From Candidatus Polarisedimenticolia bacterium (GTDB lineage Bacteria > Acidobacteriota > Polarisedimenticolia > Gp22-AA2 > AA152): a stretch of 33,709 nt of DNA. Each line of letters begins with the position of its first letter. The first letter of the stretch is position 1. The translations under genes were made by a program, and so were the position numbers. This document shows positions 1-33,709 of the stretch, in pieces. Location: the NCBI GenBank assembly GCA_035764505.1, contig DASTZC010000187.1:1-33709 (forward strand), read 5' to 3'. The notes under the pieces are model-generated. The model made no database searches and was not told the origin of the DNA. It saw nothing but the letters and a program-made list of their open reading frames with translations.

Positions 1-100
1 GGTCGAAGGCAACGTCCCGCCGGTGGGGGGGGGGCGCAGATTCGGCGGGCGCGACGAGCGGCGCGGCGGGGCCAGGCAGCAGCGCCGCGAGGCGGCGCCG

Positions 101-868
101 ATGCCGCCGCGACCAGCGCCCGAATCCGCCGGGCGGCTGCGCAATCTCAGGATCACCCTCGAGTACGACGGCTCGCGCTACCGCGGCTGGCAGATCCAGA
201 GCCACGAGCGCACGATCGCCGGGACGCTCACCGAAGTCCTGGGCAACCTGCTGCGCGAGCGCATCACGCTGTTCGGCGCCGGCCGCACCGACGCCGGAGT
301 CCACGCCGATTTCCAGGTCGCCAACTTCCGCACCCATACGCCGATGCCGGCGGCCAGCCTGCTGGAGACCATCAACCGCGAGCTGCCGCACGACATCAAC
401 ATCCTCCGCGTGGAGGACGTGCCGCTCGACTTCCACTCGCGCCACCAGGCCCTCTGGCGGCGCTACCGCTACCAGATCGCGCTGCGTCGCAGCGCCTTCC
501 TGAAGCCCTACTCCTGGTGGCTCAAGGATCCGCCGGACCAGTCGATGATGCGAATCGCGGCCTCCTACCTGGTAGGGCGGCACGATTTCTCCACCTTCGC
601 GGCGCGCGGACGGGAAGTCGAGGAGCCTATCGTGGAAGTCTACGAAGCCTCCTTCGAGGAGGTCGTGCCGTTGCTCCACTTCCGCATCGCGGCTGACCAC
701 TTTCTGCCCAAGATGGTCCGCAAGATCGTCGGGGTGCTGTCGAGAGTGGGGCGCCATGACTTTCCCCCCGAGCGCATCCGCGAGTTCCTCTCCGGCAAGG
801 AGCCGGTCCCCGAGGAGAGCGTCGCGCCCCCTTCCGGCCTCTTTCTCGAGGCCGTGAAATACCCGTAA
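101..868 (+). CDS. truA: tRNA pseudouridine(38-40) synthase TruA
   Basis: The enzyme isomerises uridine to pseudouridine at positions 38-40 of the tRNA anticodon arm in the cytoplasm. The core begins at LRITLEYDG and holds the GRTDAGVHA motif. The catalytic Asp is residue 64 from the start chosen here. A C-terminal MVRKIVGVL segment and the closing GLFLEAV are typical of the family. I chose ATG 101 because a GAGG sits 8 bases upstream. A GTG at 23 in the same frame, and an open frame to the window edge, would only add a low-complexity Arg/Gly stretch that includes a ten-G run. Length from 101 is 255 aa, normal for TruA. It stands alone on this strand. Function is very likely; the start is less certain. 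Confidence 0.93.
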   Translation: MPPRPAPESAGRLRNLRITLEYDGSRYRGWQIQSHERTIAGTLTEVLGNLLRERITLFGAGRTDAGVHADFQVANFRTHTPMPAASLLETINRELPHDINILRVEDVPLDFHSRHQALWRRYRYQIALRRSAFLKPYSWWLKDPPDQSMMRIAASYLVGRHDFSTFAARGREVEEPIVEVYEASFEEVVPLLHFRIAADHFLPKMVRKIVGVLSRVGRHDFPPERIREFLSGKEPVPEESVAPPSGLFLEAVKYP

Positions 869-941
869 CGGTAAGCTCCCCCGAAAAATCCCCCTCGAAC
901 GTACCATTGTCGTAATGAAGCGCAAATGTTGGATACCGCGG

Positions 942-970
942 TTGACCCTCCGGGGTACGGGACCTAGATT
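942..970 (+). promoter_or_regulatory. Predicted sigma-70 promoter for the transglutaminase-like gene
   Basis: TTGACC (942-947) and TAGATT (965-970) are separated by exactly 17 bases. This gives 5/6 and 4/6 matches to the consensus boxes and a start near 977, leaving about 80 bases of leader before the ATG at 1060. The remainder of the 191-base gap 869-1059 shows no gene I can support. Confidence 0.45.
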
Positions 971-1059
971 CTGGCGCGGTTCCAAATCGGCAGGCGCTCG
1001 AATCAACCTGAACTCCGGCGCGAGGCTCTCTTCAGGGCATCGCGAGACCCATCGACGAC

Positions 1060-2334
1060 ATGAAATCATCCCGCGCCATTGTGATGTTCCTCGTCCTCAC
1101 CCTGGCGATGAGCCTTCCCACGGGAGCCTTCGCCGCGGATCTGGCGTCGCCCGCCGGCGCGAGATTGCTCCAACTCGATCATGATCTACTCAAGGAAGTG
1201 CTGCGGGCCTCCGGGATCCTCGATGCGGACGAGATGGCGCGTTACGAGCGCTCCTTCGAGACCATGGCCGCGCAGCTTGCCGGCAAGGTGGGCGGCCGGC
1301 AGAGCACGTACCGGCTGGCGCGCAAGCTGCACGATGCCCTGCACCAGAAGGTCCTGCTGCACTATGCCGCCGCCGCCGACGGCATGGACGCAGTGCTGGA
1401 TCGGGGCGAATTCAATTGCCTCTCGGCCAGCCTGCTCTACGGCATCCTGGGCCGCGCCATCGGGCTGGATGTCAAGGTCGCGGAGATCCCTCGTCACGTC
1501 TACGTGCAGGTCTGGGTCGACGGGCGCCGGGTGATCGTCGAGACCACCTCGCCCAAGGGGTTCGACCTGCGCCCGCCGCTCGACACGGTGGCCTCTTCCT
1601 CCGGAATGGGCTACGGCTCCAACGCGGCCGCCGCGCCTCCGGCGCTGGGTTACGAGCTGGGGGCCGAGGCAGTCGATCTCGAACGCGCGGTCGGATTCCT
1701 CTGGCACAACGCCGGCCGCCGGGCCCTGGAGCGCGGCGACACGCTCCTGGCGGCCCGCAGCTTCCTGGAGGAATCGAAGCTTCGCCCGCTGGAGGAGGGG
1801 CGCTCGGAGACGCTCGCGGCGCTGCTGGCGCGCGCCTTCCGGATGGAGTACGAGGTCGGGAATTTCGAGATTGCCTACCGCGTGGCCGAGATCGGCATGC
1901 GCATCTTCCCCGGGCAGACGACGGCGCGCGATCGCCTGCTGGCCGCCGCGTTGAAGCGGATCGAGGCGGCGAGCGAAGGGGACGCGGTGGAGAACGCCGA
2001 GGCGATGCTGAACGAGACGGCATTCGCCGCAGGCGACCTGCTCGATGTTCGCCGGCTGCGGCGCGGCGCCTGTCCGGTGATCATGGCGGCGGCGGTCAGA
2101 CTGGGGGATTGGGACAGGGCGGAGAGGATGGTGCGCCAGTTCCAGGACTCGGAGCCGGACAAGGCGGAGTCGCGCCGTCTGGCGAAATGGGTGGCGCGCC
2201 GCCGGCTGGAGACTTCCTATGGCGACGAGCGCAACGCCTGCAGCGAGCACGGTTCGATCCTGACCGAGGAGAGCGGCGAGGTCTTTCTGGGGGGGCCCGC
2301 GGCCGGCCGCATCCCGCGATCGGGATCCGATTGA
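1060..2334 (+). CDS. Secreted transglutaminase-like (SirB1/TPR-type) protein
   Basis: This is a 424-aa protein with a signal peptide (hydrophobic residues 8-25, AFA-A cleavage). A transglutaminase-like papain-fold core follows, with candidate catalytic residues Cys120 (EFNCLSAS), His146 (PRHVYV) and Glu161 (VIVETT). The Cys-His-acid order and the spacing resemble the SirB1/transglutaminase-like superfamily. The C-terminal half (about 205-400) is Ala/Arg-rich and helical, with TPR-like spacing. It is probably exported to the periplasm. Whether it crosslinks, cleaves amides or only binds cannot be told from sequence. No convincing Shine-Dalgarno precedes ATG 1060, but the signal peptide supports that start. 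Its stop lies 7 bases from the convergent ispG end. A second frame at 915-1184 is a shadow. Confidence 0.72.
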   Translation: MKSSRAIVMFLVLTLAMSLPTGAFAADLASPAGARLLQLDHDLLKEVLRASGILDADEMARYERSFETMAAQLAGKVGGRQSTYRLARKLHDALHQKVLLHYAAAADGMDAVLDRGEFNCLSASLLYGILGRAIGLDVKVAEIPRHVYVQVWVDGRRVIVETTSPKGFDLRPPLDTVASSSGMGYGSNAAAAPPALGYELGAEAVDLERAVGFLWHNAGRRALERGDTLLAARSFLEESKLRPLEEGRSETLAALLARAFRMEYEVGNFEIAYRVAEIGMRIFPGQTTARDRLLAAALKRIEAASEGDAVENAEAMLNETAFAAGDLLDVRRLRRGACPVIMAAAVRLGDWDRAERMVRQFQDSEPDKAESRRLAKWVARRRLETSYGDERNACSEHGSILTEESGEVFLGGPAAGRIPRSGSD

Positions 2335-2341
2335 TTCCGGA

Positions 2342-4441
2342 TCAGACGGGCTGGCTGCCGCCTTTCCGGAGGGCGAGCCGATCTTCGGATCCTTCGGCGG
2401 GTGGATCGGTCCACATGCCGCGCTCGCGGATCAGCTGCACGAGCCGCTCGTCCGCCAGAAGATAGGGAATGTCCTTCTCCACCAGATCCTTCCCGACGAA
2501 GAGGCTGACCTTCCCCGGTCCCCAGCCGACATAGCCGAAATCGGCGTCGGCCATCTCGCCCGGTCCGTTCACGATGCATCCCATGATGGCGATCTTCACC
2601 CCCTTGAGGTGCGCTGTCCTGGACTTGATCCGGCTCGTGGTCTCCTCCAGGTCGAACTGGGTCCGGCCGCACGAAGGGCAGGAGATGAACTCGGTCTTGA
2701 ACAGCCTCAGCCGCGCTCCCTGCAGGATGTTGAACGCCAGCCGCAGCGAATCGACCGGACTCTTGAAGCGCTCCACCCGCAGAGCGTCGCCGATGCCGTC
2801 GCACAGGAGCGATCCCCAGGCGGTGGCATGGAAGAGAAGCGGCTCGTCGCGCCGGCCGGAGGCATCGTCGGACAGCAGAATGGGGGCCGCGATCCCGGAG
2901 GCCGCGAGCGATTCGGCCAGCATCCGGTAAGGCTTGATCGGGGAGATCTCCGGCACCGTGCTCAGCGAGACGATCGGCGTGACTCCCGCCTCTTCGCAAA
3001 TTCTCGCCAACTCGGCCAGCCGGGAGCCGTCCCGCAACGGATCCCGTACCTCGGCCATCTCGAGCCCCAGGGCCGTTTTCCGGTTGCGGGCCGTGGCGGC
3101 GAGAACGCCAAGCCAGGCTCCGGTTCCCGGGCTGGACGCCTGCAACCGGACCGTCACCCGATCGGCCAGACCCATCAGAGGCCCGCTCGCTTCCCCCGCC
3201 AGTTCTTCCGCCAGCCGCGCATCGATACGGATGGACAGCGCCGGCGACAACGGGTCCTGCAGACGACGGGCAGCCCGCTCCACGGCCGGGAGATCGTTGA
3301 GGCGGGCGAGATCGATCTCCAGGAGCTCGACACGCGCCTCGGGAAGTCCGGGTGGGTTCATCAGGCTGCCTATCTCCGCCTCGACCGCCTCGGCATCCGC
3401 GAGAGGGGAGGAGAGGAGGCACTCGACCCGAATCGTCTCGGTCCCTCCGATCACCGTGCTGCCGATCTCGACCCGTGCGGCCTCGCGGCGCATGTAGGTG
3501 GAGGAAACGGGGTGCGGTGCGCCGGCCGGCTCCGGGGACGTGGGATTGCCTTGAAGCGGCATCCGGACGTTGTACTTCTCGGCCAGGGCCCGGGCCACCG
3601 GCACCTCCGCCACCGGGTCCTCGGTCAGCGAGACGCGCAGCGTGTCGCCGATCCCGTCCTCAAGGAGGGCACCGATGCCGATGGCGGATTTGATGCGGCC
3701 GTCCTCTCCGTCCCCCGCCTCGGTCACCCCGAGGTGGAACGGATAATCCATCTTCTCATCGGCCATGCGCTCGGCCAGCAGGCGATAGGCCTGAATCATG
3801 ACCATCGGGTTGCTCGACTTCATCGAGAGGATCAGCTCGCGGTGCTCCAGCTTCTCGCAGATCCGCACGAACTCGAGGGCCGATTCCACCATGCCCAGGG
3901 GGGTATCACCGTAGCGGTTCAGGATGCGATCGGAAAGGGAGCCGTGATTGGTGCCGATGCGCAGCGAAACCCCGAGCTGCCGGGCCCGCAGCACCAGGGG
4001 CGCGAAGCGCTCCTCGATGCGCCGCAGCTCGGCGCCGTATTCCGCGTCGCTGTACTCGCGCACCTTGAAGCGCTTGGTGTCGGCGTAGTTGCCCGGGTTG
4101 ATGCGCACCTTCTCGACGTGCTCCACCGCCATCATCGCCGCCGCGGGGGAGAAATGGATGTCGGCCACCAGCGGAACGCGGATGCGGTCTTCCGCCAGGC
4201 GCCGGCGGATCCTCGGCAGCGCCTCGGCGTCGCGGGTGCTCGGGACGGTGACCCGGACGATCTCGCAGCCGGCCTCCGCCAGCCGGCGGATCTGCGCCAC
4301 CGTGGCTTCGACGTCGTGGGTCGCCGGGGTGGTCATCGACTGGATGCGAATCGGCTGGCGGCCACCTACCCGCACCTCGCCGATCCCGACCTCCCGGGTG
4401 ACCCGCCGCCGATAGCTCCAGGGCATCGAGAACTCTTGCAT
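2342..4441 (-). CDS. ispG: 4-hydroxy-3-methylbut-2-enyl diphosphate synthase, long (three-domain) form
   Basis: IspG (GcpE) converts methylerythritol cyclodiphosphate to HMBPP in the MEP isoprenoid pathway, using a [4Fe-4S] cluster and external electrons. The N-terminal TIM barrel (about 1-270) contains RIQSMTT, VADIHF and INPGNYAD. A large middle insertion (about 290-560) separates it from the C-terminal cluster domain, with cluster Cys588, Cys591 and Cys622 and the catalytic Glu629 of NGPGE. At 699 aa it is almost twice the E. coli length. It matches the plant/Chlamydia/Bacteroidetes type with an extra A* barrel. ATG 4441 lies about one base after the predicted transcription start, so translation may be leaderless. 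A second ATG at 4426 (MPWSYR) is possible. The gene is monocistronic and diverges from the dehydratase gene. Confidence 0.95.
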   Translation of the reverse strand: MQEFSMPWSYRRRVTREVGIGEVRVGGRQPIRIQSMTTPATHDVEATVAQIRRLAEAGCEIVRVTVPSTRDAEALPRIRRRLAEDRIRVPLVADIHFSPAAAMMAVEHVEKVRINPGNYADTKRFKVREYSDAEYGAELRRIEERFAPLVLRARQLGVSLRIGTNHGSLSDRILNRYGDTPLGMVESALEFVRICEKLEHRELILSMKSSNPMVMIQAYRLLAERMADEKMDYPFHLGVTEAGDGEDGRIKSAIGIGALLEDGIGDTLRVSLTEDPVAEVPVARALAEKYNVRMPLQGNPTSPEPAGAPHPVSSTYMRREAARVEIGSTVIGGTETIRVECLLSSPLADAEAVEAEIGSLMNPPGLPEARVELLEIDLARLNDLPAVERAARRLQDPLSPALSIRIDARLAEELAGEASGPLMGLADRVTVRLQASSPGTGAWLGVLAATARNRKTALGLEMAEVRDPLRDGSRLAELARICEEAGVTPIVSLSTVPEISPIKPYRMLAESLAASGIAAPILLSDDASGRRDEPLLFHATAWGSLLCDGIGDALRVERFKSPVDSLRLAFNILQGARLRLFKTEFISCPSCGRTQFDLEETTSRIKSRTAHLKGVKIAIMGCIVNGPGEMADADFGYVGWGPGKVSLFVGKDLVEKDIPYLLADERLVQLIRERGMWTDPPAEGSEDRLALRKGGSQPV

Positions 4442-4448
4442 GGCGCGA

Positions 4449-4477
4449 ATTTTAGCCTAGCGGGAGAGGGGCAGCAA
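4449..4477 (-). promoter_or_regulatory. Predicted ispG promoter, leaderless arrangement
   Basis: Reading on the minus strand, TTGCTG (4477-4472), 17 bases and TAAAAT (4454-4449) form a sigma-70-like promoter with a 5/6 match in the -10 box and a weak -35. The expected start is near 4442, directly beside the ATG at 4441. There is no ribosome site upstream. Confidence 0.42.
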
Positions 4478-4515
4478 CGCGCCGAGCCAGACTTGCATCC
4501 TCGGCGTCGCCGGGC

Positions 4516-4544
4516 TTGAAGAGCGCACCGGCGAGCCGTAGGAT
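4516..4544 (+). promoter_or_regulatory. Predicted promoter of the pterin dehydratase gene
   Basis: TTGAAG (4516-4521) and TAGGAT (4539-4544) are 17 bases apart, with 4/6 matches in each box. The expected start is near 4551, about 33 bases before the ATG at 4584. An AGGAGATGAGAGG ribosome site lies in that leader. Confidence 0.42.
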
Positions 4545-4583
4545 CGCGCCAACGCCAATCAAATCCCGGAAGGAGATGAGAGG

Positions 4584-4892
4584 ATGAGCGCAAGACCGGC
4601 AAAGCTGGAGGAATCCGAAGTCAAGGAAGGGCTGCAAGGCCTGTCGCAGTGGAGTCTCTCGGGCGGGAAGCTGCACCGCGAATACCGCTTCGGATCGTTC
4701 GTGGAGGCGTTCGGGTTCATGGCCAGCGCCGCGCTGGTCGCGGAGTCGATGAACCATCACCCCGAGTGGTCGAATGTCTACCAGACCGTGAAGATCGACC
4801 TGACGACGCACGACGCCGGGGGGATCACCGAGAACGATCTGGAGATGGCGAGGCGGTTCGAGAAGCTGGCGGGACAGCGCGCGGAGCGCTGA
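4584..4892 (+). CDS. phhB: 4a-hydroxytetrahydrobiopterin dehydratase (PCD/DCoH family)
   Basis: This cytoplasmic enzyme dehydrates 4a-hydroxytetrahydrobiopterin during pterin recycling for aromatic amino acid hydroxylases. At 102 aa it has the normal family length. The signature runs ESMNHHPEWSNVY, with a second His at TTHD and an acidic residue at ENDLEMA. The double His (NHHPEW) is the pterin-binding site. A purine-rich ribosome site precedes the ATG. No phenylalanine hydroxylase is in the window, so the partner enzyme is elsewhere, or the protein acts in another pterin role such as molybdopterin metabolism. The tryptophan degradation genes 12 kb away suggest a general capacity for aromatic amino acid use, but the two loci are not physically linked. 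Confidence 0.93.
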   Translation: MSARPAKLEESEVKEGLQGLSQWSLSGGKLHREYRFGSFVEAFGFMASAALVAESMNHHPEWSNVYQTVKIDLTTHDAGGITENDLEMARRFEKLAGQRAER

Positions 4893-4898
4893 GGCACC

Positions 4899-7811
4899 TC
4901 AGGGGACTCCGGCGGCGCGCGGGTACGAGCCCGCGCCCGCGGGAGCCTGGTAAGACGAGGCGTGCTCGTGGATCCGCTGCCGCTCGTTGTTTTCGAAGCG
5001 GTGCGCCTGACGAAAGCCTCCGGTGATCTCCTGGGCCGACTCGTTCGCCTTGAAGCGCAGGTAGAGCCGGCGCTCCCGCTCCGCTTCCTCGTTACGACCC
5101 AGCGCCCCGTAGGCCAGCATCAGGTTGTAGTGGGCCTGCAGGTCCTCCGGGTCGATCTTGAGCACCTGGCGCAGCATCTTCACCGCCTCCTCGTGCTTTT
5201 CCTGCAGGAACAGGACCCGTCCCATCTCGTTGAGCACCACCCTGTCGCGCGGGTACTGCGCGCTGGCGCGGCCGAAATGCTCCAGCGCCTTCGCATAGTC
5301 CCCGCGAGCCTTGAGGAGCTGACCCTGGAAGAAATGGGCCCGCGCCAGATCGGGGGATAGCTTCAGCGCCTGGGTCAACAGCTCCTGCGCCCGATCCAGG
5401 TTCCCCTCGGCCAGTGCCGCGCGCGCGCCGTTGACCCAGCCGTCGGCATACCCCGGCTCGACGCTCCGCACGCGGGCGAAGGCCGCCTCCGCTCCTCGCA
5501 GGTCTCCCTGCAGCAGCAGCCCGATGCCGTAATCGTTCCAGCGCTCCCGGTCGGCCGGAACGGAGGCCGGGTCGGCGGCGTCGAGAGGCTCGCCCGGCAT
5601 GGCCACCTGGAGCTGAGCCTCGGCGGTCGCCAGCGTCACGATGGGAAGGTCCGGCACTTCTTTCATCTGTCCCGACACGGTGGAGGTGTCGCCCGTGAAG
5701 ACCCACTTCCCGTCGTCGAAGTCACGCGCCGAGGCATAGTCCTTCTGCGCCGGATCGCGCACCCCCGCGTAGGCCCAATGAGTATTCCACCAGGCGAACT
5801 TCCGGTAGTTCATCTTCGCCGTCAGCTTGATGGGGCCGGCCACGTCCTTCGGGATGTCGAGACGGTAGTGGACGGTATCGGCGGAGGAGGGTGGGATCAG
5901 GTTCACGTAGAGAATGGCCCGCCCGGCCCAGGCGTTGCGCTTGTTGATCGGGTTCCCGTTGGCATCCAGCATGAACGACCGGTAGAAGTGTGCCGAAGGG
6001 TCCACCGGCCCCTTGCCGCCGTCGCTGACGAAGCCGCTCCACAGCAGGACCCGCCCCCTGGCATCCTCCGCCTTCAGCTCGGTCCAGACGTCGAAGGCGT
6101 CCACCGTCCCGCCCGGAAAGAAATGTCCCACCGTCCGCGTGCGGGCCACCAGGTCGACGCGCACCGAGGTGCCGGCCCGCACCGCCTTGCCCAGCCGGTC
6201 CAGCGGCGCCCGGACCGCCGCGGCCGCAGGGCCGGGCGTGCCCGCGGCGCCGATCGCGGATCCCTGCTCCTCCCCAACGGCGAAGAGGCTGGAAACCTCG
6301 GGATTGGCGCTGCCGATTCCGGACGCCGCCCCCGATCCTCCGCGGTCTCCTTCCGCCTCGCCGACCGCGAAGAGATCCAGCGTTATCCGCCGATCCTTCA
6401 GGAAATCGGTGACGGCCTTGAGCTGCGCCTCGTCCCGGTTGGCAATCGGGAGCGCGGTGTTGGCGGCGGGGAAGCGGTGCGAGTGGACCAGACCGTCGTG
6501 GCTGCCGAGGTCCTTGGAGGGGAGCAGCGGCATGTGGCAGGTCACGCAAGTGGAGGGCTTGTCGGGATAGTAGAACGATCGCGCGCCCTGGCCCGACGCG
6601 GCGCTCGCCTGCCAGGTGTCGTAGTCGTTGAAGCCGCGGAACCAGCGATAGCTGTTCACCGGAACGTCCAGGTGGACCTTGTGACAGCTGGAGCAGAACT
6701 CGGCCTGCTGCTCCCGGTGGAACGGCTTCAGGAAGATACGCCGGTGCGGCTCGGGGTTCACGCGGATCAGGTAATCGTGGATGCCGCGCACCAGCGGGTT
6801 TTCGCTCACCGACAGGTCGTGCAGCGGCGGATACTGGATCAGGAAATCGGCCTGGCCCATGGTGCTGCGCACCTGGATGACCGAATGGCAGGCGGTGCAT
6901 CCCAGACCCGCCTGGGCTTCCGGGCGGTTCACGATCTGCTTGATGGGGGTGTCCATCATGCCGTTCAGCAGCACCGCCGGGTCGTGGCAGCCGCCGCACC
7001 AGCGCGACGGCTCCGTTCCGACCATCTCCTGCATGTACTCGATCGACTTGCGGTACCACTGGTTGTTGAAGGAGGAGAAGTGGTGCGCCGAGGAGTTCCA
7101 CTGATCGTAGATGTCGGGATGACAGCCCGAGCGCCCGCAGGTCTTCGACGTCTCCTGCATGAAGAAGTTGGAAGGGATCCTTCCGCGCGTGGTGGTGTGG
7201 ATCGAGGAAGGGTGGAACGGCCCCTTGGCTCCGGCCATCGACTCCGCGGACATCTCCAGCGGCGGCGAGTCGGGATTCTCGATGACGTCGCGCGGATCGC
7301 GGCGGCGCCCTACGGTCGTGTAGATGACGGCGAACAGGAAGGCCGCCGCCACTCCGGCGGCCACCGCCGAGCGCCAGGCGGCGAGCCGCCGCCGTCCCTC
7401 CTCGGGGTCGACGGTGGCGACGGCCGCGCGTCCCCGCAGTGCCGCCATCCAGGCCGCGGCGCCGGCGATCGCCAGCGCGACGTGCAGGTGCAGAATCCAA
7501 AGGTTGGGCCGGATGGCGAAGAAGATCATCAGGTAGACGCCGGCGGCCCCCGCCCCCAGCATCAGGGGGTAGGCCAGCATCGCCGCGAGCTTGCCCCAGA
7601 TCGGCGCCGGCTGCCGCAGGTGGCGCCATCCCACCCACAGGAATCCCGCCAGGAAAAGCACGCCCGCCACCAGGTGCAGCAGGACGTTTCCCATGTAGGA
7701 GATGGTCGGGGCGGCGAAGGCGCCCAGATAGGCCCCGTTCAGCAACAGGAACAGGAACGCACCCAGGACGATGCGCTCGAGCAGAGGACCCCGGGAAGGT
7801 GACGGACTCAT
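4899..7811 (-). CDS. Membrane-anchored pentahaem cytochrome c with C-terminal TPR domain
   Basis: This 970-aa protein has three parts. Residues 1-170 hold five likely membrane helices (about 13-33, 41-62, 75-97, 106-125, 148-167). His46 in helix 2 and His108/His110 in helix 4 could ligate a haem b (inference). Residues 225-430 form a cytochrome c554-like region. It carries one unusual CX4CH site (Cys225, Cys230, His231) and four CXXCH sites ending at His276, His309, His377 and His426. Residues about 760-930 are TPR-type repeats. The haem region should face the periplasm and carry electrons. It is the last gene of a leftward block, 67 bases after the metalloprotease. Substrate and redox partner cannot be identified. 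The ATG at 7811 is a confident start. Confidence 0.85.
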   Translation of the reverse strand: MSPSPSRGPLLERIVLGAFLFLLLNGAYLGAFAAPTISYMGNVLLHLVAGVLFLAGFLWVGWRHLRQPAPIWGKLAAMLAYPLMLGAGAAGVYLMIFFAIRPNLWILHLHVALAIAGAAAWMAALRGRAAVATVDPEEGRRRLAAWRSAVAAGVAAAFLFAVIYTTVGRRRDPRDVIENPDSPPLEMSAESMAGAKGPFHPSSIHTTTRGRIPSNFFMQETSKTCGRSGCHPDIYDQWNSSAHHFSSFNNQWYRKSIEYMQEMVGTEPSRWCGGCHDPAVLLNGMMDTPIKQIVNRPEAQAGLGCTACHSVIQVRSTMGQADFLIQYPPLHDLSVSENPLVRGIHDYLIRVNPEPHRRIFLKPFHREQQAEFCSSCHKVHLDVPVNSYRWFRGFNDYDTWQASAASGQGARSFYYPDKPSTCVTCHMPLLPSKDLGSHDGLVHSHRFPAANTALPIANRDEAQLKAVTDFLKDRRITLDLFAVGEAEGDRGGSGAASGIGSANPEVSSLFAVGEEQGSAIGAAGTPGPAAAAVRAPLDRLGKAVRAGTSVRVDLVARTRTVGHFFPGGTVDAFDVWTELKAEDARGRVLLWSGFVSDGGKGPVDPSAHFYRSFMLDANGNPINKRNAWAGRAILYVNLIPPSSADTVHYRLDIPKDVAGPIKLTAKMNYRKFAWWNTHWAYAGVRDPAQKDYASARDFDDGKWVFTGDTSTVSGQMKEVPDLPIVTLATAEAQLQVAMPGEPLDAADPASVPADRERWNDYGIGLLLQGDLRGAEAAFARVRSVEPGYADGWVNGARAALAEGNLDRAQELLTQALKLSPDLARAHFFQGQLLKARGDYAKALEHFGRASAQYPRDRVVLNEMGRVLFLQEKHEEAVKMLRQVLKIDPEDLQAHYNLMLAYGALGRNEEAERERRLYLRFKANESAQEITGGFRQAHRFENNERQRIHEHASSYQAPAGAGSYPRAAGVP

Positions 7812-7878
7812 GGAGAGATGAGTATAGCGTTCCCGGAGCCGGCTTTGGAAGCGGTCGGGGCCGCGGGCCGCCGGCCTC

Positions 7879-10647
7879 CTAGCTCGCTCTCTTCAGATCC
7901 ACCTTGGCTTCCAGCGCGCGCGTGATCACGGCGTCGAGATCCTGGAAGTGGGCCCGCGAGTAGTCGTCGAGAGCCGACAGGCGCTGGGGATTGCCGGTGA
8001 TCCGCCGCACCCGGCTGCGGATCTCGACCAGCGTCGCCCGCGCCACCTGGGTCGCCTCCGCCGGCGCGCCCGGCCTCGGTTCCAGCAGCAGATCGGTCAG
8101 GCGCGACACCGTCAGGCGCTGCAGCGAGCGGCTGCGGGGGGAGACGGAGGGGCGCGCCACCGTGGCGCGCGCGGTTCCCACCTTGTCCATTCCCGCGAAG
8201 GCGGTGGTGGTGAGGTGGCCGAACAGCTCCGGCAGCGTCAGCGGGGCGGTCTCGTGCGGCTGCCGGCGCTGGTTGTCGACGATGCGCGCCAGCCGGCGCG
8301 AGTCGAGCAGCGACTGCAGGGCGGAGTCATACAGGAAGGCGACGCGCGAGTCGAAGCTGTAGTCGGTGTAGTAGCGGTAGGGATAGTTCCAGTCATACTG
8401 GAAGTCGGGCTTCAGCTGCGCCAGCAGCTGCTCGGAGACCGGAAAAGCCTGCGTGTCGAAGAGCTGTTTGTCCAGGATCGCGAGCGCCCGACGCTGCTGC
8501 GCCGGTTCGATCGGCACGACCGGAGAGGCGGAAGGGGGCCCTCCGCTGCGGGCCACGATCCGCCGGACGCTCTGCCCCCCGACGTAGCGTGTCGTCAGGT
8601 CGATGTAATCCAGGGCGACCGAGAAGATGGCCGCGTCGAGCGCCTGCCGGATGCGGTTGAAGTCGTGCCCTTCCTTCACCACAAGATCGCCGATGCGCGG
8701 GAGCACCTCGTCCTGCAGCATCACCAGACGCGACTCCGCGAAAGCCAGCGGGTCGTCCCCGAGGTCGTCGGTGCTCGAGGCCGGATCGATGTCGGAAAGA
8801 GAGCCGTCGTCGAACATCAGTCCCGGAGTCGTCTCGGCCTTGCGGGCAATCTCGTCCAGCGCTGCGGCTTCCTGCGCCGGCGCCAGCTTGGGGAACGGCC
8901 GATAGATGTATTCCAGCATCAGGTCGTCATAGGGACCGACCCCCTGCATGAAGAAATCTTTTTGCGACGCTCCCTTGGGCGCCAGGTAAATCGGGTTGTA
9001 GTCCATGATCGAGGCGCCGAAGGGCCGCTGATCGGGATGGCCACTGACCGTTCCCGCAGCCAGATCCGCCGGCTTGGAGATGAGGCTGGCCTTGAAGTTG
9101 TGCGAGAAGCCCAGCGCGTGGCCCACCTCGTGCGCCGTCAGCTCCGCGAAGGCTTCGCGTGCGAAGCGCTCCGAAGACTGCGGGTCGGTGCCCAGCTCGC
9201 CGCGCGCCTGCAGCACCAGCCGCGCGAAGGCGATCTGGCTGCTGAAAGAGGCCTGATAGTCGCATCCGGCAGGAGAGCCGGAGCGGCGGGCGTCCAGCTC
9301 CAGGACCCTGGAGGCGAGCGAGCTGGAGCCGGTGGCAGGGAGGGCGAAAGGATCCATGAGGTGCTCCCACTGCGGCGCGCGCCACCAGGCGTAGACCAGG
9401 TACCGGTGCAGCGTGTAGGAAGGAAACTCGCCGTTGAGATAGGCATTCGCCTTGAGAACCTGCCCCGTCCTGGGGTCAATGACTTGAGGTCCCGCCAGTC
9501 CGGAGAACATCAGATTGTCGCTCAGGTTCCAGTAGATCATCGAGTGGTGGATGTCGGTCGGATCCCAGGTGGGATCGTCGGGCTGATCCAGAACTTGGAG
9601 GGCGTCCTTGAAGCCGACCTTCTCGAAGGACTTGTTCCACCAGAGGGCCGCCTCCTTCACCCGGCCGCGCCACTCGGGAGGCGTCGCCTTGTCGACGTAG
9701 AAGACGATCGGCTCCTTGGGAGCGGAGAGGGCCGCATCCGGGTCCTTCTTCTCCAGCCCCCACTTCAGGAAGAGGTATCGGAAGGCGGTGTCGCGGTGGT
9801 CGACGCCGGTGTAGTCCTTGTAGCCGGTATCGAAGCCGCCGATGCGCTCGTCGGCCGGGCGCGGCCGAAAGCCGTTGTCGGGCAGTCGGAAGAAGGTGTA
9901 GTCGACCAGCGCCTCCAGGTAGCGCGGATCGGGCAGCCGCGAGGCGAGCGGCCGGCCCCGCCCGGCGCGCTGCTCCGGCCCCTCGTCGCCTCCCTGCTCG
10001 CGCCGGTTGAACCGGTAGGCGATGCGCACCGTGAGATCGTCGGGATGGTTGTGCACCTCGGCGATCGAGCTGTCCTCGGCGCTGGGGGCGTAGCCGGTGC
10101 GCGGCGACAGGGTCTCCATCAGGGAAGGGGAGAAGACGCCCCCGAGATCGACGACGAAGGCGCTGCGGGTTTCGGAGGTCGGGATGATCTTCGCCGAGAA
10201 GACCGGCGAGTCGGGGAAGGTCGAATCGACGGCGATGCGGAAGGGCGAGCCGCTCTCGGCGCGGTAATCCAGGTTCTGCTTCGCCAGGACGATCCGGTCG
10301 CCGACCTTGCGGAACATCACCACCTGGTTCTCGATGCTGCCGCCGCGCACCGACCAGTCTCCCAGCGCCTTGACCATCAATCCTGCGAGCCCGAAGGGCT
10401 TGCCGATCCACTCCTGCGGAATGTCGAGGTAGAAGTGCTCCGGGTTGCGGTAGGCGGTGAACAGCCCGTCCAGCTTCTCGTGATTCTTCACGATTTCCGC
10501 GAAGGACTTCTTCCCTTCGCCTCCCCCCGGACCCCCCTCCGGGACCGCCTTTTTCTTGGCGGCGTCGACCGGCGTCACTCCGGTCGCCAGGATCAGCACG
10601 AGGGCAGCAGCGAGGGCAGGCAGGGTCCGGCGCAGCGGGGGGTTCAC
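7879..10647 (-). CDS. Secreted zinc-dependent metalloprotease (DUF5117/DUF5118/DUF4953 type)
   Basis: This is a 922-aa exported metallopeptidase. A signal peptide (hydrophobic LPALAAALVLILATG, cleavage near VDA) is followed by a Lys-rich linker. Next comes an N-terminal domain of the DUF5118/5117 kind and then a metzincin-like zinc site HEVGHALGFSH at His506, Glu507, His510 and His516. The C-terminal part fits DUF4953. I start it at GTG 10647 because a perfect AGGAGG lies 6 bases upstream. The TTG at 10662 would place that ribosome site inside the coding region. It lies between a 108-aa unknown gene (20-base gap) and the multihaem cytochrome. Families of this kind are frequent in Acidobacteriota and Bacteroidota, but their substrates are unknown. 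Confidence 0.86.
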   Translation of the reverse strand: MNPPLRRTLPALAAALVLILATGVTPVDAAKKKAVPEGGPGGGEGKKSFAEIVKNHEKLDGLFTAYRNPEHFYLDIPQEWIGKPFGLAGLMVKALGDWSVRGGSIENQVVMFRKVGDRIVLAKQNLDYRAESGSPFRIAVDSTFPDSPVFSAKIIPTSETRSAFVVDLGGVFSPSLMETLSPRTGYAPSAEDSSIAEVHNHPDDLTVRIAYRFNRREQGGDEGPEQRAGRGRPLASRLPDPRYLEALVDYTFFRLPDNGFRPRPADERIGGFDTGYKDYTGVDHRDTAFRYLFLKWGLEKKDPDAALSAPKEPIVFYVDKATPPEWRGRVKEAALWWNKSFEKVGFKDALQVLDQPDDPTWDPTDIHHSMIYWNLSDNLMFSGLAGPQVIDPRTGQVLKANAYLNGEFPSYTLHRYLVYAWWRAPQWEHLMDPFALPATGSSSLASRVLELDARRSGSPAGCDYQASFSSQIAFARLVLQARGELGTDPQSSERFAREAFAELTAHEVGHALGFSHNFKASLISKPADLAAGTVSGHPDQRPFGASIMDYNPIYLAPKGASQKDFFMQGVGPYDDLMLEYIYRPFPKLAPAQEAAALDEIARKAETTPGLMFDDGSLSDIDPASSTDDLGDDPLAFAESRLVMLQDEVLPRIGDLVVKEGHDFNRIRQALDAAIFSVALDYIDLTTRYVGGQSVRRIVARSGGPPSASPVVPIEPAQQRRALAILDKQLFDTQAFPVSEQLLAQLKPDFQYDWNYPYRYYTDYSFDSRVAFLYDSALQSLLDSRRLARIVDNQRRQPHETAPLTLPELFGHLTTTAFAGMDKVGTARATVARPSVSPRSRSLQRLTVSRLTDLLLEPRPGAPAEATQVARATLVEIRSRVRRITGNPQRLSALDDYSRAHFQDLDAVITRALEAKVDLKRAS

Positions 10648-10666
10648 GATTCTCCTCCTCAACGGT

Positions 10667-10993
10667 TCATTCCGACTTGGGGTCGAGTGACTGGCCCACG
10701 GTCCTCAGGTTCTCATACGACTCGGGGCAGGGATTGTTCCAGAACATCTCGATGGCATCGTGCATCTCGCGCAGAGGTCCGAGATCCTCGGGCTGCAACC
10801 CGCTGGCGCGGATGCGGGCGCTGGTTACCGCCAGCTCCGCCAGGGTCTTGGTCCCTTCCTGGCCGCGCAGCAGCGAGTCGAGAAAGGTGCGCTGCGATGC
10901 GTCCCAGCAGCCGTCCTCGCGTCCGATGAGGTCGCGGATCCAATCCAGCAGGAGCCCGCGCGCGCCGGAGCCCGGGTCGTGGGGGATGTTCAT
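10667..10993 (-). CDS. Hypothetical protein in cytochrome/metalloprotease operon
   Basis: I do not recognise this 108-aa protein. It has no signal peptide or membrane helix, so it is predicted to be cytoplasmic. It is mostly alpha-helical and acidic toward the C-terminus, with single Cys residues in GREDGCWD and NNPCPESY. It starts at ATG 10993 with a GGAGGC ribosome site about 8 bases upstream. It lies 19 bases after the TMEM14-like gene and 20 bases before the metalloprotease, so it is very likely cotranscribed. Its position in a set of exported redox and protease genes could mean an assembly or regulatory role, but nothing in the sequence proves that. Confidence 0.7.
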   Translation of the reverse strand: MNIPHDPGSGARGLLLDWIRDLIGREDGCWDASQRTFLDSLLRGQEGTKTLAELAVTSARIRASGLQPEDLGPLREMHDAIEMFWNNPCPESYENLRTVGQSLDPKSE

Positions 10994-11012
10994 GCGAAGC
11001 CTCCGCTCCGGC

Positions 11013-11321
11013 TCATCGCCCGCCCCACGCCAGCAACACCAGCGCGGCGGCGCTGGCGAGGACCATCATTCCCGCGGGCATGAACTTGCGTCCTTTCAGC
11101 CAGCGCGCCGCGAAAAAGGCGAGCAGCAATCCGGCCACCGCCATCGCTGCGATCCAGCCCGCCTTCTCGCCGCGCAGCATCAACGCACCGGCGCCCAGCA
11201 GCAGGGCGAAGGAGGCGACGCCGGCAATCAGCGACGCTCGGCTGCGTGCCTTGACGAAGCCCATGACGCCGCCCGCCAGGACAATCGCCCCATAGACGAA
11301 GGCCACCCATGCCGGAGACAT
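11013..11321 (-). CDS. TMEM14-family small membrane protein
   Basis: This is a 102-aa protein of four predicted membrane helices with small-residue packing (VFVYGAIVLAGGVMGFVKA type, Gly/Ala-rich). It resembles the Tmemb_14/UPF0136 family, whose size is about 100 aa. The long upstream frame to 11648 is not coding. I start at ATG 11321, where TGATG makes a one-base overlap with the stop of the dihaem cytochrome c gene. That is a classic sign of translational coupling. In eukaryotes TMEM14C helps haem precursor transport. Its place between two cytochrome genes makes a haem-related role attractive, but that link is inference. The family match rests on length, helix number and general pattern only. 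Confidence 0.68.
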   Translation of the reverse strand: MSPAWVAFVYGAIVLAGGVMGFVKARSRASLIAGVASFALLLGAGALMLRGEKAGWIAAMAVAGLLLAFFAARWLKGRKFMPAGMMVLASAAALVLLAWGGR

Positions 11322-12151
11322 CAAGGCGCGGCCTCCTTGCGGAGAGAGGTCCCGCCGCCGGTGCCGGCGAGCCACTGAGCGTACCCCCACAGCCCCTCCA
11401 GGTCGGCGTCGGTGAAGCCACGGTAATCGGGCATGCCGATTTTCTGATGCGACATGAAATAAGCAGCCGCCTTGTTCTTTGCCAGGCGCTCGAGCGTCCC
11501 CGTGCGGACCCAGGAGTCGAACTCGGCGCGGTTGCGGACGAGATCCTTGAAGTCGGGACCGTACCAGCCCGGCACGAAGCCGGCGAAGGAGCCGGGGTTG
11601 GGGAAGCCCCCCGACCCTCCCGGGCCGTGGCAGGCGAAGCACTTCCACTGTGTCGCCAGGGACAGTCCGCGTTCCGCAACGGATCCCGACGGTGGCGCCA
11701 CCATTCCCGAGAGGACCTTGTAGGCGGCGGTGAGATCCTGCAGGTCGGTGCCCCGCAGCGCGTCGCGGTAGGCGGGCATCGCGAGGGCGGCGCGCGGCGG
11801 CTCCGCGTCGGCAGGCTGCTCTTCACCGGGCTCGACCTTCGGAACGCTGCCCGCCTGGATGTAGCGCTGGATATCGCGATCGTCTTTCACGTACATCATG
11901 TAGAGTCCGCCGCTCCAGGCTGGCACCGTCAGGTCCTTGGACCCGGGATCCGGGACGCCCGAGGAGCCTTGCGCGCCGTGGCACGAGAAACACCCCAGCT
12001 CGGTCGCGCGCGCCACGCCGCGGCGCACGGGGTTCGAGGCGCGGCGGGACCAGAAAAACCGCAGGACCCATGGCATCGCGAGCAGGGCCGCGATCAGCAG
12101 GACCCCTGCGAGGAGGATTGCTTTCCATCGTCGACGACGAGACAGAGCCAC
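11321..12151 (-). CDS. Membrane-anchored dihaem cytochrome c
   Basis: This is a 276-aa protein with an Arg-rich N-terminus and one membrane anchor (about 11-33), followed by two class I cytochrome c domains. Haem sites are CFSCH (Cys54, Cys57, His58) and CFACH (Cys171, Cys174, His175). The likely axial Met residues are Met125 (AMPAY) and Met240 (GMPDY). The two halves look like an internal duplication of the kind seen in cbb3 oxidase subunit III and related electron carriers. It is the first gene of the leftward block and is probably a periplasmic electron shuttle for the multihaem protein four genes downstream (inference). The GTG start at 12151 overlaps a GGGAGG, so a nearby CTG start (12145) is possible. 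No oxidase subunit is encoded nearby. Confidence 0.85.
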   Translation of the reverse strand: MALSRRRRWKAILLAGVLLIAALLAMPWVLRFFWSRRASNPVRRGVARATELGCFSCHGAQGSSGVPDPGSKDLTVPAWSGGLYMMYVKDDRDIQRYIQAGSVPKVEPGEEQPADAEPPRAALAMPAYRDALRGTDLQDLTAAYKVLSGMVAPPSGSVAERGLSLATQWKCFACHGPGGSGGFPNPGSFAGFVPGWYGPDFKDLVRNRAEFDSWVRTGTLERLAKNKAAAYFMSHQKIGMPDYRGFTDADLEGLWGYAQWLAGTGGGTSLRKEAAP

Positions 12152-12196
12152 CTCCCGTGCGGGCAGGATGCGACCGACCTTCCACGGAGGGGCACT

Positions 12197-12225
12197 AGTC
12201 TAGAACGGAACGCCGCGGTGTTCCA
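12197..12225 (-). promoter_or_regulatory. Weak candidate promoter for the dihaem cytochrome operon
   Basis: On the minus strand TGGAAC (12225-12220), 17 bases and TAGACT (12202-12197) fit a sigma-70 layout with 3/6 and 4/6 matches. The -35 box overlaps one arm of the palindrome at 12207-12224, so a regulator bound there would block it. Evidence is modest. Confidence 0.3.
12207..12224. promoter_or_regulatory. 18-bp near-perfect palindrome, candidate operator
   Basis: GGAACGCCGCGGTGTTCC reads the same on both strands except for one mismatched symmetric pair. It lies in the divergent gap between the dihaem cytochrome operon and the small basic protein/lipase maturation factor unit. This position and symmetry suit a dimeric repressor site. 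No linked regulator gene was seen. Confidence 0.4.
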
Positions 12226-12234
12226 CCGCTCGCT

Positions 12235-12262
12235 TTGAAATCGCTACGTCACAGTGTAAGGT
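12235..12262 (+). promoter_or_regulatory. Weak candidate promoter for the small basic protein gene
   Basis: TTGAAA (12235-12240), 16 bases and TAAGGT (12257-12262) could form a promoter. The -35 match is fair (5/6) and the -10 match poor (3/6). It would start transcription near 12269, about 70 bases before the ATG at 12339. Confidence 0.25.
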
Positions 12263-12338
12263 ATGCCCCCGAGAGGGATGCCCGTGTACGGCGGGCGTCA
12301 AGACGTCAACCGGACACTGGGTTGTGCAGGAGGAGACA

Positions 12339-12635
12339 ATGGCGAAGCGCGCCGGCGCGCAAAACCGGTCGAGAGCGGTCATGGAGATCCAGGCGGGTCT
12401 GAAGCGGTTGAGCCGGGGGTTCCGGCTCCTGACCCGTGAGCTGGTCGAAGAGGCCGCCAGCGCCGGCCGGGGAAGGCGACGCAAGGCGTCGCCTGGGCGT
12501 CGTGTTCATGGACGCTATATCGGGCTGATTCGCAACCTTCCGCCGCGGGCCAAGGCACAGGTCCGTGCGGTGCGCGCCCGGCGCGGCGTGGAAGCGGCCA
12601 TCAAGATGGCCCGGGAGCTGCGGCGCACACGCTGA
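12339..12635 (+). CDS. Small highly basic hypothetical protein
   Basis: This is a 98-aa protein very rich in Arg and Lys, with a short basic linker (AGRGRRRKASPGRR) between two helical segments. The C-terminal segment contains RYIGLIRNLPP and GVEAAIKMARELRR. There is no signal peptide or membrane helix, so it is likely cytoplasmic and could bind nucleic acid, although no named domain is visible. ATG 12339 is preferred over GTG 12324 because AGGAGG (12328-12333) lies 5 bases upstream of it. Its TGA is overlapped by the apparent CTG start of the next gene (CTGA), so the two are probably translationally coupled. The name does not imply a function. Confidence 0.65.
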   Translation: MAKRAGAQNRSRAVMEIQAGLKRLSRGFRLLTRELVEEAASAGRGRRRKASPGRRVHGRYIGLIRNLPPRAKAQVRAVRARRGVEAAIKMARELRRTR

Positions 12636-14482
12636 AGCTGCCTCCGCGCCAGCGGCCGCTTCTGATCTTCGACGGCGATTGCCACTTCTGCCGTCGCTGG
12701 ATCGAGCGCTGGAAGCAGACCACGGGCGACGCCGTCGAGTACGCTTCCTACCAGGAAGCGGCCCCGCTCTTCCCCCAGATCGATCCCGAGCGATTCCGCC
12801 GCTCCATCCTGCTGGTGGAGCAGGACGGCTCCCACTCCGAAGGGGCGGAGGCGGTGTTCCGCGTCCTGGCGCATGGCGGGAAGAGCCGGCTCCTGTGGGC
12901 CTATCGGCGCCTGCCGCCGGTGCGCGCGGCGGCCGATCTCGGTTACTCCCTCGTAGCCTCCCATCGTCCTTTCTTTTCCCGCCTGACACGCTGGCTGATC
13001 GGACCGGGCATCCGGCGCCCTTCGTATCTGATCACCCGCTGGGTCTACCTGCGACTTCTCGGAATCATCTTTCTCATCGCCTTCGCTTCGTTCGGAGTGC
13101 AGTGGAAAGGGCTGATCGGCGAGCGCGGGATCCTTCCGGCGGGAAAGCTCATGGAAGCGGTGGCGGGGGCGCTGGGCCCGCAGCGCTACACCGCCTATCC
13201 GACGCTCCTTTGGCTGGCCCCCGGCGACGAGTCGATAGGTCTTTTGACCCTGGCGGGCGCGCTCCTGTCCTGTCTTCTGATTCTCGATTTCGCCCCCGGG
13301 CCGATTCTTCTCCTGCTCTGGGGCGCCTACCTTTCGCTGATGACGGTGAGCGGCGATTTCCTCGAATTCCAGTGGGACATCCTCCTGCTGGAAACTGCTT
13401 TTCTTTCGGCCTTCTTCGCTCCCTGGAAGCTGCTCCCGGGGCTGCATCGCGACACTCGGCCCCCGCCGGCGGCCCTCTGGCTTCTCCGCTTCCTCCTCTT
13501 CCGCCTGATGTTCGCCTCGGGAGTCGTGAAGCTGGCGAGCGGCGATCCCACCTGGTGGGGCCTGAGCGCCCTGCGCGTGCATTACGAAACCCAGCCGCTG
13601 CCCACCGCGATTGGCTGGTACGCGCACCAGCTGCCTGCCGCCTTCCAGCGCTTCTCGGCAGCCGTGATGTTCGTCATCGAGCTGGGGCTGCCGTTCCTGA
13701 TCTTCCTGCCACGGCGCCTGCGCCTGCTGGCTTTCAGCGGCTTCTGCCTGCTGCAGCTCGCCATCGCGCTCACCGGCAATTACTGCTTCTTCAACCTGCT
13801 GACCATGACGCTGTGCCTGCTGCTGCTCGACGACACGTTGCTCGCCCGCTTCTTCCCGCCCGGCATGCGGGCGCAATCGGAGGCGCCGCGCGCCCTGGGA
13901 TGGCGGGTCTTCATGCGCACCCCGGTCATCGCGCTGTTGTTCGTGGCGATCCTGCCGCTCGAGATCATGGCGCTGTCGCGCTGCGCGCGGCGCAGCTTCC
14001 CGTGGCCCGAGACGCTGCGCGCCGCCGAGCGTGCGGTCTTCCCGTTCCGGACGGTGGGGAGCTACGGGCTGTTCGCGCGCATGACCCCCGAGCGCAACGA
14101 GATTGTGGTGGAAGGGAGCAAGGACGGCGAGCGATGGGAGGCTTACGAGTTCAAGTGGAAGCCGGGGGATCTCCACCGCGCCCCGGGATGGGTGCAGCCG
14201 CACCAGCCGCGGCTCGACTGGCAGATGTGGTTCGCGGCCCTCGGGACGGTGCGCGACAACCCCTGGTTCCAGAACTTCATGGTGCGGCTGCTGCAAGGAT
14301 CGCAGGACGTCCTGGTCCTGCTGGAGAAGAATCCGTTCCCGGCCGGCCCGCCGCGCTACGTGCGAGCCTTGCTCTACCGCTACCGCTTCACCGACGCCGC
14401 TCAGCGTCACTCCGAGGGCACCTGGTGGCGCCGCGAGGCGCGCGGAATCTACTGCCCGCCGGTCTCGCTGCGCAGCCCCTGA
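12632..14482 (+). CDS. DUF393 (DCC) thiol-oxidoreductase domain fused to lipase maturation factor-like membrane protein
   Basis: The frame encodes LIFDGDCHFC (Cys17, Cys20) at its very start. This is the signature of DUF393/DCC predicted thiol-disulfide oxidoreductases. A multi-helix membrane domain resembling lipase maturation factor 1 (DUF1222 family) follows, with EFQWDILLLE near the middle and a soluble C-terminal part. The frame is open but has no ATG, GTG or TTG until 12815, which would delete most of the DUF393 domain. I therefore place the start at CTG 12632, overlapping the previous stop as CTGA. Total length is 616 aa. In animals LMF1 acts in ER folding of lipases. The bacterial role is unknown, but the redox domain suggests disulfide or protein-maturation chemistry. 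It ends 6 bases from the convergent sulfatase gene. Confidence 0.8.
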   Translation: MKLPPRQRPLLIFDGDCHFCRRWIERWKQTTGDAVEYASYQEAAPLFPQIDPERFRRSILLVEQDGSHSEGAEAVFRVLAHGGKSRLLWAYRRLPPVRAAADLGYSLVASHRPFFSRLTRWLIGPGIRRPSYLITRWVYLRLLGIIFLIAFASFGVQWKGLIGERGILPAGKLMEAVAGALGPQRYTAYPTLLWLAPGDESIGLLTLAGALLSCLLILDFAPGPILLLLWGAYLSLMTVSGDFLEFQWDILLLETAFLSAFFAPWKLLPGLHRDTRPPPAALWLLRFLLFRLMFASGVVKLASGDPTWWGLSALRVHYETQPLPTAIGWYAHQLPAAFQRFSAAVMFVIELGLPFLIFLPRRLRLLAFSGFCLLQLAIALTGNYCFFNLLTMTLCLLLLDDTLLARFFPPGMRAQSEAPRALGWRVFMRTPVIALLFVAILPLEIMALSRCARRSFPWPETLRAAERAVFPFRTVGSYGLFARMTPERNEIVVEGSKDGERWEAYEFKWKPGDLHRAPGWVQPHQPRLDWQMWFAALGTVRDNPWFQNFMVRLLQGSQDVLVLLEKNPFPAGPPRYVRALLYRYRFTDAAQRHSEGTWWRREARGIYCPPVSLRSP

Positions 14483-14488
14483 GCAACA

Positions 14489-15856
14489 CTAGTCGACGTA
14501 TCCCAGCGAGCGCAGCTTCTTTTTCGTCTCCTCGTCGATCTCGGGGGGATCGGGCAGGCGTCCGCCGTTGCGGTAGAGATCCAGCGCCGTGAAGAGCTTT
14601 GAAGCGCGCGCTTTTTCGGGTGCGGAGGTGCCCGCCTTCTCGAGGGGATCGGAGGCGAGGTCGAAGAGATCGTAGACGGCGCCGGCGGTGGTCGGGTAGA
14701 CGATCAGCTTGGAGGATTCGCTGCGGGCGGCGACTACCAGGCTCCGCGGAGGGAAGGCGAGGTTCCTGCCGCCGGCGCTCTGCGGCGTGGCTCGCGCCTC
14801 GCTGATGACGGTCGTGCCCGGGGGGATGGCGCCGGCGCGCGCGAAGGGAAGGAGATTGCGTCCCGGCAGGCGGGGAGGGGTGGGCTGGCCCAGGGCCGGC
14901 AGGAGCGTCGGCAGAACGTCCACCAGCTGCGCGGCGCCGCGGACGCGCTTCCCCTTCAGCTTCGGGTCCCCGGTTTTCAGGATGAGCGGGACGCGCACCG
15001 CCTCGTCGCTCAGCCTCGCCCCGTGGCCGAAATAATAGTCGCGCTCGGCCAGAGTCTCGCCGTGGTCCGAGGTGAAAGCCACCACCGTTTTGTCGCCCGC
15101 GCGGGCGAGCAGGCGCTTGATCTGCGAGTCGGCGTGCGCGATCTCGCCGTCGTAGCGCGAGATGTAATCGAGCGGATCCAGGCTGACGCCGCCGCCGGGC
15201 CGCTCGAGGCGCTGATATTCGGGAATGTCCTCGGCCGAGGGAATCGGAGCGTAGCTTCCCTTGCGGAACTGGGCACCTCCCTCGGGAGGATCGTAGCGGC
15301 CGTGAGGATCGAAGAGATGGACGAACAGGAAGTAGGGTTTTCCGGCAGGGGCCGATTGCAGCCAGGCAATCGCCAGATCCACCGTCTGGTCGGAGCGCCT
15401 CTCCTGGCCGGTGAACTTGTCCTCGTAAACCTCGAAGCCCCGGTCGAACCCGGTCTGGGCCGCCATCATGGTGTAGCCCGACACGAAGGCCGCCGTGCGG
15501 TAGCCGGCCGCCGAAAGCAGGGAAGCGAGGGTCGGAAACTCGGGACTGAGAGAGGTGCCGTTGAAGCGCACGCCATGCGCCGCGGGGGCGAGCCCGGTGA
15601 GGAGGCTCGCATGCGCCGGTCCGGTGTTCACGGCCTGGGTGAAGGTGTTCTCGAACAGGATTCCGTCCGCCGCCAGGGCGTCGAGGGTCGGTGAAGTGGG
15701 AAGAGGATACCCGTAACAGTGGAGATGATCGGCGCGGGTGGTATCGAGGCTGATGAGCAGAAGGCTCTTCGGCGCCGGCGGCTGGGGCGCGGAGGCCGCC
15801 GGAAGGAGGAGAGCGCCCAGCATCAAGGCGATGGTCCCGAGCCGCCTCACGATCAA
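14489..15856 (-). CDS. Sulfatase-fold hydrolase (alkaline phosphatase superfamily), exported
   Basis: This is a 455-aa protein with a signal peptide (hydrophobic 8-22) and an alkaline phosphatase/sulfatase core. Metal-binding residues are seen at ISLDTTRADH (Asp38, Thr39) and at FTSDHGETL. The usual C/S-X-P-X-R formylglycine motif is replaced by T-G-P-A-H (Thr78 to His82). It is therefore probably not a formylglycine sulfatase. Thr78 could be the nucleophile, as in phosphoethanolamine transferase relatives. The substrate is unknown. The start is TTG 15856, 7 bases after AGGAGG. GTG 15850 in the same frame is an alternative. It lies 36 bases downstream of the VOC gene on the same strand and may share its transcript. 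Confidence 0.85.
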   Translation of the reverse strand: MIVRRLGTIALMLGALLLPAASAPQPPAPKSLLLISLDTTRADHLHCYGYPLPTSPTLDALAADGILFENTFTQAVNTGPAHASLLTGLAPAAHGVRFNGTSLSPEFPTLASLLSAAGYRTAAFVSGYTMMAAQTGFDRGFEVYEDKFTGQERRSDQTVDLAIAWLQSAPAGKPYFLFVHLFDPHGRYDPPEGGAQFRKGSYAPIPSAEDIPEYQRLERPGGGVSLDPLDYISRYDGEIAHADSQIKRLLARAGDKTVVAFTSDHGETLAERDYYFGHGARLSDEAVRVPLILKTGDPKLKGKRVRGAAQLVDVLPTLLPALGQPTPPRLPGRNLLPFARAGAIPPGTTVISEARATPQSAGGRNLAFPPRSLVVAARSESSKLIVYPTTAGAVYDLFDLASDPLEKAGTSAPEKARASKLFTALDLYRNGGRLPDPPEIDEETKKKLRSLGYVD

Positions 15857-15892
15857 GAAATCTCCTCCTTCCGCCGTTTTACGGTGCGAGCC

Positions 15893-16381
15893 CTATTTGG
15901 GTTTCCCGGCCTGCTGGAAGAAGCTCTTGGCGCGCTGCTCCATTTCTGCCGGATCCACGTCCTCGACATGGGTTCCCACGGACCAGTGGTGGCCGAACGG
16001 GTCCTGGACCTTGCCGTAGCGGTCTCCCCAGAACATGTTGGTCGGCGGCTGGACCCCCTTGGCTCCGGCGTCCACGGCCCGCTTGTACAGGGCGTCGCAG
16101 TCGGGAACGTAGAGATGGAGGGCGACCGTCGAGCCGCTCAGGTGCTTGGGGGATTTCGGTGCCTGGGGCATCTCGAACTCGTCGGCGAGGAAGAAGACCG
16201 AATTGCCGATCTGCAGCTCGGCGTGCATGACCTGGTTGCTGCCCGGCATGGTCATCCGGTAGCGCTCCTCGGCGCCGAACGCCTTCTTGTAGAAGCTGAT
16301 TGCTTCGTCGGCCCCGTTCACCACGAGGTGCGGGGTGAGGGTGTGGAAGCCCTGGGGGACTGAGTTCACCTTCTGCGCCAT
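15893..16381 (-). CDS. VOC-family (PhnB/glyoxalase-like) protein
   Basis: This is a 162-aa cytoplasmic protein of the vicinal oxygen chelate superfamily. It has the PhnB-like arrangement LTPHLVVNGADEAISFYKKAFGAEE at residues 14-38, MHAELQIG, and QDPFGHHWSVGTH near the C-terminus. Two beta-alpha-beta-beta-beta modules are expected. Members include bleomycin-resistance-like and 3-demethylubiquinone-like proteins. The reaction here cannot be assigned. The ATG at 16381 is chosen over an upstream start at 16435 because AAAGGAG lies 6 bases before it and homology-like sequence begins only there. The gene diverges from the SDR gene of the aminomuconate arm. A pathway link is possible but not supported by the sequence. 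Confidence 0.87.
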   Translation of the reverse strand: MAQKVNSVPQGFHTLTPHLVVNGADEAISFYKKAFGAEERYRMTMPGSNQVMHAELQIGNSVFFLADEFEMPQAPKSPKHLSGSTVALHLYVPDCDALYKRAVDAGAKGVQPPTNMFWGDRYGKVQDPFGHHWSVGTHVEDVDPAEMEQRAKSFFQQAGKPK

Positions 16382-16425
16382 GAGCGGCTCCTTTGAAGGG
16401 GGGTGGGATGATTGATGACGGGCCC

Positions 16426-16454
16426 ATGTCAGCACGGTCGCGCCGCGGGGTCAA
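16426..16454 (-). promoter_or_regulatory. Candidate promoter for the VOC gene
   Basis: On the minus strand TTGACC (16454-16449), 17 bases and TGACAT (16431-16426) form a possible promoter with a good -35 and a poor -10. It would start near 16419, about 38 bases before the ATG. Confidence 0.3.
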
Positions 16455-16488
16455 GCGTTCGCCGCCACGACGCAAAGGGCTGCGAGCC

Positions 16489-16516
16489 TTGACTCGCCGA
16501 TCACGGCGGGGATAAC
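16489..16516 (+). promoter_or_regulatory. Predicted promoter of the aminomuconate arm with internal operator-like repeat
   Basis: TTGACT (16489-16494), 16 bases and GATAAC (16511-16516) give a promoter with a start near 16523, three bases before ATG 16526. No ribosome site is present, so the first gene may be translated from a leaderless mRNA. The spacer holds the inverted repeat CGCCG-ATCA-CGGCG at 16495-16508, a likely site for a regulator of this operon. Confidence 0.5.
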
Positions 16517-16525
16517 CTCTCACGG

Positions 16526-17317
16526 ATGGCCTCCGAAGCGGATCGTTCCCTTCAATCGAGGACGGCGCTCATCTGCGGCGCGAGCCGCGGCATCGGCAGG
16601 GCCTGCGCCTTGGAGCTCGCCCGGCTGGGGGCGAGGGTCATCGTGGCGGCTCGCGACCCGCACGCGCTGCAAAAAGTGCTCTCGGAGCTGGCAGGAAAAG
16701 ATCACCTGCCTCTGGCGGTCGATTTCGAAGATACCGCGGCGCTGCGGCTGTCGACCGCCGGTACTCTCGAGAAGGTCGGAACGATTCACATCCTGATCAA
16801 CAACAGCGGCGGGCCGGCTTCGGGGCCGACCCTCGCGGCGCAGCCGGAGCAGTTTTTGGCGGCCTTCTCGCGCCATCTCGTGGCATCGCAGATCCTGGCG
16901 CAGCTCCTGGTCCCCGGCATGAAGCGCGCCGGATACGGCCGGATCCTCAACATCGTCTCGACCTCGGTCAGGCAGCCGATCCGCGGTCTGGGGGTCTCCA
17001 ACACGATCCGCGCCGCCATGGCGGGCTGGTCCAAGACCCTGGCGACCGAGCTCGCCCCCGACGGGATCACGGTGAACAATATCCTTCCCGGGGCGACGCG
17101 GACTGATCGACTGGCCGAGATCGTGCGGGCGCGGGCGAAAACGTCGGGACGCAGCGAAGAGGAGATCGAAGCGGAGATGATCGAGGAGATACCGGCCGGT
17201 CGCTTCGCCCGTCCCGAGGAGATCGCGGCTGCCGTTGGCTTTCTGGCGAGCCCGCCGGCAGGCTACATCACCGGGGTGAGCCTCGCGGTGGACGGCGGCA
17301 GGACGATGGCTCTGTGA
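16526..17317 (+). CDS. SDR-family oxidoreductase lacking the catalytic Tyr/Lys, aminomuconate arm
   Basis: This is a 263-aa Rossmann-fold protein with the NAD(P) motif GASRGIG (18-24), INNSG (91-95), the structural Ser145 and a normal C-terminal GVSLAVDGGRT. At the YxxxK position the sequence reads Ser158 and Arg162 (SNTIR), so the canonical catalytic Tyr and Lys are absent. This resembles the BKR-like SDR subgroup that lacks the standard tetrad. It is the first gene of the plus arm, 43 bases before the aminomuconate-semialdehyde dehydrogenase. Gene context ties it to 3-hydroxyanthranilate catabolism. It may reduce or isomerise an intermediate, or bind one without catalysis. General function is sure; the specific role is not. 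Confidence 0.82.
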   Translation: MASEADRSLQSRTALICGASRGIGRACALELARLGARVIVAARDPHALQKVLSELAGKDHLPLAVDFEDTAALRLSTAGTLEKVGTIHILINNSGGPASGPTLAAQPEQFLAAFSRHLVASQILAQLLVPGMKRAGYGRILNIVSTSVRQPIRGLGVSNTIRAAMAGWSKTLATELAPDGITVNNILPGATRTDRLAEIVRARAKTSGRSEEEIEAEMIEEIPAGRFARPEEIAAAVGFLASPPAGYITGVSLAVDGGRTMAL

Positions 17318-17360
17318 GCCCGGGCGCGGCGCGCGGGACGGTCCCCGGCAGGAGATCACG

Positions 17361-18818
17361 ATGAAGCGCATTCTCAACCTGATCGACGGAGAGCTGGTAC
17401 CGCCGGCGGGAAGCGCCTACCTTCCGAATCTGGAGCCCGCGACCGGCGCCGCCTACTCCGAAGTGCCCGACGGAGACGGGCGCGACGTGGAGCGCGCCGT
17501 GCAGGCGGCGGAGGCCGCCTTCCCCGCCTGGTCGCGCACGCCGGCGGCCGAGCGCTCGCGCCTGCTGGTGCGCGTCGCCGATCTCATCGAAGCCCACCAG
17601 GAAGCGCTGGCCCGTGCCGAGAGCATCGACACCGGCAAGCCGATCGCCATGGCGCGCAGCCTGGACATTCCGCGGGGATCGAGCAATTTCCGCTTCTTCG
17701 CCACCTCGATCCTGCACTTCCACTCGGAATCGCACGCCACCGACGACCGGGCGATCAATTACACGCTGCGCCGCCCGCGCGGCGTCGCCGGCATCATCTC
17801 TCCCTGGAACCTGCCGCTCTACCTGCTCTCCTGGAAAGTCGCCCCGGCACTGGCGGTCGGCAACACGGTGGTGGCGAAGCCCTCCGAGGTCACCCCGATG
17901 ACCGCCTTCCTTCTCTCCGAGATCTGCCGCGAGGCGGGTCTTCCGAAAGGGGTGCTGAACATCGTCCACGGGACCGGAGCGAAGGTGGGGGCGGCGCTCG
18001 TCTCCCATCCGCGCGTCGGGACGATCTCGTTTACCGGCGGAACGAAGACGGGACGGGAGATCGCCGCCGCCTGCGCGCCGAACTTCAAGAAAGTGGCCCT
18101 GGAGCTGGGCGGGAAGAACCCCAACATTATCTTCGCCGACGCGCCGTGGGAAGAGATGATCCCGGGGAGCGTGAAGTCCTCCTTCGACAACCAGGGGCAG
18201 ATCTGCCTGAGCGGCTCGCGCATCTTCGTGGAGCGGCCGGCGCTCGAGTCGTTCCTGGAGCGCTTCACGGCGCGCGCCAAGGCTCTCAAGCTGGGAGATC
18301 CCCTGGAGGACGGAACCGAAATGGGAGCGGTGGTCTCCCCCGCGCAGCGCGACAAGGCGATGGCCTATCTCGACCTGGCGCGCCAGGAAGGGGGTCGGGT
18401 CCTGTGCGGCGGCGGTCCTCCGGCGCCGGTGAGCGAGCGCTGTCGCGGAGGGTTTTTCATCCAGCCCACCGTCATCACCGGATTGAGCCCGGAGAGCCGC
18501 GTCAACCAGGAGGAGATCTTCGGCCCGATCGTGACGATCACGCCGTTCGACTCGGAGGAGGAAGTGGTCGGCTGGGCCAACGGCACGACCTATGGGCTCT
18601 CCGCCTCGATCTGGACGCAGAACCTCTCGCGGGCCCACCGCATGGCCGAGAAGATCCAGTCGGGCACGGTCTGGATCAATTGCTGGATGGTGCGCGACCT
18701 GCGGGTCCCCTTCGGGGGGATGAAGCAGAGCGGCGTCGGACGCGAAGGAGGTCTGGAGTCGCTGCGCTTCTTCACCGAGCCGAAAAACGTCTGCGTGCGC
18801 GTGCCCCTGGACGCCTGA
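17361..18818 (+). CDS. amnC: 2-aminomuconate 6-semialdehyde dehydrogenase
   Basis: This is a 485-aa NAD-dependent aldehyde dehydrogenase of the hydroxymuconic/aminomuconic semialdehyde group. Catalytic residues fall in the expected places: Asn150 (SPWNLP), Glu248 (LELGGKNP) and Cys282 (GQICLSGSR). In this pathway it oxidises 2-aminomuconate 6-semialdehyde, the product of ACMS decarboxylase, to 2-aminomuconate. Assignment to that substrate rests on the context: a RidA-type deaminase follows and ACMS decarboxylase and HAAO are encoded in the same window. The close relative 2-hydroxymuconic semialdehyde dehydrogenase is the main alternative. AGGAG lies 7 bases before the ATG. The gene sits between the SDR and the deaminase, with short gaps on both sides. 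Confidence 0.9.
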   Translation: MKRILNLIDGELVPPAGSAYLPNLEPATGAAYSEVPDGDGRDVERAVQAAEAAFPAWSRTPAAERSRLLVRVADLIEAHQEALARAESIDTGKPIAMARSLDIPRGSSNFRFFATSILHFHSESHATDDRAINYTLRRPRGVAGIISPWNLPLYLLSWKVAPALAVGNTVVAKPSEVTPMTAFLLSEICREAGLPKGVLNIVHGTGAKVGAALVSHPRVGTISFTGGTKTGREIAAACAPNFKKVALELGGKNPNIIFADAPWEEMIPGSVKSSFDNQGQICLSGSRIFVERPALESFLERFTARAKALKLGDPLEDGTEMGAVVSPAQRDKAMAYLDLARQEGGRVLCGGGPPAPVSERCRGGFFIQPTVITGLSPESRVNQEEIFGPIVTITPFDSEEEVVGWANGTTYGLSASIWTQNLSRAHRMAEKIQSGTVWINCWMVRDLRVPFGGMKQSGVGREGGLESLRFFTEPKNVCVRVPLDA

Positions 18819-18856
18819 GGTCGGATCGCGCCGTGTAGGGGGCAGGAGAGAACAAG

Positions 18857-19294
18857 ATGAGCGACCGCGTCGCCGACGAGGGGATTCTCAGCCCGCGTGC
18901 TCCCGAGCCGGTCGGGCCTTATCCCCATGCCCGCCGGGCCGGGGGGCTGCTGTTCGTGTCGGGGATCGGTCCGCGCCGCCGCGGGAGCCGCGCGATCCCG
19001 GGCGTGACGCTCGACGAGGAAGGGGAAGTCGCAGGCTACGATTTCGAGATGCAGGCCCGGGCCGTTTTCGAGAACATCCGGATGATCCTGGAGGACGCCG
19101 GATCTTCGTGGGAGCGCATCGTCGACGTCACCGCGTTCCTTACCGACCTGAAAGCCGACTTCGCGACCTTCAACCGGATCTACGCCGAGTATTTCACCGT
19201 CAACCGTCCCACGCGCACCACGGTCGAGGTGACCGCGCTCCCCACCCCCATCGCCATCGAGCTCAAGGTCATCGCCACGATCGACATGCCTTGA
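18857..19294 (+). CDS. amnD: RidA-family 2-aminomuconate deaminase
   Basis: This is a 145-aa RidA/YjgF/UK114 protein with the conserved Arg120 (RPTRTTVEV) and the core GYDFEMQARAVFENI. The extended GVTLDEEGEV loop and its position just after the aldehyde dehydrogenase fit the 2-aminomuconate deaminase subgroup. That enzyme converts 2-aminomuconate to 4-oxalocrotonate with release of ammonia, completing the nitrogen removal of this route. A generic RidA imine/enamine deaminase is the other possibility. An AGGAGAG ribosome site is present and the gap from the dehydrogenase is 38 bases. The stop codon overlaps the -35 box of the next predicted promoter. Confidence 0.88.
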   Translation: MSDRVADEGILSPRAPEPVGPYPHARRAGGLLFVSGIGPRRRGSRAIPGVTLDEEGEVAGYDFEMQARAVFENIRMILEDAGSSWERIVDVTAFLTDLKADFATFNRIYAEYFTVNRPTRTTVEVTALPTPIAIELKVIATIDMP

Positions 19295-19319
19295 CTCTCC
19301 CGGTTCATCCTGCGATAAG
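19291..19319 (+). promoter_or_regulatory. Predicted promoter of the TPR-metallophosphatase pair
   Basis: TTGACT (19291-19296), 17 bases and GATAAG (19314-19319) make a promoter whose -35 box overlaps the RidA stop codon. The expected start is near 19326. It suggests that the following pair is not simply read through from the aminomuconate arm. Confidence 0.42.
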
Positions 19320-19372
19320 GTGAGGCTGGACCTCGCCGATTTCCACACCGAAAGCTCGACTGCGGGCGCCGT

Positions 19373-20236
19373 GTGCACCTTTACCGACGGATGATCTCAG
19401 CGCTTCTCGTCACGGCATTACTGGCCCCACGCTTGGCTTGGGCACACGCCGCACCCGGCGATCGCCTCGCCGCGCTCACGCATGCGATCAATCTCCATCC
19501 ACGGGAAGCCGAGCTCTACCTCGAGCGTGGGGACCTGCACCGCGCCGGCGGAGATTTTTCCCGGGCGCGCGCCGACTACCTTCGGGCCCGCCGGCTGCAG
19601 CCCGCTCTCCCCGTCGTCGATCTCAAGCTGGGGATCCTCGCGCTCGAGAGAGCGCGACCGAGCAGGGCCCTGCGCTTCCTCGACCGCTACCTGCAAGATC
19701 GGCCAGGGGATGCCGGAGGCTGGCGGTGGCACGCCCGGGCCTTGACCAAGCTTGGAAGAGCGCAGGATGCCGCAGAGGACTTCCGCCGGGCCACCGCCGC
19801 GACGAGCCCCTCCGACCGGGTACGGCCGGAGGACTTCCTGGAGTGGGCGAAAGCCCTGGAAGCAGCGGGACAGCGACCGGAAGCGATCGATGTGCTGGAC
19901 GAAGGGATGCGCCGCCTGGGCGCGATCGTCAGCCTGCAGCTCCCGGCCATCAGCCTGGCTCTCGACCTGGGACGCGTCGAGGAAGCGGTGCGTCGCCTGG
20001 AGACGCTGCAGGCCGGGCCGGGCCGCCCGGAGGTCTGGCTGGCGCAGCGTGGGAAAATTCTCGAGAGAGCGGGGCTGCCTGACGAGGCGCGCCGGGCCTA
20101 CGCGGCGGCCCTCGACATCCTCGAAGCGCACTCCGAGACCCGAGCCAGCCGTGCCGAGGACGATCTCGAAGCCTCGATCCGCGCCGGCCTACGCCGGACG
20201 GCCCCTGCGGAACCGGCGGTCGAAACAGCGCCATGA
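19373..20236 (+). CDS. Exported TPR protein
   Basis: This is a 287-aa protein with a signal peptide (MHLYRRMISALLVTALLAPR region, cleavage near AWA-HAA). Tetratricopeptide repeats then run from about residue 30 to 260, for example AELYLERGDLHRAGGDFSRA and a following DYLRARRLQP. TPRs scaffold protein-protein contacts, and this one should act in the periplasm or at the surface. The GTG at 19373 supplies the basic n-region. ATG 19391 is an alternative. Neither has a clear ribosome site. Its TGA overlaps the ATG of the metallophosphatase gene (ATGA), so the two are coupled and may form a complex (inference). No link to kynurenine metabolism is apparent. Confidence 0.83.
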   Translation: MHLYRRMISALLVTALLAPRLAWAHAAPGDRLAALTHAINLHPREAELYLERGDLHRAGGDFSRARADYLRARRLQPALPVVDLKLGILALERARPSRALRFLDRYLQDRPGDAGGWRWHARALTKLGRAQDAAEDFRRATAATSPSDRVRPEDFLEWAKALEAAGQRPEAIDVLDEGMRRLGAIVSLQLPAISLALDLGRVEEAVRRLETLQAGPGRPEVWLAQRGKILERAGLPDEARRAYAAALDILEAHSETRASRAEDDLEASIRAGLRRTAPAEPAVETAP

Positions 20237-22281
20237 GGCCTCGAGGCGCGGTTTGGCGGGCCGGGCTGCTCCTGTGCATGGCGGCGGCATTCGACGAAAC
20301 GACCGAGGCCGCCGTGGTGGTTCGCGGCCCCTATCTCCAGCTCGGCACGCCTCAGAGCATCGTCGTCCGGTGGAGGACGGACGCGCCCACCGATTCCTGC
20401 GTCCGGTACGCCACCCAGCTCGGCGGCGCTGTTTCGCTCGCCTGCAATCCGACCGCGGTGACCGAGCATGTCGTCACCGTCGCGGACTTGAGCACCGACA
20501 CGCGCTACTACTATTCCGTGGGCACGTCCTCCGCTCGTTTGGCAGGAGGTGACTCCACCTACTTCTTCGACACCTCTCCGGCCGCCGGCACCGCCATCCC
20601 GACGCGTCTCTGGGTCCTGGGAGATTCGGGGACCGCGAACGCCAGCGCCGCGAGTGTTCGCGACGCCTATGCCGCCTTCAGCGCCGGGAGCCGCACCAAT
20701 CTCATCCTCATGCTGGGTGACAACGCCTATCCGAGCGGCACCGACGCGCAGTATCAGGCGGCCGTGTTCAACATGTATCCCACCTTCTTGCGCAACACCG
20801 TCCTGTGGCCCACGCTGGGAAACCACGACGGGGAGTCCGCCGACTCGGCCTCGCAAACCGGTCCCTACTACGATCTCTTCACACTGCCGCGCTCGGCCGA
20901 GGCGGGAGGACTCGCATCGGGGACCGAAGCGTATTACTCGTTCGACTACGGGAACATCCATTTCATCTGCCTGGAGTCTTTCGAGACGGACCGCTCTCCC
21001 ACCTCCGCGATGATGACCTGGCTGCAACAGGACGCCCTGGCGACCTCCCGCTTGTGGATCATCGCCTTCTGGCACCATCCTCCCTACACCAAGGGCTCCC
21101 ACGATTCGGACTTCGAGCCCGAGCTGATCGAAATGCGCCAGAACGCCGTGCCGATCCTCGAGTCGGCGGGCGTCGATCTCGTGCTCACCGGGCACAGCCA
21201 CTCCTACGAACGGTCCTTCCTGATCGACGGCCACTACGGATGGTCGGCGACTTTCAACGCCTCGATGAAAGTGGATGGAGGAGACGGACGCGTCGGGGGC
21301 ACGGGAGCCTACAAGAAGCCGACGCTGGGGCCCGCGGCGCACGAGGGCGCGGTCTATGTCGTGGCCGGCTCGTCCGGACAGACCAGCGGGGGAACCTTGA
21401 ACCATCCCGCGATGTTCGTGTCGCTGAACCAGCTCGGCTCATTGGCCCTGGACGTGAATGGCCGGCGGCTGGATGCCCGGTTCGTGAACTCCTCGGGTCA
21501 GGTCGGCGATCTGTTCACGCTTTTCAAGGGGCCGCCTCCCCAGGCCGCCTTCCTGGCCAGCGTGACCGCCGGACCGTCGCCGCTGGCCGTTGCCTTCACC
21601 GATACTTCCCAGGACGATCCGACTTCCTGGGGCTGGGACTTCGACGGAGATGCCGTCGTCGACAGCACGCTGCAGAACCCCACCCACGTCTACGCGGCGC
21701 CGGGGATCTACACCATTGCTTTGACCGCCGCGAATCTGGCGGGCGCCGACACCGAGGTGAAGGTGGGACTGCTTTGTGTCACCTCGCCGGACGGATTGGG
21801 GGACGCCGACGCCGACGGGGTGCCGGATGGAGAGGATCGCTGCCCCTGCCTGGCGGATCCGCTGCAGGAGGACGGGGATGGCGACGGACTGGGAGATGCG
21901 TGCGATTCCGACGACGACAACGACGCCGTCGCCGACCCGTACGACTGCGCGCCGCTGGACCCGACGCACAGCGCGGAGCCTCCGGAAGCGGGCATGACGC
22001 TGGTGCTTGGTCCGGCGCCGGAAGCCATCGCCTGGGGCGCCGTCCCGCAGGCGACGCACTACGGTGTCTATCGCGGAATCGTCCCCGCCGGCGCCGGCTT
22101 CGCCTATGCTCATGCCTGCCTCGAGCCGGCTTCGCCGGACACCACTTCCCAGGATTCCCAGGTCCCTTCCGCCGATTCCCTGTTCTATTACCTGGTGAGC
22201 GCGCGCAACTCATGCGGCGACGGATCGCTCGGCTTTGCATCGAGCGGAGCCCCGCGTCCGAACGCGACAGCCTGCCCCTGA
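20233..22281 (+). CDS. Exported purple-acid-phosphatase-like metallophosphoesterase with PKD and thrombospondin-3 modules
   Basis: This is a 682-aa mosaic protein. After a signal peptide (about 1-30) comes a fibronectin-like purple acid phosphatase N-domain (30-115). A calcineurin-like phosphoesterase core follows, with Asp131 (GDSG), Asp163-Asn164 (GDNAY), Asn197-His198-Asp199 (GNHD), the FWHHPPY loop and His321/His323 (GHSHSYE). All these metal-binding motifs are intact. A PKD domain (about 440-515, SWGWDFDGD) and Asp-rich calcium-binding thrombospondin type 3 repeats (about 519-576) follow. A final beta-sandwich-like region with Cys residues closes the protein. It is likely a cell-surface or secreted phosphatase or phosphodiesterase. 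The ATG overlaps the upstream TPR stop. The pair has no evident role in tryptophan breakdown. Confidence 0.9.
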   Translation: MRPRGAVWRAGLLLCMAAAFDETTEAAVVVRGPYLQLGTPQSIVVRWRTDAPTDSCVRYATQLGGAVSLACNPTAVTEHVVTVADLSTDTRYYYSVGTSSARLAGGDSTYFFDTSPAAGTAIPTRLWVLGDSGTANASAASVRDAYAAFSAGSRTNLILMLGDNAYPSGTDAQYQAAVFNMYPTFLRNTVLWPTLGNHDGESADSASQTGPYYDLFTLPRSAEAGGLASGTEAYYSFDYGNIHFICLESFETDRSPTSAMMTWLQQDALATSRLWIIAFWHHPPYTKGSHDSDFEPELIEMRQNAVPILESAGVDLVLTGHSHSYERSFLIDGHYGWSATFNASMKVDGGDGRVGGTGAYKKPTLGPAAHEGAVYVVAGSSGQTSGGTLNHPAMFVSLNQLGSLALDVNGRRLDARFVNSSGQVGDLFTLFKGPPPQAAFLASVTAGPSPLAVAFTDTSQDDPTSWGWDFDGDAVVDSTLQNPTHVYAAPGIYTIALTAANLAGADTEVKVGLLCVTSPDGLGDADADGVPDGEDRCPCLADPLQEDGDGDGLGDACDSDDDNDAVADPYDCAPLDPTHSAEPPEAGMTLVLGPAPEAIAWGAVPQATHYGVYRGIVPAGAGFAYAHACLEPASPDTTSQDSQVPSADSLFYYLVSARNSCGDGSLGFASSGAPRPNATACP

Positions 22282-22321
22282 ACCGGAAGGGCTCGCGCCA
22301 CCGCAGCGGGCCCGCAGGGAG

Positions 22322-22942
22322 TCAGGAAAGCGGGCGCAGGACGGCGCGCACCGGGCTGGCGTCGAATCCTTCCAGCTTGAGGGGAAGCGCGATCAGATCG
22401 TAGGTTCCCTCGGGAATCCCTTCCAGAACGAGCCCCTCCAGGATCCTCACGTCGTGACGCAGGCAGGCCTGGTGCGCCGGCAGGTCTTTCGAGGAAAACA
22501 GGTCGACGCTCGGGGTATCGATTCCCACCAGCGTGACCCCCTGCTCGCCCAAGAGCGCGATCAGCTCCGGCGAGAGCGCCGCGAAGTCCTCGTTGAAGCG
22601 GCGCGGATCGGGATAGGTGCCGGTGGCGAACAGGACGCGGGGGGCGCGAATCGGGGTGGCGATCTGCTCCGGCTGGATGCGCGTGCCGCGCGGCATGCTC
22701 ACCCGCAGCAGCTGGCACGGCCCGAGGTAGCGATCGAGATCGGCCGTCTCGATCGAAGGGGCGGCGGCGCCGTAATGGCTCGGGGCGTCGGCATGGGCGC
22801 CGAGGTGGACGGTGGCGCGCAGCGTCGACAAGGTCAGATTGTCGCCGCGCGCCATGTCCAGCAGGACCTCGCGCGAGGGCGGCGTGTCGCCCGGCCAGAC
22901 CGCGAGACCCGCCGTGACGGTCGGGGTGATATCGTAGATCAT
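22322..22942 (-). CDS. kynB: Kynurenine formamidase (metal-dependent cyclase family)
   Basis: The enzyme hydrolyses N-formylkynurenine to kynurenine and formate. At 206 aa it has the normal KynB length. The metal site is His46-x-x-x-His50-x-Asp52-x-x-x-His56 (HLGAHADAPSHY), and the substrate-side WPGD motif lies at residues 16-19. It is the last gene of the minus arm, 4 bases after the tryptophan 2,3-dioxygenase stop (TGAGACGATG), so it is almost certainly cotranslated with that enzyme, whose product it uses. The ATG at 22942 has no separate ribosome site, which agrees with coupling. Convergent with the metallophosphatase gene, with a 40-base gap that holds a 10-bp GC palindrome. Confidence 0.94.
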   Translation of the reverse strand: MIYDITPTVTAGLAVWPGDTPPSREVLLDMARGDNLTLSTLRATVHLGAHADAPSHYGAAAPSIETADLDRYLGPCQLLRVSMPRGTRIQPEQIATPIRAPRVLFATGTYPDPRRFNEDFAALSPELIALLGEQGVTLVGIDTPSVDLFSSKDLPAHQACLRHDVRILEGLVLEGIPEGTYDLIALPLKLEGFDASPVRAVLRPLS

Positions 22943-22946
22943 CGTC

Positions 22947-23729
22947 TCAGAACCGGTGGCGGATCGCCCAGAGATCCGGGAAGTAGGACTTGAAGAGAAG
23001 CCCCTTCAGGAAATCGACTCCCGAGGATCCGCCGGTGCCCATCTTGTTGCCGATCGTCCTCTCGGTCAGCTTCACGTGGCGGTAGCGCCACTCCTGCTGC
23101 CCTTCGTCGAAGTCGGTCATCAGCTCGAACAGGATCGCGACATCACCGTGCTCGCGGTAGAGCCGGAAGATCTCGTCCTGCACGCGGGGGTCGGGGATTG
23201 CCGGCAGGGTGACGTCGCGCCCTTTGATCTCCGCGGGGATGCGGGCGCCGCGCGCCTCCAGGAAGTCGTAGAAGTGATCGATCACCGAGCGCTCATGGAG
23301 CCGCCTGTCGAGGCGGCGGTGCGCCTCGGAGCCCGGCGCCTGGGCCGTCACCAGGTCGGCCCGCTTGGCGCCCAGGACGAACTCCAGCTCGCGGTACTGG
23401 AACGACTGGAAGCCCGAGGCCCGCTCCAGCCGATCGCGGAAGCCCGAGAACGACATCGGGGTCATCGTCTCCAGGATGTCGAGCTGGCCGACCAGGGTCT
23501 TCATGACGGTGCGGATCCGCTTGAATCCGGCGATCGCCCGGAACAGCTCGTTGTCCGAGAAGTCGCGTTGGATGGCCTCCAGCTCGTGCAGCAGCAGCTT
23601 GAACCAGAGCTCGTAGACCTGGTGGATCACGATGAACAGCATCTCGTCGTGCTCGGCGGGCTGCGAGCGCGGCTCCTGGAGATCCAGCAGCCGGTCCAGC
23701 TTGAGATAGTTCGCGTAGTTCAGCTCCAT
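22947..23729 (-). CDS. kynA: Tryptophan 2,3-dioxygenase
   Basis: This haem enzyme opens the indole ring of L-tryptophan with O2 to give N-formylkynurenine, the first step of the pathway. At 260 aa it is typical of the short bacterial form. His36 (VIHQVYELWFK) matches the active-site base and His218 (WRYRHVKL) the proximal haem ligand. The substrate loop NKMGTGGSSG follows at 228-237, and an FRDR motif lies at 97-100. I start at ATG 23729. The much longer upstream frame is the shadow of the monooxygenase and kynureninase genes. The start overlaps the end of the kynurenine monooxygenase gene by 10 bases, so translation is coupled. It is read in the same transcript as the formamidase. Confidence 0.96.
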   Translation of the reverse strand: MELNYANYLKLDRLLDLQEPRSQPAEHDEMLFIVIHQVYELWFKLLLHELEAIQRDFSDNELFRAIAGFKRIRTVMKTLVGQLDILETMTPMSFSGFRDRLERASGFQSFQYRELEFVLGAKRADLVTAQAPGSEAHRRLDRRLHERSVIDHFYDFLEARGARIPAEIKGRDVTLPAIPDPRVQDEIFRLYREHGDVAILFELMTDFDEGQQEWRYRHVKLTERTIGNKMGTGGSSGVDFLKGLLFKSYFPDLWAIRHRF

Positions 23730-25069
23730 TGCATGATCCCAAGGATGAGGAGCGCCAGGAGAACGGCTCCCAGCACCGCGGCGAGGAAGCCCGCCTCCCG
23801 CCACTGGCGGCGGTCGCGGCGCACCGCCTCGGCGTAGGGGGTCCTCGAGAAAGTCACCAGAGTGTAGAGCGGAACGAACCAGGAGGGAAAGGCCCGATGC
23901 AGCGCCTTCTCCAGCCGCTTCTCGGCGAGGAACAGCCGGGAGGCGGTCTTGTCGCGCATCTCCACGAAGTTCTCCAGCGAGAGATCGGCCAGCGCGTCGG
24001 TATTCACCTTGCGCCGAGCCTGGTATTCGGCGAAGGCACGCCCCCGGTCCCCGGCGCATTCTCTCAGGCACTCCTCGAGGACCACGCAGTCCTCGAACGC
24101 CGCATTCGCCCCCTGGCCGAAGAAGGGGACCACGGCATGGCAGGCGTCCCCAAGCAGCACCACCTTGTCGCGATGGTGCCAGGGCTCGCAACGGATGGTC
24201 ACCAGGGAGCCGGTCGGGTTCTCGGCGTAATCCTCCCGTAAGGTCGGCATGAGCGGCACGGCATCGGGGAACTGCCGCCGGAAATGGGCCTCGAGCTGCT
24301 CCGGGGTGCGAATCGTGGCGAAGCTCTCTGGCCCCTGCATCGGCCAGAAGCAGGTGCAGGTGAACGAGCCGTCGAGATTCGGCAGGGCGATCAGCATCGA
24401 ACCGCCGCGCGGCCAGATGTGCAGCGCATTCTTCTCCATGAGAAACCCCCCTCCGGCGGCGGGTGGAATGACCAGCTCCTTGTAGCCGTGATCCAGGAAC
24501 GCCTGCTGGTAGTCGAATCCCTCGGTCTTCTGCATCTGCAGGCGCACCGTCGAAAAAGCGCCGTCGGTGCCGAGCAGAGCGTCGCCTTCCGCCGTATGAG
24601 ATTCCGATCCGTCGGAGAGGAGGAAGGTGGCGCGGGCGGCATCCAGGTCCACGGCGGTGCAGCGCGCCGAGAAGCGCAGCTTCACGGTCGGAAGCGCCTC
24701 GGCGGCGTCGAGCAGGAGGGCATTGAGGCCGGCGCGCGACACCGAGTTGATGGTGTGCTCCGGCCGCGTGCCGTACGGCTGGAAGCGCAGCGTCCCGTCG
24801 GCCCCGTGGAGCATCCGGCCGCGCATCGGGATTGCCTGGGAGAGGATCTTCTCCTTCAGCCCCGCCTTTTCGAGCGCGTGCAGGCCGCGCGTGGAGATCG
24901 CCAGGTTGATGGAGCGCCCCTCGGCGGCACGGGCGCGGCGCGGGTCGGCGCGACGCTCGTAGACTTCCACCTCGTGACCGGCCTGACCGAGGTAGACCGC
25001 CATCAGCGCGCCGCCCAGGCCCCCGCCGACGACGATGAAACGCTGCGCCGAGGCCCCCGCGGCGACCAT
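23720..25069 (-). CDS. kmo: Kynurenine 3-monooxygenase
   Basis: This FAD-dependent hydroxylase converts kynurenine to 3-hydroxykynurenine with NADPH and O2. The FAD-binding motif GGGLGG is at residues 15-20. SINLAISTRG (53-62), YGTRPEH and the second FAD motif LLGDACHAVVPFFGQG are also present. A hydrophobic C-terminal helix (about 428-446) suggests membrane attachment, as seen in eukaryotic KMO. Length is 449 aa. The ATG at 25069 directly abuts the kynureninase stop (TGAATG), which supports coupled translation. Gene order in the arm places it between kynureninase and tryptophan dioxygenase. The C-terminal helix is a feature worth noting because some bacterial KMOs are soluble. Confidence 0.95.
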   Translation of the reverse strand: MVAAGASAQRFIVVGGGLGGALMAVYLGQAGHEVEVYERRADPRRARAAEGRSINLAISTRGLHALEKAGLKEKILSQAIPMRGRMLHGADGTLRFQPYGTRPEHTINSVSRAGLNALLLDAAEALPTVKLRFSARCTAVDLDAARATFLLSDGSESHTAEGDALLGTDGAFSTVRLQMQKTEGFDYQQAFLDHGYKELVIPPAAGGGFLMEKNALHIWPRGGSMLIALPNLDGSFTCTCFWPMQGPESFATIRTPEQLEAHFRRQFPDAVPLMPTLREDYAENPTGSLVTIRCEPWHHRDKVVLLGDACHAVVPFFGQGANAAFEDCVVLEECLRECAGDRGRAFAEYQARRKVNTDALADLSLENFVEMRDKTASRLFLAEKRLEKALHRAFPSWFVPLYTLVTFSRTPYAEAVRRDRRQWREAGFLAAVLGAVLLALLILGIMQWS

Positions 25070-26362
25070 TCAGTCGGAGGCGGCGGCGTCCAGCGCCTGC
25101 GCCAGGCGCCAGACTTCGGTGAAGGTGTTGTAGAGAGGGACCGGCGCGAAGCGCAGGACGCCCGGCTCGCGCAGATCGGCGACGATACCCGCCCCCTCCA
25201 GGCGGCGCTGCAGTGCGGCGGCGTCCCGCTTGACGCGCAGCGACAGCTGGCAGCCGCGTGCCGCCGGATCGCGCGGCGTGAGAATCTCGTAAGCCACGCC
25301 GGGAATGCGATCGATGAGGAACTCGAGATAGCCGGTGAGCGCTACCGATTTGGCGCGCAGCGCCTCGAGGCCCGCTTCCTCGAAGATGGCCAGCGAGGCG
25401 AGCAGGGGTGCCGCCGCGAGGATGGAGGGATTGCTCAGCTGCCACCCGTCGGCGCCGAGCACCGGGACGAAGCTCCGGATCAGGTGCATGCTGAAGCGCG
25501 TCCGGGGATCGTTGCCCCACCAACCGGCGAAGCGCGGCAGGCTCCCATCGCCGGCGTGGCGCTCGTGGACGAAGCAGCCGCCGATGGCCCCGGGCCCGGC
25601 GTTGAGGTACTTGTAGGAGCACCAGACGGCGAAGTCGGCCTCGCAATCGTGCATCCGCAGGGGAAGGTTGCCGACGGCGTGCGCCAGGTCCCATCCCACC
25701 GCGCAGCCGCGCCGTCTCGCGGCCGCGCCGATCGATTCGAGGTCGAAGAACTGTCCCGTGAAGTAGTTCACGCCTCCCAGCAGGACCAGAGCGATCGTGT
25801 CGCCTTCCCGCTCGAGCAGCTCGATCAGGTCTTCCGTCCGCAGGACCGACTCGCCGGGGCGGGGCCGGGCGACGCGCAGCGCTTCGGCCGGATCGAAGCC
25901 ATGGAAGCGGATCTGCGACTGCACCGCGTAGGTGTCGGAGGGAAAGGCGCAATCCTCCATCAGCACCCGGTGTCGCTCCGGCGTGGGGCGGTAGAAGCTG
26001 ACCATCATCAGATGTAAATTCACGGTGCACGAGTTCATCGCCACCACCTCCGAGGGCAGCGCGCCGACGAGGCGCGCCAGCGGGGCGGTCAGGTTGCGGT
26101 GGTAATCGACCCAGGGAAGCTTCCCTTCGAAATGGCCGGCCACCGCCTTCCGCCCCCACGCGTCCATCTCCTTCTCGACGTGCTCGCGCGCCGCCGCCGG
26201 CAGCAGCCACAGCGAGTTCCCCAGGAAATAGAGCTGCTCCCCGCCCTCGCCGCGGCGGGGGACGAGGAAGCGCGAGCGGAAGCGCGCCAGCGGGTCGTTC
26301 GCGTCGAGGCGTCGGGCGAATTCCTCATCCGGAGCGTAATCGGTCGGGCGCGGGGAAGTCAT
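25070..26362 (-). CDS. kynU: Kynureninase
   Basis: This PLP enzyme cleaves 3-hydroxykynurenine (or kynurenine) to 3-hydroxyanthranilate (or anthranilate) and alanine. At 430 aa it has normal length. The PLP lysine is Lys251 in CSYKYLNAGPG, and GWDLAHAVGN (about 221-230) holds the PLP-ring Asp. NSCTVNLHLM and the FAGWWGNDPRTRF segment are family hallmarks. It is followed without a gap by the monooxygenase gene. ACMS decarboxylase lies 13 bases upstream. The ATG at 26362 is well supported. With HAAO and ACMS decarboxylase in the same operon, its physiological substrate is most likely 3-hydroxykynurenine. Confidence 0.95.
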   Translation of the reverse strand: MTSPRPTDYAPDEEFARRLDANDPLARFRSRFLVPRRGEGGEQLYFLGNSLWLLPAAAREHVEKEMDAWGRKAVAGHFEGKLPWVDYHRNLTAPLARLVGALPSEVVAMNSCTVNLHLMMVSFYRPTPERHRVLMEDCAFPSDTYAVQSQIRFHGFDPAEALRVARPRPGESVLRTEDLIELLEREGDTIALVLLGGVNYFTGQFFDLESIGAAARRRGCAVGWDLAHAVGNLPLRMHDCEADFAVWCSYKYLNAGPGAIGGCFVHERHAGDGSLPRFAGWWGNDPRTRFSMHLIRSFVPVLGADGWQLSNPSILAAAPLLASLAIFEEAGLEALRAKSVALTGYLEFLIDRIPGVAYEILTPRDPAARGCQLSLRVKRDAAALQRRLEGAGIVADLREPGVLRFAPVPLYNTFTEVWRLAQALDAAASD

Positions 26363-26375
26363 CGAGGCGGGTGGC

Positions 26376-27389
26376 TCATGCGATGAAGCTTTCCGGCGGC
26401 AGACCGAGGAACTCCAGCGCGGTGCCGGAAAGGAGCCGGTCCTTCGTCTCCGGCGGCAGGTCGGCCATCGATTCGATCATCCCGCCGGGACGCGGCTCGC
26501 CGAGAGGAAATGGATAATCGCTCCCCAGGGCGATGCGCCGGGCTCCGGCGAGCTTCAGGAGGAGGCGGAGCTGATCGGGATCGTGGGTCAAGGAGTCAAG
26601 ATAGAAGCGGCCCAGATAAGCGCGCGGATTGACCGGGTTGTCCACCGCCACCAGGTCGGGACGTCCCAGGAAGCCCCGCTCGATCCGCCCGAGGGTCCCC
26701 GGGAAGGCGCCGCCGCCGTGGGCGAAGGCGATGCGCAGACGCGGCAGCCTCTCCAGGACGCCTCCGAAGATGAGCGAGCAGATTGCCAGCGACACCTCGG
26801 CGGGCATTCCCACCAGCCACGCCAGCCAGTACTTTCCCATTCTTTCCCTGCCGAGCATGTCCCAGGGATGGACGAAGATCGCGGCCCCCAGCTCCTGCGC
26901 ATGCTGGAAAAAGGGGAAGAGCGCCGGGTGATCCAGGTTCCAGTCGTTCACATGAGTGCCGATCTGGGCCCCGCGCAGCCCCAGCTCGCGCACGCAGCGC
27001 TCCAGCTCGGCGGCGGCGAGGTCGGGATCCTGCAGCGGCACCGTACCGAGTCCCGCGAAGCGGTCAGGGTGCTGGCGCACGATGCTGGCGAGATGATCGT
27101 TCAGCAGGCGAGAGAGATCCAATCCGTCTTGCGGCTTGGCCCAGTAGCTGAACATCACTGGGACGGTGGAGAGCACCTGCGCCCGGACGCCGGACTGCTC
27201 GCACTCCTCCAGACGCACGGCGGGATCCCAGCAGTTGGCCTCGATCTCCCGGAAGCAGCGCTCGCCCATCATCATCCGCGCCCTTCCCGGTGCCGCGTGA
27301 TCCAGGCGGATGAAATCGCCGTAGCCGTAGCGCTGCCGGAGATCGGGCCAGCGCTCGGGCAGGATGTGGGTGTGCAGATCGATTTTCAT
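26376..27389 (-). CDS. acmsd: 2-amino-3-carboxymuconate-6-semialdehyde decarboxylase
   Basis: This zinc amidohydrolase-superfamily decarboxylase turns ACMS into 2-aminomuconate 6-semialdehyde, diverting the flux away from quinolinate and NAD synthesis. At 337 aa it matches the known Pseudomonas and human enzymes. Zinc ligands are His6 and His8 (LHTHILP), His174 (FVHPWDMLG) and Asp291 (SDYPFPLGE), with His224 (FAHGGG) as likely base. I start at ATG 27389, since the upstream frame to 27770 crosses the DUF3761-like gene. A GAGG lies about 4-8 bases upstream of the ATG. Its product is the substrate of the plus-arm aldehyde dehydrogenase, which proves that the two arms form one pathway in function if not in transcription. 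Confidence 0.95.
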   Translation of the reverse strand: MKIDLHTHILPERWPDLRQRYGYGDFIRLDHAAPGRARMMMGERCFREIEANCWDPAVRLEECEQSGVRAQVLSTVPVMFSYWAKPQDGLDLSRLLNDHLASIVRQHPDRFAGLGTVPLQDPDLAAAELERCVRELGLRGAQIGTHVNDWNLDHPALFPFFQHAQELGAAIFVHPWDMLGRERMGKYWLAWLVGMPAEVSLAICSLIFGGVLERLPRLRIAFAHGGGAFPGTLGRIERGFLGRPDLVAVDNPVNPRAYLGRFYLDSLTHDPDQLRLLLKLAGARRIALGSDYPFPLGEPRPGGMIESMADLPPETKDRLLSGTALEFLGLPPESFIA

Positions 27390-27444
27390 GTTGCCTCGGA
27401 GCGGGTGCCGCGGAAGAAGCCGGCCCGGGCGGACTGCCGGCCGG

Positions 27445-27464
27445 CCGGAGCAATCCGCCTCCGG
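27445..27464 (-). other. GC-rich hairpin downstream of the DUF3761-like gene
   Basis: CCGGAG (27445-27450) and CTCCGG (27459-27464) form a perfect 6-bp stem with an 8-base loop just after the DUF3761-like stop codon. No U tract follows, so it is not a standard terminator. It may stabilise an mRNA end or attenuate expression of ACMS decarboxylase and the genes after it. Confidence 0.3.
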
Positions 27465-27471
27465 GGGCGGC

Positions 27472-27822
27472 TCATTTCGCCGGATGGGCCTTCTCGATCT
27501 CGAAGGCCACGCCGCCGTGCTGCGAGCAGGCGCCTTGAGAATCCTTCGCCTTCGAGTAGGTCCCGTCCTTGCAGCGGAAGGTCGCCTTCTTCGGAGGCTT
27601 GCCGAACCACTTCGCCACGCCGCCATGCCCCGAGCAGGTGCCGCTGCGCTCCTGCGAGGACGACCAGGAGCCGTCGGCGCAAAGGGCGGTCGCGTCGCGC
27701 GGCATTCCCGAGGTGGCGTCGAAGCGTACCTCGGAGCCCGGCGGGTCGGGCGCCGCGGGCGCCGGGGCAATCGCCGCGGCGAAAAGGCCTGCCGCGATCA
27801 GGAGGAGAGCGGCTTTCTTCAT
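27472..27822 (-). CDS. Small exported protein with duplicated DUF3761-like motif
   Basis: This is a 116-aa protein with a signal peptide (MKKAALLLIAAGLFAAAIAPAPA) and two copies of a Cys-rich motif of about 29 residues. Each reads CxDGxxS...GxCSxHGGV, at about 47-75 and 82-110. This resembles DUF3761, a small secreted family of unknown function. Each unit carries two Cys, suitable for two disulfides in total. It lies inside the kynurenine operon between HAAO and ACMS decarboxylase, yet with longer gaps (79 and 82 bases) than its neighbours. The ATG at 27822 follows a ribosome site buried in a strong hairpin. It is not an expected pathway enzyme, so it may be a later insertion. Confidence 0.8.
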   Translation of the reverse strand: MKKAALLLIAAGLFAAAIAPAPAAPDPPGSEVRFDATSGMPRDATALCADGSWSSSQERSGTCSGHGGVAKWFGKPPKKATFRCKDGTYSKAKDSQGACSQHGGVAFEIEKAHPAK

Positions 27823-27851
27823 GAAGGAACCTCCGCCGGCGAGGCTCCTTC
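27823..27851 (-). promoter_or_regulatory. Hairpin that would sequester the ribosome site of the DUF3761-like gene
   Basis: In the minus-strand RNA the arm GAAGGAGCCUC (27851-27841) pairs with GAGGUUCCUUC (27833-27823). All 11 pairs form, one as G-U, around a 7-base loop. The right arm contains the GGAGG that lies 7 bases before AUG 27822. The G-U pair would be an A-C mismatch in the opposite strand, so the stem is best in the sense RNA. This predicts low translation unless the stem is opened by a ribosome from HAAO or by another factor. Confidence 0.5.
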
Positions 27852-27901
27852 CGGGCACACTCGCCGAAGTCGTGATGAGGATCGAGCGCAGCAGGACGAT
27901 T

Positions 27902-28423
27902 TCAGCGCACGGGCGGCGGAGGCTGCATCACCGTGCCGCACTTCTTGCAGGTGCGCAGCTTCTCGTCGGCGTAGAAGCTCTCGATGATCGGCTTGAGCTG
28001 CGTCCCCAGGTCGACGAGCTGGAAGCTCGAATCGTAGAGGACCTCCCAGCAGTTCTCGCAGTACCAGCGCAGCGAGTCCTTCTCGCCGTCGTCGCGATGG
28101 CGCTCGACGACCATGCCGACCGTGTCGGCGCCGCGCTGCGGAGAGTGGGGAACCCACGGCGGGAGAAGAAAGATGTCCCCCTGGCGAATGGTGATGTCGC
28201 GCGGCTTGCCGTCCTCGATCACTTTGAGGACCATGTCTCCCTCGATCTGGTAGAAGAACTCCTCTCCGGGATCGACGTGGTAGTCCTTGCGGCGGTTCGG
28301 ACCGCCCACGATCATCACCATGATCTCGGAATCCTTCCAGACCATCTTGTTTCCGACCGGGGGCTTCAGGAGGTGGCGGTTCTCGTCGATCCAGGCTTTG
28401 AGGTTGTAAGTGGAGAGAGGCAT
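27902..28423 (-). CDS. nbaC: 3-hydroxyanthranilate 3,4-dioxygenase
   Basis: This non-haem iron(II) enzyme opens 3-hydroxyanthranilate to ACMS. It is a cupin of 173 aa with iron ligands His49, Glu55 and His93 (DYHVDPGEEFF and WVPHSP). A C-terminal rubredoxin-like iron site follows, with Cys122, Cys125, Cys159 and Cys162 (CENC and CKKC), a trait of the bacterial form. An ACGGAGGU ribosome site lies 8 bases before ATG 28423. It is the second gene of the minus arm, 40 bases after the Rieske ferredoxin, and is followed by the DUF3761-like gene. Because ACMS decarboxylase is in the same operon and no quinolinate phosphoribosyltransferase is seen, its role here is catabolic rather than NAD synthesis. 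Confidence 0.96.
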   Translation of the reverse strand: MPLSTYNLKAWIDENRHLLKPPVGNKMVWKDSEIMVMIVGGPNRRKDYHVDPGEEFFYQIEGDMVLKVIEDGKPRDITIRQGDIFLLPPWVPHSPQRGADTVGMVVERHRDDGEKDSLRWYCENCWEVLYDSSFQLVDLGTQLKPIIESFYADEKLRTCKKCGTVMQPPPPVR

Positions 28424-28463
28424 TCTCTGGGACCTCCGTAGCAGCGGCCCGCGCGGCCGGGCA

Positions 28464-28769
28464 TCAGATCTGGACCAGGATGTCCTGTCCTTCCTGCTTC
28501 ACCGCGAAGCAGGGAGTCGAAAGATTTGGGTTGGTCAGGCACTTTCCCGAGCCGACCTCGAATTCGAACGCATGCCAGGGGCAGGTGAGGACGGAGCCGC
28601 TGAGGGACCCCTCGCCGAGGGGGCCGCCGCGATGGGGGCAGGCATTGCCGAGGGCGTGCACGCGACCCCCGATATTGAACAGCGCAATCGAAGCTCCGCC
28701 AATCTCCACGCACCGGGAGGATCCCTCGGGGAGATCCGAGATCGATGCGACTTTCACGAAATCAGCCAT
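28464..28769 (-). CDS. Rieske [2Fe-2S] ferredoxin
   Basis: This is a 101-aa soluble Rieske protein with CPHRGG and CPWHAFEF holding the two Cys and two His that bind the cluster. It resembles NirD-type and dioxygenase-system ferredoxins. It is the first gene of the minus-arm operon, with a GGAGGG ribosome site 5 bases before ATG 28769 and an extended -10 promoter upstream. None of the enzymes encoded downstream needs a Rieske partner: HAAO is an extradiol dioxygenase and KMO uses NADPH directly. Its target may lie elsewhere, or it may keep the HAAO or tryptophan dioxygenase iron reduced (inference). Confidence 0.9.
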   Translation of the reverse strand: MADFVKVASISDLPEGSSRCVEIGGASIALFNIGGRVHALGNACPHRGGPLGEGSLSGSVLTCPWHAFEFEVGSGKCLTNPNLSTPCFAVKQEGQDILVQI

Positions 28770-28790
28770 TCTGCCCTCCTTTTCTCCGGC

Positions 28791-28799
28791 AGTTTAGCA
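28791..28799 (-). promoter_or_regulatory. Extended -10 promoter of the kynurenine operon
   Basis: On the minus strand TGCTAAACT gives an extended -10 element (TGn plus TAAACT). No good -35 is found 17 bases upstream. The expected start near 28784 leaves a 15-base leader that carries the AAAGGAGGG ribosome site. A 10-bp palindrome, TCCGGCCGGA (28844-28853), lies farther upstream. Confidence 0.38.
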
Positions 28800-28887
28800 T
28801 TCCCGGCGGATCCACACACTCCTTCGGGCGCGGCTTCAGGGGGTCCGGCCGGAGGGGTCGGTCGACGACGCAACTCTCTGGCGAGTG

Positions 28888-30162
28888 TTACCGCGCCGGG
28901 GCGAGGAGGGGAGGCAGCGGTCCACAGCGTTTTTCCAGCTCGGCCCGGTAGCGCACGCTGAAGAGGCGCTGCATCCCCTGACGCATGGTGCGGACGATCT
29001 CGGGGACACCTTCCTGGAGCGGCTCGCCAAAGGCGACGCTGTGCAGCGGGTCGCCATTCCCGTTGCGCAGCGTCAGGCTGGAAAGGAGATTTTCCCGGGC
29101 CGCCTCCTGGGAAGCGACCATGTCGGCAGGCCGGGAGGGGGCCGCCAGGAACTCCTTCGACACGGCCGCCGCGAACAGGGAAGGGAGATCATCCACCGCC
29201 TTCGGTCCGGGCTTGCCGGCGGGCGGCGGCGGGGAGAGCGCATCCACCGACACCGAGCAGGCATAGCCGCGGGTGATCACCGTGATGAGGCCGTCCTCCG
29301 CGAAAGTGGCCGATAAGTCAGGTCCCTCGTAGACCAGCGAGCGCGCTTCGCCGACGGCGGCGCCTTCATCTGGAGCGGCCAGCTGTGCCCCCTCGGCGGC
29401 TCCCGTCACGGTCTCGTCGTCGGCCGCGGCATCCTTGCCTGCCCGCAGCGCGGAGCGCTGGGGTGACGCCTCGGCGGCGGCCGCCGATTGCTTGCTCAGC
29501 GGCGCCGTGGGCGCGGCTACCATGCCGGGCCGCGGAGCTGTCTTCGCCTTCGCGCCGGCGCCATCGGCGTAGTCGAGGGAATCGGCGATCTCGACCTTCT
29601 CATCGCGCGCCGGCTCATCTTGTCTCTTCATCCTCTCGTCGAGCTCCTGCCGGCGGGTCCCTTCCTTGTCGTAGGCGACGAACCCTCCGGCGGCACCGGC
29701 ATCGGGAGGAGCGGACGGCTGCAGGTCGGCCTTCTTGTTCTCCTCGGTACCGACGGGGGCCGCCTCGGGGGGCGGGCTCGAAGTGGAGACATCCAGATCG
29801 GCGGCACTCCTTTGGGGAAGCTCATGGCGCCATCCCAGATAGGCCACCGTCACCAGGATCAACGCGGCCGCGGTGGCCAGTGGGAAAGGTGATTTCCAGA
29901 AGGAGACCCTCGGGCGAATGGCTCGCGCTTCCGATCCGCTTTCGATGCGCCGGCGGATTGAAGCCGCGAGCCCGGCGGGAGCCGCCGCGACCGCCTCCTC
30001 GCCCACGGCCGCGCTCATCCGGCGGATGTCGTGCAGGACCTGGCGGCAGTCGGGGCAGGAGCGCAGGTGCTCCTGTACCTGTACCGACTCCTCGGAAGAG
30101 AGCTCGCCGTCGGAAAAAGCCGAGATCTGCTCGAGCGGATGGGCGCCTGGCTCGGATTTCAT
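28888..30162 (-). CDS. Anti-sigma factor with zinc-finger domain
   Basis: This is a 424-aa single-pass membrane protein. The cytoplasmic N-terminus has the zinc anti-sigma motif His32-x3-Cys36-x2-Cys39 (HLRSCPDC). A membrane helix follows at about 93-111, then a long Ala/Pro/Glu-rich linker and a periplasmic domain (about 300-424) that I do not recognise. Anti-sigma factors of this type hold an ECF sigma factor inactive until a periplasmic signal causes release. The ATG at 30162 overlaps the stop of the sigma gene (ATGA), a common arrangement. The frame continues upstream to 30534, but that part overlaps the sigma gene and is excluded. The large C-terminal domain is a likely sensor and is much bigger than in minimal family members. 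Confidence 0.88.
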   Translation of the reverse strand: MKSEPGAHPLEQISAFSDGELSSEESVQVQEHLRSCPDCRQVLHDIRRMSAAVGEEAVAAAPAGLAASIRRRIESGSEARAIRPRVSFWKSPFPLATAAALILVTVAYLGWRHELPQRSAADLDVSTSSPPPEAAPVGTEENKKADLQPSAPPDAGAAGGFVAYDKEGTRRQELDERMKRQDEPARDEKVEIADSLDYADGAGAKAKTAPRPGMVAAPTAPLSKQSAAAAEASPQRSALRAGKDAAADDETVTGAAEGAQLAAPDEGAAVGEARSLVYEGPDLSATFAEDGLITVITRGYACSVSVDALSPPPPAGKPGPKAVDDLPSLFAAAVSKEFLAAPSRPADMVASQEAARENLLSSLTLRNGNGDPLHSVAFGEPLQEGVPEIVRTMRQGMQRLFSVRYRAELEKRCGPLPPLLAPAR

Positions 30163-30764
30163 CGCTCCCCCCCGCCCAGGCAGTCCCTCAATGCGGATCG
30201 GGCGCGGGCCAGACGCGACCGGATCGTCCCGATCGGCACGCCCAGCGCGTCGGCCATCTCTTCGTAGGAGAGCTCTTCCCCGTCGCGCAGGGCCAGGGCG
30301 CTGCGCCATAGAGGAGGAAGCCGGTCGAGGCAGCGCGCCAGCCGCTCGCCGATCTCCTTCTGCTCCAAAGCGTGCAGCGGCGTCGTCGCGTCGGTTGCCT
30401 CCGGCGGAACGAACATCTGCTCGGTCGAGACTTCGAGGGGACGCGAGGCGCGGCGGATCCGCTCGCCGCGGGAGCGCAGGTGATTCAGGCAGCGGGTCAC
30501 GGTGATGCGATGCAGCCAGGTCGACAGCCGGCATTCGCCGCGATAGCCAGACAGCGCCTGATAAGCCGTCATGAAGACCTCCTGCGCCATGTCCTCGGCA
30601 TCCTCCTTCCGCCGCAGAATCCTCCAGGCGACCCGCCAGACGGTGGAGAGGTGTGCGCGGACGAGCAGATCGAAGGCGGCGGTATCCCCCTCCCGGGCCC
30701 GCGCAACCAGCTCCTCCTCGCTCTCCGGCCTTTCCACGGGTCGAAGTTCCATCGCCTCCAGCAT
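30159..30764 (-). CDS. ECF-family RNA polymerase sigma factor
   Basis: This is a 201-aa sigma-70 group 4 (RpoE-like) factor. Region 2 (about 20-85) holds the DAEDMAQEVFMTAY motif that binds core polymerase and the -10. Region 4 (about 135-192) contains the helix-turn-helix ELSYEEMADALGVPIGTIRSRL, which recognises the -35. It should direct a small regulon under control of the adjoining anti-sigma factor. The ATG at 30764 lacks a clear ribosome site. ATG 30752 (GGAGG 2 bases upstream) is a less likely alternative. An ECF-type promoter lies upstream on the same strand, which implies autoregulation. The gene diverges from the VIT/VWA gene. Confidence 0.93.
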   Translation of the reverse strand: MLEAMELRPVERPESEEELVARAREGDTAAFDLLVRAHLSTVWRVAWRILRRKEDAEDMAQEVFMTAYQALSGYRGECRLSTWLHRITVTRCLNHLRSRGERIRRASRPLEVSTEQMFVPPEATDATTPLHALEQKEIGERLARCLDRLPPLWRSALALRDGEELSYEEMADALGVPIGTIRSRLARARSALRDCLGGGER

Positions 30765-30813
30765 GACATGCCCGGATTCAAAAGTCTTTCAGGACCCTTG
30801 CCGCACCAGGTTG

Positions 30814-30838
30814 GACAGGAAAGGGGCGCCGGAGTTCC
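30814..30838 (-). promoter_or_regulatory. ECF-type promoter of the sigma/anti-sigma pair
   Basis: On the minus strand GGAACT (30838-30833), 16 bases and GTC (30816-30814) match the RpoE-type pattern. The last bases before GTC are CCT, as in the divergent promoter. The start is expected near 30807, about 43 bases before ATG 30764. Confidence 0.55.
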
Positions 30839-30858
30839 CGCGCGTCAAAAAATTGTTC

Positions 30859-30883
30859 GGAACTTTGGGCCGCGACGCCTGTC
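30859..30883 (+). promoter_or_regulatory. ECF-type promoter of the VIT/VWA gene
   Basis: GGAACT (30859-30864), 16 bases and GTC (30881-30883) form an ECF promoter with the same spacing and the same CCTGTC -10 as the divergent one. The start is expected near 30890. The AGGAGG ribosome site at 30915 and the GTG at 30926 follow. Confidence 0.55.
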
Positions 30884-30925
30884 GATCAAGGCGTGCAGCA
30901 ACGAACCCTGTCACAGGAGGCCCCC

Positions 30926-33421
30926 GTGCGAATGAAGCTTTTCCTGGCAATGGTGCTCGCCCCGTTCCTGCTACTTGGCTCGATTTCGCCGTCCCCTCCA
31001 TCTCCGGTCCGGAGCGATGCAATCGAGGAATCGCCTCGTCCGGAAAATCTTCCGATGCCTCACGACCTCCGCCCGGATCCCCGCCGCCCTGCCACGAGCG
31101 ACAGTCTTTCGCCTTTTCTCCTGGCGGGCACGCGGGTGCGGACCTGGATTACCGGCCCGGTGGCCCACGTCGAGGTCACCCAGACCTGGGAGAACAGTAA
31201 CGACCAGCCGGTCGACGGCCTGTACATTTTCCCCCTTCCCGAGAATGCCGCCGTCAATGACATGACGCTGACCATCGGCGAGCGCACCATCCAGGGCGAG
31301 ATGCGCCGACGGGACGAAGCCCGCCAGGCCTACGAGCAGGCCCGCAGGGAAGGCCGCACGGCCGCATTGCTGGATCAGGAGCGCCCGAATGTCTTCGCTC
31401 AGCGCGTCGCCAATCTCGCCCCGCGCCAGCGGATCGAGGTGAAAATCGCCTTCGATTACGAAATCCGCTGTGCCGAGGGGGCGTGCGAGTATTCCTTCCC
31501 GACGGTCGTAGGGCCGCGCTTCATTCCGGCGCGCCAGACCGATCCCGGCGAAATCGCGCCGCCGATCGTCTCCGAGGGGAGCCATGCGCGCCAGCGTTTC
31601 TCGATGACGGTGAGCCTCGAGGCCGGAGTCGAGGCCCATGAGCTCCAGTCCCCGTCGCACCGCATCTCGATCACCCCTTTCGGAAAGGGAGGTCAGCGGG
31701 TCACCCTGGCGGCAGAGGAAAAGGAGATCCCGAATCGCGACTTCAAGCTGCGCTGGAAGGTGGGGAGCGGAGAGCCCGAGGTGGGCGTGCTGGCCTGGCG
31801 CGACCCAGGCGGGTCCGATCCGTCGGGTGTCTTCACCTTGATCCTGCAGCCTCCCGCCGATTTCGACACCGCATCCGCGGCGCCTCGCGAGCTGGTCTTC
31901 GTCCTCGATTGCTCCGGCTCGATGTCGGGCGTGCCGCTGGAGGCTGCGAAAGGAGTGGTGCGGCGGTCCCTGGGCGCCGTGCGCCCCGAGGACACCTTCC
32001 AGATCCTGCGCTTCTCAGACGCCACCTCCGGGATGGGAAGCCGCCCGCTCGCTCCGACGCGCGACAACCTGCGCAAGGCGCTCGCCTACCTCGATTCGCT
32101 GCAAGGCGAAGGAGGCACCGAGATGATCCTGGGAATCCGCGCCGCGCTCGATTTCCCCAAAGACCCGCGCCGCCTGCGGATCGTGGCGTTCCTGACCGAC
32201 GGCTACATCGGCAACGAGAGCGAGATTCTCAAGGAAGTCCGCTCGCGTCTGGGGGAAGCGAGGCTGTTTGCTTTCGGCATCGGCTCCTCGGTGAACCGCT
32301 ACCTCCTGGAAGGGCTGGCGGAAGAGGGACGAGGCGAAGCGGCCTTCCTGGGACCGCGCGAGACGCCCGATGAGATGGTCCAGCGCTTCACCCGGCGCAT
32401 TGACGCGCCGGTCCTTACCGATGTCCATATCAGTTGGCGCGATCTGGAGGTGACCGACACGATTCCAGAGCGGGCCCCCGATCTGTTCGACGGGCAGCCG
32501 CTGATCCTGCAGGGCCGCTACCGACGCGCCGGGACGGGAGTCGTGGAGGTGGAGGGCTTCAGCGGGGGGAGCCGCCGGATCTACCGGCGCAACGTGACGC
32601 TGCCGGAGAAGGCCGAGGGCCACGAGGCGCTCGGCAGGCTGTGGGCCCGGGCCCGCATCCACCAGCTGGAGCGTGACCTGCACGACGGCCCGAGCCCGTC
32701 GGTGGTCGAGTCGATAACCCGGCTGGGGCTGGGACATCACTTGATGACGCCCTATACGTCGCTGGTGGCGGTGGACAGCGAGATCAGCAACTGGACCGGC
32801 TCCTCCGCGCAGGTCGGCGTCCCGGTCGAGATGCCCGAAGACGTTTCCTACCAGGGAATCATCGGCCGCGGCGATGCTCCGGTGGCCGCGCGCCAGACAA
32901 TGGCGGTGTCCCCTGGGGTGTCGGGAGGCCTTCTCTCGGGATTCGGGCTGGCCAAGGACTCTCCGGCCGCCGGCTCGCTGCCCCCTGCTCGCAACGCCGC
33001 GCCGATGGAGGAGAAAGCAAAGCCCGCCTCGCAGGAAGGGGATCGAGCGCCGGGAAACAAGAAGGAAGCGCGGGATGAAGAGAGCACCAAGGCTCCGGGA
33101 TTCACCCGCCTGACGATCTACGAGGACGGCTCCGACGGAATCGCGCTGGAGGGGGACGGCAGCCTGTATCGTCTGCGGGGCGTTCAAACCACTTTCCTGA
33201 AAAAGATCGACGCGTCGGAGATGGAGGAGGTTCGCAGGGCACTGACCCAGGCGGGGACGGATCGGTGGCGCGGCGGCGGTGGGGGACCCCGAATCGTCCT
33301 GGACGCGGGGAAGGTGACGCGGGTCATCGGGCTCTCGAGCTCCGATCCCTCCGTGCAAGCCCTGGCCGCCTTGCTGCGCTCCCTGGCGAGTCTCCCTGGA
33401 AAAGCATCAAGCTTTCCGTGA
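30926..33421 (+). CDS. Exported VIT and von Willebrand factor A domain protein
   Basis: This is an 831-aa protein with a signal peptide or lipid-type N-terminal helix (MRMKLFLAMVLAPFLLLGS). A VIT domain (about 60-190, ITGPVAHVEVTQTW and GLYIFPLPENAAV) and a von Willebrand A domain from about 322 follow. The metal-ion-dependent adhesion site DCSGSMS has Asp328, Ser330 and Ser332. The C-terminal third is low complexity, then a beta-rich module from about 710. Such inter-alpha-trypsin-inhibitor-like proteins are thought to work at the cell surface. I start at GTG 30926, 5 bases after AGGAGG. GTG 30893 and ATG 30932 are alternatives. Its promoter matches that of the divergent ECF sigma gene, so it is probably a direct target. 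Confidence 0.9.
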   Translation: MRMKLFLAMVLAPFLLLGSISPSPPSPVRSDAIEESPRPENLPMPHDLRPDPRRPATSDSLSPFLLAGTRVRTWITGPVAHVEVTQTWENSNDQPVDGLYIFPLPENAAVNDMTLTIGERTIQGEMRRRDEARQAYEQARREGRTAALLDQERPNVFAQRVANLAPRQRIEVKIAFDYEIRCAEGACEYSFPTVVGPRFIPARQTDPGEIAPPIVSEGSHARQRFSMTVSLEAGVEAHELQSPSHRISITPFGKGGQRVTLAAEEKEIPNRDFKLRWKVGSGEPEVGVLAWRDPGGSDPSGVFTLILQPPADFDTASAAPRELVFVLDCSGSMSGVPLEAAKGVVRRSLGAVRPEDTFQILRFSDATSGMGSRPLAPTRDNLRKALAYLDSLQGEGGTEMILGIRAALDFPKDPRRLRIVAFLTDGYIGNESEILKEVRSRLGEARLFAFGIGSSVNRYLLEGLAEEGRGEAAFLGPRETPDEMVQRFTRRIDAPVLTDVHISWRDLEVTDTIPERAPDLFDGQPLILQGRYRRAGTGVVEVEGFSGGSRRIYRRNVTLPEKAEGHEALGRLWARARIHQLERDLHDGPSPSVVESITRLGLGHHLMTPYTSLVAVDSEISNWTGSSAQVGVPVEMPEDVSYQGIIGRGDAPVAARQTMAVSPGVSGGLLSGFGLAKDSPAAGSLPPARNAAPMEEKAKPASQEGDRAPGNKKEARDEESTKAPGFTRLTIYEDGSDGIALEGDGSLYRLRGVQTTFLKKIDASEMEEVRRALTQAGTDRWRGGGGGPRIVLDAGKVTRVIGLSSSDPSVQALAALLRSLASLPGKASSFP

Positions 33422-33436
33422 TGGATGCAAGGCGTC

Positions 33437-33709
33437 TCAAGCCACCGAGGGCGGCTCAGAGCCGCGCACCGAAGAGACGGCGGTGGAGCGCAGCGCCAGG
33501 ACCGAAAGAGCGATGAGCAGGCCAGGCCATGCCGCGATCCACCAGGCTTCCGCCAGGGCGTCGCGCCCCGAGGCCATGATGCTTCCGAGCGAGACCGCCG
33601 GCGGAGGCGCCCCCAGACCGACCAGCGACAGGGCCGATTCGAGCAGGATCGTGTCGGCGAAGCGCAAGGCGGTGCTGACGGCGAGCAACGGTCCCATTTG
33701 CGGCAGAAG
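33437..33709 (-). CDS. ABC transporter permease, DppC/OppC type (partial)
   Basis: This is the C-terminal part of a binding-protein-dependent transport permease, read into the window from the right edge. The segment LLPQMGPLLAV, then FADTILLESALSLVGLG and the LGSIMASG loop fit the EAA-like region and following helix of the DppC/OppC family. These import peptides or nickel with a DppB-type partner. A last membrane helix precedes a short tail. The frame is open to position 33709, so the start is outside. It converges with the VIT/VWA gene, with a 15-base gap. The transported substrate cannot be told from this fragment. Confidence 0.85.
   Translation of the reverse strand, partial: LLPQMGPLLAVSTALRFADTILLESALSLVGLGAPPPAVSLGSIMASGRDALAEAWWIAAWPGLLIALSVLALRSTAVSSVRGSEPPSVA

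Follow-up and report, generated by a model that had tools for sequence, protein, structure and literature searches.

Back-to-back predicted promoters tie a probable autoregulated ECF sigma/anti-sigma switch to a neighbouring VIT/VWA protein gene in Acidobacteriota

An ECF sigma factor gene and a gene for a predicted exported VIT/VWA protein point away from each other in a 33.7-kb stretch of DNA from a Candidatus Polarisedimenticolia bacterium (the window, 33,709 nucleotides), and raise the question of whether the sigma factor controls both itself and its neighbour. It is proposed that the sigma factor very probably switches on its own gene and the neighbouring exported-protein gene via matching back-to-back promoters, an arrangement that, judged from genome comparison, is kept across Acidobacteriota relatives even where the sigma and VIT/VWA genes have moved apart. 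With high confidence, the locus is predicted to be an autoregulated ECF sigma/class I zf-HC2 anti-sigma switch driving exported proteins. Its features are as follows.

28888..30162, minus strand: class I anti-sigma factor gene (Pfam zf-HC2 1.5e-9), in ATGA overlap with the sigma gene
30159..30764, minus strand: ECF sigma factor gene, RpoE/AlgU-like (P0001; Pfam Sigma70_r2 7.8e-18, r4_2 1.5e-15)
30814..30838, minus strand: predicted ECF promoter of the sigma/anti-sigma pair (-35 GGAACT 30838-30833; -10 GTC 30816-30814)
30859..30883, plus strand: predicted ECF promoter of the VIT/VWA gene (-35 GGAACT 30859-30864; -10 GTC 30881-30883)
30915..30920, plus strand: Shine-Dalgarno AGGAGG of the VIT/VWA gene
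30926..33421, plus strand: gene for a VIT + VWA protein, predicted exported (Pfam VIT 1e-32, VWA_3 1.7e-15)

The 161-bp gap (30765-30925) exactly fills the interval between the sigma start codon (30764) and the GTG at 30926, which is preferred as the best VIT/VWA start and lies behind AGGAGG; the mechanical open reading frame begins at 30893. A Rieske-type ferredoxin domain is encoded at 28467-28769, downstream of the anti-sigma gene and on the same strand.

The sigma factor (201 aa) has sigma2 and sigma4 domains only (Sigma70_r2 at 34-100, r4_2 at 140-192), and its gene is co-located with an anti-sigma gene; both traits assign it to the ECF (group IV) sigma factors, which are typified by sigma2/sigma4 only, a co-transcribed anti-sigma and autoregulation (PMC8103513). 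The 4-bp ATGA overlap between the two genes is kept in nearly all orthologous loci. PDB matches of the sigma factor are AlgU/SigH and E. coli RpoE, whose -35 element is GGAACTT (PMC8103513). It would work like RpoE but is not filed as RpoE: its NCBIfam matches (PRK11922, 1.9e-45; RpoE, 3.2e-40) are both under cut-off, and it scores 138.2 bits against the 236.15 bits of the RpoE equivalog TIGR02939.

The anti-sigma factor (P0002) carries HLRSCPDC, an instance of the Hx3Cx2C signature of class I anti-sigma factors (PMC7406223), in a zf-HC2 domain scoring 38.2 bits (cut-off 22.2), and is assigned to class I (ASDI) with sigma inhibition as a prediction. This N-terminal H-x3-C-x2-C domain is followed by one TM segment (about residues 93-111), a long Pro/Ala-rich exported linker and a C-terminal domain of about 150 aa, in which two Cys (GYxC ... 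RCGP) are invariant in the alignment of window-type systems. The N-terminal domain, the single TM segment and the overlap with the ECF gene are shared with the ASDI factors in general; what sets the window protein apart is its exported C-terminal domain, for which neither Pfam nor PDB sequence searches gave a convincing match. The preliminary description had credited the anti-sigma factor with a large unknown sensor domain, and zf-HC2, one TM segment and an exported part without Pfam match bear this out. Other orthologous anti-sigmas end in a different domain (e.g. L215-L218 and L223, read by eye), and at least two unrelated-looking C-terminal types appear to occur as sensor domains among orthologous systems. 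The exported domain would sense periplasmic stress. In one further locus (L042), a run of about 100 N (4749-4847) breaks the anti-sigma gene and the adjoining sequence resembles a different gene, so this locus is uninformative on the sensor domain.

Both strands of the gap carry GGAACT, exactly 16 bases and GTC, with CCT preceding each GTC, at positions that we confirmed as first described. Transcription is predicted to start at about 30805-30808 for the sigma/anti-sigma pair and at about 30889-30892 for the VIT/VWA gene. The two sites are the only matches to GGAACT-N14-18-GTC in the window, whose shuffles give an expectation of 0.94 and at least two matches in 20 of 100 cases; a loose match on both strands of the gap was found in 1 of 20,000 shuffles. 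The statement that the pair is unlikely by chance is thus sound for its position within the gap, while the number alone establishes nothing. Likewise, the genome scan for GGAACT-N16-GTC called for earlier returned 50 matches, mostly chance, and genome-wide motif counting was dropped as uninformative because per-genome totals were no higher than those of a reversed-pattern control. Since two matches in the window are unremarkable and plain matches number 50 in the genome, the case rests on position and conservation; what counts is where the motif lies, not how often it turns up. GGAACT-N13-SCTGTC, the extended form, is present six times genome-wide, two of these being the pair and one lying 40 bp before another exported-protein gene. 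Several extended-motif matches were discarded for lying inside coding sequence, among them G000:C123, G002:C248 and G003:C50, which fall in one homologous gene.

A class-wide search found the divergent sigma/VWA order in five more loci, from genomes G002 (L079), G003 (L078), G010 (L081), G012 (L112) and G026 (L082); L112 and L042 are one stretch, record CP070706 of Acidobacteriota bacterium. All five have GGAAC-N17-GTC on both strands, so that the expectation that the motif is kept wherever gene order is kept came through in 5/5. When the six gaps were each dinucleotide-shuffled, a both-strand pair came up in 0-6 of 20,000 cases. When all 5-mer/3-mer dyads were counted, GGAAC-N17-GTC alone was present in 12/12 strand sequences; in letter-shuffled gaps the highest count for any dyad was 3-5 of 12. 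Pairwise gap identity, inflated by the gap penalties used, was not relied on. Chance occurrence, or plain sequence conservation among close relatives, could appeal to the 50 genomic matches and the 20/100 window shuffles, but it is contradicted by these conservation tests, by the recurrence of the pair in several families at 26-58 bp ahead of start codons, and by the motif being absent from paralogs and kept by unlinked genes; we regard it as extremely improbable.

Sigma orthologs were found in 19/41 class genomes, and 18 of them form one clade (SH-aLRT 99); the other (L214 from G032) was left out because it lies outside the supported clade. The strict motif is upstream of 13/18 orthologs, and the other five are preceded by variants one step away (GGAACA, GGAACC or a spacing of 17), so that the motif or a near variant, which would supply an AAC-containing -35 element, is upstream of 18/18. 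The claim that the sigma factor drives itself gains support from this as predicted autoregulation. Among 27 paralogous ECF genes from four of the same genomes there are no strict upstream motifs and two loose matches (strict motif, 13/18 versus 0/27, p=1e-7; counting the outlier L214 as well gives p=5e-8). This contrast bears on whether the promoters, though real, are driven mainly by another ECF sigma of equal specificity, with the local sigma contributing. Many ECF genes are present in the genome (a search with the sigma factor gives about 20 hits at E <= 0.001, most of them further ECF sigma factors), which makes cross-recognition possible, yet the 27 paralogs lack such a promoter. G006 has a further target gene (P0004, below) with the motif, and no close sigma was found in it at the cut-off used, but this genome is 75% complete and its sigma gene may be missing from the assembly; conversely G024, 96% complete, has no sigma and also no motif before its VIT/VWA gene. 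A different main driver is therefore unlikely in our judgement, and recognition by this particular sigma factor would be the simplest reading. What comparative genomics brings out is the paired promoters, their conservation, their sigma-clade specificity and the co-regulated genes.

Six other VIT/VWA proteins (43-46% identity) are not encoded adjacent to a sigma gene. The strict motif is still upstream of four of these six genes (G004, G008, G029 and G031); of the other two, G007 has the sigma factor and a VIT/VWA gene without motif, and the second is that of G024. In all, 10/12 close VIT/VWA members have the strict motif versus 0 of about 25 distant paralogs (p=2e-7). A motif that survives the loss of synteny is the strongest argument that the sigma-VIT/VWA link is regulatory and not purely positional; on sequence evidence, the link asserted in the preliminary description is supported by 5/5 other loci and outlasts the loss of gene order in 4/6 cases. 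In two unlinked VIT/VWA proteins (L083:4070-6445 and L084:4005-6512) the C-terminal side holds a Plug domain of the TonB-dependent receptor type (Pfam 1.7e-10 and 6.2e-6; L083 reaches the contig end). In other Acidobacteriota classes some VIT/VWA genes have an ECF gene upstream, and a GGAAC-N-TCTA element lies upstream of 7/18 VIT/VWA genes versus 0/26 controls, a lead only, since the motif was picked after looking.

The VIT/VWA gene is not the only candidate target. In the window's own genome the extended motif lies 40 bp upstream of P0004 (L151:1566-2504, G000:C171), which encodes a protein of 312 aa whose start resembles a signal peptide; a Pfam search gave no family above cut-off and only a sub-threshold DUF7918 match. 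GGAACT-N16-GTC is upstream of the P0004 family in 13/13 examined members (the window's genome and 12 further genomes), so the VIT/VWA protein is not supported as the "main output" it was first taken for and is better predicted to be one of two or more targets. The search found no P0004 in G002, G003, G010 or G012, which indicates that regulon content varies. By hand count, 18/26 class-wide sites of GGGAACT-N16-GTCYAA and 9/15 sites of GGAACT-N16-GTCTMA precede sigma, VIT/VWA or P0004 genes, and several of the remaining sites precede genes with exported-looking products; together with P0004, the latter suggest a small, envelope-directed regulon. In kind, this would be an ECF/anti-sigma system for which a small regulon is newly recognised.

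The VIT/VWA protein consists of a putative signal peptide (by eye), VIT, VWA, a disordered linker and a C-terminal domain of about 100 aa. VIT followed by VWA, both above Pfam cut-offs, constitutes the inter-alpha-trypsin heavy chain-like core. The VWA motif reads DxSxS...T...D, and its ion-binding residues D339, S341, S343, T409 and D436 are invariant in nine relatives. In the predicted model (mean pLDDT 72.9, pTM 0.63) VIT and VWA are confident and resemble inter-alpha-inhibitor heavy chain 1 (ITIH1 6fpy, TMt 0.71), and the C-terminal domain is separate. Model and motif suggest ion-dependent binding at the envelope, and from the ion-binding motif a metal-dependent adhesive or scaffolding role there is likely. 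The protein, in which no motif for sorting or anchoring was identified, would be located at the cell surface. It shares the VIT + VWA core with the marine proteobacterial sortase target TIGR03788 (residues 80-653 match at 468.7 bits) but falls under that model's 551.65-bit cut-off and is not assigned to it, a linker and another C-terminal domain replace the model's end, and its predicted control is by an ECF sigma. Pfam and PDB sequence searches with the C-terminal domain gave no convincing match. Modelled alone (33098-33418; pLDDT 82, from 3 sequences), this domain has Mago nashi as its best PDB match (Z 9.1, 97 aligned, rmsd 3.6; next unrelated fold Z 5.6), a likeness that may be only a similar arrangement because the Foldseek match is weak (E 5e-3, TMq 0.45). 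A domain common to the anti-sigma and VWA C-termini was considered and rejected (hhalign probability 0.2).

A fused gene in another Acidobacteriota class opens a further reading. Directly after an ECF gene in G076, and in ATGA overlap with it, one ORF (L249:925-4083) encodes zf-HC2 (7.8e-10), a TM segment, CarboxypepD_reg, VIT (1.9e-36) and VWA (4.6e-18), along with a weak PDZ match under cut-off. This fusion, a single case from a draft assembly whose nearest relative (G064) is cut by a contig end, supports a functional tie between anti-sigma and VIT/VWA as predicted from their sequences, and with both joined in one protein the VIT/VWA part may contribute to sensing as well. In the E. coli sigma-E system, RseB acts on RseA. 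By comparison, the VIT/VWA protein could be a sensor part too, a sigma-controlled feedback partner acting on the anti-sigma outside the membrane. The fusion and the divergent linkage kept in six genomes of several families speak for such a partner; that only one clear fusion is available and that the window's anti-sigma and VWA proteins have no detectable common domain speak against it, and we hold it to be possible but doubtful. Slightly more tentative still is the specific form in which the VIT/VWA protein would be an ion-dependent adhesive feedback co-sensor that reports envelope or surface state to the anti-sigma and is fused to it in some lineages.

We retain the autoregulated switch with exported targets as the preferred reading. 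In the resting state, the membrane anti-sigma, with zf-HC2 inside and the large domain outside, would hold the sigma factor; release would follow upon a signal from the exported side, both signal and release step being presumed. The freed sigma factor would read GGAACT-N16-GTC on both strands of the gap, yielding more sigma and anti-sigma in one direction and more exported VIT/VWA protein in the other, and elsewhere in the genome it would drive at least one more exported protein (P0004). An ECF sigma, a co-transcribed membrane anti-sigma, positive autoregulation (predicted here) and a promoter of the -35 GGAACTT class are common to this system and to E. coli RpoE (sigma-E)/RseA and P. aeruginosa AlgU; it differs in its phylum, in a zf-HC2-type anti-sigma with an unrelated exported domain, and in a predicted regulon that is very small and made up of exported proteins, with VIT/VWA adjoining. 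Our literature search, mostly without subscription papers, found no description of an ECF sigma-VIT/VWA link.

In an Acidobacteriota lineage represented here mostly by metagenome-assembled genomes, the proposed circuit gives the sigma factor a testable regulon, defined by a promoter sequence and three families of targets. Bacterial VIT/VWA proteins, which are widespread but obscure in function, would become connected to a named signalling pathway, and the fusion of anti-sigma and VIT/VWA provides a direct way into what they do. If the co-sensor reading were true, it would amount to a novel type of signal input into ECF switches.
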